Shown piece after piece: positions 1-64,000 of a DNA stretch of 64,000 nt (positions are counted from its first letter, which is position 1; each line of letters opens with the position of its first letter). The stretch comes from Phycisphaerae bacterium (GTDB lineage: Bacteria > Planctomycetota > Phycisphaerae > Phycisphaerales > UBA1924). Position numbers and translations under genes: made by a program. The notes beneath the pieces are model-generated. The model had not been told where the DNA came from. It ran no database searches and worked only from the letters and a program-made list of their open reading frames with translations. Location of the stretch: assembly GCA_016794925.1 (NCBI GenBank), contig JAEUIW010000005.1, positions 124,001 through 188,000 of the forward strand, read 5' to 3'.

Positions 1-725
1 CTGGTGATCCGTCGGTCGGTGAACTTGCATCGACGACGCTGGGCGCGGGCGACGTCGGTCCGGTCGTGACAGGCGAGATCGGCTCGGGCGCGATCGTTGA
101 AGTCGCCGGGGCCGCGACTGGCATGGGCGGAGCGGGCACCGGGATCGGCGAGTCTGCCGGGGGGGGAACGGGCCTGGGCGCGGGTGGGGCCGGGGGCGGG
201 GCCAAGTTCTTCGGTGTCGAGGCGCGAGGGTCCCGGTTCGCGTATCTGGTCGACGTCTCCGGCTCGATGCAGCACGAGGGGAAGATCGAAGCGCTCCGCG
301 AGGAGCTGCTCACGTCCGTACGCGCGATGCTCGAGACCACGTCGTTTTTCGTCGTGTTTTTCGAAACGGACCCGACGCCGATCACCGAGTCCATGCGCTG
401 GTTGGTTGCCAACGCCGATGGCAAACGCCGCGCGTCATCGCGCATCAACGACGTTGCGGCTCGGGGCGGAACCAACCCGGGCCCCGGATTCCAGATTCTC
501 TTCGGCCTGCGGCCGCGGCCGGACGCGATCTACTTCATGACCGACGGTGAGTTCGACCCGCAGGTCGCTGACCAGGTCGAACGATTGAACAACGCGGGGC
601 CCAAGAAGATCCCGGTCCACTGCATCTGCTTCGTGTCCAGGGAGTCCGAGGAACTGATGCGGAGGATCGCGACCGCATCCGGCGGCACGTACACGTACGT
701 CCCGGGATCCAGGGGCAAGCCGTGA
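1..725 (+). CDS. von Willebrand factor A domain protein (5' truncated by window edge)
   Basis: The reading frame is open back to the left edge, so the start lies outside the window; about 240 residues are visible. A glycine-rich low-complexity stretch (roughly visible residues 22-65) precedes a VWA domain. The metal-ion-dependent adhesion site is recognisable: YLVDVSGSM (DxSxS), a later GGTN supplying the usual Thr, and MTDGEFD for the distal Asp. VWA domains bind proteins or metal ions, and here the domain closes the protein. The stop overlaps the next start by four bases (GTGA at 722-725), so the genes are probably translationally coupled. A GTG at 66 could be an internal start, but the frame continues upstream without a stop and with similar composition. 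The domain call is firm; the biological role is unknown. The downstream partners suggest a multi-protein envelope-associated system. Confidence 0.8.
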   Translation, partial: GDPSVGELASTTLGAGDVGPVVTGEIGSGAIVEVAGAATGMGGAGTGIGESAGGGTGLGAGGAGGGAKFFGVEARGSRFAYLVDVSGSMQHEGKIEALREELLTSVRAMLETTSFFVVFFETDPTPITESMRWLVANADGKRRASSRINDVAARGGTNPGPGFQILFGLRPRPDAIYFMTDGEFDPQVADQVERLNNAGPKKIPVHCICFVSRESEELMRRIATASGGTYTYVPGSRGKP

Positions 726-1870
726 GGAAAATCCTCGGTGCGCTGCCCGCTTTGCTGGTCCTCACGCGCTGCCCGGCGCAGCTCCAATTGCGCGGTCACG
801 GCGGCGATTTTCCCTGTTCGATCGAACGGGTTGACATCTCCGGCGTGCTGGTCCGCGGTCTGGATCCTGCTCTCCCTACGCAAACCACGCTCGTCGCGTG
901 GGACGTGGTGCGGGCCGTGCCGGGGGCTCCGCTCACCGGTGAATGGCAGAGTGTTGCGGACGCGGCCTGGCGTGCTCGCGCGCGGCTGGAACGGGGTGAT
1001 CCGGAAGGCGCTGAGCCGCTGCTCGTGCCGCTCTTCAATCGCTTGCGAGGCACTGATGGACCGACGGCGAGTCTCGTTGCGGAGGGCCTCGTCCGATGCC
1101 GCGTGGCGCGGGGGGCGCTCACGTCCGTCGTGTGGCCCTGGCTCGAGTGGGTGCGCGTGCGACGGGCGATGGGACTTGAGAGTTGGCGCGGCGGCGAGCT
1201 CGAATCCGACGGTGTTCCGATGCTCGACCGCGAGCTGCTCCTGTGCCCCGGATTACCGCCCATGTTCGAACCTAGCGCCGCGGTAGACGCGCTGACCGTC
1301 AGCGGCGAGTGGGACCTCGTTGCGGCCACGGCATCTAACGACCAGGTCACGCTGTCCCTCGCGGCGCTCTATCGCCACGCCGCTCAGATCGCGGCCGGGG
1401 TGGCCGGGACCGGGGCGAGTTTCCCGGATGTCACGCGTGGCGCGCGCGGCGTGGAGCTTGTCCGCGATGTCGTTGCGGCCCAGAGCGGCGAGGTTGAGAT
1501 TCGTCGCGACGCCATGGTTCGGCTGCGAGCCCGCATCGAATCCGGACGCGGGGAGGGGACTCCAATCACGGGATGGGAGGAGGCGTGGTGCCGCGCAGCA
1601 CTGGGGCGAGCCATGCTGCGGGAGCCCGACGACGCCACGCGCAGGTCCGGTGTCGTGCAACTCCTACATATCCCAGTTCGGCTGTCCGAAGCCTGCCCCT
1701 CCCTCGCGGCCCTCGCGCTTCGCCATTCCGCGGACGAGGTCGCGCGTCAGGGCAACAGCAAGGGCGCGGAACTGCTCCGCGCCGAGCGACGCGAACGATT
1801 TTCCGCCTGGGTGGGCATCGACGAGCAGGAATCGGGCCCGACCCCCACCGGCGTGCGGGGGACTCCGTGA
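722..1870 (+). CDS. exported protein of unknown function (operon member 2)
   Basis: 382 residues from a GTG start overlapping the VWA stop. The N-terminus (MRKILGALPALLVLTRCPAQ) looks like a signal peptide. The LTRC stretch is not a good lipobox, so a periplasmic protein is likelier than a lipoprotein. The mature part is rich in Arg, Ala and Leu with many predicted helices (for example around residues 60-110 and 235-270), and could fold as an alpha-solenoid with TPR-like pairs. I recognise no catalytic motif or named family. Its stop overlaps the next GTG start by four bases. The position between a VWA protein and two large helical proteins suggests a structural or scaffold role; that is inference. 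Confidence 0.7.
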   Translation: MRKILGALPALLVLTRCPAQLQLRGHGGDFPCSIERVDISGVLVRGLDPALPTQTTLVAWDVVRAVPGAPLTGEWQSVADAAWRARARLERGDPEGAEPLLVPLFNRLRGTDGPTASLVAEGLVRCRVARGALTSVVWPWLEWVRVRRAMGLESWRGGELESDGVPMLDRELLLCPGLPPMFEPSAAVDALTVSGEWDLVAATASNDQVTLSLAALYRHAAQIAAGVAGTGASFPDVTRGARGVELVRDVVAAQSGEVEIRRDAMVRLRARIESGRGEGTPITGWEEAWCRAALGRAMLREPDDATRRSGVVQLLHIPVRLSEACPSLAALALRHSADEVARQGNSKGAELLRAERRERFSAWVGIDEQESGPTPTGVRGTP

Positions 1871-4575
1871 GCAACTGGGTCCTGTTCCGACGACCCGTGC
1901 TGCCAGCCACGATGGCCGCGGTTGCGGCGTGGAGCGTGTGCGCGGCTCAACCTGAGATCGAGGGTCCCGATGCCGAGATGGAGCACTATCTCCAGTCACG
2001 GGGCCTTCCCGAATTGCTCGCGGAGCAGCTGTCACACCGCGTCGAGGCTGCATCCGGCGACGAGAAGACTCCTCTGGCCGAGCGCCTCGCGAAGGTGTAC
2101 GTGCGACTGATGAGTGACGCCCCTACCGCGGAGGCACGCCGAACGTGGGAGGCGCGGGCGTACGCGCTGCTCAAGTCCGCCCCCAAGGCGGAGAGCCTCG
2201 AGCTCCGCATCGACCTGGCCCGCGCGACGTACCTTCCCGCGGAGGATCTCGCGGAGCGTTCCCGGCTGCGGCTGGCCAAGCCGGAGGAACTCGCCGAAAC
2301 AGAACGCGTGCTCCGCTCGGTCCGCGGGCGATTTCTGGACGCGGCGTCGTCGGCCCAACGGAAGGTGGAGGGCTTGGAAAAACTGGAGCAGTCCGGCCGC
2401 GCCACCGAGCGTGACGCCGATGAACTGACGGAGGCCCGTCGCGTACGCTCGAACGCATACTACTACGCGGGCTGGAGCGGCTACTACCTGGCGATGCTCA
2501 CTTCGAACCGGAACATCGCGCTGGAATCGCTGCGAGATTTCGGGTGGCTGCTCGGCACCCCCGGCGGCCGCGCGGCGAGCGTCGAGAAGCTCGCTCCCGA
2601 GATGCTGCGCTACGAGCACATCGCCCGCAGCGCCGTCGGGTGCGCGCTCGCGTCGAGCCTCGCTGGCAACACGACGGAGTCGGTGCGGTGGCTTGATACG
2701 GTTGAGGAGGCCGACGCGGTGCCGGAGCCCGTTCGTCAGCAGCTCTTGACACGTCGCATCGCGGTGTACGCCGCGGGGGGCCGCTGGGCGGACCTGCAGG
2801 TGCTCATCCGCCGCACGCGGAAGGTAGACCGACGCGGCGCCGGGCCTGTCGAGCCTCTCGCCGTGCCCGCGGCGCGCCTGCTTTCCGTGCTGTGCTTCGA
2901 GGCGGACAAGCGACAGGCCAAGGAGGCCATCGAAGGGCTCGCCAGGGATGCGCTCGCGGACCTCGTGACGCGAGGTGAGGTCGGGCAGGTTCTTGACTTG
3001 GCCGAGCGCTATGGCGTGCTCCCGATCGGCGACACCGGCTTCGCGGTCAATTACGTCCGCGGTCTGCTGGCGTACGAGCGTGCGCGGGTAGCGCACCGCG
3101 AATCCGGCGCGTCCCCGGATGAACCGGCGAAGAGCGCGGACATCGCGATGATCTTCCGGGAATCGCTCGCGCTCCTCGATGTCTCACTCAGGCAACCGGA
3201 CTCGATTCAGTTCTCCGCCGAACGTGGTCGTGCCATGATGAGCGCCGCGCACGCGGCGTTCTACTCCGGCGCGGCGGACGACGCGTCCGATCGTTTCGCG
3301 TCGCTCTGGGCCGATTCAACGCTGCCTCCCGAGCAGCGATCCGAGGGGCTCTGGCTCGCGGTGGCGTCGCTGGAGCACGCCGCGGGTGACCTCTCGGCGT
3401 CACCGTCGATCCGCACCAGAATCGATCAACTGATCGAACTCTACCTGAGAGAGCACCCGGGGAGCGAACGCGCCGCGACGCTTATCCTGAGACGGGGCGG
3501 AGCGCCGGGCCTCGACGCCGAGAAAGCCGCGGAGACCCTGCTCGGGGTGCCCCGGAACAGCCCGATTCATACGGCGGCCCGCCGGCAGGCCGCGCAGCTT
3601 CTCTACCGGGCGTTCCGCTCCGCGGCCCCTCGTGATCGCGATGTCGCGGGCGATCGCTTCGCCGCGGTTGCGGAGGGCGTGCTCGCGATCGATCGGCGCG
3701 AGGCGATGGACGCTGCGGCTGCCGGGGGCAAACAGGCAGCGGAGCGCTGCGTGGTGCTGATCAGACAGCTGCTCGACGCCCTGCTCGGAGTATCACGGCC
3801 CGAACTTTCACGGGCGCAGGATGCCATGGACGCCCTCCGAGCGGTGGCCGCGTACAACGCGCTCGACCTGCGCGAAATCAGCCCCGAGCTCACATATCGA
3901 GAGGTGCAGATCGCGATGCTCCGCGGTGCTGAAGCGGACGCGCTCGCGAAGGCGGACGCGCTCGCGATCGCATCCGGCGCGTCTGACGTTCGTTTCGCGG
4001 ACGCGGCGGACCGAGCGGTGTACCGCCGAGCCGCTGAGTTGTTCACCAAGAATGAGTGCGACGGCCTCGGCGCCCCGGGCGTTGTGGTCCGCGTCGGCCT
4101 GCGCATCGTTGAACGTCTGGGAGATGAACGGGAGGCGTTGAAAGACCCCGCGGTGGTCTCCTTGTTCGCGCAGGTGGCCCGCGCCGCGGCTCGCCTCGGC
4201 ACGGCCGGGGCCGATCGCTCGATGCGCGAGCTCGCCCAGCGTTTGGATCGGGCGGTGCTCACGGTTCAGCCCGGGAACGCGGGCGCACTCAGGCGGCTTG
4301 CCGAACTCAGTGAACTCTCGGGTGAGATCACGCATGCGCTCGAGTGCTGGGGCACGCTCATCGACGGCACGGCGGTCGGGTCCGACGCATGGTGCGAAGC
4401 CCGATTCAATTTCCTACGGTTGCTCGCCGAGCGCGAACCCGCTCGCGCACGCTCCGGTCTGGAGCAGCAGCGGGGAATGTACCCAGGCTACGGCCCCGCA
4501 CCATGGGGTGAGCGGTTTCGCGCCTTGCACGATCGACTCATGACCACGCCCCCGAGCGGAGGCAAGGGCGGATGA
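1867..4575 (+). CDS. large exported alpha-helical, probably TPR-like, protein of unknown function
   Basis: 902 residues. I place the start at GTG 1867, inside the GTGA overlap with the previous gene, although the frame is open upstream to 1573; the upstream part is antisense-like, Arg-rich shadow sequence. The N-terminus after VSNWVLFRR has a hydrophobic segment ending in AAVAAWSVCAAQPE, a plausible signal peptide. The rest is almost entirely helical with repeated Ala-Arg-Leu-Glu-rich pairs of about 35 residues, such as the 'AYYNAGWSGYYLAM'-like region near residue 200 and 'ALRRLAELSELSGEITHA' near residue 810. This pattern is typical of degenerate TPR or solenoid proteins. No enzyme motif is seen. 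It overlaps the next gene by ATGA (4572-4575). Confidence 0.7.
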   Translation: MSNWVLFRRPVLPATMAAVAAWSVCAAQPEIEGPDAEMEHYLQSRGLPELLAEQLSHRVEAASGDEKTPLAERLAKVYVRLMSDAPTAEARRTWEARAYALLKSAPKAESLELRIDLARATYLPAEDLAERSRLRLAKPEELAETERVLRSVRGRFLDAASSAQRKVEGLEKLEQSGRATERDADELTEARRVRSNAYYYAGWSGYYLAMLTSNRNIALESLRDFGWLLGTPGGRAASVEKLAPEMLRYEHIARSAVGCALASSLAGNTTESVRWLDTVEEADAVPEPVRQQLLTRRIAVYAAGGRWADLQVLIRRTRKVDRRGAGPVEPLAVPAARLLSVLCFEADKRQAKEAIEGLARDALADLVTRGEVGQVLDLAERYGVLPIGDTGFAVNYVRGLLAYERARVAHRESGASPDEPAKSADIAMIFRESLALLDVSLRQPDSIQFSAERGRAMMSAAHAAFYSGAADDASDRFASLWADSTLPPEQRSEGLWLAVASLEHAAGDLSASPSIRTRIDQLIELYLREHPGSERAATLILRRGGAPGLDAEKAAETLLGVPRNSPIHTAARRQAAQLLYRAFRSAAPRDRDVAGDRFAAVAEGVLAIDRREAMDAAAAGGKQAAERCVVLIRQLLDALLGVSRPELSRAQDAMDALRAVAAYNALDLREISPELTYREVQIAMLRGAEADALAKADALAIASGASDVRFADAADRAVYRRAAELFTKNECDGLGAPGVVVRVGLRIVERLGDEREALKDPAVVSLFAQVARAAARLGTAGADRSMRELAQRLDRAVLTVQPGNAGALRRLAELSELSGEITHALECWGTLIDGTAVGSDAWCEARFNFLRLLAEREPARARSGLEQQRGMYPGYGPAPWGERFRALHDRLMTTPPSGGKGG

Positions 4576-7238
4576 ACCAGACCGAGCTACGGCCTCTGGT
4601 TGCACGCGTGCTCGGCGCCCGGGCAGCGCTCGGCGGGAGGCATGAATTGCTCGGCATCGCGCCGGGTTCATGGACCGCCGAGCAGATCGAGGCGGCACGC
4701 GATCGTCAACTGAGTCGCGTTTCCATTCAGACCGGCTTGACCGCTGACGAGCAGTACGCCCTTCAGTCTCTCCTGCACCGTGTGTGCGATGACTTGCTCG
4801 GTCGCGGGTCGGCGCCGCTCGCAGGTTCGCGTTCGGAACAACCGGTTCGGGGCGGCGCGCGCCCCAAGGGCCCCGCGGTCGTGCGGGATCGTCCCGGCTC
4901 TGCTCCGGCTCCGGATTCACGGTCGGATCCCGCCGCCGCATTGCTCCGCCGCGTCCTGCTGGGTGCCGCCGGGGCGTGCGTGGTGCTCATCATCGCGCTC
5001 ACAGGTTTGCTGGTGTACATCAGTACGCACCCGTCTGCCGCCCGCGGCGTTGGGACTCCGGGCACACCGGCGCCCGGCGTGAGTCCGGACAGCCTGCTCA
5101 CGACGATCCCATCTCCTGCCTCGCAGCCGTTGCCGCCGACCGTGCCCGAGCACGCGGCCACGCCCACGATCGTCGCGCAACGCGACACGCCCGCGACCCA
5201 TCCCGACACCAGCGCACTGAACGCGAACGACCCGGAGGGTGCGGTGCGCGTGTTGCAGATGGCCGCGCAGAGCGTCCCGTCGAGAACGGATCAGGCGCGA
5301 TCCCGATTCGGGCAGGCAGCGCCGATCATCGGCCGCACGTGGGTCCGACTCGATCCCGCGCGCCGGCAGGCCGCTTCCGAGTCCATCGTCGAGTTCTTTC
5401 ATCAGTTGGCGAATATCGAGTCCAGCTCCGCGGCTGAGGCGACATCCGCGGCCCTCGAGACCATCATCGCGGACGCATCGCGATTCGGCGCCAGCGGCGG
5501 GGTCCCGGCGGACGATCTCTGGTCGGGCGTGTGGGCAACGGGCGTGCTGGCCCGGCTCAGCCGCGAACGAGATCTGCCCGCATCGGTTCGGAACGAGGTC
5601 GAGCGCGGTCTCGCCGCCGCTCTGGCCTCTGCGGCGCCGGGAGTGGCTTCGGTCGGCACGCTCAATGGGGGCGTGCTTGCCGCGCTCGCGCGCGCGCCGG
5701 CCCGGCTTGCCGTGGCCGCTGGTGAGGGGGCCGTACCGCCGGTTGCGTTGGCCCGGTGGATCGAGGCCGTTCGCGCCGCCCTGCCCGACGAGGGTGATCC
5801 GCGGCGTGAGCTGTTGCTGATCGACGGCCTCGAACTCCAGCTCATCAGCAGCCGACCGGCGCTCATGTCGCACACGTCGCTCGACCTCGTTCGCCCCTTT
5901 GTTCTGGAAGTTCGCTGGCGCAAGGGCGGACCGGCCCGGGCCAGGATGCTCGAGTGGTTCCGCGATCCGCGTGTTTCCCGCTCCGCGCTCGCCGCCGTCA
6001 CACGCGTGCTCGCGAACGAATCTTCGGCCGAGGGTGTGGACGCGACCATGGTGCTCTCGGGCGCAGAGGCGGACGATTCCGGCGCAAGCGCGAGCGACCG
6101 GGTGCGACTCCGCGAGGCCTATTCGGTGGCGTGGGGCCTGAACCGACCGGAAGAGGCCGCGCGCGTGGCCGAGGAGTTCCTCGCCGTTGCGCGCGAGATC
6201 ATGCGGGGAGAAACGGGAAAGTCAGACGTTGCCGAATTAACACACGCCGCGGCGCTTGCGCGTCTGTGCGCCGCGGCTCGGCGGCGTTGGGATGGCGATT
6301 CCACGGCCGCTTCAACCGCGATCGCGGATGCGAAACGGATAATGGGCACCGCCGTCGCATCCCCAAGCTCGCCCTCCCAGGCCGGCTCGTCGGGAGAGTG
6401 GGCCCTGCGGCTTGTCACGGGCGAGCCTTCCCTCGCGGCGCGTCTATCGCGACTGAAGGAGGCCGATCGCCTCGCGCCGGGGGTCGGGCCGATCGATGCA
6501 GAGGTCCTTGCCGAGGCGGCCTGCTTCGGCCAGCCGCCGGAGCTTCGCGCCGCCGCGCAGACGATCGTCCGGAAGATGGCGAGCGAGCCGTGGGTGGTCA
6601 ACGCCATGCTTGAGCTCTTGCCCCGGGTTGCACGCACGGATTCCGTTTCCGATACCATCGCATCAGTGGCCGAACGCCCCATCGGGTCGGTCGCCGAACC
6701 TGGCTGGGAGATGCGTGCGCGACGTGCCCTGGTGGAGCGGTTGGTCGAGCTCGTGGCCCAGTCGGGAAGCGGAGCATCGATCGACGCGCTGTCCGATTCC
6801 CTCGCGCAGTCGTATCGGATCTGCTCGGGTGCGTCGCCGACGAACGACTCCGGAGCGCCGGAAGACGGGCCCGCTCGGCTGTTGCTGGCCGCGGAAGCAC
6901 TCTGGGCGCAGTGGAGACACGAGGCCGAACGCCACGGCGGCGCGGATCTCGAGCGCGGGCCGTACGGCCTCTCACGGATCGATCGCCGGCGCGACGGCCG
7001 CCTGAGCATGGCAACCGGGCCCGTGCTCATGTTCGCCGCGAACCAGGCGAGCATCGCGGAAATGATGGCCCTTGTCGTCGCCTCCGAAATGCCGGCGCGT
7101 GCCGACCGTGTGGGCGAGGCGGTGACCCGCATGCAGGCGGCGCGCCGCACAGCTCGGCATGTGTTCAGCCAGATCCGTGCCACCGAGCAATGCATGCTGG
7201 AACTGTGGATGCTCCGCCTGGGGGAGACCGTGCCGTGA
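4572..7238 (+). CDS. large single-pass membrane protein of unknown function
   Basis: 888 residues starting at the ATG within ATGA. An N-terminal cytoplasmic stretch of about 130 residues contains a helical segment, HELLGIAPGSWTAEQIEAAR, and a run of charged/proline residues. The 'LLGI..G...EQIEAA..' start resembles the beginning of a J-domain or a DUF-type helical module, but no HPD is present. One strong transmembrane helix follows at about residues 136-156 (GAAGACVVLIIALTGLLVYI). Then comes a Pro/Thr-rich linker (about 160-215) and a long Ala/Arg/Glu helical periplasmic region. Topology is probably N-in, C-out. The gene is coupled on both sides by four-base overlaps and is most likely a membrane component of the same assembly as the VWA protein. 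The family is not recognised. Confidence 0.7.
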   Translation: MNQTELRPLVARVLGARAALGGRHELLGIAPGSWTAEQIEAARDRQLSRVSIQTGLTADEQYALQSLLHRVCDDLLGRGSAPLAGSRSEQPVRGGARPKGPAVVRDRPGSAPAPDSRSDPAAALLRRVLLGAAGACVVLIIALTGLLVYISTHPSAARGVGTPGTPAPGVSPDSLLTTIPSPASQPLPPTVPEHAATPTIVAQRDTPATHPDTSALNANDPEGAVRVLQMAAQSVPSRTDQARSRFGQAAPIIGRTWVRLDPARRQAASESIVEFFHQLANIESSSAAEATSAALETIIADASRFGASGGVPADDLWSGVWATGVLARLSRERDLPASVRNEVERGLAAALASAAPGVASVGTLNGGVLAALARAPARLAVAAGEGAVPPVALARWIEAVRAALPDEGDPRRELLLIDGLELQLISSRPALMSHTSLDLVRPFVLEVRWRKGGPARARMLEWFRDPRVSRSALAAVTRVLANESSAEGVDATMVLSGAEADDSGASASDRVRLREAYSVAWGLNRPEEAARVAEEFLAVAREIMRGETGKSDVAELTHAAALARLCAAARRRWDGDSTAASTAIADAKRIMGTAVASPSSPSQAGSSGEWALRLVTGEPSLAARLSRLKEADRLAPGVGPIDAEVLAEAACFGQPPELRAAAQTIVRKMASEPWVVNAMLELLPRVARTDSVSDTIASVAERPIGSVAEPGWEMRARRALVERLVELVAQSGSGASIDALSDSLAQSYRICSGASPTNDSGAPEDGPARLLLAAEALWAQWRHEAERHGGADLERGPYGLSRIDRRRDGRLSMATGPVLMFAANQASIAEMMALVVASEMPARADRVGEAVTRMQAARRTARHVFSQIRATEQCMLELWMLRLGETVP

Positions 7239-8224
7239 TTCGCACGATCACCCCAGCCACCGCGATGCTCTCAGTCCTTCTCGCCATCGGTCAGTTCGGG
7301 CCGCCGCCGCACGCCGACCCGGACGGTCTTGCCGAATTGCGCGGCCGCATCCGCTCGCTCGATTCTCGCCTCGAAGGGCTGACCCCCGAACGACCAGCCG
7401 ACTATCTGCTGCTGGGCGAGGAAGTCGCTTCGGAATCGGAGACGCCCGAGGCTCGGCTCCTCGCTCGTCAGCTGCTCGTGCTCGCGGTGGAACTCGATCG
7501 CCGCCAGGATGGAGTCGCCCCGCCGACTCACCGCGTCGGTCCGACCGCGTGTCTGGCACTGGCCGGCCTCTCCACCCGTGAAGACGAACGCCGCTGGCTG
7601 CGAGCGATGGCCGCGGTGCTCGCGGAGTACGCCAATCGCCCCTCCCGCGCGCCGCCGCCGCCGCGATCGGTGAGCGACGCGGCGGTCAGCCTGGACGCCG
7701 CCACAGCGATCGGTCTCGTCCGTTCTGGTGAAGGCCGACGGGCACAATCCCGCCTCGCGAAGCCGGGTGTGCGGGACACCATCCGTCGCTACGAGGCGAT
7801 GCTCAGCTCATCAGGCCAGTCTGGCGAGTTGGACAAGCTCGAACGGCGCGCCCGGGAATGGCCTTGCCCGGAATGCGGTAACAAGCGGTTCGTATCCAAG
7901 AGCACGCCAGCGGGTACCCGAACCGTCCCGTGCTACACGTGTGCTGGGAATCCGGGGCCGCGCCTGACACCTCAGGAGTTTGCGGCACAGCTTCGGGCGG
8001 AAGCATGGCTGTTGAACGGGGTGCATCGTTCATGGGCCGCGCAAACCGCTGCGGATGGCGGGGCGCCGCTCCGCGACCTCGACCCCGCCGAACTCGCGGA
8101 GTGGATGAGCGTGGATCCGGATCGCCCGCTCTGGCGTGACGGGAGATGGTCCAGCGACGAGAAAGCGAAGCCGGCGACGGCGCCCGCCGTTTCGCCGGGT
8201 TCACCGGCGCCGGTCAGGGGATAG
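7235..8224 (+). CDS. zinc-ribbon-containing exported or anchored protein (operon member 5)
   Basis: 329 residues from GTG 7235 (GTGA overlap with the previous stop). The frame is open further upstream, but that part is out-of-frame shadow of the preceding gene. An N-terminal hydrophobic stretch (TITPATAMLSVLLAIGQF) could be a signal peptide or anchor. A four-cysteine zinc ribbon occurs at about residues 208-233 (CPECGNKRF then CYTCAG), flanked by helices. Zn-ribbon domains usually mediate protein or nucleic-acid contacts. The tail after about residue 300 is Pro/Ala/Lys-rich and probably disordered. This is the last gene of the coupled run; a 53-bp gap follows. No enzymatic motif was found. 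Confidence 0.65.
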   Translation: MIRTITPATAMLSVLLAIGQFGPPPHADPDGLAELRGRIRSLDSRLEGLTPERPADYLLLGEEVASESETPEARLLARQLLVLAVELDRRQDGVAPPTHRVGPTACLALAGLSTREDERRWLRAMAAVLAEYANRPSRAPPPPRSVSDAAVSLDAATAIGLVRSGEGRRAQSRLAKPGVRDTIRRYEAMLSSSGQSGELDKLERRAREWPCPECGNKRFVSKSTPAGTRTVPCYTCAGNPGPRLTPQEFAAQLRAEAWLLNGVHRSWAAQTAADGGAPLRDLDPAELAEWMSVDPDRPLWRDGRWSSDEKAKPATAPAVSPGSPAPVRG

Positions 8225-8277
8225 ACTCCGGACCTGACCCGCGGAAGAACCCGATCGGCAGTCCAAGGAGCCCGAGC

Positions 8278-8721
8278 ATGGCTGACCCACTTCCAGTTGT
8301 CGGATCGACGGCTCCGAGCCACGCATCCACTCCGACCGCTCCGGCGCCCGCCAAGCCTGAACCCAAACCCGCTGTTGCGTTCGAAGAATTCGCGAAACTG
8401 GACCTGCGCGTCGCCAGGGTGATCAAGGCTGAACTGCACCCCAAGGCCGACCGGTTGTTCAAACTACAAGTTGACGACGGGACCGGCTTGCCGCGCCAGA
8501 TTTGCGCCGGAATCCGTGGTCATTACACCACCGAGCAACTCGAAGGACGTCTGATCGTCATTGTCGCGAATCTGGCGCCCCGCGTCATCCGGGGCGAGGA
8601 GTCCCGCGGCATGCTCCTGGCGGCGAGCGACGTGCCCAAGGATGCTGCGGAGAGCGCCCAACGGTCCGTGATCGTGCTCCAGCCCGCGGGCGAGATCGCG
8701 CCCGGCGCCATCGTGTCATGA
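8278..8721 (+). CDS. tRNA-binding-domain protein (MetRS C-terminal/CsaA/EMAP II-like)
   Basis: 147 residues. The ATG at 8278 is preceded by AAGGAG with good spacing. After a Pro/Ala-rich leader of about 35 residues comes an OB-fold tRNA-binding domain. It has the hallmark pattern FAKLDLRVARVIKAELHPKA-DRLFKLQVD (about 38-65), then RQICAGIRGHY and VIVANLAPRVIRGEESRGM. This matches the C-terminal dimerisation/tRNA-binding domain of bacterial methionyl-tRNA synthetase and stand-alone homologues. Family knowledge: such proteins bind tRNA non-specifically and may assist MetRS or act as Trbp111-type factors. There is no synthetase catalytic domain next to it. The gene appears monocistronic, facing a convergent minus-strand gene 12 bp away. 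Confidence 0.9.
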   Translation: MADPLPVVGSTAPSHASTPTAPAPAKPEPKPAVAFEEFAKLDLRVARVIKAELHPKADRLFKLQVDDGTGLPRQICAGIRGHYTTEQLEGRLIVIVANLAPRVIRGEESRGMLLAASDVPKDAAESAQRSVIVLQPAGEIAPGAIVS

Positions 8722-8733
8722 CGTGCCGCCACG

Positions 8734-9759
8734 TCAGCCGCCGCGCGGGGGTTTCGGCCGGTCACCGCCGTCCCTGCCGCGCCGGTTTTTCGCGGTCTCC
8801 AGCAGGCGATCCATCTGCTTGAGGACGAACGCCTCACGGCCCTTCTCCTGCTCGTCCATGCTCGCGCGAACGCGTTCCAGCCGCGCGGTCATTTCCTCGA
8901 GTTCGCGTTTCTGGTTCTCGCGTCGCGCATCCATCGCGGACTCGATGGACTTCGAGAGCTCACCCTTGAGTCGAGCGATCGTGGCCGCATCGGCTCCGGA
9001 CTCCATCGCACGCCAGAGCTGATCGGCCTGGCGTTCGGCGTCGTTGGCGCGGCTGAACTCCGCGAACTGACGCTGGAACGCCTCGGGGTCCTCTTCTCGC
9101 AGCCTGATCCATGGCGCGCTCTTTCGCCACGCCTCGCGCAATCGCGAGTCCGAGCCGGGCGGGTCACTCGTATCCGCTTGCGCCAATCGCTCCGCCAGTT
9201 GGGGCCGGTGTTCCCGCAGAAAGACCATCAGACGCTCTCGCCGTTCAATGGAGAGCGGACCCGGGGGCAACTCATCATCCAATCCGGGTTCCGGTCTGGG
9301 CGGCAAGCCATTCGGTCCGGGCGGCGGGGGCATCGGACGCGGATTATTCACACGATCCGGGCCCCCGCGCCCGGACAACAGCGCCCGCAGAAGCCCCTCG
9401 GACTCGTCCACGCGCCGACGAACATCGGCCACGTCGCCCCCCTTTTCAAGCAACTGCTGCGCCGCTTCGAGTTTCCGCGCAAACTCCTTGGCCTGCTCCG
9501 ATCGTCGCCGCAGCCGATCCAGAAGCTCTTCACGAGTTTCCGAGCGATTCCCGCTCCGTGCGCCCGGTCCGGGCCCGAATCGACCACCGGGAGGGGCCGC
9601 ATGTCCAGGAGGCGGTCCACGACCGTTCAACGGCGGGGGACCGTCCTCACGTGCGGGGGGTTGCGCCTCGGGCTGCCCGGCCGCACGAACGGCGCACGGC
9701 AGCAGCACTCCCGCGGCAGCAACCAACACTCCTGCGAACAACCGAGAACGCGAAGGCAT
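8734..9759 (-). CDS. exported Pro/Gly-rich coiled-coil protein of sigma-factor module
   Basis: 341 residues. The ATG at 9759 shares one base with the stop of the upstream gene (TGATG), so the two are coupled. The signal peptide is clear: MPSRSRLFAGVLVAAAGVLL followed by PCAVRAAGQ. The mature N-terminus is a Pro/Gly/Arg-rich linker (about residues 30-80). Long charged helices rich in Glu, Arg and Gln follow (about 80-130 and 185-335), probably coiled coil. The general build recalls periplasmic CpxP/DUF3106-like stress sensors, but I see no LTxxQ signature. Third gene of an ECF sigma operon, so it may sense an envelope signal; that role is inference. Confidence 0.7.
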   Translation of the reverse strand: MPSRSRLFAGVLVAAAGVLLPCAVRAAGQPEAQPPAREDGPPPLNGRGPPPGHAAPPGGRFGPGPGARSGNRSETREELLDRLRRRSEQAKEFARKLEAAQQLLEKGGDVADVRRRVDESEGLLRALLSGRGGPDRVNNPRPMPPPPGPNGLPPRPEPGLDDELPPGPLSIERRERLMVFLREHRPQLAERLAQADTSDPPGSDSRLREAWRKSAPWIRLREEDPEAFQRQFAEFSRANDAERQADQLWRAMESGADAATIARLKGELSKSIESAMDARRENQKRELEEMTARLERVRASMDEQEKGREAFVLKQMDRLLETAKNRRGRDGGDRPKPPRGG

Positions 9760-10286
9760 CACAACGACTCCTCGCCCAGCATATCCACGCCGCTCGATAC
9801 GGTCGGCCATCCCTCGCTCAACGTGCGGTCGAATCGGGTCAAATCGGCCAAAATGGAGTCGATCTCGGAACTGACATCATCGACGGCCGCGGCCGCTCCC
9901 AGGGTCGGGATGGATTCCGCGATCGACGCCGCCGAGACCGCCGTAGCGCCACCGCCCGTCGCGGTCGCCCGGTTGACCCCGCCGCCGGTCGGTTTCAGCA
10001 CGATCATCCCCACGAACCCGCTGATGCCGATCACCAGCACCGCCGCGGCGGCCAACGACCATGTCCGGATCGCTCGCTGTAGTTCACGTGGCGCCACGCG
10101 CTCGCCTGAGAAGCGGAGATTCGGCACGGGTCCCTCCATCGCGCGGACGACAGTCCCGTGGACACGCTCTTCCAGCCCCAGCGGAGCGGAATCACGCTCC
10201 TCGCGCGCCAGCCTTTCCAAGTCCTCGGTGATGCTCGCCAGATCAATCGGCACGCCGGGTTCTGGTTGTTCGCGTGAACGCCTCAT
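9759..10286 (-). CDS. single-pass membrane protein, putative anti-sigma factor
   Basis: 175 residues. The start ATG lies in the ATGA overlap with the ECF sigma gene stop (10283-10286). The N-terminal ~75 residues are cytoplasmic and charged, with helices such as LASITEDLERLAREERDSA. One transmembrane helix sits at about residues 78-98 (LAAAAVLVIGISGFVGMIVL). The periplasmic tail is Gly/Thr/Ala-rich and then acidic and helical (SSEIDSILADLTRFDRTL). Size, topology and position directly after a sigma factor fit an anti-sigma factor, but the HXXXCXXC zinc signature of ZAS-type anti-sigmas is absent. It could instead be another membrane regulator. Confidence 0.65.
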   Translation of the reverse strand: MRRSREQPEPGVPIDLASITEDLERLAREERDSAPLGLEERVHGTVVRAMEGPVPNLRFSGERVAPRELQRAIRTWSLAAAAVLVIGISGFVGMIVLKPTGGGVNRATATGGGATAVSAASIAESIPTLGAAAAVDDVSSEIDSILADLTRFDRTLSEGWPTVSSGVDMLGEESL

Positions 10287-10876
10287 GGATCCATCCCCTT
10301 TGAGCGAATCTCGGGTTCAGTCGTCAGCAGCTCCTTCAGTTTCCGGAGCGCCCGATGGTGCCGGGCCAGCAGCGTGCCGAGCGGCTCCGCGAGCAGCTCC
10401 GCGATCTGATTGAACGACATTCCCGCGTGATGCCGCAACTCAACCACTTCCCGATCCGCCGCGGAAAGACGCGCCAAGGCGTCCCGCAATCCCCGGAGCT
10501 CCGGCGCGATCGAGCCCCCCTCCGAAGTGGTGCTCACGGTCTGCGCGTGAAGCCCGTTCTCCGAAACTTCCAGCGAACGGCGGGCCTTCCGGATCTCATC
10601 ACGAATCCTGTTCATTGCCACTCGGAACAGCCACGCTTCGAAGCGGCCCTGCTCCGTATAGGACCCGTCGGACAGTTTGCATGCCAAGGTCGCGAACACG
10701 GACTGGGTCACCTCCTCTGCCACGTCGGCCCGACGGACCCTGCTCTTGGCCAACGCGAACACGCGTCGCGAGTACAGATCGACCAGCGTGCGCCACGCTC
10801 GCTCGTCGCCCTTGGCCGCGGCGGCCAGCACCGCCGGGAGCTCAGCCTCGGACTGTGGTTCCTTCCCGTCCGACAA
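10283..10876 (-). CDS. RNA polymerase ECF-type sigma factor
   Basis: 197 residues from a TTG start with GGAG seven bases upstream. Region 2 spans about residues 20-95 (DERAWRTLVDLYSRRVFALA, then EEVTQSVFATLA and GRFEAWLFRVAMNRIRDEIR). The DVAEEVTQ core and the W-L-FRVA--N-- segment are standard for core binding and -10 recognition. Region 4 spans about 125-185 (LSAADREVVELRHHAGMSF, then NQIAELL and a helix-turn-helix GTLLARHHRALRKLKELL). First gene of a three-gene minus-strand operon with a membrane protein and an exported coiled-coil protein. Such planctomycete modules respond to envelope signals; the regulon is unknown. Confidence 0.9.
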   Translation of the reverse strand: MSDGKEPQSEAELPAVLAAAAKGDERAWRTLVDLYSRRVFALAKSRVRRADVAEEVTQSVFATLACKLSDGSYTEQGRFEAWLFRVAMNRIRDEIRKARRSLEVSENGLHAQTVSTTSEGGSIAPELRGLRDALARLSAADREVVELRHHAGMSFNQIAELLAEPLGTLLARHHRALRKLKELLTTEPEIRSKGMDP

Positions 10877-11003
10877 CGTGTTGCTCCGCGGGCTTAACGC
10901 TCAGGAATACGCCTAATTGCAGCCCTCTTTGTGGGATTCTACGTCCGATATGCGACATGCGAATAGGCTTGCGAACGAACGAGTTATCGGATCTACTCGC
11001 GGC

Positions 11004-11318
11004 ATGACTCGCATCGCGTACACCGTCGTCGCTCGTCTTCCATCCCTGGCGATCCGCGACGAGTACTGCCATTGGCTTGAGAGTGGCCATATCGACCATG
11101 TCCTCCGACACGGAGCCCATTCGGCGATGATTGTCCGTCTCGAAGGGCAAACCGGTGAAGCAGCCCAATTCGTCGAGGTGCGCTACATCTTCCCAACCCG
11201 ACAGGTGTTCGACGAGTATTTGCGTGCGCACGCCCCGGCCCTGCGTGCGGAAGGCGTGCGTCTCTTCGGGCCCGCACGCGGCGTCACGTTCAGCCGCACC
11301 GTCGGTGAGATCGTCTGA
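11004..11318 (+). CDS. DUF4286 family protein
   Basis: 104 residues from ATG 11004. The frame is open to an earlier ATG at 10917, but the extra 29 residues are not family-like. The sequence matches the DUF4286 pattern: ...YTVVARLPSLAIRDEYCHWL, HIDHVLRHGAHSAMIVRL, then EVRYIFPTRQVFDEYLRAHA and a final GVTFSRTVGEIV. These small ferredoxin-like alpha/beta proteins have no defined function. It lies between divergent (sigma) and convergent (oxidase) neighbours and appears monocistronic; no strong Shine-Dalgarno is visible. Confidence 0.8.
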   Translation: MTRIAYTVVARLPSLAIRDEYCHWLESGHIDHVLRHGAHSAMIVRLEGQTGEAAQFVEVRYIFPTRQVFDEYLRAHAPALRAEGVRLFGPARGVTFSRTVGEIV

Positions 11319-11324
11319 CCGGGA

Positions 11325-12476
11325 TCAGCCGCCACCGGGAGACTTCTGAAAGCGGCTCAAACCGAGAAACTCGATCGGATGGTCCGTCCGGCCACGCTGG
11401 GCGAGATCCGCGAGGACTTCCCCGACCACCGACGAGAACTTGAAGCCGTGCCCCGAGAACCCGCAGGCGACGAACACGTTGTCGTGCTTCGGATGCCGGT
11501 CGATGATGAAGTGCGAATCGGGCGTCATCGTGTACATGCACACGCGCAGCCCGAGCAGCGAGCCCTGGGCGCCCGGAATGTGCCGGTGCAGACACGCACG
11601 CAGGTCCTCCTCATCTCCGGGTAGCACGTTCCACTCATTGCGATCCGGATCCGTTGTCGGACCCGGTCGGTGCCGCGCGAGCTTGAAACCGGGTGCCTCG
11701 GGCATGAGCGGGAAGCCGTAGAACTCGTAGCCATCGGGCTGCTCGATCGCCCAGACGGGGCAACGCCCGCGATCGAACATGGCATGTTCGCGCGGCCAGA
11801 ACCACCCAAGCGTCTGCCGCGTCACGCGCAGGGGCACACCAAGGCCCGCGACGACCGTTGACGCCCAGGCGCCGGACGTGACGACCAGCCGATCGGCCCG
11901 GTACTCGCCCCGGGCAGTCCGCACCCGCACGCCGCGCGGATCGGACGACCATTCCAATGCGGGCTCGTGGCCACGGAGATCCGCTCCGGCTCGGAGCGCC
12001 TGATCCGCGTGCGTCGCGACGATGCGCTCCGGGATCAGCAGCCCCGCGGTGGGTTCGAAGAAACCAATGTAGTCATTGGGCACCACGAATTGGGGAAACT
12101 CCCGCGCCATCGTGGCGCGGTCCAGCAGGCGGTGTGAGAGGCCGTGCGTACGGGCCGCGTGCGTGACGCCGCCGATGAACGCCCCGTCAGCACGACCCAT
12201 GTACAGCCCGCCCGGCATGTGGAAGAGGGGCTGCCCCGAGACCGCTTCCAGCTCACGCCAGAGGGCGTACGCGCGCCGCAGCAGGGGTACGTAGTCGGCG
12301 TGCTCGTGGTAGGCCATGCGGATCATCCGCGAATGGCCGTGCGACGAGCCGCGCGAGTGGGGGATATCGAACTGCTCCAGCGCGAGCACGGGCACGCCGC
12401 GCCGCGCCAGGTGGTACGCGCACGCGGATCCCATCGCGCCGCAGCCGAGGATGATGGTGTGGTGCGCGTTGCTCAC
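11325..12476 (-). CDS. solA: N-methyl-L-tryptophan/sarcosine oxidase-like flavoenzyme (MSOX/MTOX family)
   Basis: 383 residues, the normal length for monomeric sarcosine or N-methyltryptophan oxidases, which oxidise N-methyl amino acids to formaldehyde, the free amino acid and H2O2. The N-terminal dinucleotide fold reads IILGCGAMGSACAYHLARRG, then an acidic residue (LALEQFD) that binds ribose, and the family SSHGHSRMIRMAYHEH motif. The covalent-FAD Cys occurs near residue 325 in RVCMYTMTPDSHFIIDRH, and CGFSGHGFKFSSVVGE ends the FAD domain. The start overlaps the upstream lipoprotein stop by four bases (12473-12476), implying co-transcription. The substrate cannot be fixed from sequence: sarcosine, N-methyltryptophan and other cyclic amines are all possible. 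The product is probably cytoplasmic. Confidence 0.85.
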   Translation of the reverse strand: MSNAHHTIILGCGAMGSACAYHLARRGVPVLALEQFDIPHSRGSSHGHSRMIRMAYHEHADYVPLLRRAYALWRELEAVSGQPLFHMPGGLYMGRADGAFIGGVTHAARTHGLSHRLLDRATMAREFPQFVVPNDYIGFFEPTAGLLIPERIVATHADQALRAGADLRGHEPALEWSSDPRGVRVRTARGEYRADRLVVTSGAWASTVVAGLGVPLRVTRQTLGWFWPREHAMFDRGRCPVWAIEQPDGYEFYGFPLMPEAPGFKLARHRPGPTTDPDRNEWNVLPGDEEDLRACLHRHIPGAQGSLLGLRVCMYTMTPDSHFIIDRHPKHDNVFVACGFSGHGFKFSSVVGEVLADLAQRGRTDHPIEFLGLSRFQKSPGGG

Positions 12477-14032
12477 GGGTGAACGTCCTCCTCCGAACGA
12501 TCCGGCGTCAACCGAGTACGGAGACGCTCGGCGTCCATGTCGCGACGCTTGTGAACCTGCCAGTATGCGCCCCGATCGCGCGTGGGAGAAACCAGCGAGA
12601 GACCCCGGTCCGATGCCGATCTTCCCGTTGCCAGGAGCATCCGAAGGTCCGAGATCACTTCATCGTCCTCGCGGAAGTAGGCGTGCCCGAGCGGATCCGA
12701 CGAAACCGCGGTCACATCGATCGTCTCGATTCGACCGGCAACCCCTTCACCCTGCCTCGCGATGAACGGCCCCTGACCGAGCGAGTACTGCCCGAGTCGG
12801 GGCTGTCGGAGCCGGAGCCAGGACGCGATCGAGAGCGCGAGGTCCTCGCGGTTCACATAGATCGTCGTGTGTCGGGAGCACCTGCGAACGTCGTCGAGGT
12901 TCACATGGTAAAAGATGTCCTGGTCGACATCGGCCGCGGCGAGCACCAGGTGTTCAAATATCGGCGTGTTCCCGGTGTTCTTCATCCCCCGGATCGCCTC
13001 GACCAACGCCGCCGCGCCCGTGCTGTGCGCGATCACGTGCAACGGCCTGTTGCTTGCCTTCTCGGCGCAGTGCTCCAGGAAACGACGCAGGTGAGGGGCC
13101 GTCCATCGGGCGCTGTCTTGGTCGAGCAGGTACGCGAGCAGTTCGGCTTTCGACGGCCAGCTGTAGACCGCGGCCAGGGCATCCAGCCGCAGCCGCGCCA
13201 TGAGCTGGGCCGCGTGCCCCACGCTCTGTTCGAATGTGTTGTTGAATCCGGGGATGAACACGATGACCGGCTGGTCCCCTTCGCACACGAGCGCGGGCCG
13301 CTCCGGAGATCGGCCGCGCTCGCTGCGGGAAGCGTCCGAAGCGCCGCCGATGCGATCTGCAATCGGAACCGGCTGGGCGGTTGCCGTCAGATCACTTCCC
13401 CGGAGCGTTCCAGCGAGCGTGGCCAGATCTTCAATCAAACTCTCCTGCGACGGCCCATTGAACAATCTCCAACTCAGAACCGGAGCCGGCGGTGTGGGAG
13501 CGTGTCCCGGCACCCACACCAGGCAGCTGCCGTACCAGAGTCGGCTGGAGCGCCCGCTCCCGAAGGCCGTCTCGGATGCCGGGTCTCGCCGGTCGGCCTC
13601 CATCGGTTGTTGGCTCCGGTGTGCGATCTCTCGATCGGTCGCGAACGCCATGAGCACAAGCGAGCCACGGGCAGGATCAGCGGTTTCCGAGACCGCATCA
13701 GAGGGCCTGACGCGGGCGTGCAGGATCGAACCCGGCGCGTACGCACGATCCGCGGCTTCAAGTTCGAACAGTTCGGAGATCATGCCGGAAATGGCCTCTC
13801 GCTCCCGACGACCCGCAACCGTTTGAGGATCCAGCAATCTCGGCGCCAGCACCGTGCTCGGCGGGCCCGCTCCGAGAGGCGAGAGTTCTTCGATAGGGAA
13901 TTCTTCCGGAAATGGCCTCGCTTCCGCGGAGGTCAACAGGAGTGTCGTGGACCGTGAGCCGCACCCTCCGACGATGAAGTTGCTCGACAAGAGCATCGCG
14001 ATGAACATGTGGCGAACCAGCGTAATTCTCAT
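12473..14032 (-). CDS. lipoprotein with alpha/beta-hydrolase (DUF900-like) domain
   Basis: 519 residues from ATG 14032; an internal ATG at 14008 would give a more typical signal peptide. The hydrophobic segment MFIAMLLSSNFIVGGCGSRS contains a lipobox (VGGC), so a membrane-anchored lipoprotein is likely. The C-terminal half is an alpha/beta hydrolase related to the DUF900/YjfP-like group. It has VIVFIPGFNNTFEQS (oxyanion region), VYSWPSK, the nucleophile elbow HVIAHSTGAAALVEA, and LAAADVDQDIF, with a late His in the IYVNREDLAL-to-DVTAV region. The usual GHSMG elbow is AHSTG here. The product is a probable esterase or lipase of the cell envelope. Coupled to the flavin oxidase downstream; no functional link is obvious. 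Confidence 0.75.
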   Translation of the reverse strand: MRITLVRHMFIAMLLSSNFIVGGCGSRSTTLLLTSAEARPFPEEFPIEELSPLGAGPPSTVLAPRLLDPQTVAGRREREAISGMISELFELEAADRAYAPGSILHARVRPSDAVSETADPARGSLVLMAFATDREIAHRSQQPMEADRRDPASETAFGSGRSSRLWYGSCLVWVPGHAPTPPAPVLSWRLFNGPSQESLIEDLATLAGTLRGSDLTATAQPVPIADRIGGASDASRSERGRSPERPALVCEGDQPVIVFIPGFNNTFEQSVGHAAQLMARLRLDALAAVYSWPSKAELLAYLLDQDSARWTAPHLRRFLEHCAEKASNRPLHVIAHSTGAAALVEAIRGMKNTGNTPIFEHLVLAAADVDQDIFYHVNLDDVRRCSRHTTIYVNREDLALSIASWLRLRQPRLGQYSLGQGPFIARQGEGVAGRIETIDVTAVSSDPLGHAYFREDDEVISDLRMLLATGRSASDRGLSLVSPTRDRGAYWQVHKRRDMDAERLRTRLTPDRSEEDVHP

Positions 14033-14300
14033 ATGCGATCATATATCCAACGGAACGTTCACGTCTGGATTGCGATCTTGACATTTTCTGTACATGGTGA
14101 CGTATCAATGTCGAACATGGCGATCGATCGCGTTGCGACGGCGGAGCCGAGATCGTCGCAGCGTGATCGGGAGTGATCGGCATATCCTCCGCGACCTGCT
14201 TCCGTCAGCGCGCCATCAGATCATTGCGGCGTTCACCGCGCCGCGGGGATCGGGATGATCACATTTGATCGCCGGGGTGAACGCACGCGCCGAGGGCGGC
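14033..14300. other. intergenic region between the lipoprotein gene and hpnH
   Basis: About 268 bp of locally AT-richer sequence without a convincing gene. On the plus strand TTGACA (14078-14083) is followed 19 bases later by TATCAA (14103-14108), which could be a weak promoter, but nothing on the plus strand lies directly downstream. The minus-strand lipoprotein promoter should be here; I see a TATATG-like hexamer around 14040 but no good -35. No hpnH terminator with a T-run is visible. Confidence 0.3.
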
Positions 14301-15449
14301 TCACGCCGCGACGATGGCGTCCGGCTCGGCCGAAGCTCTGGGGCTCGCGGAAATGCCCAACTGCACGAGCGGGCCGTGCGGCCGCTTGGCCTCCTCCGCC
14401 AGCGACCGGGCCGCGGCGGCATCGGCGTAGCCGGGGGAGAGAATGGCCCGGATTGTGCCCCACATCCCGCGCAGGGATCCGAACGTGTAATCGTTGGCGC
14501 TCGTCTCGTACCCGCAGTGGACCATGCACTGCTGGCACGCCGTGTTCCCGCTCGCCCGGCCGTAGCGGGACCACGCGGTCGACTCGATGAGCTCACGAAA
14601 GGTGTCCGCGTACCCGTCCTGCAGCAGGTAGCAGGGCTTCTGCCATCCGAAGATGTTGTACGTGGGCATGCCCCAGGGCGTGCATTCGAACTCGCGCCTG
14701 CCCATCAGGAATTCCAGGAAGAGCGGCGATTGGTTGAACCGCCAGTTCCGCTTGCGGTTCGACAGGAGCGTGCGAAAGAAATCCGTCGTCTTCTTCCGCT
14801 CCTGCATGAACGACCGTTGATCCGGCGCTTTCGGGTACGCATACCCGGGGCTGACCATCATGCCCTCGACTCCGAGCGCCATCATCTCATCGAAGAACGC
14901 GCGCACCGAGTTGGGGTCCGCTCCGTCGAAGAGCGTGGTGTTCGTCGTCACGCGGAAGCCCATCTTCACCGCCAGGCGGATCCCCTCGAGCGCGGTCTGA
15001 AATGTACCCTCGCGACAAACTGCGAAGTCGTGGTGCTCCTCCTGCCCGTCCATATGGACCGAGAAGGTCAGGTACTTGCTCGGCGTGAACAGCCCTTCCT
15101 CCAGTTTCTGCTTCAGGAGCAGCGCGTTGGTGCACAGATAGATGTACTTCTTGCGCGCGATCAGGCCCTCGACGATCGACCTGATCTGCGGGTGGAGGAG
15201 CGGCTCGCCGCCGGGGATGGAGACCATCGGAGCCCCGCACTCCTCCGCCGCTGCCCAGCATTGCTCGGGGGTCAATTGCCGCTTGAGGATGTGCGCCGGA
15301 TATTGGATCTTGCCGCACCCGGCGCAGGCCAGGTTGCACCGGAAAAGCGGTTCGAGCATCAGCACCAGCGGGTAGTGCCGGTTACCCTTGAGCTTCTGGC
15401 CGATGACGTACGTCGCCACGGTCCACATCTGGCTCAGCGGAACACCCAT
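14301..15449 (-). CDS. hpnH: adenosyl-hopene transferase HpnH (radical SAM)
   Basis: 382 residues. The frame is open far upstream, but the conserved HpnH start MGVPLSQMWTVATYVIGQKL fixes ATG 15449, which has GGAG just upstream. The radical SAM cluster motif CNLACAGCGKIQYP (CX3CX2C) is at about residues 38-45, with PGGEPLLHP shortly after. Then come LCTNALLL, FSVHMDGQEEHHD and a Cys-rich tail (CTPWGMPTYNIF, CQQCMVHCGYE). Family knowledge: HpnH adds a 5'-deoxyadenosyl radical from SAM to diploptene, giving adenosylhopane, the first step to C35 bacteriohopanepolyols. No squalene-hopene cyclase or hpnG is visible nearby, so the gene stands apart from the usual hopanoid cluster. Divergent from a glycosyltransferase gene 111 bp away. 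Confidence 0.93.
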   Translation of the reverse strand: MGVPLSQMWTVATYVIGQKLKGNRHYPLVLMLEPLFRCNLACAGCGKIQYPAHILKRQLTPEQCWAAAEECGAPMVSIPGGEPLLHPQIRSIVEGLIARKKYIYLCTNALLLKQKLEEGLFTPSKYLTFSVHMDGQEEHHDFAVCREGTFQTALEGIRLAVKMGFRVTTNTTLFDGADPNSVRAFFDEMMALGVEGMMVSPGYAYPKAPDQRSFMQERKKTTDFFRTLLSNRKRNWRFNQSPLFLEFLMGRREFECTPWGMPTYNIFGWQKPCYLLQDGYADTFRELIESTAWSRYGRASGNTACQQCMVHCGYETSANDYTFGSLRGMWGTIRAILSPGYADAAAARSLAEEAKRPHGPLVQLGISASPRASAEPDAIVAA

Positions 15450-15560
15450 GTCGGCTCCAATACGGAGGTCGGGAAAGACGACTATAAGGGTGGCTCCAAC
15501 GCCGGACCAGAACACTGAACTTGCCCCGCGGCGAGACGGAGCGACCTTGAGGAGAACGAC

Positions 15561-17000
15561 ATGCGGCTGATGGCGATGATCCCACCCGGAACGAACGCCC
15601 GGAGCATCTTTTCCGACATGCTGCGTGGCGGCCAGCTCGCCGGGCACGAGGTGCTGTTCGAGGACATCGCGCTGTTCATCGCGCAGATCGAGGCGATCCG
15701 GAAGGGCATGACCGGGCAGGTCGCCCCGACCGATCCCCGGGCCGCGCGTCTCAACGAGCTCCAGACCGGCTACGCGAAGTACCTCGAGTCGCTGGCGAGG
15801 CTCCGGCGCATCGATGCCGTGGTGTGCCTCGGCCTCGACCCGATCATGGCCCTGCCGTGGGGAAAAAGGCCCGACGGCCATGAAGGCAGTTTTCTCGAGG
15901 CGGCAGGAATCCCGGTGGTTCACTTCTGGCTGGACGCGCCCTTCTGGGCGTACGGCGGTCAGGCGCTGGGGATTATGAACCGGGATCGGCTCGCCGGGCC
16001 GGGCCACATTCACGTGATCAACAACGAGGGCAGCGCCGCGGAGATGCGGCGGGTTCTGGGCTTTCAAAGTGTGCTGGTGCAGCCCTATGGGGTTGACGAG
16101 GTCACGTTCCGCCCGTGGACGGAGATGCCCGTGCCGCGCACTCATGAACTGGCCGTCTGCATCGGGGCTGGGGACGAGGCGCCGACAGACACGATGCGCG
16201 CGCAACTCGACAAGGACGTGCCCGACGTCGGTGCGATCCGCTGTGACCAGGTGGAGCGAGCCCGAGCGAAGCTGGCGACGATTCTCACCGAGTCAGGTCG
16301 GGCCGGCGGCGCATCCGTGGAAGGAGCGGAGGGGCTCGCGCGGGCTTGGCTCGACGAACAGGCACGGGACCCGGATCGGGGGATGATGGACAAGTTTGAA
16401 GCCGCGACCCGATCCGCCGCAGTTGCGACAGACGGGATCACGGGGCTTGCGGACGCGATCATCAGTCGGGCGGGATGCGCCTCAGCATGGGCGCAGGCTG
16501 CCGCGCTGGTCCGCAGCGTCGATTCGTGGCAACGTGCGTTCTACACGACGTATCTGTCGCAGCGTTACCGGACCATAACCATCGGGGGTGGCGGTCAGGC
16601 GCTTCAGAAGTCCGGATGGCCGGTTCGTGCCGACATGACCGGATTCATGGGTTACCACGAACTCAGCGCCGCCTACGGAAGGGCCTCGGTCGCGGTGAAC
16701 GTCATGCGATATCAGGATGATGTCGGTGTGAACCCAAAGGTCCTGGAGATCGGCGCATCCGGCGCCGCCGGGATTATGCGTTCCCGGTCAGGCCTGGACG
16801 AGGCCTTCGCGGAGGGTTTCGAATTTGTGTTCTGTCAGACGCCGGGCGAAGCGAGCGAAAAAATCCGTGCGTTGCTCGGGAACGACGCGAAACGCGTGGG
16901 GATGGCGTCGGCGGCTCGTCAGCGCGTGCTGCGCGAGCACACGTGGAAGTCGCGCGCGGGTCAGATGTTCGCGCACGTTGAGAGCCTGATCCGAGGGTAG
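15561..17000 (+). CDS. glycosyltransferase family 1-like (CgeB-like) protein
   Basis: 479 residues from ATG 15561 with a strong Shine-Dalgarno (GAGGAG). The N-terminal half resembles a GT-B acceptor domain (MRLMAMIPPGTNARSIFSDM; CLGLDPIMALPWGKR; VVHFWLDAPFWAYGGQAL). The C-terminal half has the 'glycosyl transferases group 1' pattern common to CgeB/spore-protein-like enzymes: DMTGFMGYHELSAAYGRASV, then VAVNVMRYQDDVGVNPKVLE, EIGASGAAGIM and a terminal helix VLREHTWKSRAGQMFAHVES. These enzymes transfer a sugar from a nucleotide donor; the acceptor is unknown. It shares the upstream region with hpnH, so a role in hopanoid head-group glycosylation is possible but is only inference from position. 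Confidence 0.7.
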   Translation: MRLMAMIPPGTNARSIFSDMLRGGQLAGHEVLFEDIALFIAQIEAIRKGMTGQVAPTDPRAARLNELQTGYAKYLESLARLRRIDAVVCLGLDPIMALPWGKRPDGHEGSFLEAAGIPVVHFWLDAPFWAYGGQALGIMNRDRLAGPGHIHVINNEGSAAEMRRVLGFQSVLVQPYGVDEVTFRPWTEMPVPRTHELAVCIGAGDEAPTDTMRAQLDKDVPDVGAIRCDQVERARAKLATILTESGRAGGASVEGAEGLARAWLDEQARDPDRGMMDKFEAATRSAAVATDGITGLADAIISRAGCASAWAQAAALVRSVDSWQRAFYTTYLSQRYRTITIGGGGQALQKSGWPVRADMTGFMGYHELSAAYGRASVAVNVMRYQDDVGVNPKVLEIGASGAAGIMRSRSGLDEAFAEGFEFVFCQTPGEASEKIRALLGNDAKRVGMASAARQRVLREHTWKSRAGQMFAHVESLIRG

Positions 17001-17051
17001 CGGTGAGCCGCTGAATCGTGCGTGCTACAGTCGCGAAGGCCACGCGAGATC

Positions 17052-17735
17052 ATGAACTGGCGGGCGGTTCCAGAGGCACGGTTGGAATCGAGGACGGAAC
17101 CTGAAGCGATGCCCGAGGCCGAGCGCTCCGATGAACGTCTGCTGGAGGCGTACCGGGAGGGCGAGAGCGGTGCGTTGGCCGAATTGATCAGGCGTTTCCA
17201 CGACGACCTGATGCGGTTCCTGATCCGGCTGATGGGTGATCGGACCTTGGCCGAGGACGTTTTTCAGGAGACGTTCATCCAGGTTCACCTGTCCGCGGAC
17301 AGCTTTGATGCCTCGCGGCGATTCAAGCCATGGCTTTTTACGATTGCGGCGAACAAGGCCCGTGATCAGCTGCGTAAGAGTGCGCGGCGGAGAACCGTTG
17401 ATCTTTCTGCCCCAATCGGGGGAGGAAAGGGCGGTTCCAACTCGGGGGATGGGGACGGCCGAACGTACATCGATCTGATGGAGATCGACGTGCCGGATCC
17501 GTCCGATGGGATCCAGGCGGAGGAACGCGAGCGGATGGTGCAACGAGCGATTGACCAGCTCCCACATCCTTTGAAGGAGATCCTGTTGCTGGCGTACTTC
17601 CAGCGGCTGAGTTATAGCCAGATCGCGGACTCGCTTGAGATCCCGTTGGGGACAGTGAAATCTCGGTTGCACGCCGCGGTGGCCGGATTCGCGAAGCACT
17701 GGCAGGCATTGAACAAAGGGGCGGTCGAACGATGA
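17052..17735 (+). CDS. RNA polymerase ECF-type sigma factor
   Basis: 227 residues from ATG 17052; GTG/ATG alternatives at 17022 and 17109 are possible and no Shine-Dalgarno decides between them. Region 2: ESGALAELIRRFHDDLMRFL, then DRTLAEDVFQETFIQVHLSA and FKPWLFTIAANKARDQLRKS. A Gly/Ser/Asp-rich linker (about 125-150) separates it from region 4: IDQLPHPLKEILLLAYFQRL, SYSQIADSLEIPLGTVKSRL, HAAVAGFAKHW. All the hallmark ECF residues are present, including DVFQETF and GTVKSRLH. The following membrane-protein gene begins within its stop (ATGATG, overlap of four bases), so the pair is a sigma/anti-sigma-like module. Confidence 0.92.
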   Translation: MNWRAVPEARLESRTEPEAMPEAERSDERLLEAYREGESGALAELIRRFHDDLMRFLIRLMGDRTLAEDVFQETFIQVHLSADSFDASRRFKPWLFTIAANKARDQLRKSARRRTVDLSAPIGGGKGGSNSGDGDGRTYIDLMEIDVPDPSDGIQAEERERMVQRAIDQLPHPLKEILLLAYFQRLSYSQIADSLEIPLGTVKSRLHAAVAGFAKHWQALNKGAVER

Positions 17736-19003
17736 TGGATGGGCGGCAACACGATGAGATTCCGGTGGACGGCGAGATGCCGGGCAGCGGCTGGGCCCTT
17801 TCGGAGCGATCCGTTCGCTGCGTGGACGCGCTGGTCGAGGCCGGGTTCGACCCCGGGCGCGTGCCCGTGGAATTCCGTGCCGAATGCCGCAGGCTCGCAT
17901 CCCTGCTGAGAAGTCTGGACGAGGTTCACACGGGTTCGGACGGCTCCGCACTGGTGGACGTCACGCTGGCGCGCGTGCTGCGGTCGGGCGGGGGCGCGGT
18001 GGCTTCGGGGCAGATCGACCTGTCGCCCGCCGACGATGACGCGTTTGAGGCGCTGGTTTCGGCGGGGTTCGATGCGGAGCGCGTCACGAGCCGGATGCGC
18101 GCGCGGGCGCGTCGGCACGCCGGGCTGCTGAGCGTGCTTTCCGTGCCGGTGAGCGGGTCGCCGGACGAACGGGAAACTCTGATTTCGAAGACGCTTGCCT
18201 GCGTGCAGGCGGAGATCGATTCGGGAGATGCGAGACGGCGGGTCTCGTCCGCCGGGGATGCCGCTTCCGTGCGTCGCTGGAGCCTGTCGAACCTGGTTTC
18301 GGTCGCGGCGGTGCTCCTGATCGGTTCGGCGGTCGTCTGGCCCATGATGGCGGCGCAGCGCGAGGTCGGGCGGAGGCTGAGTTGCGAGGCGGGGCTTCTC
18401 GCCGCCGCGAGGGGCTTCGGGGCATACGCGGGCGGGAATCGCGATGCGCTCCCGCAGGCCACGGATTCCGAGGCTGGCCGGGTGTGGTGGCGGGTGGGTT
18501 CGAACCCTGAGGAATCGAATTCCGCGAATCTTTACGTGCTCTTCCGGACCGGCTGCGCCGGACCGACATCGTTGGCGTGTGCGGGGAACGAGTGGGCTCC
18601 GGAGCGATCCGACCCGAACGAGTCGGACTGGAAAGAGCTGGCGCAAGTCTCGTACAGCTTCCAGAATATGTTCGCGCAGGCGCGGCCCAAATGGGGGCAG
18701 GGCGAACGGGTCGCGGTGCTGACGGATCGCTCTCCGGTGGTGTTGCGTGCGGTGCGGAGACAGGTGATCTACCCCTTCGCCAATTCGCCGAATCACGGTG
18801 AGTCCGGGCAGAACGTGCTGTTCAACGACGGATCGGCCGAGTTTCGCCGCACGCCGCTCCTCGATAACGGTGACAACATCTGGCTCCCGCAGTGGTTGGA
18901 GCAACGGATCTACGCGGCGACGGGCTCGGGCCGGGGTTCTGCTGAACCCCTGATCGGCACCGAAGCGCCGGAATCCGCGGACGACGCGTTCATGGCGCCG
19001 TAG
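17732..19003 (+). CDS. membrane protein: anti-sigma-like N-terminus with DUF1559/pseudopilin-like C-terminus
   Basis: 423 residues, start overlapping the sigma gene stop by four bases. The cytoplasmic N-terminal ~185 residues contain two similar segments: DALVEAGFDPGRVPVEFRAE (about 31) and EALVSAGFDAERVTSRMRAR (about 108). They look like an internal duplication of an all-helical anti-sigma-type module. A transmembrane helix follows at about 192-212 (NLVSVAAVLLIGSAVVWPMM). The periplasmic part resembles planctomycete prepilin-like DUF1559 proteins. RRLSCEAGLLAAARGFGAYA followed by GGNRDALPQA mirrors the family 'C.sNLkqiglAl..Ya..n.g..P'. NHGESGQNVLFNDGSAEF mirrors the C-terminal H-X9-DG motif. 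No zinc HxxxCxxC is seen. Function: likely membrane regulator of the adjacent sigma factor; the pilin-like part could be the sensor. Confidence 0.65.
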   Translation: MMDGRQHDEIPVDGEMPGSGWALSERSVRCVDALVEAGFDPGRVPVEFRAECRRLASLLRSLDEVHTGSDGSALVDVTLARVLRSGGGAVASGQIDLSPADDDAFEALVSAGFDAERVTSRMRARARRHAGLLSVLSVPVSGSPDERETLISKTLACVQAEIDSGDARRRVSSAGDAASVRRWSLSNLVSVAAVLLIGSAVVWPMMAAQREVGRRLSCEAGLLAAARGFGAYAGGNRDALPQATDSEAGRVWWRVGSNPEESNSANLYVLFRTGCAGPTSLACAGNEWAPERSDPNESDWKELAQVSYSFQNMFAQARPKWGQGERVAVLTDRSPVVLRAVRRQVIYPFANSPNHGESGQNVLFNDGSAEFRRTPLLDNGDNIWLPQWLEQRIYAATGSGRGSAEPLIGTEAPESADDAFMAP

Positions 19004-19183
19004 CGACCGACCCCGCGGGCGGTGTGCCCTCAGGAGGCCGGAACGCCTGTACCTTCGAGGTGGAATATCGCCGGTTGGCAGCGCTATCCTCATGGCCCCG
19101 CGTCAGGGGGTGACGGCCGGGGTCGCACGGCCGTCATCAGGGTTCAGGAATTTTCGCGGGTCGAGATTGGAAGGCAGAACACG

Positions 19184-19486
19184 ATGCCCAAGCACAAGCC
19201 TCACAAGGGGCTGCTCAAGCGGATGCGGGTGACGAAGACCGGCAAGGTCAAGCACAAGAGCGCCGGGAGCAAGCACCTCAAGTCGCACAAATCTCCGAAT
19301 CGCCTGCGTCGGCTTCGCAAGGACAAGTTCCTGTCGAACGCCGAGGCCAAGAGCATGGAGAAACTGCTGTTCCGGCGCCTGCGCGGAAGAAACCAGCCGC
19401 GCACGGCGCTGCGGATCAGCCCCTCGCCCGCGGAGAGCCGCGCGGCGAAGGCGGAAAAAGCCGCCGCCGCGAAAAAGGCTGGCTGA
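19184..19486 (+). CDS. rpmI: 50S ribosomal protein L35
   Basis: 100 residues from ATG 19184 (MPKHKPHKGLLKRMRVTKTG), with AAGG upstream. The L35 core covers residues 1-65 (KVKHKSAGSKHLKSHKSPNR, then LRRLRKDKFLSNAEAKSMEK) and binds 23S rRNA in the large subunit. The protein carries an additional ~35-residue Ala/Lys-rich tail after the core, longer than the usual 64-66 residues. It is followed 94 bp downstream by rplT as expected. infC, which normally precedes rpmI, is absent; the upstream gene is an anti-sigma-like membrane protein. The 180-bp leader (19004-19183) presumably holds the promoter, but I see no clear -35/-10 pair. Confidence 0.95.
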   Translation: MPKHKPHKGLLKRMRVTKTGKVKHKSAGSKHLKSHKSPNRLRRLRKDKFLSNAEAKSMEKLLFRRLRGRNQPRTALRISPSPAESRAAKAEKAAAAKKAG

Positions 19487-19580
19487 GCCCGACCGCGATT
19501 CCCACCCGTCCGCCGGGATTCAAGACGCGCCCCGCGAAGTTGGGGCACGCTCCGTTCGGACCGTTTGAAGGAGTTGACAG

Positions 19581-19955
19581 ATGCCACGCGTGAGAAAAGG
19601 CGCCGCCAAGGCGCAGGCCCGCAAGCGATTGCTGCGCAAGGCCCGGGGCTACTTCGGCACTCGCAGCAAGCACAAGTACCAGGCCAAGAACGCCGTGATG
19701 CGCGCGGGCGTGTACGCGTACCGCGACCGCCGCAACCTGAAGCGCGACATGCGGGCGGTCTGGATCACCCGCATTACCGCCGCGTGCAAGATGCGGGGCA
19801 CACGGTACAGCGTGTTCATGAGCGGGCTGAAAATGGCCGGCATTCTGCTGAACCGCAAGATGCTCAGCGAGGTTGCGATCGCGGACCCTGCGGCCTTTGA
19901 CGAGATCGTCAAAGTCGCTGTCCCGCTGAGCCGCGCGAGCATGAAGGCGGCCTGA
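19581..19955 (+). CDS. rplT: 50S ribosomal protein L20
   Basis: 124 residues, start ATG 19581 with AAGGAG nine bases before it. The sequence is a textbook L20: MPRVRKGAAKAQARKRLLRK, ARGYFGTRSKHKYQAKNAVM, YRDRRNLKRDMRAVWITRIT and MSGLKMAGILLNRKMLSEVA. L20 binds 23S rRNA and is essential for early 50S assembly; in many bacteria it autoregulates its operon. Forms a two-gene operon with rpmI and is followed by a strong intrinsic terminator. Confidence 0.97.
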   Translation: MPRVRKGAAKAQARKRLLRKARGYFGTRSKHKYQAKNAVMRAGVYAYRDRRNLKRDMRAVWITRITAACKMRGTRYSVFMSGLKMAGILLNRKMLSEVAIADPAAFDEIVKVAVPLSRASMKAA

Positions 19956-19985
19956 GCCCGGCCGCCGGAAGCGTGTCCATCAGCG

Positions 19986-20018
19986 CCGGGCCCGGTTTTT
20001 CCGGGCCCGGTTTGTTTG
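19986..20018 (+). terminator. intrinsic terminator after rplT
   Basis: CCGGGCCCGG (19986-19995), a five-T loop (19996-20000), then CCGGGCCCGG (20001-20010) and the T-rich tract TTTGTTTG. This ten-pair GC stem with a T-rich tail starts 30 bp after the rplT stop and should end rpmI-rplT transcription. Confidence 0.88.
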
Positions 20019-20082
20019 TGTGCCGCGCGGTAGCATGTCTTCGTCGCGGGCGTGCCGGGCACGCCCGAACGAGGAGCCGATC

Positions 20083-20772
20083 ATGGGGCCGACCGGTTGG
20101 TGGGTGGCGGACTGGTGGCGTGTGAGCCCCGTGATCGTGATCGCATGGATCACGTGGACGATCGTCTCGATCGTTCTGCACGAGCTGGCTCACGGCTGGG
20201 CGGCGATCCGATGCGGCGACCGCACCCCGATCGAGCTCGGGCGGATGACGTGGAACCCGTTGGTTCATATGGGGCCAATGAGCCTGTTGGTCTTCGCGCT
20301 GACGGGGCTCGCCTGGGGGCTGATGCCGGTGAGCCCGAGCCGGTTCCGGGGGCGATACGACCGGGCCTGGGTCGCGCTGGCCGGGCCTGCGATGAACCTG
20401 GGCCTGGCGGCCGTGGCGCTCTCGGCCGGCGTGCTCTGGATCGCCATCGGGGGTGGCTACTGGTTCACCGGGTTTTCCGCTCCGGACCCGCTCCACGCCA
20501 ACACGATTGCGTTTCTTCGCACGGGCGCCGTGCTCAACGTCGCGTTGGCCGTGTTCAACCTGATGCCGGTTCCCCCACTGGACGGCTCGACCGTAGTGGG
20601 CGCGTTCATCCCGGGATATCGGGAGTGGCTCGCATCGGAGCAGGGCCGGATCGTCGTGATCCTGGGGATTGTCGGGTTGTTCTACTTCGGCGCGGATTTC
20701 TTCTTCGCGTTCGCCTCGCGGGCCGTTGACGCGGCGACCGTTTCCATGCGGGCGATCCTGCACGCCTCCTGA
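20083..20772 (+). CDS. site-2 protease family (M50) zinc metalloprotease
   Basis: 229 residues from ATG 20083 (GAGGAG upstream). The integral membrane protein has four to five hydrophobic segments. The zinc site HELAHGWAA (HExxH) lies in the first core helix (about residues 31-35). The second family motif, NLMPVPPLDGS, supplies the third ligand Asp at about residue 167. The 'AGPAMNLGLA' signature of M50/RseP-like peptidases is at about 103-112. There is no PDZ or CBS domain, so it belongs to the short stand-alone group. Such enzymes cleave transmembrane substrates, often anti-sigma factors. Two ECF/anti-sigma modules lie within 10 kb, so a link is conceivable but unproven. Confidence 0.88.
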   Translation: MGPTGWWVADWWRVSPVIVIAWITWTIVSIVLHELAHGWAAIRCGDRTPIELGRMTWNPLVHMGPMSLLVFALTGLAWGLMPVSPSRFRGRYDRAWVALAGPAMNLGLAAVALSAGVLWIAIGGGYWFTGFSAPDPLHANTIAFLRTGAVLNVALAVFNLMPVPPLDGSTVVGAFIPGYREWLASEQGRIVVILGIVGLFYFGADFFFAFASRAVDAATVSMRAILHAS

Positions 20773-20785
20773 GCACCACGGCGGT

Positions 20786-21832
20786 TCAGATCCGCCCCGT
20801 GGACCGAGCCGCGGCGCCGCAGAGCTTGTACAGCACGCGGGCGCCCACGTTCGCATCCCATTCCGGTTCCTTTGGGTTTGGCCCGGGCGACACCTCGTTC
20901 AGATCGAACCCGACGATGCTCCGGCCCGAGCGGACGAGCGCCTCGAGCAGCATGCACGCGCGGTGGAACGACAGGCCGCCGGGAACGGGCGTTCCGGTGT
21001 GGGGGCAGAGGCTGGGCTCAAGCCCGTCGATGTCGAACGAGATGTACACCAACTTCGGCAACGGCTTGATTGCCTCGTCGCACAGACGATCGAACTGCTC
21101 GCCTCGATCGATGGCGCGGGCCCAATCGAGATCGAAATGCGTGCGGACGCGGCCGCGCGATCCCTTCGAAAGGTCCGCTTCGCTCCGGCCGAAATCGCGA
21201 ATTCCGATCTGCACCAGGCGACACACGTTCGGCAGGCGGGACATGACGTTGTGCATGATCGAGGCGTGCGACCAGGCGAAGCCCTCGAACCCGTCGCGGA
21301 GGTCCATGTGCGCATCGATCTGGAGGATGCCCAGGCCGTCTCGGGATCGCTCCGCCGCGACTTCCGCGCAAGCGCGGATGGCGCCGAAGGGCGTGGAGTG
21401 ATCCCCTCCGATCAGGCCTGGGATCTTCCCTTGGGCGAGGATCTTCCGAGCCGTCGCGTGCGTGTGCGTGTTGATCCTCTCGCACGCCTGATCGACCGCT
21501 CGCACGGCGCGTGCATCCCGGGCGGTCGCGCCGCCGCGCTCGATGATCGGACGGGCGAGCGCACGGGCCCGGCGCGAGAGCGGGCGGATCCACGCGGGCG
21601 CTCGCAGCATGTGGATGCCGCAGCGGTAAATCTCGCCGAATTGCCCGTCGAGCAAATCCACCTGTGCGGACGCGTTGCGGATGGCCTCGGGGCCGCCCGC
21701 GGCACCGCCGCCGTACGACGTGGTGGCGTCGAATGGCACGGGCAGCAGCACGATCGAGGAGTCGGAACGCGAGTGGGGGAGTCCGAAGACGCCCGAACCG
21801 GGAGACGCTGCGGCGTCGGGATCGAAGCTCAT
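20786..21832 (-). CDS. agmatinase/arginase-family (ureohydrolase) enzyme
   Basis: 348 residues from ATG 21832; the frame stays open much further upstream as an artefact opposite galK. Motifs binding the two Mn ions are complete: GGDHS (about 163), QIDAHMDLRD (DAHxD, about 195) and SFDIDGLEPSLCPHTGTPVP (DxD, about 275). The FGLPHSRSDSSIVLLPVPFD start and PGGLSFHRACMLLEAL fit the agmatinase-like subgroup found in Bacteroidota and Planctomycetota. These enzymes hydrolyse a guanidino group to urea, with agmatine to putrescine most likely. Arginase or another guanidino acid hydrolase is possible. It is separate from the hutG paralogue at 36221-37171. Convergent with the M50 protease gene; divergent from a membrane protein. 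Confidence 0.85.
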   Translation of the reverse strand: MSFDPDAAASPGSGVFGLPHSRSDSSIVLLPVPFDATTSYGGGAAGGPEAIRNASAQVDLLDGQFGEIYRCGIHMLRAPAWIRPLSRRARALARPIIERGGATARDARAVRAVDQACERINTHTHATARKILAQGKIPGLIGGDHSTPFGAIRACAEVAAERSRDGLGILQIDAHMDLRDGFEGFAWSHASIMHNVMSRLPNVCRLVQIGIRDFGRSEADLSKGSRGRVRTHFDLDWARAIDRGEQFDRLCDEAIKPLPKLVYISFDIDGLEPSLCPHTGTPVPGGLSFHRACMLLEALVRSGRSIVGFDLNEVSPGPNPKEPEWDANVGARVLYKLCGAAARSTGRI

Positions 21833-21928
21833 GAGCGGAGTGTACGGTTTGGGGCGATGGCTGCGCAGGCTGGATGCGCGTCGCCCGCGTCGGGGCCTTA
21901 CGATGCGGCCAACCGCCGGAGCAACGTC

Positions 21929-22564
21929 ATGGCCGACGAGCCCTCGACCTACAACGTGAGCGAAGAGAAGCCGCAGACCGAGCCCGCCGCGCCCGCGGGG
22001 GATCGTGCGCCGTCGGCGCCGGCCATCACACCCGCACCGGCGGCCGGATTCCCTGAGGTCGCGCCCGAGTTCGTGCTCCCGGGGAGGGGCAGCCCGGCGG
22101 TGGTGTTCTGGCTCGGCGCCATCCTGCTCGTCGGGGCCTGCACGGCGGCGGGGATCAATTATCCGGCGCGCCAGTTCGTGCCCGTGGCGGGACGGGTGGT
22201 GTTCACCACGTACGACGTGCTGTTGCACACGGTGACCGGCGTCGTGGCCGTCGGCATCGCCGCGTGGCTGCAGGAACAGCGATTCGGGCGGGTTGACCTG
22301 GCGGTGGCGCGCGTGTTCATGGCCTACAGCGCGTTCGCCCTGATCGCCAATGTCAACGTTCCCATACCCTACGTCGGCACGCTGGTTGGGTTCGCGCTCG
22401 CGGCGCTCGCATATTGGGCGCTGATCCTGGTCCTGTTCGACAAGGACAAACTGGTCGGGACCATGATCGCGGGCGTCCATTTCGTGATCTGGGCCAGCGT
22501 TGCCCTGGGGACGCAGCTCGGCGTCTGGGTGCAGGCGTCGGCGCAGGCCGTGGGAGCGAAGTAG
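21929..22564 (+). CDS. integral membrane protein of unknown function
   Basis: 211 residues from ATG 21929. An N-terminal Pro/Ala/Glu-rich cytoplasmic stretch (about 1-55) is followed by four hydrophobic helices at roughly 58-78, 95-113, 128-162 (perhaps two) and 175-200. No motif is recognised; the sequence looks like a generic Yip1/DUF-type four- or five-helix protein. The galactokinase GTG start follows its TAG stop immediately (22562-22565), so it is probably co-transcribed with galK and pepF. Confidence 0.75.
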   Translation: MADEPSTYNVSEEKPQTEPAAPAGDRAPSAPAITPAPAAGFPEVAPEFVLPGRGSPAVVFWLGAILLVGACTAAGINYPARQFVPVAGRVVFTTYDVLLHTVTGVVAVGIAAWLQEQRFGRVDLAVARVFMAYSAFALIANVNVPIPYVGTLVGFALAALAYWALILVLFDKDKLVGTMIAGVHFVIWASVALGTQLGVWVQASAQAVGAK

Positions 22565-23839
22565 GTGGGCGTCAGCCCGGCGATGGGCGTGCTCGTCGAA
22601 CGGGCGGCGCGCGCCTTGCGGGCGGCCGGAGCGTCGAGTTCGTGCTCGGATTCGTACGCACGCGGCGACGGTGTGCGCGCCGCCGCCGCGCCCGGGCGTG
22701 TCAATCTCATCGGTGAGCACACCGACTACAACGGCGGGTTCGTGCTGCCGATCGCGATCGATCGCTGGACGGTGGCGGTGGGGCGGGCCACGTCCGGCCC
22801 GTCGAGACTTGTCGCGGCCGATCTGAAGGAATGCGCAACGCTGGACTGGTCGCGCGGCATCAGCCCCGATCGGTCGCGCGCGTCGGATCTGCCGCGGTGG
22901 GTGCGTTACGTCGCGGGGATCGTGGAGGGCTTCAGGTGCGCGGGGACGGCGGTGCCGAATCTTGCACTGGCGTTGGCAAGCGACGTCCCGGTTGGAGGGG
23001 GGCTCTCCAGCTCCGCGGCCCTGGGCGTCGCGGTGGCAACGCTGATCGAACGACTGATTGGTGTGCGACTGGGCGGGATCGCCAAGGCCCGCCTCGTGCA
23101 GCGATCCGAGCACGAGTTCGCGCAGGTGCGCTGCGGGATCATGGATATGTACACCTCGGCGATGGGGCGCGAGGGTTGCGCGCTGCTGATCGACTGCCTC
23201 GAGGAAACGCACCGAGCGATTGGCCTCGGGCACCCGGCAACACGCCCGGCGATCCTGGTCGCCAACTCGAACGTCCGGCATGAACTCGCATCCGGGGAGT
23301 ACGGGAACCGGCGTGCGGCGTGCGAACGCGCGGCCGCGAAGTTGGGAGTGGAGCGGTTGCGAGATCTTCCCGCTCCTGTTGCGCTTGACATGGCGGCGCT
23401 GGCCCGATCCGAACTGAGCCGGGACGAGGCCAGTTGCGTCCGGCATGTTCGCTCGGAAATCGAACGCGCCATCGATGGCGCGACGGCGCTCGGTGAGCAG
23501 ACCCGCGTCGGCTACGCCCGATTTGGCCGGCTGATGCAGGAATCGCACGCGTCCTTGCGCGACGACTATCGGGTCTCTTGCGCCGAGCTCGATCGGCTGG
23601 TGGACCTCGCCTCCGGGGTGCCGGGCGTGTTCGGCGCGCGCATGACCGGCGGCGGGTTCGGGGGCTGCGTCATCGCGATGTGCGAGCCGGATGCCGCCGC
23701 GCCGCTGCGAGCGGCCTGGCTGGGCGGATACCGTTCCCGTTACGGCCGACCGTGCGACGTGTTCGAGGTCAAACCCGTGGACGGGGCGGAGTCCCTGCCC
23801 GAGCCGAGGCTGGGCGCGAAACCGGAGGCGGCACCGTGA
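22565..23839 (+). CDS. galK: galactokinase
   Basis: 424 residues from GTG 22565 (ATG 22583 is an alternative). GHMP-kinase signature motifs are all present: APGRVNLIGEHTDYNGGFVL with the substrate-site Arg and Glu (about 39), the ATP loop PVGGGLSSSAALGVA (about 140), and GARMTGGGFGGCVI (about 357). The catalytic Asp is in RCGIMDMYTSAMG. The enzyme phosphorylates alpha-D-galactose at C1 in the Leloir pathway. No galT or galE is nearby. The C-terminal ~25 residues are Pro/Ala-rich and extend past the usual end. The stop overlaps the pepF start (GTGA). Confidence 0.93.
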   Translation: MGVSPAMGVLVERAARALRAAGASSSCSDSYARGDGVRAAAAPGRVNLIGEHTDYNGGFVLPIAIDRWTVAVGRATSGPSRLVAADLKECATLDWSRGISPDRSRASDLPRWVRYVAGIVEGFRCAGTAVPNLALALASDVPVGGGLSSSAALGVAVATLIERLIGVRLGGIAKARLVQRSEHEFAQVRCGIMDMYTSAMGREGCALLIDCLEETHRAIGLGHPATRPAILVANSNVRHELASGEYGNRRAACERAAAKLGVERLRDLPAPVALDMAALARSELSRDEASCVRHVRSEIERAIDGATALGEQTRVGYARFGRLMQESHASLRDDYRVSCAELDRLVDLASGVPGVFGARMTGGGFGGCVIAMCEPDAAAPLRAAWLGGYRSRYGRPCDVFEVKPVDGAESLPEPRLGAKPEAAP

Positions 23840-25569
23840 TACCGACGTTCGAGCGTGCGAGCGATTACGTTCCGGACACCCTCGACGCCACCGAATGGGT
23901 GGCGCTCGAACCGCTCTATCGTGGCCTCATCAACCGAGAGATCCACGGGATGGCGTGCCTCGAGCGGCTCATCATGGATCGCAGCGAACTCGACGCCGCG
24001 TCCGGCGAGGCCGGCGCCATGCTGTACATCAACATGACCCGGCGGACCGATGACCCGGCCGCCACCTCGGCCTACCTGCGACATGTCGAGCACGTGCAAC
24101 CGAGGCTGAAGGAGATGGGGTTCGAGCTGGATCGGAAGATCGCGACCAGCCCGTTCGCCTCGGCGCTCGACGGGGTTCGCTACGGCGTGCTGCTGCGCGA
24201 CCTCCGCACGGGCGTGGAGATCTACCGACCCGAGAACGTGCCGCTCGAGGTCGCGCAAACGCAGCTCGATCAGGAGTACGCCGAGATCTGCGGCGCGCAG
24301 ACCGTCGAGTTCGGAGGCCAGACCCGCACTTTGCAGCAGATGGCGCGATATCTCGAGGACCCCGACCGGTCGGCGCGCGAGCGCGCGTGGCGAGCCATCG
24401 CGGATCGGCGTCGGCTCGATCGCGAGCGGATCGGGCAGATCTACATCGAGCTTGTTTCGTTACGGTCCAGGGTCGCGGCCAACGCGGGATTCGCCAGCTT
24501 CCGCGACTACGCGTTCCGTGCCAAGCGACGGTTCGATTACGGGCCCTCCGAGTGCCGCGCGTTCGCGGAGGGCATCGAGCGGGCCGTCACGCCGACGCTG
24601 CGGGCCATGGGGGAGAAGCGAGCGCGGAGCATGGGACTCGCTTCCCTGCGGCCCTGGGATCTCGCGGTGGATGCCAAGGGAAGGCCTCCCCTGCGACCGT
24701 TCGAAAGCTCGGAGCAAATGGTGACCCGCACCGGCCGGATCTTCCACCGGTTGGATCCGGATCTCGCGGAGATGTTCGATTCGCTCGGCTCGGGCGACTG
24801 CCTGGACCTCGACAGCAGGAAGGGGAAGGCGCCCGGCGGCTATCAGGCCAACCGCGACCTCCGCCGGACCCCGTTCATTTTCATGAACGCCGCGGGCCTG
24901 CAGCGTGATGCGGAGACCATGCTCCACGAGGCCGGCCATGCGTTCCATGCGCTGCTTTCGAGGTCGGAGCCGATCCTCTCGTACCGCTCCGAAGGCGGGC
25001 TGCCGCTCGAATTCGCCGAGGTCGCTTCGATGAGCATGGAGCTGCTCACGCACGAATTCTGGGAGGAGTACTACGGCGCGGATGCGGAGGGTCGCGCCAA
25101 CGCGGCGCGTGCTCGGCGCGTTCACCTGGAGCAGATTGCCTCGCTCCTGGCGGCGGTGGCCGCGGTCGACTCGTTCCAGCATTGGGTGTACACCACGGCC
25201 GGTGCGGATCTCGGGGCGTGCAACGCCTCGTGGGTCGCCCTCGACGAAAGATTCGGTCAGCGGGTGGACTGGTCGAGCGTGGAGGACGTACGGGAGCACT
25301 CGTGGCAGCGCGTCCTTCACCTGTTCGGCTCGCCGTTTTATTACATCGAGTACGGAATCGCCCAGCTGGGCGCGATCCAGCTCTGGTCCAACTTCCGGCG
25401 TGATCGCGCGGGGACGCTCGCGGCGTACAAACGAGCCCTCTCGTTGGGAGGCAGCCGCCCGCTACCCGAGCTATTCTCCGCGGCGGGGCTGGAGTTTGAC
25501 TTCAGCCCGTCGTGTATCTCGCAACTCTGGAGCGAGGTGGAGCGAATGCTCTCGTCGCTTCCCGAGTGA
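23836..25569 (+). CDS. pepF: M3 family oligoendopeptidase (PepF-like)
   Basis: 577 residues from GTG 23836, in a four-base overlap with galK. The metallopeptidase signature MLHEAGHAFHAL (HExxH) is at about residue 361, with the third ligand Glu in LEFAEVASMSME (about 389). The C-terminal YYIEYGIAQLGAIQLWSNF pattern is typical of the oligoendopeptidase F group (M3B). The N-terminal helical lid covers about residues 1-200. These cytoplasmic zinc enzymes cut peptides of roughly 6-20 residues. The coupling to galK is unusual and probably reflects operon compaction rather than shared function. Confidence 0.92.
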   Translation: MIPTFERASDYVPDTLDATEWVALEPLYRGLINREIHGMACLERLIMDRSELDAASGEAGAMLYINMTRRTDDPAATSAYLRHVEHVQPRLKEMGFELDRKIATSPFASALDGVRYGVLLRDLRTGVEIYRPENVPLEVAQTQLDQEYAEICGAQTVEFGGQTRTLQQMARYLEDPDRSARERAWRAIADRRRLDRERIGQIYIELVSLRSRVAANAGFASFRDYAFRAKRRFDYGPSECRAFAEGIERAVTPTLRAMGEKRARSMGLASLRPWDLAVDAKGRPPLRPFESSEQMVTRTGRIFHRLDPDLAEMFDSLGSGDCLDLDSRKGKAPGGYQANRDLRRTPFIFMNAAGLQRDAETMLHEAGHAFHALLSRSEPILSYRSEGGLPLEFAEVASMSMELLTHEFWEEYYGADAEGRANAARARRVHLEQIASLLAAVAAVDSFQHWVYTTAGADLGACNASWVALDERFGQRVDWSSVEDVREHSWQRVLHLFGSPFYYIEYGIAQLGAIQLWSNFRRDRAGTLAAYKRALSLGGSRPLPELFSAAGLEFDFSPSCISQLWSEVERMLSSLPE

Positions 25570-25618
25570 GCCCGCTCGGTCGTGGGCGAGCGCGGCACGG
25601 TCCGGGAGAACATCGAAC

Positions 25619-26443
25619 GTGCGCCCATCTCTCAAAGGTCTTTGTGAACTGCTCGTGCTGACCGCGATGACGTTCTCGCTCGGCGCGTGCGAGAGCCTCG
25701 CGCGGTATCGTGAGACCCGCTCCTCACAGGCTCCTTGCGACGCCTCGAAACCGGTTCAGGTTGAGACCGCGAACGGAGCGATTGTGATCCGGAAGGGAGA
25801 GGTGGCCGAGGCTGAGATCCGAGCGAACCTCCGCACGACGAGCATCGAACGGCTGGCGGCGACCAGGGTCATCGCCGAAACGACGCCGGGAGGTACACTC
25901 CGCATCGGCGTGCGGTGGCCGGGCGAACGGCAGGGTGACGAGGGCTGTGATTTCGACATCGTCGTACCGGGTGCGATGGGGCTCACGCTCCAAGCCCAGA
26001 ACGGCCGTATCTCCGTGAGCGGCTTGAGCGGGGTCGCCACCCTGAGCACCAGCAACGGAGCAATTTCGGTCGAGGGACAATCCGGTGCGGTCAAAGCGCG
26101 GAGCAGCAACGGCGACATCACCGTGCGAGAGGCTTCGGACCGGGTCGACGCTGCGACGTCAAATGGCTCGATCACGATCGACATGGCTCCGGCCGCTATC
26201 GGCCCGGTGATCGCAGAAACGACGAACGGCTCGATCCGTCTTCGCGTGAGCCCGAAGTTCAGTGGCAAGATTGAGGCCTCCACCAGCAACGGCGAGGCCT
26301 CGCTCACCGGGTTCGGTCAGGGTCTATCCCCCAAAGTAATCAGTGAAAGCCGACGGTCGTTCATCGCCACGTTCTCGGACGTCGGAGCCCCATCGTGCTT
26401 GACCACCAGCAACGGATCCGTTGTGTTGTCGCCCCGAAACTGA
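25619..26443 (+). CDS. DUF4097-like lipoprotein with repeated SNG motifs
   Basis: 274 residues from GTG 25619, with GGGAGA upstream. The lipobox lies in LLVLTAMTFSLGACESLARY (LGAC), so a membrane lipoprotein is expected. The mature part is a beta-solenoid with repeats carrying NG turns: TANGAIVI, AQNGRISV, TSNGAISV, SSNGDITV, TSNGSITI, TTNGSIRL, TSNGEASL and TSNGSVVL, spaced by about 18-25 residues. This matches DUF4097/DUF4098-type putative adhesin or auto-transporter-like folds found in regulators and lipoproteins. The function of the family is not established. Confidence 0.8.
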   Translation: MRPSLKGLCELLVLTAMTFSLGACESLARYRETRSSQAPCDASKPVQVETANGAIVIRKGEVAEAEIRANLRTTSIERLAATRVIAETTPGGTLRIGVRWPGERQGDEGCDFDIVVPGAMGLTLQAQNGRISVSGLSGVATLSTSNGAISVEGQSGAVKARSSNGDITVREASDRVDAATSNGSITIDMAPAAIGPVIAETTNGSIRLRVSPKFSGKIEASTSNGEASLTGFGQGLSPKVISESRRSFIATFSDVGAPSCLTTSNGSVVLSPRN

Positions 26444-26568
26444 TCGGCTGACGCGGGCGAAAATACTCGACGTGGTCGCCGGGCAGCGAACGTGTAGACT
26501 GGATTGCCGCGGCTTGCAAGGCTGACTATCTCACCAATTCCCATGACCCCCACGATTGGAGTGTGAGT

Positions 26569-28242
26569 ATGCGTCCAGGGTGCATTCGAACGACGGTTCT
26601 CTGCGCCGCAGCGGGGCTCCTTTCGATCGTGGACGCGGCGCGCGCGCAAACGGAGCCGTTCGAACGAGACGGCGTGCTTGTCTTTCCGCCTGATGCGGCG
26701 ATCCCACGGTTCATGACGCAAGCCGAGCGTGCCTTCTGGGTTCGCAACCCGCCGCCGCCGCCGGGCGGCCGCGGCATCGCCACGCCGCCCACGGGCCCCG
26801 TGCGTTGCGTTGCGGAATACGAACCGATGCAGGGGATCCTGGTTTCCTGGATCGGGTCGTCGTCGTGGCTGACCATCCTCGCGCAGATGGGCGCGCAGAT
26901 CACGACCATCGGGAACGCCGACTACGACGTGATCGTGCCGAACGCGGCGACCCAATCATCGGCGACCAGCTTGCTGAACGGCGCCGGCGCGAACATGTCT
27001 CGGGTGAAGTTCTTTACACGCACGCTGGACACCATCTGGATCCGGGATTACGGGCCCCGGTACATCTACCAGGGGAACTGCCGGGCGATCGTCGATCACA
27101 CGTACAACCGACCCCGCCCCAACGACGACGCGTTCTCGCAATGGTGGGGTCCGCAGCGCAAGCAGCCGGTGTATGACATCCCATTGGTCCATGGCGGGGG
27201 CAACTACCATCTGAACGCGCTGGGGAAGAGTTACGCGACGCGGCTCATCGCCAACGAGAACGCGTCGCTCACCGAAGCGCAGATCATCGCGTATTGGCAG
27301 AGCTACCAGAGCGTTGATACGCACCTGTTCAACGCGTTCCCAACCAGCGTGGACTCGACGCAGCATCTCGACATGTGGATGCAGGTGCTGGGCGACAACA
27401 AGGTGGTCGTCAGCGACTGGCCCGCGAACAGCGGCTCAACGCAGGATGTGATCTGCGACAACGCCGCGGCGTACATGCAGTCCCAGGGCTACACGGTGTA
27501 CCGCGTGCCCGCCCGGCAGGTGAGCGGCACGCACTACACGTACACCAACGTTGTCATGTGCAACGACCTGCTGCTGCTGCCGACGTACACGAATTCCACC
27601 GTCGTCAATGCCGGGTACAACGCGCAGGCACTGAGCACGTGGAAGACAGCCTGGGGGGACACCGGGACCAGCGCCCGGAAAGTGGTGCAGGTTGACTGCC
27701 AGGCGATCGTCACCTCCGCCGGGGTGATGCACTGCATCGTGATGCACGTGCCGGTCCCGCTGGGAGGGGTCAATCCGACGGCGTACATCAAGAGCCTGAA
27801 TGCCGCGCAGACGCTGACGCCAGGCCAGACCGTCAGCATCGACTGGATCACGGACGATGACGTATCCGTCAGCAACGTGGACGTCCTTCTCTCTCGCGAC
27901 GGGGGCGCCACGTTCCCGATCACCATCGCGGCGGCAACCGCCGACGACGGCACGCAGACCTGGACCGTGCCGGATTTTTATACTCCCAAAGCGCGCGTGA
28001 AGGTCGTCGCGCGTGATGGCGGCGGCCGGACGGGCTGGGACGTGAACGACGCCGACCTGATCATCAACAGCTCCCGCTGCCGCGGCGACTACAACCTCGA
28101 CGGCTCGGTGGACGACTTCGACCTCTTCGATTTTCTCAACGACTTCAACGCCGAGAACCCCGCTGCGGACTTCAACGGCGACGCCAGCGTGGACGATTTC
28201 GATTATTTCGATTTCTTGAATGCGCTCGGCGGCCCGTGCTGA
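26569..28242 (+). CDS. secreted agmatine/peptidyl-arginine deiminase with dockerin-like C-terminus
   Basis: 557 residues from ATG 26569 (GTG 26563 is possible). The signal peptide ends around LSIVDAARAQ. The catalytic region (about 80-400) is a PAD_porph-type guanidino-group deiminase. WIRDYGPRY supplies the substrate Asp, VHGGGNYHL follows, HLDMWMQVLGDNKVVVSD gives the catalytic His and Asp, and VMHCIVMHVP gives the nucleophilic Cys. Agmatine deiminases or bacterial peptidylarginine deiminases share these residues; export favours an extracellular arginine-containing substrate. A beta-sandwich-like segment (about 410-500) leads to two dockerin-type calcium repeats, DYNLDGSVDDFDLFDFLNDF and DFNGDASVDDFDYFDFLNAL. 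These are characteristic of Phycisphaerales extracellular proteins and are a likely surface anchor. Confidence 0.85.
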   Translation: MRPGCIRTTVLCAAAGLLSIVDAARAQTEPFERDGVLVFPPDAAIPRFMTQAERAFWVRNPPPPPGGRGIATPPTGPVRCVAEYEPMQGILVSWIGSSSWLTILAQMGAQITTIGNADYDVIVPNAATQSSATSLLNGAGANMSRVKFFTRTLDTIWIRDYGPRYIYQGNCRAIVDHTYNRPRPNDDAFSQWWGPQRKQPVYDIPLVHGGGNYHLNALGKSYATRLIANENASLTEAQIIAYWQSYQSVDTHLFNAFPTSVDSTQHLDMWMQVLGDNKVVVSDWPANSGSTQDVICDNAAAYMQSQGYTVYRVPARQVSGTHYTYTNVVMCNDLLLLPTYTNSTVVNAGYNAQALSTWKTAWGDTGTSARKVVQVDCQAIVTSAGVMHCIVMHVPVPLGGVNPTAYIKSLNAAQTLTPGQTVSIDWITDDDVSVSNVDVLLSRDGGATFPITIAAATADDGTQTWTVPDFYTPKARVKVVARDGGGRTGWDVNDADLIINSSRCRGDYNLDGSVDDFDLFDFLNDFNAENPAADFNGDASVDDFDYFDFLNALGGPC

Positions 28243-28307
28243 ATCGAGCCTCGCGGCCGGTCGGACTGAGGGCGCATGGGGCCGGAATGCTCCTCACCCG
28301 TTGGCAA

Positions 28308-28380
28308 TGGGCCCGGCTGGATTCGAACCAGCGACCAGACGGATTATGAGTCCGCTGCTCTACCGCTGAGCTACAGGCCC
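28308..28380 (-). tRNA. tRNA with CAU anticodon (tRNA-Met, or tRNA-Ile2)
   Basis: Minus-strand 73-nt cloverleaf beginning GGGCCTGTAGCTCAGC and ending GGTTCGAATCCAGCCGGGCC-CA. Acceptor pairs are complete with one T-G wobble. The D arm is AGCTCAGCGGTAGAGC. The anticodon stem-loop is CGGACTCATAATCCG, giving anticodon CAT. The T loop is GGTTCGAATCC. The discriminator is A and the CCA end is not encoded. The sequence cannot separate elongator Met from Ile2 (lysidine-modified): the CTCATAA loop occurs in both and GGTCGCTGGTTC leans to Ile2. It lacks an initiator-like mismatched 1:72 pair. Confidence 0.92.
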
Positions 28381-28475
28381 GCACCCGGCGCGGGCCGGGT
28401 CCGCACTGACGGTAGCGTGGCCGCGCCGCCGATCGAGGCCGCGAGTACGGCAGAACTTCCGTGCAGACGCGGAGG

Positions 28476-30683
28476 TCACTTCACGAAGAGAAGGTCGCGG
28501 TAGGTCGGGATGGGCCACAGGTCGTCGGCGACCACCGTCTCGAGTTCATCGCCGGACTTCCGGAGCGCGGCCATGGCCGGTTTGACGGCGTCCTTGATCT
28601 GGCGCGCGTGGCCGAACGGATCGTCGTCATGGTGCTCGATGGCGTGTTCGAGCGCATCGGTGGCGTCCATGAGCGTGCGTATGCGGTCGACCAACTCCGA
28701 GAGCATCGCCTGCTGGAGGGGGCACACGACGCCCGCGGACTGCGTCGCGCTCACCGCCTCAGCGATCCGGGCCTGGTGCTGCAACGCCGCGGGCAGGATC
28801 AACGTCCGGGCCATGGAGACCATGGTCTCGGCCTCGATGGTCACCTGCTTGACGTACTTCTCCATGAAGATCACGGCGCGGCTCTCGGTCTCCACTTTGC
28901 TGAGGATCTTGTACTTGGCCAGCAGGTCCGTGGACTTGCGGCTCCGGATCAAGGGGATTGCTTCCACGCTGTCGCGGAGGTGCGGAAGCCCGCGCTTCTC
29001 GGCCTCCTTGTGCCACGCGAGCGAGTAGCCGTCCCCGTTGAATATCACCCGCTTGTGCTGCTTGATGACCTTCTGAAGCACGGCACGGACGACGGACTGC
29101 AGCCGCGCCGGCGTGGGGTTCTTGCCGACGCCCTTCTCGATCTGCGTGGCGATGACGTCCAGCGACTCGGCCACCGCGGCGTTGAGGATGGTGTTGGGCC
29201 AGGCCGACGCCTGCGAGGAGCCGACCGCGCGGAATTCGAACTTATTGCCGGTGAAGGCAAGCGGGCTTGTGCGGTTGCGGTCGCCGGCGTCGCGGGGAAG
29301 CTGGGGCAGGGTTCGGGCGCCCAGGTCGAGCTGCCCGCCCTTGATCGTCCGCTTGGTTGCCCCGGACTCGAGCTGCTCGATGATGTCCGTGAGCATGTCG
29401 CCGAGGAAGATCGACATGATGGCCGGCGGGGCCTCGTTGGCGCCGAGGCGATGGTCGTTGCTGGCGGACGCGATGCTCGCCCGGAGCACGTCCGCGTACA
29501 GGTCCACGGCTCGGATCACGGCGCACACGAACGTCAGGAACTGCATGTTGGTGTGGGTCTCGACCCGCGGATCGAGCAGGTTCACGCCCGTGTCGGTGGA
29601 GAGCGACCAGTTGTTGTGCTTGCCCGAGCCGTTGATCCCCGCGAACGGCTTCTCGTGCAGGATCGCCTGCAGGCCGAAGCGGGGGGCGACCCTCCTGAGG
29701 GTTTCCATGACCAGCATCTGGTGATCGCACGCCACGTTCGCGCTCTCAAAGATCGGGGCGATCTCGAACTGGCCGGGGGCGACCTCGTTGTGTCTCGTCT
29801 TGACGGGCACGCCGAGGCGGTACAGCTCCCGCTCCACCTCGGTCATGTACGCGAGCACGCGCGCCGGGATGGCGCCGAAATAGTGATCCTCGAGTTGTTG
29901 CCCCTTGGGGGGCTTGGCGCCGAAGAGTGTGCGGTCGCACGTCAGCAAATCGGGGCGCGCGTAGTACAGGTTACGGTCGACGAGAAAGTACTCCTGCTCT
30001 GGCCCGAGCGTCGTCACGACTCGGCTCACGCCCTTGTCCGTGCCGAAGAGGCTCAGGATCCGCATCGCCTGGCGTGAGATGGCCTCGATGCTCCGCAGCA
30101 GAGGGGTCTTCTTGTCCAGCGCCTCGCCGTTCCACGACACGAACGCGGTCGGGATGCACAGCGTCGTGTTGTCCCCCGATCGGTTCAGGAACACCGGGGA
30201 CGTCGGGTCCCAGGCGGTGTACCCGCGGGCCTCAAAGGTTGCACGCAGTCCGCCTGAAGGGAAGCTGGATGCGTCCGGTTCACCCTGCACCAACGCCGAG
30301 CCGGAGAACTGCGTGATCGCGCCCCCCTGCCCGTCCGGGACCAGGAACGCATCGTGCTTCTCGGCGGTCAGGCCAGTCAGCGGTTGGAACCAGTGCGTGT
30401 AATGAGTGGCCCCTCGCTCGATGGCCCAGTCCTTCATCGCCGCCGCGATGACGTCCGCGAGCTCGGCTCCCAAACGCTCTCCGCTCTTGGTTGTCGCCAT
30501 CACCCGCTGGAAGACGTCCTTGGGAAGGCGGTGGCGCATCACGCGCTCGCTGAACACGTCCGCCCCGAACAGGTCCTCGATCCGTTCGCTCGGGCGCTGG
30601 ACGTGAGGCTGGCCGTGATTCGAATGCCCGTTGTACTCGACAGAAGATGCGACGGCGCTCAGACGTACGCTTCGAGTGTCCAT
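28476..30683 (-). CDS. glnN: type III glutamine synthetase (GSIII)
   Basis: 735 residues. I choose ATG 30683 because GGGAGG stands seven bases upstream; an ATG at 30713 lacks this. The length and motifs are of the large GSIII class rather than Gln[21 protein letters not shown] at the start, [59 protein letters not shown] and [25 protein letters not shown] condenses glutamate and ammonia with ATP in a dodecamer and is typical of Bacteroidota, Cyanobacteria and Planctomycetota. It is a stand-alone gene; no PII or NtrC-type regulator is nearby. A tRNA gene lies 95 bp past its stop. The promoter must lie in 30684-31122. Confidence 0.95.
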
Positions 30684-31122
30684 TCTGCCTCCCAATCCGG
30701 CCTTCGATTCCATGCGGCGGCAATTCGCACAACTCCGGCATCAGTCGCGGCGAAAATTTACCCCGTTTACGGGATAGTCCGCGGCGCTACCGGACGCATC
30801 ACATGCTAGGACGAGTCGCTCTGTCAATTCGGGTGGTTCGCCTCAACACTTGCGGAGCGAGCCCGTCGGGACAGCCGAACCCCCCGAAAATGATGTTCTC
30901 CCGGGAATTGACCTCAATTCGGATTGTGCGGGCCAGGATATCCGGGTAGATTGGAGCGGTCGGGAGGCGCTCGGTCTGTCCGAGCGGAGCCGCGCCGGGC
31001 AGCCCACCGTTTGACCCGGAGCGTCGCGGGAATCGCCGCTTCTTGGCCCTCCTGAGCGTGATCGTGTGGGGCTTCGTCGCGAAGGAGAGTGGCCCTCTCT
31101 TCGCGTCCAGTGGAGGCATTCG
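30684..31122. other. 439-bp divergent intergenic region (glnN / subtilase)
   Basis: This is the shared upstream region of the divergent glnN and subtilase genes. Short open frames here have no supporting features. A perfect 6-bp inverted repeat GCTCGG-TCTGT-CCGAGC (30969-30985) may form a hairpin in the subtilase leader, but it has no T-run. TTGACC hexamers occur at 30908 and 31011 without a good -10 partner. I see no clear promoter, riboswitch or operator. Confidence 0.35.
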
Positions 31123-33006
31123 ATGAATCTGAGCAGCGTGATTCGTGCGGCGGGACTCGCATTCGGCCTCGCCGCCAGCGCGACGATGGCCGACACCGGC
31201 ATCGTTCCCAAGGTGCGCGGCCGCGGCCCGCAGGCCGAGTTGACCGTCACCCAGCAGCTCGCGAACGAGCACGACGCACACTCCGTCCTCGTCCGGTTCA
31301 AGTCGGACGTGAGCCGCGCGAATCGACGGTTGGCGCTCGGTCCCATTGGGGGAAGCGTGCTTTCGGAGTACACGCTCGTGCCAAACCTGGTTCATGTTCG
31401 GCTGGGAGAGGGCGTGACCGTTGAGCGTGCGCTGCGTGCGCTGAACGGCTCGGGTCTCGTGCGATACGCCGAGCCCGACTACATCGTGCACGCCACGCTC
31501 ACGCCCAACGACCCGTCTTACGGGTCGTTGTGGGGCATGAACAACACCGGCAATCAGAACGCCGACATCGACGCGCCGCAGGGCTGGGACGTGTCCACGG
31601 GCGGCGCCAACTTCGTGGTGGCCGACATCGACACGGGCCTCGACTACACCCACCCCGACCTGTCCGCCAACGCCTGGACCAACCCGGGTGAGATCGCCGG
31701 CAACGGCATCGACGATGACGGGAACGGCCTGATCGACGATATCCGCGGATGGGACTACGTCAACAACGACAACAACCCGATGGACGATCACAGCCACGGC
31801 ACGCATACCGCGGGCACCATCGGCGCGCGGGGCAACAACGGGGTAGGCGTGGTCGGGGTCAACTGGCAGTGCAAGATCGTCGGACTGAAATTCCTCGGCT
31901 CCAACGGCAGCGGTTCGATCTCCGCGGCCCTGTCCTGCCTGCAGTACGCGGCGAACAAGCAGATCAAAGTCTCCAACAACTCGTGGGGTGGCGGCGGCTA
32001 CTCGCAGTCGTTCTACGACGCCCTGGTCAGTTCGCAGAGCGTGGGGCACATCTTCTGCGCGGCGGCGGGGAACAACGGATCGAACAACGACTCGACCGCG
32101 TTCTATCCCTCAAATTACGACGTTCCGAATCTCATCGCCGTGGCGGCGATCAGCAGCAACGGCGCGAGGGCCGGCTTCTCCAACTACGGCCTGAACACCG
32201 TCGACCTTGGAGCCCCCGGCGACGGCATCCTGAGCACGGTTCCCGGCTCGTCATACTCGAGCTACAGCGGAACGAGCATGGCGACCCCGCACGTGGCGGG
32301 CGCCGTCGCATGGACCTATGCCCTCAATCCCGGCTGGACCTGGCAGCAGGTCCGTGATCGCGTGCTCGGCGCGGTGCGTCCATCCTCGTCTTTGTACGGC
32401 CTGACAAACACCGGGGGGCTCTTGAACCTCGCGTCGATCGCGCTCGGTCCCACAACCACGATCTCCACGCCGACGAACGGCGCGGCGATTCTGGAGGGCG
32501 TGGCGACCACCTTCACCGCTTCCGCGAATGACCCGCAGAACGGCGACGTCAGCAGCTCCATCATCTGGACCAGCAGCATCAACGGCCAATTCGGCACCGG
32601 GGCGTCCATCTCGTCATCGTCCCTGTCCGTCGGCGATCACACCATCACGGCGAGAGCCGTCGACAGTTCCGGCTACTCGGGCGCGGCGTACATCAAGGTG
32701 ACGGTCGTACCCAATGCCAGCATCCCGCCCAATCCCCCGAGCAATCCCGGAATCGTCAAGCTCGGCGGCACGCAGGTGCGGTACTTCTGGAAGGACAACG
32801 CGGCCACCGAGCTGGGATTCCAGGTGAACCGTGCGCAGCGGGTGAACTCCACGTGGGGGCTCGACCAGACGCTTGCCTTCACCGGGATCAATGTGACGCA
32901 GATCATCGATAATCCGGGAGCGGGCGTTTGGCGCTACCGTGTCTGTGCGTACAACAACGCCGGACGCTCGAACTTTACGATCTACCTCGCGACCACGCTG
33001 CCCTGA
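31123..33006 (+). CDS. exported S8-family subtilisin-like serine protease
   Basis: 627 residues from ATG 31123, preceded by TGGAGG. Signal peptide MNLSSVIRAAGLAFGLAASA with cleavage near TMADTG. A propeptide of about 90 residues precedes the catalytic domain. Triad: Asp in VADIDTGLDYTHPDL, His in DDHSHGTHTAGTIG, Ser in SGTSMATPHVAGAVAW; oxyanion Asn in CAAAGNNGS. The ANAWTNPGEIAGNGIDDDGN insertion is typical of fervidolysin-like subtilases of environmental bacteria. After residue 440 come two beta-sandwich-like domains (an Ig-like segment TTTISTPTNGAAILEGVATT, then a fibronectin III-like region ending RYRVCAYNNAGRSNFTIYLA). No PEP-CTERM or LPXTG anchor. Role: extracellular proteolysis supplying peptides. 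Followed by an intrinsic terminator. Confidence 0.93.
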   Translation: MNLSSVIRAAGLAFGLAASATMADTGIVPKVRGRGPQAELTVTQQLANEHDAHSVLVRFKSDVSRANRRLALGPIGGSVLSEYTLVPNLVHVRLGEGVTVERALRALNGSGLVRYAEPDYIVHATLTPNDPSYGSLWGMNNTGNQNADIDAPQGWDVSTGGANFVVADIDTGLDYTHPDLSANAWTNPGEIAGNGIDDDGNGLIDDIRGWDYVNNDNNPMDDHSHGTHTAGTIGARGNNGVGVVGVNWQCKIVGLKFLGSNGSGSISAALSCLQYAANKQIKVSNNSWGGGGYSQSFYDALVSSQSVGHIFCAAAGNNGSNNDSTAFYPSNYDVPNLIAVAAISSNGARAGFSNYGLNTVDLGAPGDGILSTVPGSSYSSYSGTSMATPHVAGAVAWTYALNPGWTWQQVRDRVLGAVRPSSSLYGLTNTGGLLNLASIALGPTTTISTPTNGAAILEGVATTFTASANDPQNGDVSSSIIWTSSINGQFGTGASISSSSLSVGDHTITARAVDSSGYSGAAYIKVTVVPNASIPPNPPSNPGIVKLGGTQVRYFWKDNAATELGFQVNRAQRVNSTWGLDQTLAFTGINVTQIIDNPGAGVWRYRVCAYNNAGRSNFTIYLATTLP

Positions 33007-33037
33007 GCCAACGCGTCGGCAAGCTGACTCAGCACCA

Positions 33038-33064
33038 GGGCTGTCCGCCGGGACGGCCCTTTTC
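33038..33064 (+). terminator. intrinsic terminator after the subtilase gene
   Basis: GGGCTGTCC (33038-33046), GCCG loop, then GGACGGCCC (33051-33059), a nine-pair stem with one G-T wobble, followed by TTTTC. It starts 31 bp past the subtilase stop. Confidence 0.8.
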
Positions 33065-33129
33065 ATTGCGCAACGGTGGCGGCTGCCGACCGTCGTCCTA
33101 TCGTGCCACGACCTGATCGGAGCCGCTCG

Positions 33130-34059
33130 ATGAACCCGCTCGTGCTTTCCACCTGGTCGTTCGGTCCCGTCGCCAACGCTGCGGGCCTCCGCGTGCTGCA
33201 CGCGGGCGGAAAGGCGTTGGACGCGGCCGAAGCCGCGGCGACCGCGGTCGAGAACGACCCGACCATCGACTCAGTGGGAGTGGGGGGGTTGCCCGACGCC
33301 GACGGGCGGGTCTCGCTCGACGGGTGCATCATGACCGACCCGGATCGGTGTGGGGCGGTGTGCTGCATTCGGACGTACGCCAACCCGGTCGCGATCGCGC
33401 GACGCGTGATGGAACGCACCATCCACGTGACGCTGGCCGGCGATGGCGCCGAAGCGTTCGCCGCGCGAGAGGGCTTTGCGCCGGCGCACCTGCTGACCCC
33501 CGCGGCTCGCTCCGAATGGGAGAAATGGCGGAACGACCCGCGATCGATCGATCGTGATCATTACCGTGGTTGGCTCCCGCCGGTGAACATCGAGGAAGTT
33601 CGCACGGGCCGTGCTCGTGAACCCAGCCACGATACGGTCTCCATCCTCGTCCGCGACACGGCCGGCGCACTGGCGGGCGCGTGCTCGACATCGGGCATGG
33701 CGTTCAAGGTCCCGGGGCGCGTGGGTGATTCTCCCATCATCGGCCACGGCCTGTATGTCGATCAGCACGCGGGAGCCGCCGCCGCGACGGGCACCGGTGA
33801 GATCATCACGGGCGTGTGCGGGTCGTTCCTGGCGGTCGAGGAGATGCGGCGCGGGGCGGGCCCGCTCGATGCCGTCCTGGTCGTTCTCCGTCGCATCGTC
33901 GAGCGGTTCCGACTGCTTCCCGAGCATCAGGTCGCGCTCATCGCCGTGACACCGAGCGGCGCGTGGGCCTCGGCCGCTCTTCGCCCGGGTTTTCATCATG
34001 CCATCAGCGACACGCACGGAACACGGGTGGAAGCTGCCCAGCGTGTGCTCATCGCCTGA
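33130..34059 (+). CDS. isoaspartyl peptidase / glycosylasparaginase-like Ntn hydrolase
   Basis: 309 residues from ATG 33130. The family is the N-terminal-nucleophile asparaginase-2 group: autocatalytic cleavage before a Thr exposes the nucleophile. Here the cut would fall at HD|TVSILVRDTAGALAGACSTS (Thr at about residue 176), matching the HDT signature of glycosylasparaginases. The beta-chain has GRVGDSPIIGHGLYVDQHAG and ATGTGEIITGVC, which hold the substrate Arg, Asp and Gly residues. The alpha-chain has LDAAEAAATAVENDPTIDSVG and GGLPDADGRVSLDGCIMTDP. Substrate: GlcNAc-Asn or beta-aspartyl peptides; export is unclear since no signal peptide is seen. Tail-to-tail with map. Confidence 0.87.
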   Translation: MNPLVLSTWSFGPVANAAGLRVLHAGGKALDAAEAAATAVENDPTIDSVGVGGLPDADGRVSLDGCIMTDPDRCGAVCCIRTYANPVAIARRVMERTIHVTLAGDGAEAFAAREGFAPAHLLTPAARSEWEKWRNDPRSIDRDHYRGWLPPVNIEEVRTGRAREPSHDTVSILVRDTAGALAGACSTSGMAFKVPGRVGDSPIIGHGLYVDQHAGAAAATGTGEIITGVCGSFLAVEEMRRGAGPLDAVLVVLRRIVERFRLLPEHQVALIAVTPSGAWASAALRPGFHHAISDTHGTRVEAAQRVLIA

Positions 34060-34076
34060 CGCGTGCGTCCATCGGG

Positions 34077-34910
34077 TCAGCCGACCTCGTCTGGCAGTTC
34101 GTCAAGCCCCTCGGTCAGCACCCGGGGTCCGTCGGGTGTGATCAGCACGTCGTGCTCGTAGTGAACGCTCAACGAACCGTCCGCCGTGAACACCGGCCAC
34201 TCGTTGCCGTGCTGTCGCGTGCGACCAGTGCCGATCGCGAGCATGGGTTCGACCGCGACGAGGGTTCCGGCCTCACACTGCGCGAAGCCGTCGGGCCATT
34301 CGCTCGGGTGGTCGGGCACCACGTTGCTGACGAAGGGGGGCCCGTGCAGCTTCTCCATGCCGATTCCATGCCCCCCGAGGCCACGGATGAGCTTGAACCC
34401 GCATTCGTCCTCGACGTGACCCTGGACGGCCTTTGCCCAGGCCATGTAGGTGTTGGTCGGGCGGAGCGTGCGCACGCCGCGCCGCAGCGATTCCTTCCCC
34501 GCCTCCATGAGCCTACGGGCTTCGGCCGAGGGACGGCCGAAGCAGTAGGTCCACGCCGCGTCCCCAACCCATTTTCTGAAAAAGACCCCGATATCGACCT
34601 TGAGCAAATCCCCCGGCTTGAGCGGCTGCGGGTAATAGCCCGCGGTGCCATGCACCACGCAATCGTTGACCGAAAGGCATGCGTGGGAGGGAAATCGGGG
34701 GTGTCGCCCTTGCTTGTAACCGAGAAAGCACGACCGGCACCCGAGGTCTTGCAAGGTTCGGGCCACGAACTGGTCGATCTGGGCAAGAGTCTGGCCCGTT
34801 TGAAGAAACGCCGCGACCCTTCGATGGGTCTCGACGACTCGTTGAGCCGCTTGATGAGCGGATTCGACATCCGCGGCGGAAAGCTCGTGCGCGACCTTCA
34901 TTGCCGACAT
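34077..34910 (-). CDS. map: methionine aminopeptidase, type I-like
   Basis: 277 residues. Pita-bread fold with all five metal ligands: Asp in DLLKVDIGVFF, Asp in GDAAWTYCFG, His in RGLGGHGIGMEKLHGPPFV, Glu in TLVAVEPMLAIGTG, and Glu in HYEHDVLIT. The substrate His in FPSHACLSVNDCVVHG also fits. The enzyme removes initiator Met from nascent chains. An extension at the N-terminus of about 25 residues helps pair it with type Ia/Ic enzymes. It lies 15 bp after hutI and is probably co-transcribed with hutG-hutI, an odd context for a housekeeping gene and possibly a second map copy in the genome. Confidence 0.9.
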   Translation of the reverse strand: MSAMKVAHELSAADVESAHQAAQRVVETHRRVAAFLQTGQTLAQIDQFVARTLQDLGCRSCFLGYKQGRHPRFPSHACLSVNDCVVHGTAGYYPQPLKPGDLLKVDIGVFFRKWVGDAAWTYCFGRPSAEARRLMEAGKESLRRGVRTLRPTNTYMAWAKAVQGHVEDECGFKLIRGLGGHGIGMEKLHGPPFVSNVVPDHPSEWPDGFAQCEAGTLVAVEPMLAIGTGRTRQHGNEWPVFTADGSLSVHYEHDVLITPDGPRVLTEGLDELPDEVG

Positions 34911-34925
34911 GGTAGCGACGGCCGT

Positions 34926-36224
34926 TCACCGGCCGCCGATGCCGGCACTCGGATGGGGGGCGGCCCTGACGGATCGCCCCCGGATCCAGATCCGATCGAT
35001 CGGCGCGTCGCCGAACTCGTACGCCAACGCCCGCTCGTCCCGCTCGCTGAGCAGGAGAAGGTCGCCTTGAAGCCCAACGGCGATTCGGCCTCGATCCCGC
35101 AGTCCGAGCAATCTCGCCGGATTGGCTGTGGTTGCCACGATCGCCTCCGCAGGCGACAGCCCCATATGACGCACCGCGAGAGCGATGATCATCGAAATGG
35201 AATAGCACGGAGCGGATCCCGGATTCAGGTTGGTCGCCAGGCACAACGCCCCTCCCGCATCTACGAAGGTCCGCGCTCGGCCATAGCGGCCGTCCAGATG
35301 GAATCCACAGGCGGGGAGCATCACGCCGAAGGCTGACGCGGCGTTCGCCAATCGTCTCAGGTCCTCGTCCGTCGAGGCCTCGAGATGGTCCACACTCCGC
35401 AACCCGAGCGTCAGCGCTCGCTCCACCATGCCGAGCGAGTGGAACTGGTCGGCGTGGACGCGACAACGTGCGCCTTGAACGCGGGCCCGCTCGAACAGGT
35501 GTGCACAGTCCTCGACGCTCCAGGCCCCTGTCTCGCAATAGGCGTCGACGGTGATTCCCGGGTGCACCGCGAGAACCAGAGGGAGCGTTTCGTTGATCGT
35601 CCGGTCGACGAAGTCCGGTTGGGCCGGGTCGATGGCATGCCCGAGCAGCGCGGTCGAGGTCACGCGGCCGGAGAACCTCGCTGCGGCATCGTCGATCGCC
35701 CCCAGCATCTTGAGCTCGTCCCCGCTGGTCAGTCCGTAGCCGGACTTGACCTCGAGCGTGCCCGTGCCCGAAAAAAGGCAACGATTCAGGCGGGCGAGCA
35801 GTTGCTCGGCGAGTTCCGATCGGGTTGCGGCTCGGACGGCCCGGACCGATGACATGATCCCGCCCCCGGACGCGAGCACACTGAGGTACGGAACGCCGCG
35901 ACGTGTCTGGTCCCACTCGTCGAGCCGCGCGCCCGCCCAGCAGGCGTGCGTGTGGCAGTCCACGAACGCCGGCATGAGCACGCGTCCGCGGGCATCGACG
36001 ACGTCGACGTCAGGTATTCGCGGTGGAGTCAGTTGTGGGCCGATGTTCGCGATCACCCCACCCTCGATCAGCACGTCGCAGTCGGTTCGAACGCCAAGAT
36101 CCGAAAGCGAAGTGCCGCGGCGCGGTCCGTCATACGCACCCATCGTCAGTACTCGCGCGCTCCGAATGAGCAGCGGAGGGACGGTCGCATCGAGTTGCTC
36201 GTTCATTCCGGCGCGAGCGGTCAT
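34926..36224 (-). CDS. hutI: imidazolonepropionase
   Basis: 432 residues; ATG 36224 overlaps the hutG stop by four bases. Amidohydrolase of the third histidine-degradation step, hydrolysing imidazolone propionate to N-formimino-L-glutamate. Metal ligands: PAFVDCHTHACWAG (HxH, about 86), LLGHAIDPAQPDF, the RVHADQFHSLG histidine (about 260), VDHLEASTDEDL and the CLATNLNPGSAPCYSISMII Asn/Asp segment. The SGYGLTSGDELKM loop is also diagnostic. Length is slightly above the usual ~405 because of N-terminal residues MTARAGMNEQLDAT. Confidence 0.95.
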   Translation of the reverse strand: MTARAGMNEQLDATVPPLLIRSARVLTMGAYDGPRRGTSLSDLGVRTDCDVLIEGGVIANIGPQLTPPRIPDVDVVDARGRVLMPAFVDCHTHACWAGARLDEWDQTRRGVPYLSVLASGGGIMSSVRAVRAATRSELAEQLLARLNRCLFSGTGTLEVKSGYGLTSGDELKMLGAIDDAAARFSGRVTSTALLGHAIDPAQPDFVDRTINETLPLVLAVHPGITVDAYCETGAWSVEDCAHLFERARVQGARCRVHADQFHSLGMVERALTLGLRSVDHLEASTDEDLRRLANAASAFGVMLPACGFHLDGRYGRARTFVDAGGALCLATNLNPGSAPCYSISMIIALAVRHMGLSPAEAIVATTANPARLLGLRDRGRIAVGLQGDLLLLSERDERALAYEFGDAPIDRIWIRGRSVRAAPHPSAGIGGR

Positions 36225-37171
36225 GGTCGCTTCCTGGTTGCCACGCCGCGGAGGAATGAGAGAAACAAGTGCGCCGCCAGGCGAGCGGTTCGTCCTGGGC
36301 CCGGGTTCGAATCTGGGTCATTGGCCGGGCTCAACTCCATGAGATCAAAGCACGCCACCCGAGGATCCGCGCCGCACGCCGTAACCCACGCCGTTGCGGT
36401 CGCGGGATTCCAGCCGCACGGATTTGGCGCACTCACGCCCGGGGCGTACGCCGCATCCAGGACATCCAGGTCGAAGCTCACGAACATCGATCCCGCAAGC
36501 AGGTTGCGAGGAAGCAGCGGCAGCGAAGGTGCCCGAGCTGCGTCCTGCACACCCTGTTCAGGGAGGATGACCCCACCCTTGGATCGAAAATACCAGGCGT
36601 GTTCGCGGCTGTTCACCAGGGGGCAGAACCCGGCCACGAACAGCTCAGAAACTTGGTGCTCATCGAGCAAGCGTCGAAAGGGCATTCCGGATCCCGCTGT
36701 TGGCCGAACATCCAGATGCGCGTCGAAGTACATCCCGGCAACGGGGCCGTCATGGCGTTCACACATCGCACGGACGAAGGGAAACGTGAGATCGTGGCCT
36801 CCCCCGATCGCAATTGGCAACATCCCCGCATCGATCAACGCTCCGGCTGCAGCTGAAACGCGACGGTGGGTTTCGGTTAGCGCGGCCTCATCGTCGCCGT
36901 CCGCGGGCTCGATGTCTCCCGCATCGAATACGGCTGGCCAGTCGGACCCGGGTGGATCGATCACGCCATACCGGCTCAGGGCGTCTCGGAACGCACGGGG
37001 CCCCTTTGCGGCGCCGGGGCGGCCGGAATTCAGGCGCACACCGAGGTCATCCGGCAGCCCGAGCAAGGCAACCTCGCAGCCCCGAGGATTGTCCGTTCGG
37101 ATTCCGGCCGCCATGCGCGTGGGAGACATGACAACGGGCCACGAAGCGGAAACAGTGTGCGGCGCGCGCAT
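36221..37171 (-). CDS. hutG: formimidoylglutamase (arginase fold)
   Basis: 316 residues if started at 37171; ATG 37129 is an alternative, and no Shine-Dalgarno decides between them. Manganese ligands are complete: GGGHDLTFPFV (about 125), YFDAHLDVRP (DAHxD), and SFDLDVLDAAYAPGVSAPNP (DxD). The enzyme hydrolyses N-formimino-glutamate to glutamate and formamide, the short Hut branch. Coupled to hutI through ATGA. The hut genes therefore run hutH, hutU, (insert), hutG, hutI on the minus strand. Divergent from DUF2071 at 37252 with 80 bp between. Confidence 0.9.
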   Translation of the reverse strand: MRAPHTVSASWPVVMSPTRMAAGIRTDNPRGCEVALLGLPDDLGVRLNSGRPGAAKGPRAFRDALSRYGVIDPPGSDWPAVFDAGDIEPADGDDEAALTETHRRVSAAAGALIDAGMLPIAIGGGHDLTFPFVRAMCERHDGPVAGMYFDAHLDVRPTAGSGMPFRRLLDEHQVSELFVAGFCPLVNSREHAWYFRSKGGVILPEQGVQDAARAPSLPLLPRNLLAGSMFVSFDLDVLDAAYAPGVSAPNPCGWNPATATAWVTACGADPRVACFDLMELSPANDPDSNPGPGRTARLAAHLFLSFLRGVATRKRP

Positions 37172-37251
37172 GCGGGACTGTACGGCGACGAAGGGGCGGG
37201 TCGGAACGGCGAATACAGATCCTCGCGTGTGACGGCCGATCGTTGTGGACC

Positions 37252-37998
37252 ATGCCACGACCATTTCTGAAGGCCCGATGGACCAACCTGTGCATCCTGT
37301 CCTACTCGGTTGACGCCGCCGCGTTGTCGTCAATGGTCCCGCCCGGGCTGGAGTTGGATCGCCCCGATGGCAGCGGGGGAGCGACGCACGGATGCTCCCG
37401 TGCCTGGCTTAGTCTGGTTGCTTTCGATTTTCAGAACACCAGGGTCGGAGGGATTTCCTGGCCGGGCTGTGTGAGCTTCCCCGAGGTGAACCTGCGTTTC
37501 TATGTGCGCGAAGGGGGCCGGCGCGGCGTGTGCTTCATCAGGGAGTTCGTGCCCCGCCGAGCGGTCTCCTGGATCGCAAGGACCGTGTACAACGAACCGT
37601 ATCGCACGATCGACATGACCAGCCGCGTACGCGGGGGAGACCTCGGATCCAAGAGCGTAGAGGTGCTGCACCAATTCACCGCGGGCGGGCGTGTGAACAC
37701 CATCCACATGCGTGGCACCTCGCCGATGCGCACGCCCGAGCCCTCGAGTGTGGAGCACTGGTTCAAGGAGCACGAGTGCGGGTATGGTGTGAGCCGGCGC
37801 GGCCGCCTGCTGCGGTATCGGATCGTGCATCCGACCTGGGACCTGTACACGCCAGAGGTCGAGCGCCTCGATGTACACCTTCCCGCCGTCTACGGGGAGC
37901 ATTTCCGCGAGTTGCACGGGCGACCGCCGGAACACGTGATGCTCGCGGTGGGATCGGACGTCGAGGTGCACCCGCTGGAGAGCGACGTCAGGAGTTGA
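37252..37998 (+). CDS. DUF2071 (YqjF-like) family protein
   Basis: 248 residues from ATG 37252 (GTG 37243 is possible). The DUF2071/COG3361 pattern is visible: RPFLKARWTNLCILSYSVDA, LVAFDFQNTRVGGISWPGCV, FPEVNLRFYVREGGRRGVCF and SVEHWFKEHECGYGVSRRGR with VHPTWDLYTPEVERLDVHLP. Members are acetoacetate-decarboxylase-like folds of uncertain function, possibly redox or cofactor binding. Lies inside the hut region but on the opposite strand, splitting hutU from hutG. Its end overlaps the convergent zinc-ribbon gene by 11 bp. Confidence 0.85.
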   Translation: MPRPFLKARWTNLCILSYSVDAAALSSMVPPGLELDRPDGSGGATHGCSRAWLSLVAFDFQNTRVGGISWPGCVSFPEVNLRFYVREGGRRGVCFIREFVPRRAVSWIARTVYNEPYRTIDMTSRVRGGDLGSKSVEVLHQFTAGGRVNTIHMRGTSPMRTPEPSSVEHWFKEHECGYGVSRRGRLLRYRIVHPTWDLYTPEVERLDVHLPAVYGEHFRELHGRPPEHVMLAVGSDVEVHPLESDVRS

Positions 37999-38869
37999 TT
38001 CGCCCGGTATTCTCGGCGGACAGCAGCGCGGCCCGCAGCGCGACACGCACGCGCACGAGCAAGACGACATACAGGATCATCGCCACGATGGGCCCGAGGA
38101 AGAGCACGCACGCTCCGACCACGCTCAAGAGCGGGCCCAACCACGCGAACGCCGTGGCCTGTTTGCATAGCGCCGGATCGGGCACGCGCCGTGCCAATCT
38201 GGCAATGTACTGCATCGACGCGAAGAACCAGACAAGGAAGGCAATGAGCCGTGACACACCGACCGCGAACGCCAGCGCCCCGGTCGGGTCAATTGTGGCT
38301 ATCGCGATGCGGAACGCGGGCCACTCCGCGTAGGGGAGGGCGGCACCCGCACACGCCGCATGTGCCAGCACCGAGATCCGTACCATGCGCCGAGACGAGA
38401 CTCCCTCATCCCGCGAGAGCAGACCGGGATCGCGTGCGCTGAGCAGCCACCAGCCGATTGGCGAGAGCAACATCGATGCGGCACCGGTCAGAACGGCCGC
38501 GCCAAGACAGGCCAGATACGCGGGTGACGAGGCGGGATCGCGGGTGGCCGCCGCGCTTCGAACGGCTGCCGTCACGATCCCGATGAGCACCGAGAGCACG
38601 TTGGCGGTCAGCCCGGCAAGAACGAGCGCGGTGCCGGCGTGCAACGTGCGCAGATATCGCGGAGAGGAAAATCGGAGCAGGTCACCCGCGAGCGACTGTT
38701 CGACCGACGTACCGCATTCCGGGCAGACACCCGACTTGAGGAGCCCCATCAGGTCGTATCCGCACCGACGACAATGCGTTCCGGCCTGGACGACCCGTTC
38801 ACTCCCGCCGGGGGGCGGCGCGATCACCGGATCGGGACTCGCCGAGTGCGACGCGGGCGTGGGAATCAC
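37988..38869 (-). CDS. zinc-ribbon multi-pass membrane protein
   Basis: 293 residues. An N-terminal rubredoxin-like zinc ribbon (THCRRCGYDLMGLLKSGVCP, then ECG) lies at about residues 31-53. This CxxCGYxLxGL...CPECG form is a hallmark of many Phycisphaerae membrane proteins. Then come five to six transmembrane helices at about 77-100, 118-145, 163-182, 200-220 and 240-275. No enzyme motif is recognised. It sits between hutU and DUF2071, 36 bp after the hutU stop, and may be co-transcribed with hutU. Confidence 0.8.
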   Translation of the reverse strand: MIPTPASHSASPDPVIAPPPGGSERVVQAGTHCRRCGYDLMGLLKSGVCPECGTSVEQSLAGDLLRFSSPRYLRTLHAGTALVLAGLTANVLSVLIGIVTAAVRSAAATRDPASSPAYLACLGAAVLTGAASMLLSPIGWWLLSARDPGLLSRDEGVSSRRMVRISVLAHAACAGAALPYAEWPAFRIAIATIDPTGALAFAVGVSRLIAFLVWFFASMQYIARLARRVPDPALCKQATAFAWLGPLLSVVGACVLFLGPIVAMILYVVLLVRVRVALRAALLSAENTGRINS

Positions 38870-38904
38870 GGGCCCGATTCTACCGGAAACGCCGCGATCG
38901 GACC

Positions 38905-40629
38905 TCAGTCGCGCATCGGTATGCGGAGGCCCTCACGCGTGGCACACGTGCGTGCATCCTCGTACCCCGCGTCGGCGTGCCGGAACACGCCCATGGCGGG
39001 GTCGTTCGTGAGCACGCGTTCCAGACGAGCCGCGGCCTCCGGGGTTCCGTCCGCGACAATGACCTGACCGGCGTGCTGGCTGTATCCGATGCCGACGCCG
39101 CCGCCATGATGGAAACTGACCCAGCTTGCGCCCCCGGCGGTATTCACGAGCGCGTTGAGGATGGCCCAGTCACTGACGGCGTCGCTGCCGTCTTTCATCG
39201 ACTCGGTCTCTCGGTTGGGGCTCGCCACCGAACCGCAGTCGAGGTGGTCGCGCCCGATGACAATTGGAGCCTTGACCTGTCCCGTCGCCACCAGTTCATT
39301 GAAGCGGAGCCCCGCCCTGGCGCGTTCCCCTTGCCCCAACCAGCAGATACGGGCGGGCAAACCCTGGAACGCGATGCGTTCCTCCGCCATTCGAAGCCAG
39401 TTCCGCAGGCCCTCGTTTTCGGGGAACAGCGCGATTAACGCCCGGTCCGTCGTGAGGATGTCGGCGGGATCGCCGGAGAGTGCCACCCACCGGAAGGGCC
39501 CGCGACCGATGCAGAATTGCGGTCGGATGTACGCGGGAACGAAACCGGGGAACGCGAATGCGCTCGTGTAGCCCCGTTCGAATGCACGCTGGCGGATGTT
39601 GTTGCCGTAGTCGAAGGTGACGGCGCCACGGCGCTGCAACTCGACCATCGCCCGCACGTGCCGCTCCATCGACGCCAGGCTCAGGCGCTCATACTGCACG
39701 GGGTAGCGCCGCCGCAGAACATCCGCCTCGCCGACCGTGCACTCAGCGGGGACGTAGCTCATCACATCGTGCGCACTGGTCTGGTCGGTCAACACGTCGG
39801 GCGTCACGCCGCGCTGGAGCATCCGCTCGAGCAGCTCGACGGCATTGCAATCGACGCCGAGGCTTGTCGCGCGACGGTCGTGCGCCAGTGCGACGGCCGC
39901 GTCAATCGCCTCGTCCACGCCGGCGACGACCCGATCCAGGTACCGGTCCTTGACGCGACGGGCCAGGCGCGTGTGATCGACGTCGGCGATCAGGCAGGTC
40001 CCGCCGTTCATCGTTACCGCCAGCGGCTGCGCCCCGCCCATGCCGCCGCAACCCGCGGTGACGCAGAGCCGACCGGCGAGCGTACCGTCGAAATGCTGGC
40101 GAGCGGCCTCGGCGAAAGTCTCGTACGTTCCTTGCACGATTCCCTGCGTGCCGATGTAGATCCAGGATCCCGCCGTCATCTGGCCGTACATCATCAACCC
40201 CTTCGCCGCCAGCTCGTCGAAGTGCGCCTGCGTTGCCCAGTGAGGGACGAGGTTGGAGTTGGCGATCAGCACCCGAGGAGCGTCGGCGTGCGTGCGGACG
40301 ATGCCCACCGGCTTCCCGGATTGCACGAGCAGGGTTTCATCGGGCGCCAATTCGCGCAGTGCCGACACGATCGCGTCGAACGCGGCCCACGATCGCACCG
40401 CCTGGCCTCGTCCGCCGTACACGATCAGCGCGTCCGGACGTTCGGCCACCTCCGGATCGAGGTTGTTCATCAACATCCGCATGGCGGCTTCCGCTTGCCA
40501 GGTGCGGCACACTCGCTCGTTTCCTCTGGGCGCGCGGACCGTTCTCGCGCCGGGCAGCGACCGCGGCGCCGCCGCGCGCGGCGCGGCGGGTTTGGCACTC
40601 TGACCATGTGGCACGGTTGCTGGTGGCAT
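38905..40629 (-). CDS. hutU: urocanate hydratase
   Basis: 574 residues from ATG 40629; about 20 Pro/Ala-rich residues are added at the N-terminus relative to typical 555-residue enzymes. Signatures: [113 protein letters not shown] and [23 protein letters not shown]+ acts as an electrophilic cofactor; the enzyme converts urocanate to imidazolone propionate. Follows hutH by 170 bp; that gap contains a perfect inverted repeat. Confidence 0.96.
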
Positions 40630-40670
40630 GGCGTTCCCTCGACAAGGCGGCCCGGACTGTGCAGTTGTCC

Positions 40671-40686
40671 GCGTGAGCAATCACGC
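40671..40686. repeat. short inverted repeat between hutH and hutU
   Basis: GCGTGA-GCAA-TCACGC is a perfect six-pair repeat with a four-base spacer, 42 bp upstream of the hutU start. It may be a hairpin or a regulator site; the sequence alone cannot tell. Confidence 0.3.
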
Positions 40687-40799
40687 TACCGCGCGATGGC
40701 GTGGGCGACAAGCGCGCCCGCACGCTCAGCATCGGCTGACCCGTGGAACCGAATCACGTGCCGCACACCCGAACACGTCAAGAACCGAATGAAAACGAC

Positions 40800-42401
40800 T
40801 TATGCGAACGCCCCTTCGCGGATCAGATCGACAATCGCCTCGATATCCGCTGTCAAAGGACGATCTCCCGTCAGCGCCGGGACTCGGTAACGGATGTTCC
40901 GTAGCGCCTTCTCAACAGCAACCCCTGATCGGAGTGGGCGGTGCAATTCCAGCGCCTGGGCGGCGCACAGCAACTCGATGGCGACCACATGCTCGGCTAG
41001 TTCGAGACTCCTGCGCGCCTTGGCGGCCGCGCGGGGTCCGAACGAGTTGTAGTCCTCCATGCCCGCGCAGGTCGTCACGTTCGCCACGCTCGCGGGCGCG
41101 GCCAGCCCGACCATCTCATTCACGCACGCGGCGGCCGTGTACTGGGCGATCATCAGACCGCTCTGCAGGCCCGGCTTCGGTGCGAGGAAGGGCTTGAGGT
41201 GGCTCTCGGGCTCGAATGCGCCGGTGATGAGGTACGTGCGGCGCTCGGATGCTCCGCCCAGATGGCACAGGGCGATCGCGAGCGAATCCAGCGGAATCGC
41301 GAGCGGCATCCCGTGGAAGTTCGCTCCCGACACGATCGCATCGGCCGACGAACGGATGGAGAGCGCTTCGGCCAGCGGGGTCGAGATTGGTCCGCGCGGG
41401 AAGACCAGCGGATTATCGGTCACCGCACCGAGTTCGTCGGAGATCGCGAGCTCCAAGTGCTCGATGGTGTCGAGGATCGGCGCCAGGATCGTCGGTCCGG
41501 CCCGCAGTGAGTACGGATCCTGCACGCGAGAGTCGTTCTCGACGTGGCTGCCGATGATCCGGCTGCCATCCAGATGTCTCGCTACCAGGCGTGCCGCGGC
41601 CAGCGCGCCGATGTTGTTCCGGCCCGCGTACAGCCTCGAATCCAGGAATGAGTCCGTCGCGCGGCAGGCGTCCATCGACATGGCCAGCGCCAGCGTCGCC
41701 GACATCCACAGCCGACGGGAGTCGTTCACCAGCAGCGCGCCCTCCGCGCACATCAGGTGCGTGCCGTTGATGAGCGCCAACCCCTCCTTGGCTTCGAGCG
41801 CGACCGGGGTGATCCGCGCCTTGCGCAACGCCTGCCGCGCCGTCCAGATGCGAGGTGACGCACCGATCGTCGCGCGACCCTCCCCGATCAATGCGAGCGC
41901 CAGGTGGGCGAGCGGGGCCAGATCGCCCGATGCGCCGACCGAGCCGATCGAAGGAACGACGGGCGTCACGTCGCGACTGAGCATGTCGCTGAGCGTGCGT
42001 GCGATCACCGGACGCGTGCCGGACATGCCCCGTGCCAGCGATGCGGCCAGAATCAGCATCATGCCGCGAACAACCTCTCGCCGGAGCGATTCGCCGATGC
42101 CCGCCGAATGCGATCGGACAAGGTTGCGCTGAAGATCGCGCAGGTCTCCCGGCGCGATGCGCTGCTTGGACAGCGACCCGAACCCGGTGTTGACCCCATA
42201 ATGCGGGCGTCCGCCGACCAGCGCGGCCTCGACGAGCGTCCGTGATCGCGCCATGTGCCGCATGGCCCGAACCGAAACCGACGTTCGGCGTGCGAACCGG
42301 GCCACGTCCACGACGTTCTGAATAGTCAACGGCTTCGAGTCGATGCGAAGCGCACCGCTCGACAGACTGCGGATTGGCCGGTTTGGTCGGGTTCGAGGCA
42401 T
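40800..42401 (-). CDS. hutH: histidine ammonia-lyase
   Basis: 533 residues from ATG 42401; the open frame continues upstream to 42518, overlapping the divergent antiporter promoter. The MIO prosthetic group forms from ASG in GSVGASGDLAPLAHLALALI (about residue 160). Further motifs: HYGVNTGFGSLSKQRIAPGD with the catalytic Tyr, LINGTHLMCA, EAKEGLAL, RVQDPYSLRAGPTI and GGNFHG-like SGANFHGMPLAIPLDSLAIA. The enzyme deaminates L-histidine to trans-urocanate. First gene of the hut block and transcribed toward hutU. Confidence 0.95.
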   Translation of the reverse strand: MPRTRPNRPIRSLSSGALRIDSKPLTIQNVVDVARFARRTSVSVRAMRHMARSRTLVEAALVGGRPHYGVNTGFGSLSKQRIAPGDLRDLQRNLVRSHSAGIGESLRREVVRGMMLILAASLARGMSGTRPVIARTLSDMLSRDVTPVVPSIGSVGASGDLAPLAHLALALIGEGRATIGASPRIWTARQALRKARITPVALEAKEGLALINGTHLMCAEGALLVNDSRRLWMSATLALAMSMDACRATDSFLDSRLYAGRNNIGALAAARLVARHLDGSRIIGSHVENDSRVQDPYSLRAGPTILAPILDTIEHLELAISDELGAVTDNPLVFPRGPISTPLAEALSIRSSADAIVSGANFHGMPLAIPLDSLAIALCHLGGASERRTYLITGAFEPESHLKPFLAPKPGLQSGLMIAQYTAAACVNEMVGLAAPASVANVTTCAGMEDYNSFGPRAAAKARRSLELAEHVVAIELLCAAQALELHRPLRSGVAVEKALRNIRYRVPALTGDRPLTADIEAIVDLIREGAFA

Positions 42402-42507
42402 AGGCGAGCGGGGCTCGATGTCACAACTGCGGGGCCGCGAGAGGATATCAACCCGTGCAAGCGTACGGCCGATGAGGTACCCTTCGTCCTTTGTCGATGG
42501 AGATCTC

Positions 42508-43818
42508 GTGCCGCACATCCCCAGTCACTTTGAGCACTCGGTCCAGTTCTTCATTCAGCTGGCGGTGATTCTCGTTACGTGCCGCCTGGTTGGAATGGTT
42601 GCCAGACGCTTCGGTCAGCCGCAGGTGGTCGGCGAGATGATCGCTGGCGTCGCCTTGGGGCCCTCGCTGTTCGGCCTTCTCGCCCCGAGCTGGCAGCAAG
42701 CGCTGTTCCCCAAGATCATGATGGTGGGTGAAACGGCCGTGCCGCATCCCCTGATGACCGTGATCTACTGCACCGCCCAGATTGGCTTGGCGATGTACAT
42801 GTTCCTCGTCGGCCTGGAGTTCCGCACCGACCTGCTCGTGCAACGCGCACGCAGCGCGGCGAGCGTTTCGCTGGCCGGCATCCTTGCTCCCTTCGTGCTG
42901 GGCTGTCTCGTCGCATGGGGTTTCCATGAGAATCCAGCACTCTTCAAGGCCGAGGTCAAGCTGCACGAGGACATGCTCTTCCTCGGCGCGGCGATGTCCA
43001 TCACCGCATTCCCGATGCTGGCCCGCATCATCTACGAGCGGGGCCTGACCGGCACAAGCCTGGGAACGCTGGCGCTCGCCGCCGGTTCGATCGACGACGC
43101 GTTGGCGTGGTGCGTGCTGGCGATTGTGCTCGCGAGCTTCGGGGGCAGTTGGGCGATCGCCGTTGTGGCCATCGGCGGGGGGACCGTGTATGCCATCGTG
43201 ACCATGACACTCGGCCGCCGCATGCTCGCTCCGCTGGGGGCCTGGACCGAGCGGGACAACGATCTCCCGCCGCGACGACTCGCCGTCGTTCTGGTTCTGC
43301 TCATGCTGGCGGCCTGGTACACGGACAAAATCGGAATCTACGCCGTCTTCGGCGCGTTCATCCTCGGGCTGGCCATGCCCCGCGGGCTCTTTGCCGATCT
43401 GCTCCAGCGGAAAATGGAGCCGCTGGTTACCAACTTCTTGCTGCCGATGTTCTTCGTCTACTCGGGACTCAACACACAGGTGACATTGATCGACACCCCC
43501 ATGTTGTGGGCGGTTGCGATCCTTATCCTGGGCGCGGCTTGCGCCGGCAAAGGCGTTGCGTGCTACCTCGCCGCGCGATTGAACGGCGAACCCAACCAGG
43601 ATGCACTCGCCGTCGGAGCATTGATGAACGCACGCGGTCTGATGGAATTGATAATCCTCAACATCGGCCGCGAGCGAGGGATCGTCACCCCGACGCTCTT
43701 CGCGATCATGGTCATCATGGCCATCGTGACGACATTGATCGCCACGCCACTCTTTGAGTTCGTGTACGGACGCCACGCCCGGCGAACGGGCCGAGTTGGA
43801 TCCGTCGCGACGCAGTGA
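42508..43818 (+). CDS. CPA2/Kef-type cation:proton antiporter
   Basis: 436 residues from GTG 42508, chosen because GGAG precedes it at ideal spacing; ATG 42472 in the same frame has none. About 12-13 transmembrane helices. Family motifs: VVGEMIAGVALGPSLFGLLA (helix 2), MYMFLVGLEFRTDLL, then the discontinuous helix and the double-Asp region AAGSIDDALAWCVLAIVLAS (Asp-Asp as in NhaA/GerN). NARGLMELIILNIG ends the core. Monovalent cation/H+ exchange at the inner membrane is inferred. There is no TrkA/RCK C-terminal domain, unlike KefB/C. Divergent from hutH. Confidence 0.9.
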   Translation: MPHIPSHFEHSVQFFIQLAVILVTCRLVGMVARRFGQPQVVGEMIAGVALGPSLFGLLAPSWQQALFPKIMMVGETAVPHPLMTVIYCTAQIGLAMYMFLVGLEFRTDLLVQRARSAASVSLAGILAPFVLGCLVAWGFHENPALFKAEVKLHEDMLFLGAAMSITAFPMLARIIYERGLTGTSLGTLALAAGSIDDALAWCVLAIVLASFGGSWAIAVVAIGGGTVYAIVTMTLGRRMLAPLGAWTERDNDLPPRRLAVVLVLLMLAAWYTDKIGIYAVFGAFILGLAMPRGLFADLLQRKMEPLVTNFLLPMFFVYSGLNTQVTLIDTPMLWAVAILILGAACAGKGVACYLAARLNGEPNQDALAVGALMNARGLMELIILNIGRERGIVTPTLFAIMVIMAIVTTLIATPLFEFVYGRHARRTGRVGSVATQ

Positions 43819-43950
43819 GTTCGGGAAGTTCACGCGGCTGACGGCGACGAGTCACGACCCCTCAATCGGGGCGTTGTCCGACTCCATTCACAACGTCCTA
43901 TAATGTGTGTTATGTAAACCTGACGAACGCAGACCATTTGCTTGTGCCAG
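43819..43950 (+). promoter_or_regulatory. weak promoter-like element in a convergent gap (low confidence)
   Basis: The gap between the antiporter and the opposite GNAT gene contains a perfect TATAAT at 43899-43904, with TTGTCC (43874-43879) 19 bases upstream, in a locally AT-rich patch. Plus-strand transcription from here would run antisense into the GNAT gene. It may be chance. Confidence 0.25.
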
Positions 43951-44478
43951 TCAATCCGCTTTGCCAAGCGGTTTCGACAGATCGAGAGTCATGTATAACG
44001 TACACCCGCAAGGGTCATCGTTGTAACGCGGCGTGTTCACAAAACCAATGCTCCGATACAGCGACACGGCTGGCGCCATTGTCTCCTCTTCCGTATCGAG
44101 GTTCATTCGCGAATACCCCAACGCCCGGGCGCGGCGGACCAGCTCCATACAGAGCGATCGGGCGATACCTCGCCCTCGAGCGACTGGGCGCACGTAGAGG
44201 CGCTTCAGTTCGCACGCGTCTTCTGACAGAGATCGCATGGCGACGCAGCCCAGTGGGGCATTTGTCGTTCGTTCTCGTGCAAGGAGCAGGCAGCCTGACG
44301 GCGCGGCATATTGACCTGGCAATGACGCCATTTCGGCCTCGAAACCCTGATGTGTCAACGTCGCGGTGTGGATGCACTCGAGCGCGCGGGCGTATTCGAT
44401 GATGAGCGCTCTGGCGGCATCGATGTCCGCAGGGCCGGCAACGTGGTCAATTCTCGCCCCATCGGCTTTCCCAGTCAT
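43951..44478 (-). CDS. GNAT family N-acetyltransferase
   Basis: 175 residues from ATG 44478 (ATG 44520 would overlap proS by 14 bp). Acetyl-CoA binding motif A is clear: CELKRLYVRPVARGRGIARS, with the R-x-x-G-x-A loop at about residue 105. Upstream beta strands (APSGCLLLARERTTNAPLGC VAMRSL) and downstream MNLDTEEETMAPAVSLYRSI GF complete the fold. The acceptor is unknown; GNATs modify amino groups of peptides, drugs or small amines. Directly downstream of proS, perhaps co-transcribed. Confidence 0.88.
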   Translation of the reverse strand: MTGKADGARIDHVAGPADIDAARALIIEYARALECIHTATLTHQGFEAEMASLPGQYAAPSGCLLLARERTTNAPLGCVAMRSLSEDACELKRLYVRPVARGRGIARSLCMELVRRARALGYSRMNLDTEEETMAPAVSLYRSIGFVNTPRYNDDPCGCTLYMTLDLSKPLGKAD

Positions 44479-44506
44479 ATTTGGGAACCCTATCGCTTGG
44501 GCCGGG

Positions 44507-46330
44507 TCATAGAGCTGCAAGACAGCGACGAGCGGCTTCCGCCAACGGCACGCTTTCGCCCTTCCCTGGGTCGGTGCGGAGCTTGAATTCGACTGATCCC
44601 TCGGCGAGCGCCTTATCGCCGACGGTCAGCCGTATGGGGATACCGATCAGGTCCGCGTCCTTGAACTTCACACCCGGGCGTTCGTCCCGGTCGTCGATCA
44701 GGACATCGATTCCGGCATCTGAAAGGGCCTCGGCCAGCGTGCGAACGGCCGCGGTGTGCTCAGGTGCTTCGGGCTTCATCATGGTGATGACGACGTGGTA
44801 CGGCGCGATCGGCGCGGGCCAGACGATGCCGTTTGCGTCATGACTCATCTCGACGCACGCGGCCATGGTGCGGCTGACCCCCAGACCGTAGCAGCCCATG
44901 ATGACCGCTCGTTTGTGCTGTTTCTCATCGAGAACCGAGAAGCCCATGGCATCGGAGTACTTTGTGCCGAGCTTGAAAATGTGCCCGACCTCGATGCCAC
45001 GCCCGGTCTCGAGCGAAATACCGGCGGCTCGCGGCGACGGATCACCCGCCACGGCGTTGCGAATGTCAGTGACTCTGACGCGGCGAGGATCGTCGAGCAG
45101 ATCGCCAACGTCCCGCCGCCAATTGAAGTGCTTCACGTGGTAGTCGGGCTTGTCCGCGCCGGAGGCCCAGAAACCGCCGAGCGATGCGTCGGGGTCGATC
45201 AACAGCATCGATGCGGGCACGGTCCTGATCATGCGGGGGCTAACGTAGCCGATCGAGAAACCGGCCGCGCGCGCTTCTCGTTCGTCGGCAAGCACGACTG
45301 GAAACCCCGTGGCGGCCTTGACCTTTCCTTCGTTTACCTCCTGGTCGCCCCGCACCACCGCCAGCACCCACATCACGTCCGCCGCGCTCCTGAACACAAT
45401 GGTCTTGAGCATCCGCGCTGGCTTGACGCCCATGAACTTCCCGACCTCCTCGATCCCCGGCAGGTTGGGCGTATGCACCTCCATCAGGTCGCCCGTGGCG
45501 GGCTCGGCGAACGTTCCGCGCGGCCGCTCCCCGATCTCGCACTTCTCCACATTGGCTGCGTACCCGCTCACGGGGCACTTGAGAATCGTGTCCTCTCCGG
45601 AGGCGCAGTTGACCATGAACTCGTGGCTGGCCGACCCGCCGATTGGGCCGGATTCCGCCTCCACAACCGTGAAGTCGAGGCGGCATCGCCTGAAGATGTT
45701 GACGTACGCCCGGTGCATCGCGTCGTAGGCCTCGTTGAGGCCGCCGGGGCCCTCGACCGCGAGGTGGAACGTGTACGCGTCCTTCATCAGAAATTCGCGG
45801 CAGCGGAGCAGGCCGGAGCGGGGACGGGCCTCGTCGCGAAATTTCGTTTGGATTTGATAGAGATTGAGGGGGAGTTGTTTGTAGCTGGTCACCGCCGCTT
45901 TGACCAACTCCGTCATCGGCTCCTCGTGCGTGGGCCCGAGCGCGGCGACTGCGCCCTTGCGGTCCGTGACCTTGAACAGCAGATCGCCGTAGTCCAGGTC
46001 GCGTCGCGTGCCCGCGTACAGCTCGGTGGGCAGCAGCACCGGAAGGAGAAGCTCTGCCGCGCCCGCGGAGTCCATCTCCTGGCGAACAATGCGGCAGATC
46101 TTGCTCAGGACGCGCCACGCCAAGGGAAGGTAGTCGTAGATCCCGGCTCCAAGCTTGCGGATGAACCCCGCGCGGAGGAGCAGCACGTGCGAGGGGGACT
46201 CGGCCTCGGCGGGCGCCTCGCGGGCGGTCGGGATGAGCGTCGTGCGCCAGGACTGGATTACTCCCGGCGCCGCGGCGCCGGCGTGATCGGTCATCCCCCG
46301 GTTGCTCGCGTGTGATCCGTGCTGATTCAT
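44507..46330 (-). CDS. proS: prolyl-tRNA synthetase
   Basis: 607 residues, of the bacterial (type with INS editing domain) form. Class II motif 1 AGIYDYLPLAWRVLSKICRI, motif 2 TKFRDEARPRSGLLRCREFL with MKDAYTFH, and motif 3 AVIMGCYGLGVSRTMAACVE are present. The insertion editing domain (about residues 225-400) includes SIGYVSPRMIRTVPASMLLI and carries the Ala-Pro deacylation activity. The anticodon-binding domain is at the C-terminus (AEALSDAGIDVLIDDRDERP GVKFKDADLIGIP). The N-terminal ~20 residues are additional. Confidence 0.97.
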   Translation of the reverse strand: MNQHGSHASNRGMTDHAGAAAPGVIQSWRTTLIPTAREAPAEAESPSHVLLLRAGFIRKLGAGIYDYLPLAWRVLSKICRIVRQEMDSAGAAELLLPVLLPTELYAGTRRDLDYGDLLFKVTDRKGAVAALGPTHEEPMTELVKAAVTSYKQLPLNLYQIQTKFRDEARPRSGLLRCREFLMKDAYTFHLAVEGPGGLNEAYDAMHRAYVNIFRRCRLDFTVVEAESGPIGGSASHEFMVNCASGEDTILKCPVSGYAANVEKCEIGERPRGTFAEPATGDLMEVHTPNLPGIEEVGKFMGVKPARMLKTIVFRSAADVMWVLAVVRGDQEVNEGKVKAATGFPVVLADEREARAAGFSIGYVSPRMIRTVPASMLLIDPDASLGGFWASGADKPDYHVKHFNWRRDVGDLLDDPRRVRVTDIRNAVAGDPSPRAAGISLETGRGIEVGHIFKLGTKYSDAMGFSVLDEKQHKRAVIMGCYGLGVSRTMAACVEMSHDANGIVWPAPIAPYHVVITMMKPEAPEHTAAVRTLAEALSDAGIDVLIDDRDERPGVKFKDADLIGIPIRLTVGDKALAEGSVEFKLRTDPGKGESVPLAEAARRCLAAL

Positions 46331-46361
46331 GGTGCGGATCGTAGTCCGCTCGGATGCCGTC

Positions 46362-47648
46362 TCAGACGCCGCTCGTGCTCGTGCCGAGCATCATTCGAGC
46401 GGTCCTGAGTTCGGAATCAGGGTGGCCGAGCCCGAACGCCTCGTGCACCGCTCGCAGCGCGTATTCTCCCGCTTCTTCGCGGAGCACGCACGACACACGG
46501 ATCTCGGATGTGGTGACATTCTCGATGACCAGGCCCGACTGCGCCAGGGCCCGGAACATCGTCGAAGCAACCCCAACGCCGGACCGCATCCCCGCTCCTA
46601 CCGCCGAGACGGTGCACAGCCCGGTGTCCACGCGCACGGCGGCGCCACCAAGCTCCGCGCACAATCGCTCCACGGCCGGCCGAACTGATTCCAGATCCTT
46701 GCGGTCAACCGTGAATGTCAGGTTCACTCGTCCCGGCGCGGCCGCCTCCTCTTGGATAATGTCGTCGACGCACACGTTGACCGCGGCGATGGGTTCGAAC
46801 ACGCGGGCCTGAACCCCGGGGGCATTGGGCAGCTCGCGCAGCACAATGCGCCCCACGCCGCGCTTCAGGACCACCGAAGAAACGACACGACTTTCCATGG
46901 ACGGGTCATCCGCAACGATCAACGTGCCGAGGCCGTCAATATGGCTGTGCAGCACCCGGATCGGGACGCCGAACTTCTTCCCGAGCTCTACGGCGCGGGG
47001 GTGAAGCACCTGCGACCCGAGCGAAGCCGCCTCGAGCATCTCATCGTAGGTGACGCGTTCACGGCGCCGTGCCCCGGGAACCAGACGAGGATCGGCGGTG
47101 TAGACGCCCTCGACGTCTTTGTAGATGTCGCAACGTCCGGCCAATGATGCCGCGAGCGCGACCGCGGTCGTGTCGGACCCCCCTCGACCGAGCGTCGTGA
47201 TTTCATCGCCAGCCGTGCGGCCCTGAAATCCGGCCACGACCGGGACCTTGCCCAGCTCGAGTTCGGCGCTCAGCCGCGTGGAGTCCACCCCGGTGATCGT
47301 GGCCTTTGAGTGCGCACCATCGGTGGAGATGCCGGCCTGCCAACCGGTCAGGCTGAGCGCCGGAATCCCCTCCGCGTGGAGCACCATCGCCATGAGGGCG
47401 GTGGATGCCTGCTCCCCGGTGGCAAGCAACTGGTCCAGCTCACGCCGGTCGGGCGACGCGCCCGTCTGCCCCGCCAGGCCGATGAGATCGTCGGTCGTGT
47501 CGCCCATCGCGGAAACAACCACCACCACGCGGTGGCCGCCCCGACGCGCGGCGAGCACCCGCTGAGCGCACTGCTTCATCAGGGCCACGCTCGCGACCGA
47601 TGACCCCCCGAATTTCTGCACAACCACACCCACCGGACCAGACTCCAT
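46362..47648 (-). CDS. lysC: aspartate kinase
   Basis: 428 residues from ATG 47648 with a GGGGGTGA ribosome site upstream; the frame is open further but lacks that. Kinase motif VVQKFGGSSVA at the start, then VVVVVSAMGDTTDDLI, FQGRTAGDEITTLGRGGSDT and the YTADPRLVPGARRRE segment. Two ACT domains follow (about 265-340 and 345-415) and would bind lysine or threonine as feedback inhibitors. The enzyme makes aspartyl-4-phosphate for lysine, threonine and methionine. Monofunctional and lies upstream of proS by 31 bp. Confidence 0.96.
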   Translation of the reverse strand: MESGPVGVVVQKFGGSSVASVALMKQCAQRVLAARRGGHRVVVVVSAMGDTTDDLIGLAGQTGASPDRRELDQLLATGEQASTALMAMVLHAEGIPALSLTGWQAGISTDGAHSKATITGVDSTRLSAELELGKVPVVAGFQGRTAGDEITTLGRGGSDTTAVALAASLAGRCDIYKDVEGVYTADPRLVPGARRRERVTYDEMLEAASLGSQVLHPRAVELGKKFGVPIRVLHSHIDGLGTLIVADDPSMESRVVSSVVLKRGVGRIVLRELPNAPGVQARVFEPIAAVNVCVDDIIQEEAAAPGRVNLTFTVDRKDLESVRPAVERLCAELGGAAVRVDTGLCTVSAVGAGMRSGVGVASTMFRALAQSGLVIENVTTSEIRVSCVLREEAGEYALRAVHEAFGLGHPDSELRTARMMLGTSTSGV

Positions 47649-47808
47649 TTCACCCCCGCTGGGCGATCCGTGAAGGCAACTGTTCCTCGTCGCGTGACAA
47701 TGGTCAACCCACGGGAAGCGGGTCGCCATGAGATCGGCGGTCCCGTCAGGCCCATCGAGCATCGGTCGATCCCCCGGATGACGCTTGACAGAAGCAGGCA
47801 GATCCGCT

Positions 47809-48393
47809 TCACGCCGCTGCTGGACGTCTGGCGCTCAATAACGGTACCCAACGGCTCGTCCACCATGGGCCGTCGAGGGGTAAATCCGCATCAAGAGCCA
47901 ATTCGACTATCTGCGGGTCCGAGAGATCCGCCAAGGGCGCCTCGATGCTCAAGCCCGTCAGTCCCGCCGCACGGGCGTCTACGCTCAACAACCTGGAAGC
48001 CAGCAGCGCCCGCTCCACGATTTGGGTTGCGCGATCCAAGTCAACATCCGCGGCCCCCGAACCGCCCGGGCAAGCCCCCCACACCACCCTGCCGATGCCG
48101 GCTCGGATGGCGGCGCTGCCAGCTTCGACGAGCAGCCGCGTTTCGGCACAGGGGTGAGATCGATCGTCCGATCCTCGAGGGCCTGAGACCCCCGATGCAA
48201 TCACCTCCGCACCGGCGAGACGGACGATGGAGCTCATCTCCGGCGTGAGGACGGGGCCGTCCCCGTTCATGGTCGGCAGCACCTTTGGCCGGAGCTCGCC
48301 GTGCCCAAGACGAATCGACTCCAACCACAATGCCAATGCGGACTGGAACGATCCATCGAACATGACCAGAACCGAATTCGGTGAATGTGCCAC
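47809..48393 (-). CDS. QueC-like protein with degenerate PP-loop
   Basis: 194 residues from GTG 48393; ATG 48363 would remove the first strand. The N-terminal VLVMFDGSFQSALALWLESI sits where QueC-type enzymes have the PP-loop (VLLSGGLDSTT), yet the SGG-D-S core is changed to MFDGSFQS. The C-terminal LTGLSIEAPLADLSDPQIVELAL matches the QueC/ExsB 'IEAPL.dlsK.EIv.la' pattern, with AIRAGIGRVVWGACPGGSGA equivalent to the 'A...GA..i..G' strand. The C-terminal zinc cysteines are missing. It is therefore a divergent, possibly inactive or re-purposed, member. It starts about 115 bp from the divergent BNR gene, so they share a regulatory region. Confidence 0.5.
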   Translation of the reverse strand: MAHSPNSVLVMFDGSFQSALALWLESIRLGHGELRPKVLPTMNGDGPVLTPEMSSIVRLAGAEVIASGVSGPRGSDDRSHPCAETRLLVEAGSAAIRAGIGRVVWGACPGGSGAADVDLDRATQIVERALLASRLLSVDARAAGLTGLSIEAPLADLSDPQIVELALDADLPLDGPWWTSRWVPLLSARRPAAA

Positions 48394-48507
48394 GAACGCA
48401 CTATCGATCCAACGCCGCCCGCGTCTGCAATGAGCGACTCCAAACCCCCGGCGCCGGCACGCCGCTACCCTCGGGTTTCCATCGTGACACCTGGGAGGTT
48501 CGATATC

Positions 48508-51837
<3,330 letters not shown>

Positions 51838-51869
51838 GTCGTCAAGATTTGGTGGTGCCCGCGGCGTGG

Positions 51870-52793
51870 CTATTCCTTGAGGCCTTGCGTCGCGGCGCCT
51901 TCGGTAAAAAACCGCCGGGAGAACGCGTACACAACCACCACGGGCGCCATGGTGATCGCCGACGCGGCCATGACCAGGTTCCAGGGCACCTGGTTCTGCT
52001 GAGCCAGGTAGAGGTGCAGCCCGAGCGTGAGCGTGTACCGGTCCTGATGATTGAGATACAGAAGCGGTCCAAGGAAGTCATTCCACGACGCGACGAACTG
52101 AAGCAGCGCAACCAGCGCGATCGCCGGACGCGAGAGCGGCACGATCACCCGCCACAGGATCCCCAGGTGCGAGCATCCGTCGATCCGCGCGGCCTCGTCC
52201 AGCTCCGCCGGGATGGTGCGAAAGAACTGGCGGAGCAAGAAAACCGAGAACGCCCCCGCCATGCACGACGGCAGCCAGAGCGGCGCGAACGTTCCCACCA
52301 GCCCCGCGGAACGAAAGAGCAGGTATTGCGGGACCATCAGCACGGCTTGCGGCAGCATGAGCGTGGCGAGCAGAATGAGGAACAAGACCTCCCTGCCGCG
52401 CCAGCGCAGCCTCGCGAAGCCGTACGCCGCCAAGCAACTCGACACGACCGCCCCTGCCACACTCGGCAGGGCCACCAACATCGAATTCCGGAGGTACGTC
52501 GGGAAATCCGAGCCGGGACCGCTCCACACATCTCGGTAGTTTCGCGCCGCATCGAGGCCGAGCGTGCTCCAATACGCCGCGCTCGTCCGTGCGAGCGATC
52601 GCCCGGACGCATCTCGGATCATCGGCAGCGGATCGAGCCCGGGCGTCGCGGCAGACGAAGCCTGTCGCAGCGAGACAGCGACCATGTTCAGCAGCGGTGC
52701 GGCATACGCCGCCGTCACGAACGCGAGCGCCGCGCACACCCACAGGCGCCCCCGGCCTGCTCGCGCACCGCGATTCCCGTCATCGGCGCTCAT
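51870..52793 (-). CDS. carbohydrate ABC transporter permease (MalG-like)
   Basis: 307 residues from ATG 52793, in an ATGA overlap with the preceding permease stop. Six transmembrane helices; the EAA cytoplasmic loop ELDEAARIDGCSHLGILWRV is at about residue 205, contacting an ATPase. LPSVAGAVVSSCLAAYGFAR and FVASWNDFLGPLLYLNHQDR are standard for the MalG/CUT1 subgroup. The gene ends the transporter operon. An unusual periplasmic loop after helix 1 (about 35-100) is longer than in MalG. Confidence 0.92.
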   Translation of the reverse strand: MSADDGNRGARAGRGRLWVCAALAFVTAAYAAPLLNMVAVSLRQASSAATPGLDPLPMIRDASGRSLARTSAAYWSTLGLDAARNYRDVWSGPGSDFPTYLRNSMLVALPSVAGAVVSSCLAAYGFARLRWRGREVLFLILLATLMLPQAVLMVPQYLLFRSAGLVGTFAPLWLPSCMAGAFSVFLLRQFFRTIPAELDEAARIDGCSHLGILWRVIVPLSRPAIALVALLQFVASWNDFLGPLLYLNHQDRYTLTLGLHLYLAQQNQVPWNLVMAASAITMAPVVVVYAFSRRFFTEGAATQGLKE

Positions 52794-53674
52794 GTCGTTC
52801 GATAGCGGACGAACCGCCCCCCCACGACCAGTACGGCCGCGGACAACGCCAGCGTGAGCGCGAGCTGCACCCACGCGAGTGCGCAGGCGTATCCCATGTC
52901 GCCGTAGCTGAACGCGCACAGGTAGACATACATCGAGTACGACAGGGTCGCGTGCTCGGGCCCGCCCCGCGTCATGATCAGCGGCGGCCCGAAGAGCTGC
53001 AGCGACCAGATCAGCGCCATCAGTCCATTGAACATCAGGGCGGGGGAGATGGCCGGGAGGGTGACGTGCCACAATCGCCCGCCGGACCCGAGGCCGTCGA
53101 TCGCGGCCGCCTCGAGCAGTGACCGCGGCACCTCGCGCAGCGCCGCGCCCGCCACCAGCAGGGGCGAGCCGATCACCCAGACTGACATGAACCCCAGGGA
53201 CGCGAGCGCGAAGCGTGAATCACCCAACCAGTCCGGTCCGCCGGTCGCGCCCGCGGCCGTCAGAGCGGAATTGAGGATGCCGAAGCGAGGATTGAACACC
53301 CACATCCAGCACGCGCAAGCCGTCACAACCGGCACGACCGTGGGAAGGAAAATGACCGCGCGGGCCAGCGCCGCGACCCGCGCGGGCGCCCGGTGCAGCA
53401 GCACCGCCACGCCCAGCGACCCCGCCGTGACGCCGATGCTGTTCATGGCCGCGAACACCAGCGTGTTGCGGAGGGCGATCCAGAACAGTGAATCCGACCA
53501 CATCCGACGGAAGTTGCTCAGCCCCGTGTACACGGGCGGATCCAGGAGTGTCGTGTCGGTCAGGCTGTACCACGCGCTGAGAAGCGCGGGACCCAGCGTC
53601 AGCCCGCAGAACCCGGCCAGCCACGGCGAGATGAACAGCAGCCCGCGCCCGACCGCACGCGCCGACCCGTTCAC
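52790..53674 (-). CDS. carbohydrate ABC transporter permease (MalF-like)
   Basis: 294 residues. GTG 53674 starts within GTGA overlapping the binding-protein stop; the frame's upstream part is an artefact. Begins in FISPWLAGFCGLTLGPALLS, the usual CUT1 permease first helix. The EAA motif is EVPRSLLEAAAIDGLGSGGR (about 200), and the LQLFGPPLIMTRGGPEHATL loop is characteristic. Forms a heterodimeric pore with the next permease. No ABC ATPase gene lies in this cluster. Confidence 0.92.
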   Translation of the reverse strand: MNGSARAVGRGLLFISPWLAGFCGLTLGPALLSAWYSLTDTTLLDPPVYTGLSNFRRMWSDSLFWIALRNTLVFAAMNSIGVTAGSLGVAVLLHRAPARVAALARAVIFLPTVVPVVTACACWMWVFNPRFGILNSALTAAGATGGPDWLGDSRFALASLGFMSVWVIGSPLLVAGAALREVPRSLLEAAAIDGLGSGGRLWHVTLPAISPALMFNGLMALIWSLQLFGPPLIMTRGGPEHATLSYSMYVYLCAFSYGDMGYACALAWVQLALTLALSAAVLVVGGRFVRYRTT

Positions 53675-55050
53675 GCTCGCCCTCCCGGACCGGCGCGCCG
53701 AGACCGCAGCCTCGCGGCGTGATCCAGCATCCCTTGAACTTCGGATTCGACGCCGCGGAGCACCCGCAGCAACCGATCCCGGCGTGACTCGCGCAAACCG
53801 CCGCCGCCCCACGCGTGCTGAAACGCCCCCAAGGTGCGATCGGCGTAGCTCTTCCAGATCCGCGTCTGCGGCAGAATCCGGACGCGCGGGCTGCGCATCA
53901 CCTCGTCATGAACCCGGATCGACCGGTTGGGATGCCGGGCGTGGAAGCCGGGCGAGACATCGGCCATCGGAGAGCTCTTCGCGTGCGCGAGCGCCAGCGC
54001 TTCCTGGGTCTCCTGTTGTTGCATGAACCGAACGAATTCGAACGCTTCGTCCGGGTGCGGACAACCGCGCGGGATCACGATCACGTCCGCCTCCAACAGG
54101 CCCGTTGGTTCGGTGGGGTCGAGGAGATCATCGACGACCGGAACCGGCGCCGCCCCGTAGTCAAGTTCGGGCGCGCACGCACGCGCGAAATTCGCGATCC
54201 ACGGGCCCTGCACGATCATGCCCAGCCGGCCGGAAAGGAACGGATCGCCCACCGAGTGGTACGACCGCTCGAAACTCGACGCGAAGCCCGACGCCTCGCT
54301 CAGTCCCAGCCGGTCCGGGTACGAGGCAACCCACTCGTACGCGCGCACGGTCGCCTCGTCAGCGAAAACCGCGCGGTCCCGCGCCGAGTCGTACAGCACC
54401 CCGCCGAACATGATCGGCCAGAAGTACGGCCACCACACGGGCACCTGCAGGAACCCGCATCGCTCCAGGCGACCATCCGCGCTACGAATGTCCAACCGCG
54501 CCGCGCACGCGTCGAGCTCGGATATCGTTCGCGGCGGGCGATCGGGGTCCAGACCGGCCTGCGCGAACATCGCCCGGTTGTAATACAACGCGAGCGCGTA
54601 CACGCTCGTCACTCCCGCCCACTGCCGTCCGCCGTAACTGAGCAGCGCGCGAACCGCGGGCAGGTACGCGCCGGTATCCAGGGCCGGGCTGAACCGGTCC
54701 AAGGGGATCGCCGCGCCGGTCTCGGCCAGCAGCGGCACGCTGTAGGATAGCATTCCCAGCAAGTCCGGCGGGTCCCCGCCGGCGATGGCCACCAGCGCCT
54801 TGGTGGTCAGATCCCCGACCGGCAGCACCCGCACAAAGCTGCGATCCTGCGACGCGTTGAAACGATCAATCACCCGCTGCAGGGAATCCAGCTCCGTGCC
54901 GCTCCACTTCTCCCAATAATCCAGCACCACCCGCCCGGGTGGAACCATCACACGCGAGCGAGGCACACGCGGCCAGATCGCCCCGCCAATCGCCGCCGCG
55001 CCCGCCGCTCCAAGGAACGCGCGGCGAGATTGGTCCCGGTCCCAGCCCAT
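53671..55050 (-). CDS. Tat-exported extracellular solute-binding protein (family 1)
   Basis: 459 residues. N-terminal twin-arginine signal DQSRRAFLGAAGAAAIGGAI, so export as a folded protein is likely. The mature part is a type I sugar-binding protein: WEKWSGTELDSLQRVIDRFN, GGDPPDLLGMLSYSVPLLAE, TSVYALALYYNRAMFAQAGL, YHSVGDPFLSGRLGMIVQGP and PHPDEAFEFVRFMQQQETQE. Such proteins bind oligosaccharides or polyols with high affinity and hand them to the permeases. First gene of the three-gene operon; nothing identifies the ligand. Confidence 0.92.
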   Translation of the reverse strand: MGWDRDQSRRAFLGAAGAAAIGGAIWPRVPRSRVMVPPGRVVLDYWEKWSGTELDSLQRVIDRFNASQDRSFVRVLPVGDLTTKALVAIAGGDPPDLLGMLSYSVPLLAETGAAIPLDRFSPALDTGAYLPAVRALLSYGGRQWAGVTSVYALALYYNRAMFAQAGLDPDRPPRTISELDACAARLDIRSADGRLERCGFLQVPVWWPYFWPIMFGGVLYDSARDRAVFADEATVRAYEWVASYPDRLGLSEASGFASSFERSYHSVGDPFLSGRLGMIVQGPWIANFARACAPELDYGAAPVPVVDDLLDPTEPTGLLEADVIVIPRGCPHPDEAFEFVRFMQQQETQEALALAHAKSSPMADVSPGFHARHPNRSIRVHDEVMRSPRVRILPQTRIWKSYADRTLGAFQHAWGGGGLRESRRDRLLRVLRGVESEVQGMLDHAARLRSRRAGPGGRA

Positions 55051-55130
55051 GGCGCGAGCCAGACTAGCACAAGATCGACTCTCACGCCGAACCTAGAATC
55101 GACGAATCCACATTCTCGAAAGGGACCCAC

Positions 55131-56039
55131 TTGAACGCCCTCCGAAGCATCGTCGTCGGCGTGGATTTTTCCGAATGCTCGGCCGCCGCGCTGAAGGAAT
55201 CGATCCGGCTCGCGGCGTGGAATCGCGCCCACGTGCACCCGGTCCACGTCCTCGATACGATCGTCGTCACCGATCTCGAGCGAGCGATCTCACCGATCCA
55301 GCAGAACCTCCGGGATTCTCTCGCGGCCGAATCGCGCGCCCGCTGGGCGGACTTCGCGAGCTCGATCCCCGGCGCCGGCTCGCTCCAGCTGGAAGTGGCC
55401 GTCAACAACAGGGCCGCGGGCCTGCTCGAGCGGGCGCGTCATCACCAGGCCGACCTCATGATCCTCGGAGCCTTCGGCGACCGCACACCCGAGGTCGGCC
55501 TCGGCTCCGTCGCCAGCGGCGTTGTTCGCGCGTCCGCGGGGCAGCGGCTCCGAACCCTCATCGTTCGCCATCCGCACAACGGGCCCTTTCGCTCGATCAT
55601 CGTGTGCGTCGATTTCTCCGAAACCAGCCGGCTCGCGCTCGAAGCGGCCGTGCGCGTCGCCGCGCAGGACGGGGCCTCGCTGACCATCCTGCATGTCTTC
55701 GAAGCGCCCTGGCGAGTGCTCCACTTCCGCGTCCCCGGGGGCGAGCCCGACGCGGGCTTGGAGACCCAGATGCGCGCGGACCTCGAATCCCGGCTCCGGG
55801 AATTCTGCACGCCGTTCCAGCACGAGCTCTCATACGCCAAGGCCGAGGTTGTGGTGCTCGATTACGGCAGCTATCGCGGCGGCATCCCCGAGTACGCACG
55901 CGCGGTTCGCGCCGATCTCGTCGTGCTCGGCACACGGGGACGCACCAACCTCCGCGACACCCTGCTCGGGAGCACCGCCGAGCGTGTGCTCACCAATGCA
56001 CCGTGCTCCGTCCTCACGGTCCCCGCTCCGCCGGCCTGA
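55131..56039 (+). CDS. tandem-domain universal stress protein
   Basis: 302 residues from a TTG start with AGGG nine bases upstream. Two UspA domains: residues about 1-145 and 150-300, each opening IVVGVDFSECSAAAL or IIVCVDFSETSRLAL. The second ends GTRGRTNLRDTLLGSTAERV, the ATP-binding GxxG-X9-GS motif. The first has GAFGDRTPEVGLGSVASGVV, where the pattern is less regular. ATP-binding Usps act in stress adaptation. Coupled closely (27 bp) with the phosphatase gene downstream. Confidence 0.92.
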   Translation: MNALRSIVVGVDFSECSAAALKESIRLAAWNRAHVHPVHVLDTIVVTDLERAISPIQQNLRDSLAAESRARWADFASSIPGAGSLQLEVAVNNRAAGLLERARHHQADLMILGAFGDRTPEVGLGSVASGVVRASAGQRLRTLIVRHPHNGPFRSIIVCVDFSETSRLALEAAVRVAAQDGASLTILHVFEAPWRVLHFRVPGGEPDAGLETQMRADLESRLREFCTPFQHELSYAKAEVVVLDYGSYRGGIPEYARAVRADLVVLGTRGRTNLRDTLLGSTAERVLTNAPCSVLTVPAPPA

Positions 56040-56066
56040 TCGCACCCCCGATCGTGGAACCCACGC

Positions 56067-57716
56067 ATGGCCACACCCACGGGCGAACCCCTTCACCTCG
56101 ACCCGGTGGCCGGGCCGGATTGCTCGACGGTTCGCATCGCGCCGGGCGACGCATGCACCCTCGGCCGCAGCGCCGGTTCGAGCGTCGTGCTCCTCCACGA
56201 ACGCGTCTCGCGCCGGCACGCACTCGTGCAGGGACGCGCCGATCGCTGGTTCATCACCGACGCCGGCAGCACGACCGGAACGCGGCTGAACGGCGTCCCC
56301 CTCTCGCGCGGCGTTCCCGCCGAACTGGCCCACGGCGACCTCCTGGGAATCGGGCCCTGGTCGTTCAGAGTCCGGCGCGGGAGCGCGCCCGGGCACGAGC
56401 GGACTTCGGTCACGATCGAGGACTCCGACTCACCCCGCACCATCATCGAGGCGGATCATGCTCCCGTCACCTCCGCGGCCCAGCGTCGCCTCGACCAGTT
56501 CATCGCGTGCTCCGAACGACTGATGCAGGAGACAACCCAGGACGGCATGGCCCGCGCGGCGCTCGAATCACTCGTCGGACCCGGCGGCTACGCCCGGGGC
56601 GCGGTGCTCCGGGCCACCGATCACCTCGCAAGCGTCGAGGTTCTCGCCTCGGTTGACTCGCAGGCGGCGAATCGGGGCGCTCCGCAGGACCCCTTCCGCT
56701 TCAGCCGTTCGCTCATCCGCCGCGCCCGGGACGGCCAGGCAGCCGCGATCATCGAACCCGCTGGCGCGGGCGCGCAGGTGGGCGCTCAGAGCATCGTCGA
56801 TCTCGACATACGCTCGGCGTTGTGCATCCCGGTGTTCGTCTCGACGAGCGTCGTCAACCTGGTGTACCTCGACTCACGCGCCGTGGAGCAGTCCGCGGGC
56901 CAGGAGTTCTCGCTGTTCTGCCGCGCCGTGGCGCGCATGTATGGCATGGCCCTTGGCAACCGGCTCCGAGCCGAGGTCGATGAACGCCGCATCGCCCTCG
57001 AAGCCGAGATCACCGCGGCGAGAAAGGCCCAGCAGCAGATCTTGCCCCCCGAACGCGGACTCCTGCGCGGGATCCGCTGGGCCATGCGCAGCATCCCGGG
57101 TTGGTTCGTCGCAGGGGACCTCATGGATGTCTTCCCGCTCGACGGCGGCCGCGCGGCCCTCACCATCGGCGACGTGACCGGCGCGGGGGCCGGAGCCGGG
57201 ATCCTCATGGCCATGGCTCAGTCTCACTTGCACTCAGGGCTGATGCGCGATCCCGACCCCGGCCGCGCCGTCTCCGACTTGAATCGGTATATGGCCGCGC
57301 GCGAAACCGAGGGCCGCTTCGCAACCCTCTGGGTCGGAGTCTGGGATCCTGCACGCCGGTCGATCTCCTACGTCGACGCCGGGCACGGGCACTGGCTCGT
57401 TCGCCGCGCCGGAGGCCTCACGACCAAGCCCGATTCTCCGCACGGCATTCCCGTAGGCATCGATTCCGCTCAGTTGTTCCCCACCGGCGAGCTGGCGCTG
57501 GCGCCCGGTGACCGCCTCGTGCTCTACAGCGACGGGCTCGTGGAGCAGCGCTCACCCTCCGGAGAGATGTTCGGCGCCGCCCGTGTCGCGGACGTTGTTG
57601 CCGCGGGCGCGACCGCCGACGACGATGCCGCCTCGCTCGCGGATGCCGTCGCCCACTTCTCAGGCGGAGGCTCGCTCAACGACGACACCACCATCGCCTC
57701 GTTCGAGTTTGAGTGA
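56067..57716 (+). CDS. FHA-GAF-SpoIIE/PP2C serine phosphatase
   Basis: 549 residues. Domain order: FHA (about 22-105; LGRSAGSSVVLLHERVSRRH, then DAGSTTGTRLNGVPL) binding phosphothreonine peptides. GAF (about 140-300) with FVSTSVVNLVYLDSRAVEQS is likely a small-molecule sensor. A helical linker (about 300-330) leads into a SpoIIE-like PP2C phosphatase (about 335-545). It contains FVAGDLMDVFPLDGGRAALT, IGDVTGAGAGAGILMAMAQS, GHGHWLVRRA and YSDGLVEQRSPSGEMFG. Asp residues for two Mn ions are present. Such proteins act in partner-switching or stress signalling; the neighbouring universal stress protein supports a stress role. Confidence 0.93.
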   Translation: MATPTGEPLHLDPVAGPDCSTVRIAPGDACTLGRSAGSSVVLLHERVSRRHALVQGRADRWFITDAGSTTGTRLNGVPLSRGVPAELAHGDLLGIGPWSFRVRRGSAPGHERTSVTIEDSDSPRTIIEADHAPVTSAAQRRLDQFIACSERLMQETTQDGMARAALESLVGPGGYARGAVLRATDHLASVEVLASVDSQAANRGAPQDPFRFSRSLIRRARDGQAAAIIEPAGAGAQVGAQSIVDLDIRSALCIPVFVSTSVVNLVYLDSRAVEQSAGQEFSLFCRAVARMYGMALGNRLRAEVDERRIALEAEITAARKAQQQILPPERGLLRGIRWAMRSIPGWFVAGDLMDVFPLDGGRAALTIGDVTGAGAGAGILMAMAQSHLHSGLMRDPDPGRAVSDLNRYMAARETEGRFATLWVGVWDPARRSISYVDAGHGHWLVRRAGGLTTKPDSPHGIPVGIDSAQLFPTGELALAPGDRLVLYSDGLVEQRSPSGEMFGAARVADVVAAGATADDDAASLADAVAHFSGGGSLNDDTTIASFEFE

Positions 57717-57770
57717 CGGCCCGGTGCCGTGCGATCATCGGCCCGCCGCCCGTCCCCCGGAGTACCCCCC

Positions 57771-58958
57771 ATGAGCGTCGCCCCGCCAACCCGCAATCCG
57801 GCCGTCATCGTTCGAGCCGGCGTTCCCCTGCACAACATGTCCCTGTACCACCGCATCCGGTTCGCCGTTGGCGATCCCACCGCGATCATTGAGCGCATCG
57901 CCGACGGCGTCTCAGAATCCATCTTGATCATCCGAGACATCGAAATGGAACGCGCCCGCCGCGCGGCACGGGCCGATCGCATCACCTCCGTCGCGGATTG
58001 GGCCCCCCGCGATGGACTCTCCGGCGACCGCGAAACCGCCACCGCGCAAGCCGTGGCCGAGTGTGTCCGCCGCACGCTCGACGGCGCGTCGATCCCGGTT
58101 ATCGCGGACCGCTCGCTCCCGGCAATCTACATCGAGTTCCTCCATCGCGCCGGCATCAGGATCGAATGCGACCTCGAACTCGGCCAGGCCCAGCGGCGAC
58201 GCAAGGACGCGTCCGAAGTCGAGCACCTCCGCCGCGCGCAGGCCGCGACCGAGGCCGCCATGCGCATGGCGTGCGAGTCCGTGGCCCGCGCCATTCCCCG
58301 CCGCGATGGTGCGCTCGAGTTGGACGGCACGCCGCTCACCAGCGAGCGGCTCAGCGCCGCCATCGATGGGTTCCTGCTCCAGCGCGGCTACTCCACCCCG
58401 GGGAACATTGTCGCCGGCCGCAAGGACGGCGGGGATTGCCACCATTTCGGCTCGGGCGAGCTGCGAACCCAGGAGCCCGTGATCATCGACATCTTCCCGC
58501 GAGACAAGCACGCGCTCTACCACGGCGATTCCACCCGCACCGTCGTAAACGGCCCCATCCCGCCCGAAGTCGCACGCATGCACCGCGCCGTCGTCGAGTC
58601 CAAGACGGCCGCCACCGCGGCCACGCGGGCCGGAGCCACCGGGCACGATGTGCACAACGCGACGATCACAACCCTGGCCGCGCACGGGTTCGCGCGCGGC
58701 ATCCCCGCCGCGACCGACCCCCCCACCCGCATCACAATGCAGCACGGCACCGGGCACGGCATCGGCCTGGACGGGCACGAGCCGCCGCTCCTCGATATGA
58801 ACGGCCCGGAGTTGCTCGACCGCGATGTCGTGACCATCGAGCCGGGCCTCTACTCGCGCGCCTTCGGAGGCGTTCGGGTCGAGGACATGATGCTCGTCAC
58901 GTCCCGCGGCTGCGAGAATCTCGGTACCGGCCTGCCCGAGTGCCTCACCTGGACCTGA
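57771..58958 (+). CDS. M24 family metallopeptidase (Xaa-Pro peptidase-like)
   Basis: 395 residues from ATG 57771. The C-terminal creatinase/aminopeptidase domain carries the two-metal site: EPVIIDIFPRDKHALYHGDS (Asp, then Asp in HGDSTRT), HGTGHGIGLDGHEPP (His), VVTIEPGLYSRAF (Glu) and GGVRVEDMMLVTSRG (Glu). The N-terminal creatinase-like domain covers about 1-150. Members remove N-terminal residues before proline, or cut Xaa-Pro dipeptides. Located tail-to-tail with the hydroxyproline operon, it could release (hydroxy)proline from peptides. No signal peptide; cytoplasmic. Confidence 0.9.
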   Translation: MSVAPPTRNPAVIVRAGVPLHNMSLYHRIRFAVGDPTAIIERIADGVSESILIIRDIEMERARRAARADRITSVADWAPRDGLSGDRETATAQAVAECVRRTLDGASIPVIADRSLPAIYIEFLHRAGIRIECDLELGQAQRRRKDASEVEHLRRAQAATEAAMRMACESVARAIPRRDGALELDGTPLTSERLSAAIDGFLLQRGYSTPGNIVAGRKDGGDCHHFGSGELRTQEPVIIDIFPRDKHALYHGDSTRTVVNGPIPPEVARMHRAVVESKTAATAATRAGATGHDVHNATITTLAAHGFARGIPAATDPPTRITMQHGTGHGIGLDGHEPPLLDMNGPELLDRDVVTIEPGLYSRAFGGVRVEDMMLVTSRGCENLGTGLPECLTWT

Positions 58959-58988
58959 CCCGAACGCCACGCCTCGCACGGCGACCCA

Positions 58989-59894
58989 TCATCGCGGCCC
59001 GGGCCGCGCCCGCACCGCCTCACGAATCGTGTGCAGCGCGACCGCTCGCTTCGCGCCCTCCAGCATCAACCGCGGCGGACGCACACGCTCGGACCCCATG
59101 CCCACCTCCTGCTGGGCGAGCTTGATCAAGTGCACGAACTCGGGAACCACGTCCATCCTCAGCAACGGCAGGAACCACTTGTACAAGGCCTCGGCCTCCG
59201 CACGCTTCCCGGCACGCGCCAGCTCGAACAAGTCCACCGATTCGCGCGGCAGCGCGTTCACCAGCCCCGCGATCCAGCCCGCTGCTCCCGCCCCGATCCC
59301 CTCGACGATGAGGTCATCGACTCCCACCAGCAACGCCAGTCGGTCTCCAACCAGCGAGCGGATCGCGGTGATCCGCCGGACATCCGCGGACGATTCCTTC
59401 ACCGCGTGCAGATTCGGGAACGACGACGCCAGTTCCGCGACCTGCTCGGGAACGAAATCCGTCCCGTAGGCGATCGGGTTGTTGTACAACATGCACGACA
59501 GGTCCGTGGCCGCGATCACCGACGACAGGTGCGCCCGCATCTCACGCCACTCGCCCCGGTACACGTACGGCGGCAGCACCATCAGCCCCACGCACCCCGC
59601 CGCTCGCGCATCGCGCGCCTGACGTACCGCCTCCGCCGTGGTGAGCGCGGAAATCGCCGCGACGACCGGGACCTTTCGCCCGACCGCGCCCACGCACGTC
59701 CCCCACATGGCGATCCTCTCATCGTGCGAGAGCGTTCCTCCTTCGCCCAGCGACCCCGGGGTGACAATCCCGCTGCACCCGTGCTCGACCAGCCACGCCA
59801 CGTGCCGCGCGGCGGCGCCATGGTCGATGGACAGATCGGGGTTGAATGGCGTGGTGATCGCGGGCATGACGCCCCGCCAGTCGCTCCGGTTCAT
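58989..59894 (-). CDS. DapA-family aldolase/deaminase of hydroxyproline pathway
   Basis: 301 residues from ATG 59894, which overlaps the upstream stop by four bases. Class I TIM-barrel of the dihydrodipicolinate synthase family: GVMPAITTPFNPDLSIDHGA, TPGSLGEGGTLSHDERIAMW, CMLYNNPIAYGTDF (Tyr) and NLHAVKESSADVRRITAIRS with the Schiff-base Lys. With the other genes here, the best assignment is 1-pyrroline-4-hydroxy-2-carboxylate deaminase (lhpC/HypD type), giving alpha-ketoglutarate semialdehyde. True DapA or another lyase cannot be excluded by sequence alone. Confidence 0.85.
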   Translation of the reverse strand: MNRSDWRGVMPAITTPFNPDLSIDHGAAARHVAWLVEHGCSGIVTPGSLGEGGTLSHDERIAMWGTCVGAVGRKVPVVAAISALTTAEAVRQARDARAAGCVGLMVLPPYVYRGEWREMRAHLSSVIAATDLSCMLYNNPIAYGTDFVPEQVAELASSFPNLHAVKESSADVRRITAIRSLVGDRLALLVGVDDLIVEGIGAGAAGWIAGLVNALPRESVDLFELARAGKRAEAEALYKWFLPLLRMDVVPEFVHLIKLAQQEVGMGSERVRPPRLMLEGAKRAVALHTIREAVRARPGPR

Positions 59895-61204
59895 CGCTCC
59901 GGCTCCATGTTCGTGCGCTCCCGCAGCCCCCGCTCGTCGGGCGCCGCGCTCGCGCCCGCCGATCCCAGCGCCACGGCCAGGTCCTTCGCCCCGGCAGGGT
60001 ACACCGGCGGACGCGAATCCCCCACCCGCCAACCCCGCAGGAACGCCATCGCCGGCCCGCACACGCGACCCTGGCACGGCCCCATCCCGCACCGCGTCTG
60101 CAGCTTCGCGTCCCGCCAGCACGACCTCGCACGCACCCGCCCCCACCGCACATCCTCGCAGCGGCACACCACCGTCGCGTCATCCACGACTCGGCGCAGT
60201 TCCTCCCTCAACCGGAACGCGTCGCTCAACGCCCCGGCGAACGCCCGCGCGCGCGCGCGCCGCCCCCGAAGGTCCGCCGCCTCGTCTTCAGCGCCGGCCG
60301 CCGCGAGCCCCGCGATCTCGCCCTCCACGAGCGCGCACTCCACGCCGCCGACCCCCAGCGCCTCTCCCGCCGCGAACACGCCCTCGCGCGACGTGCGCAT
60401 GAGGTCGCTGACATCAACCCGACCCTCTGTAATGTGACAACCCAGCGTCGACGCCACATGGATGTTCGGGACCAGTCCGAAGCCGCACGCCAGCGCATCG
60501 CACGCGATCGTGAGCGTCCGTTGGCCGTTGCTCACCTTCACCTCGCGAACGCGATCCTCCCCCGTCGCCTGAACGGGCCAGTACCCGGTTCGGTACGGCG
60601 TTCGCCACAGCGCTGCCCGCAACCGTATCGCCTGAATCAGCTTTGCGGGCGCGCCCAACAACCCAGTCGCAAGCCCTCGCATACTCGCGGCCGACGCTTG
60701 CTCGGCGACGATAGGAACCCGAGCGCCGCGCCCGCGCAGGTACGCCGCGATCACCGGCAGCAGCGGCCCCGATCCCACCACCGGGATCACCATCCCGCGA
60801 ACGTCAAACCCCGATTTGACCAGCGCCTGAAGCCCGCCGGCACCGAACACGCCCGGCAGCGTCCAACCCGGAAACGGCAGAAACAGCTCCCTCGCTCCGG
60901 TCGCAAGCACCAGCCGTTCAAAGCGAACCCGCATCGGCCCCCTCGGGCGACCAGCAACCAGCGTGCCCGGCGCGGACTCGCCGATCACGGCGGTCTCGTG
61001 AACGAACGCTACCCCCGCCGCCGCGCACCGCGCACGCCATGTCCGCGCGCGCAAACCGTGATCGCCGCGCCAGATCTGCCCGCCCGAATCGGGATTGTCA
61101 TCGATCACCAGGACCGAGCAGCCGTGCTCGCCCGCGCGCGCGGCCGCGGCCAGCCCCGCCGGACCGGCGCCGATCACCACCACCTTGGCGTGCCGATGTT
61201 CCAC
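59891..61204 (-). CDS. FAD/NAD(P)-dependent oxidoreductase subunit with BFD-like cluster domain
   Basis: 437 residues. The start is a GTG at 61204-61202, with AGGAAG upstream, and lies in the centre of a parS palindrome. FAD/NAD motifs: VVVIGAGPAGLAAAARAGEH (about 8) and VIPVVGSGPLLPVIAAYLRG (about 145). The C-terminal CRCEDVRWGRVRARSCWRDA, then LQTRCGMGPCQGRVCGP, is a [2Fe-2S] BFD-like domain (about 355-400). This is the HcnB/OoxA-type alpha subunit of heteromeric dehydrogenases; here it should pair with the 2Fe-2S and FAD subunits as cis-4-hydroxy-D-proline dehydrogenase. Overlaps the deaminase gene by four bases. Confidence 0.88.
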   Translation of the reverse strand: MEHRHAKVVVIGAGPAGLAAAARAGEHGCSVLVIDDNPDSGGQIWRGDHGLRARTWRARCAAAGVAFVHETAVIGESAPGTLVAGRPRGPMRVRFERLVLATGARELFLPFPGWTLPGVFGAGGLQALVKSGFDVRGMVIPVVGSGPLLPVIAAYLRGRGARVPIVAEQASAASMRGLATGLLGAPAKLIQAIRLRAALWRTPYRTGYWPVQATGEDRVREVKVSNGQRTLTIACDALACGFGLVPNIHVASTLGCHITEGRVDVSDLMRTSREGVFAAGEALGVGGVECALVEGEIAGLAAAGAEDEAADLRGRRARARAFAGALSDAFRLREELRRVVDDATVVCRCEDVRWGRVRARSCWRDAKLQTRCGMGPCQGRVCGPAMAFLRGWRVGDSRPPVYPAGAKDLAVALGSAGASAAPDERGLRERTNMEPER

Positions 61205-61212
61205 GTGGAACG
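61197..61212. other. parS-like centromere site 1 (ParB binding)
   Basis: TGTTCCACGTGGAACG matches the conserved bacterial parS palindrome TGTTNCACGTGNAACA at all but the last base. The central CACGTG contains the GTG start codon of the minus-strand FAD oxidoreductase. It lies 219 bp from an identical site. ParB clamps load at such sites for chromosome segregation, usually near the replication origin. Confidence 0.8.
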
Positions 61213-61217
61213 TCTTC

Positions 61218-61475
61218 CTAGTCTGATGCCCGACCCGTCCGAACCACCATCCCGTCCACGCACATCGCCATGCAGGCACGCTGATGGGGCTCCCCGTTTA
61301 TCTCCAACCGGCACTCCTGGCACGTGCCCATTCCGCAGAGTGGACCGCGAACTTCCGCTTCGACGGACCGCCGAAACCCCCACGTACCTCGGTTCAGGAT
61401 CGCCGCCGCCACGGATGTTCCACGTGGAACGTCTGCGTGCTCACCGTCGATGATCAGCCGAACCGACTCAGCCAT
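61218..61475 (-). CDS. (2Fe-2S)-binding protein, small subunit of heteromeric dehydrogenase
   Basis: 85 residues from ATG 61475, overlapping the oxidase gene by 8 bp (ATG 61484 is an earlier option). Plant-type ferredoxin fold of the Fer2_4/HcnA group: PLCGMGTCQECRLEINGEPH, then QRACMA, giving the C-X4-C-X2-C ... C ligands at about residues 47, 52, 55 and 68. It passes electrons from the FAD subunit in D-hydroxyproline (or glycine/opine-type) dehydrogenases. A complete parS sequence is embedded in its coding region, encoding the DVPRGTS stretch (about residues 15-21). Confidence 0.9.
   Translation of the reverse strand: MAESVRLIIDGEHADVPRGTSVAAAILNRGTWGFRRSVEAEVRGPLCGMGTCQECRLEINGEPHQRACMAMCVDGMVVRTGRASD
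61416..61431. other. parS-like centromere site 2 (ParB binding)
   Basis: TGTTCCACGTGGAACG is the same 16-mer as at 61197-61212. It lies wholly within the 2Fe-2S protein coding sequence (minus strand CGTTCCACGTGGAACA). Together they form a two-site parS cluster. The chance of two identical copies at this spacing by accident is very small. Confidence 0.8.
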
Positions 61476-62595
61476 GAATGGCACTCCGGAACCGACTCGC
61501 CAGGAACGGGGTCGGGTCGATTGGGGCGGGTTCCAGCCCCATGTGCGAAGCGACCAGCCGCGCCGTGCCCAGCGAATTGGTCAACCCCAGCCCCTCGTGT
61601 CCGGTCGCGAGCAGCAGGCGCGGTTGTGCGGGGTGCGGCCCGATGATCGGCAGCGAATCCGGCGTCGCCGCCCGGAAGCCGGTCCACGCCCGGGTGATAT
61701 GGACGCCCGCCAACGCGGGAACGAAATCGATCGCGCGCGCCAGCACCAACGCCAGCACGCGCGGCTCGACCGCCGGGTCGTGCCCGGCGTACTGACGCGA
61801 TGAGCCGATCAGCAACTGCCCGGTTGGGCGCGGCTGCAGGTTGAACGAGACCGACTCGTCGGAGTGCCCGTGCGCGTGCGTGATATACGCCAGTTCCACG
61901 AGCTGACGCCGGCACAGGCCGGGGTACCGATCGGAGATCGCGAGGTGCCCCTTGCGGGGACGAACCGGCAGGCCGGGCGTGAGCTGCGGCGCCCACACCC
62001 CGGTGGCGGAGATGATCCACGGAGCGGAAATGGATTCGCCGTTCTCAAGCCCGACACGGGACGGCCCGATCGAGACGACGCTGCCGCCGAGCCGAACGCG
62101 CGAGCCGGCCGCTTCCGCCTGATCGAGCATCCAGCGAGCGGCGACCGGCGCGTAAACAACCGAGTCGTCGGGCATCAGCAACCCGCCCGCAAGGCCCGGC
62201 CGCAGGCGTGGCTCGGCCTGGGCGAGCGACGCTCCGTCGAGCAGTTCGGCGCGAATGCCCCGCGCGGCGAGGCGCTCGGCCTTGCGCCCCGCCGCGTCGA
62301 GCTCCGCGGCGTTCGCCGCGATCCAGAGCGTGCCGCAGCCGTCGAACTCCGCCCCGCGCGGAAGGCGATCCCGCAATTCGCGCCACAGCCCGACCGAGAG
62401 TGACGAGAGCGCGAACTGGGGCTCGGAATCGTCGATGACGCAGACGTGGCCCATGCCCGCGGAAGTGGCCCCTCCGCCCACGATGCCGGCGTCGATGACC
62501 GCGCAGCGCACGCCGTGCGAACTGAGCACCAACGCGCAGGCGGCGCCGACGATTCCCGCGCCGATGATGACGGCATCCGCGGTCGATTCGCTCAT
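61468..62595 (-). CDS. FAD-dependent D-hydroxyproline dehydrogenase/oxidase subunit (DAO family)
   Basis: 375 residues from ATG 62595, in an ATGA overlap with the epimerase. D-amino-acid-oxidase fold: ADAVIIGAGIVGAACALVLS (about 7), GGGATSAGMGHVCVIDDSEP, then RPRKGHLAISDRYPGL and DSLPIIGPHPAQPRLLLATG with HEGLGLTNSLGTARLVAS near the end. Role: oxidation of cis-4-hydroxy-D-proline to 1-pyrroline-4-hydroxy-2-carboxylate, with the 2Fe-2S and BFD/FAD subunits as electron path (lhpB/E/F-type system). Other cyclic D-amino acids are possible substrates. Confidence 0.87.
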   Translation of the reverse strand: MSESTADAVIIGAGIVGAACALVLSSHGVRCAVIDAGIVGGGATSAGMGHVCVIDDSEPQFALSSLSVGLWRELRDRLPRGAEFDGCGTLWIAANAAELDAAGRKAERLAARGIRAELLDGASLAQAEPRLRPGLAGGLLMPDDSVVYAPVAARWMLDQAEAAGSRVRLGGSVVSIGPSRVGLENGESISAPWIISATGVWAPQLTPGLPVRPRKGHLAISDRYPGLCRRQLVELAYITHAHGHSDESVSFNLQPRPTGQLLIGSSRQYAGHDPAVEPRVLALVLARAIDFVPALAGVHITRAWTGFRAATPDSLPIIGPHPAQPRLLLATGHEGLGLTNSLGTARLVASHMGLEPAPIDPTPFLASRFRSAIHG

Positions 62596-63560
62596 GTTCG
62601 GATGCCATAGCGGAACGGGTCGCGGTCGTCGAGGCGAAGGACCGCCTCGGCGGTGATGTGGGCGTTGCCCGAGAGCGTCGGGACGAGCGCGTTGCCATCG
62701 AGGCGGATGGAGCCGACGAAGCGCGAGCCGATGATCGACTCCTGACGCCACGGCTGGCCCGGAGCGAGTTTGCCGTCGGCGAACAGGCAGGCCATCTTGG
62801 CGCTGGTCCCCGTTCCGCACGGCGAGCGGTCGTACGCCTTGCCGGGACAGAGCACAAAGTTGCGGGAATCCGCATCGGGGCGCGTGGGCGGACCGAAGAG
62901 CTCCACGTGATCGATCAGCCCGTGCGCAACGGACTTGTCGCCGCGCGTGCCGGCCCGCTCCAGAGCCTGACGGATCGCCCACGCGAACTCGGTGAGCGAC
63001 TCGATGTTGTCCGTGGCGAGCGTCTGACCGTGCTCCGAGACGAGATAGAACCAGTTGCCTCCCCAGGCGATATCACCACGCACGGTGGTGAGCCGGCCGC
63101 GCCAGTCGAACCGGATCGGCACCTGGGCGGCGAAGCGGTACGAGGGCACGTTCTCGATGGAGACGGCCCCGTTCGCGGCGAGGTGGATGGTGACGAGCCC
63201 CACCGGCGTTTCGACGACGTGGCTTCCCGGGCCGATTCGCCCGAGGTGCGCGAGCGTGGCCGCGAGACCGATGGTGCCGTGGCCGCATGCGTTCAGGTAA
63301 CCGACGTTGTTGAAGAAGATGACGCCGCAGGTCGCGCGCGGGTCGGACGGCGGGCAGATCAGCGCCCCGACCAGATAGTCCGACCCACGTGGCTCGTTGA
63401 CCACCGCCGAACGGTACTGGTCGTGATGCTCGCGGAGCACCCGCAACTGTTGCGCGACGGTTCCTCCGCCCAAGTCGGGGAAGCCATCGAGCACCACCCG
63501 CGTGGGCTCACCCTCGGTGTGGGAATCGATGACGCGAATCGATGTCAAGGGGTGCTCCAT
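62592..63560 (-). CDS. 4-hydroxyproline 2-epimerase (proline racemase family)
   Basis: 322 residues from ATG 63560 (GTG 63581 is possible). Proline-racemase fold with two catalytic Cys: GYLNACGHGTIGLAATLAHL (Cys about 89) and DRSPCGTGTSAKMACLFADG (Cys about 251). Both being Cys rather than Cys/Thr fits an epimerase/racemase, not a dehydratase. Begins with RVIDSHTEGEPTRVVLDGFP, the 'HTxGEPTRVV' form of 4-hydroxyproline epimerases. It converts trans-4-hydroxy-L-proline to cis-4-hydroxy-D-proline; the operon context (oxidase, ferredoxin, deaminase) supports this. First gene of the operon. Confidence 0.92.
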   Translation of the reverse strand: MEHPLTSIRVIDSHTEGEPTRVVLDGFPDLGGGTVAQQLRVLREHHDQYRSAVVNEPRGSDYLVGALICPPSDPRATCGVIFFNNVGYLNACGHGTIGLAATLAHLGRIGPGSHVVETPVGLVTIHLAANGAVSIENVPSYRFAAQVPIRFDWRGRLTTVRGDIAWGGNWFYLVSEHGQTLATDNIESLTEFAWAIRQALERAGTRGDKSVAHGLIDHVELFGPPTRPDADSRNFVLCPGKAYDRSPCGTGTSAKMACLFADGKLAPGQPWRQESIIGSRFVGSIRLDGNALVPTLSGNAHITAEAVLRLDDRDPFRYGIRT

Positions 63561-63600
63561 CGAACGCCTGCGCTTCGCCACTCGCTGGGGTCGGGTCGGG

Positions 63601-64000
63601 TCACGGTTCGTGCGCCAGCGACTTGACCGGAATAGTCTCCGGCTTCGCGCCGGGCGTGGAGACGGTGAGGGCCAGGTCCGCTCCGCCGGACTTCTCGAAC
63701 ATCTCGACGCGGATGGGGTGCCAGCCCTTGGCGAGCGGCGCGGCGGCGCTCCGGGTGGTGAGGCTGTGCAGACCGTCGTTGTCGATCACCAGTTGCCCTC
63801 CGATGAACAGGCGGCTGCCGTCATCGGAGCCGAGATTGAAGTAGTACGCATCGTCGCGCGGGATGAACACCCATCCGGTGTACACGACGGCGTAGAAGTC
63901 GTCGAAGGGGACGCCGGCGAGCGTGATCGCCGCGGCGACGCCGGTTTTCGCGGGCTTGAGCGACGCGAAGTCGGGGAGCGTGTTGAAGTCGCCCTGGTAG
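63601..64000 (-). CDS. PA14-domain protein, C-terminal part (truncated by window edge)
   Basis: The 5' end lies beyond the right edge; about 132 residues are visible. The visible part is a PA14 domain: YQGDFNTLPDFASLKPAKTG, VVYTGWVFIPRDDAYYFNLG, SDDGSRLFIGGQLVIDNDGL H and a final beta strand IRVEMFEKSGGADLALTVST. PA14 domains bind carbohydrates and occur in many secreted planctomycete proteins (sulfatases, glycosidases, c-type cytochrome fusions). It ends the host protein here, 40 bp before the epimerase start. The main catalytic part cannot be seen. Confidence 0.85.
   Translation of the reverse strand, partial: YQGDFNTLPDFASLKPAKTGVAAAITLAGVPFDDFYAVVYTGWVFIPRDDAYYFNLGSDDGSRLFIGGQLVIDNDGLHSLTTRSAAAPLAKGWHPIRVEMFEKSGGADLALTVSTPGAKPETIPVKSLAHEP

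Follow-up and report, generated by a model that had tools for sequence, protein, structure and literature searches.

A putative pilin-type membrane anti-sigma factor paired with an ECF sigma factor across Phycisphaerae: a probable envelope-stress switch whose periplasmic part is a captured pseudopilin

Among the described systems closest to the locus analyzed here, the sigma-E/RseA/DegS/RseP/DegP system of E. coli likewise combines a co-transcribed ECF sigma factor with a single-pass anti-sigma factor; control of an HtrA-family protease is a likely further parallel, and release within the membrane a possible one. It differs from the protein studied here (P0001) in that the periplasmic part of P0001 is a pseudopilin and not the RseA domain, in that P0001 carries two anti-sigma units, and in that no further conserved neighbor, such as an RseB-like gene, is found at this locus. 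Class I anti-sigma factors (RskA, RsiW, and the zinc-type ASDI) share an N-terminal three-helix domain, a gene position beside an ECF sigma gene, and a membrane helix, whereas P0001 shows a tandem duplication, has a pilin helix and head fused to it, and is without the zinc motif. The DUF1559/N-methyl pseudopilins of Planctomycetota resemble the P0001 family in their alpha-1 helix, the proline at +22 (P22), the mostly acidic +5 position, and the head pattern NH..GQNVL..DG..W..DNIW, but here an anti-sigma domain stands instead of the leader peptide and the cleavage residue is mostly lost.

In PilS-PilA of Pseudomonas a pilin helix and a regulator also occur within one membrane system, although in that case the pilin is a separate protein read by a kinase, while here the regulator itself is pilin-derived. 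The sensing domains of RsgI read polysaccharides. RsgI of Clostridium thermocellum has been described as an anti-sigma factor sensing a signal from outside, with a membrane protease bringing about its release, an arrangement that is proposed for P0001 as well, but the sensing domains of RsgI are not of the pilin type. Unusual outer domains are already known from other anti-sigma factors, and the domains fused to class I anti-sigma domains are reported to be strikingly conserved within groups (PMC7406223). Planctomycetes are reported to encode very large DUF1559 sets, with 68 in Planctopirus limnophila (PMC10632474). In the searched literature, which does not cover most subscription journals, no description of a pilin-type or pilin-derived anti-sigma factor was found.

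The window, meaning the whole stretch of 64,000 nucleotides that was analyzed (G000:C300:124001-188000), belongs to a genome of 3.66 Mb and contains the following features, with residues numbered as in P0001.

17022..17735, + strand: ECF sigma factor P0002 (Sigma70_r2 62 bits, Sigma70_r4_2 50.6 bits; its gene adjoins the homologue)
17732..19003, + strand: P0001 (423 aa), predicted membrane anti-sigma factor of pilin type
17819..17980, + strand: putative first anti-sigma unit, residues ~30-83 (repeat z 10.8; predicted helices)
18026..18238, + strand: putative second anti-sigma unit, residues ~99-169 (predicted helices, conservation; NF052375 in class relatives)
18278..18436, + strand: pilin alpha-1 helix with the membrane span, residues 183-235 (register alignments; helix 3-53 of the pilin model)
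18437..19000, + strand: periplasmic pseudopilin head, residues 236-423 (prepilin homology up to residue 387; model pLDDT 96.6)
18794..18832, + strand: H-X10-DG motif, H355 to G367 (sequence, conserved columns)
19581..19955, + strand: ribosomal protein L20 gene (Pfam), downstream of the anti-sigma gene
20083..20772, + strand: M50 (site-2-protease type) membrane peptidase (PF02163 57.1 bits, cut-off 27.2)

The reading frame of P0001 lies beside the ECF sigma gene as originally noted, beginning within the sigma stop codon with a 4-base ATGA overlap. The GTG start assigned to P0002 may lie farther upstream than the true one, since a length of about 200-210 aa is found for many relatives. This pairing is observed across the class. 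A sigma gene adjoins the homologue at 62 of the 63 distinct order loci (69 of the 70 loci read, seven of which are repeats of others), and the sole order locus without one stops at a contig end (L030). The same holds for 20/20 further class loci, chosen among good matches, and for all six relatives of the same design beyond the class, which come from nine candidate sites, the other three (L203-L205) being plain prepilins. Around the homologues at the fetched order loci (n = 60), no conserved neighbor was found except the sigma gene.

The immediate surroundings in the window include a Glyco_trans_1_2 glycosyltransferase (82 bits, 15561-17000, + strand) directly before the sigma gene and a radical SAM protein (14301-16205, - strand, with its coding part toward the low end) that we take to resemble HpnH and whose homologue, in 16/60 loci, precedes the sigma gene in divergent orientation. 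Downstream of the anti-sigma gene, the frame at 19184-19486 (+ strand) is, by eye, presumably the ribosomal protein L35 gene, and the L20 gene that follows has a homologue nearby in 16/60 fetched loci.

The family is widely distributed. Matches to P0001 occur in 97 of 101 genomes, its own included, which excludes chance, and the A1 order profile, built on 60 of the 63 distinct proteins after removal of two over-long ones (L052, L055) and a short one (L057), finds matches in 397/397 sampled Phycisphaerae genomes, with best E values from ~1e-145 to 1e-10, the weakest of which may be prepilins only. The class profile matches 357 of 392 phylum genomes, many through prepilins alone. The A5 search of genome contigs returned 78 loci, nearly all labeled Phycisphaerae or Planctomycetota, and P0001 itself as a query of the same contigs returned no relatives; the class in these genome searches is taken as Phycisphaerae, given the labels of the named-record relatives. 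Two records labeled Cyanobacteria (L221, CYA N2_1) and Nitrospinaceae (L287) contain this planctomycetal gene or part of it and are probably mis-binned contigs.

The cytoplasmic part of P0001 had been described as a duplicated helical region, and the duplication is real: the alignment of the first unit with the second gives z = 10.8 (200 shuffles), and the predicted structure places three helices in each (25-36, 46-67, and 71-85; then 99-110, 123-134, and 144-169), followed by a single helix at 185-235, so that a three-helix bundle precedes the membrane helix in the model. The second unit is the one kept across all families. The first is at least 60 aa long in 34 of 60 aligned relatives, with z > 5 in 23 of those 34, and almost every relative with a long first unit belongs to the window's own family, those of other families having mostly one unit, with L118 and L051 as two-unit cases outside it.

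Similarity of this half to known anti-sigma domains is seen at the family level. NCBIfam NF052375 matches 18/20 class relatives at E <= 0.1, with a best value of 1.6e-16 (61 bits, under the 100-bit cut-off), and the class profile gives nine matches at E <= 1 against PDB sequences, including RskA (0.024) and RsiW (0.13), both weak. Outside the class, L202, a protein of the same design, matches zf-HC2 with 27.7 bits, above the cut-off of 22.2, and L198 shows zf-HC2 and T2SSG matches in a single chain, both below their cut-offs. P0001 alone gives no significant match against Pfam or NCBIfam, its NF050101 match lying far below the cut-off. From these sequence comparisons, the cytoplasmic part of P0001 appears to be a putative sigma-holding anti-sigma domain.

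The second half of the protein is homologous to prepilins over a stretch that includes the membrane helix. Profile alignment (hhalign) against 13 true prepilins gives a probability of 99.9 and E 3.8e-34 over residues 179-387, and the pilin-part profile gives seven matches at E <= 1 among PDB sequences (best 3.3e-4), all seven being pilins or pseudopilins, in a register where residue 2 meets residue 2 wherever the numbering is mature. In this register W183 is +1, N187 is +5, and P204 is +22, as agreed by four lines: the family alignment, hhalign, the PDB sequence matches, and a structural second look, in which residue 183 corresponds to pilin residue 1 (pilin model 1 to 1, 25 to 25).

Structure prediction, which the original prediction had named as a check of the pilin-like fold, is in agreement. 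The model of residues 183-423 (pLDDT 96.6, pTM 0.90) has a helix at 3-53, and although Foldseek of both models against the PDB found no match below E 0.001, the second look, restricted to Foldseek's own 121 and 251 chains, placed five of the 251 chains at Z >= 2, the top four being type IV pilins (Z 4.4, 4.4, 4.3, and 3.1). These modest Z values prove nothing alone and are consistent with the sequence evidence. P0001 shares with pseudopilins an alpha-1 helix of about 53 residues, P22, and a homologous head, and DUF1559 (PF07596) is matched at E <= 0.1 by 15/60 order and 10/20 class relatives.

The fusion of an anti-sigma factor to a pseudopilin, as first proposed, is supported by the prepilin homology and the fold prediction on one side and by the matches to anti-sigma families on the other, but its geometry needs correction: the pilin-like part had been placed after the membrane helix and outside the membrane, whereas the homology starts at residue 183 with the helix included, so that this part does not lie outside alone. 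Many of the stand-alone prepilins picked up in the phylum search align with the class profile between ~85-95 and ~305, and these starts map the junction. Since the pilin part begins at residue 183 and takes in the membrane helix, the position of the prepilin leader is occupied by the anti-sigma domain. Plain prepilins are also seen among the collected loci: L195:1732-3818 holds two overlapping tandem prepilin reading frames whose heads closely resemble the anti-sigma head (model E ~1e-38). A scan of the window found no other FTLIEL-type motifs.

The periplasmic head is strongly conserved. The stretch C...YA..NRDALP and the H-Xn-DG motif, both singled out earlier, are present and conserved, with C218 kept in 54/60 relatives, Y232 and P241 in 60/60, and H355, G359, Q360, G367, and W371 at 90% or more; the spacing here is H-X10-DG, and the curated H-X9-DG model TIGR04294 is weakly matched by just 2/20 class relatives. 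Class-wide, conservation of at least 90% is observed at eight head positions (W70, C101, D150, H173, G177, Q178, G185, and D199 in pilin-part numbering). A diverged copy without the NH..GQNVL..DG head motif occurs at L057:4872-5963 (family f3). The conservation bears on the possibility that a single-pass helix and head were simply taken over as an inert anchor, with the signal read at another place, such as a partner protein or the cytoplasmic units. This would sit well with the sigma gene being the sole conserved neighbor, but so strongly conserved a head is more than an inert anchor would need, which leaves this explanation unlikely.

The promoter signature gives insight into the genes that may be controlled. 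The motif GAAC-N15..18-CGTN is found upstream of the sigma gene at 38/82 loci, compared with a shuffle mean of 6.2 and a maximum of 13 in 300 shuffles, and with 2/82 on the reverse strand; the stricter YGAAC-N16/17-CGTA is found at 27/82. An HtrA-type protease gene (Trypsin_2 + PDZ, L128:1501-3022) has an intergenic sigma motif 70 bases upstream, the HtrA link having emerged from the first 30 motif loci in G104. The strict motif precedes the best HtrA homologue in 10 of 30 genomes (shuffle mean 0.07), a set in which G104 and G123 are not independent, and in 13 of 30 further genomes picked before looking (shuffle mean 0.13, maximum 2 in 500 shuffles; reverse strand 1/30). The signature is shared by sigma and HtrA genes. 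Upstream of other ECF sigma genes, mainly of the PF07638 group, the strict motif is found at 0/28 loci, these being the 28 of 30 control loci that could be framed.

Within the window's genome, no exact motif stands upstream of the sigma gene, and the HtrA gene has the looser GAAC-N18-CGTA only. The genome-wide motif count in G104 shows no excess (122 versus 189 in the reversed control). Most ECF sigma factors read GAAC-like -35 boxes, so another ECF sigma factor could drive HtrA, the control comprising 28 loci. Judged by the shared upstream motif, the regulated genes appear to include an HtrA-type envelope quality-control protease.

Prepilin genes were considered as the main direct regulon and rejected, the motif preceding their FTLIEL codons in 3/80 genomes at 25-55 bases and in 0/80 at 56-86 bases. 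These counts also weigh against a PilS/PilA-like pilin-level homeostat, in which the anti-sigma factor would read the membrane pseudopilin pool and the sigma factor would directly set prepilin transcription. Such a circuit draws on the kept P22 and acidic +5 of the pilin helix, on the 12 T2SSF domain matches in six reading frames and the seven DUF1559 matches of the window genome, and on the description of PilS as reading PilA in the inner membrane (PMC6058289). With the motif so rare before prepilin genes, we hold this explanation to be quite improbable.

Position by position, the pilin features have diverged unequally. P22 is kept in 60/60 order relatives, 19/20 class relatives, and 6/6 relatives outside the class, and the +5 position is acidic in 53/60, 19/20, and 4/6, respectively, and in 18/18 prepilins (counted without L006, L203-L205, and the second L190 gene). 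G or A at -1 occurs in 18/18 of the same prepilins and in 21/60, 1/20, and 1/6 of the anti-sigma proteins. P0001 itself has N at +5 and R at -1, with ~180 residues ahead of the latter in place of a short leader ending in G or A.

On these residues the pilin-type helix is under constraint, and the general loss of the -1 residue makes leader cleavage unlikely as a general mechanism and cutting by prepilin peptidase unlikely as a route of release. Prepilin peptidase acts at the cytoplasmic face, and the account in which it would cut before residue 183, free the anti-sigma/sigma pair, and make the pilin machinery the switch can draw on G at -1 in 19/60 order relatives, often as R-G-F/W/V, and on one A24-like match, below its cut-off, in the window genome, but it is highly improbable given the -1 counts, the R of P0001, and the fact that a released anti-sigma factor would keep holding sigma unless degraded.

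Taken together, the locus is probably a sigma-E/RseA-like envelope-stress switch, built on a class I-type anti-sigma factor whose periplasmic part is a captured pseudopilin. The design would have arisen when an anti-sigma domain took over the position of a pseudopilin leader peptide. We infer that the cytoplasmic part, with two tandem units here and one in most other families, binds and sequesters the co-transcribed ECF sigma factor, while the pilin alpha-1 helix would cross the inner membrane and hold the DUF1559-like head in the periplasm. The signal would be picked up in or near this head, a disturbed envelope would release the hold on the sigma factor, and the freed sigma factor would drive transcription of its own operon and of the HtrA-type periplasmic protease. 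Release would probably proceed through cutting of the membrane segment. M50-type membrane peptidases cut anti-sigma factors inside the membrane, and the M50 gene 1.1 kb downstream of the P0001 gene, after the L35-like and L20 genes, encodes a possible release protease; an M50 homologue lies inside the fetched stretch at just 5/60 loci.

General envelope damage is the safest reading of the signal. As the -1 residue is mostly lost and the acidic +5 mostly kept, contact with membrane pseudopilins is possible, and a more specific version, which we put forward tentatively and regard as somewhat doubtful, would make the pseudopilin a transmembrane stress receptor: its helix, with an acidic +5 in most relatives, would lie among or against the inner-membrane pseudopilins, and a jam or misfolding of the large planctomycetal pseudopilin/type II secretion system would act through the class-wide core sigma factor on HtrA. 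The acidic residue at +5 could merely be a helix cap.

The presence of order-profile matches in every sampled genome suggests that the family acts as a core regulator in this little-studied class, and it comes with HtrA as a candidate target and with a promoter signature that is likewise a candidate. A regulator derived from the DUF1559 fold provides a handle on how the planctomycetal DUF1559 system is watched, and the design of P0001 points to a route to a transmembrane sensor in which a regulatory domain is put where a prepilin would have its leader.
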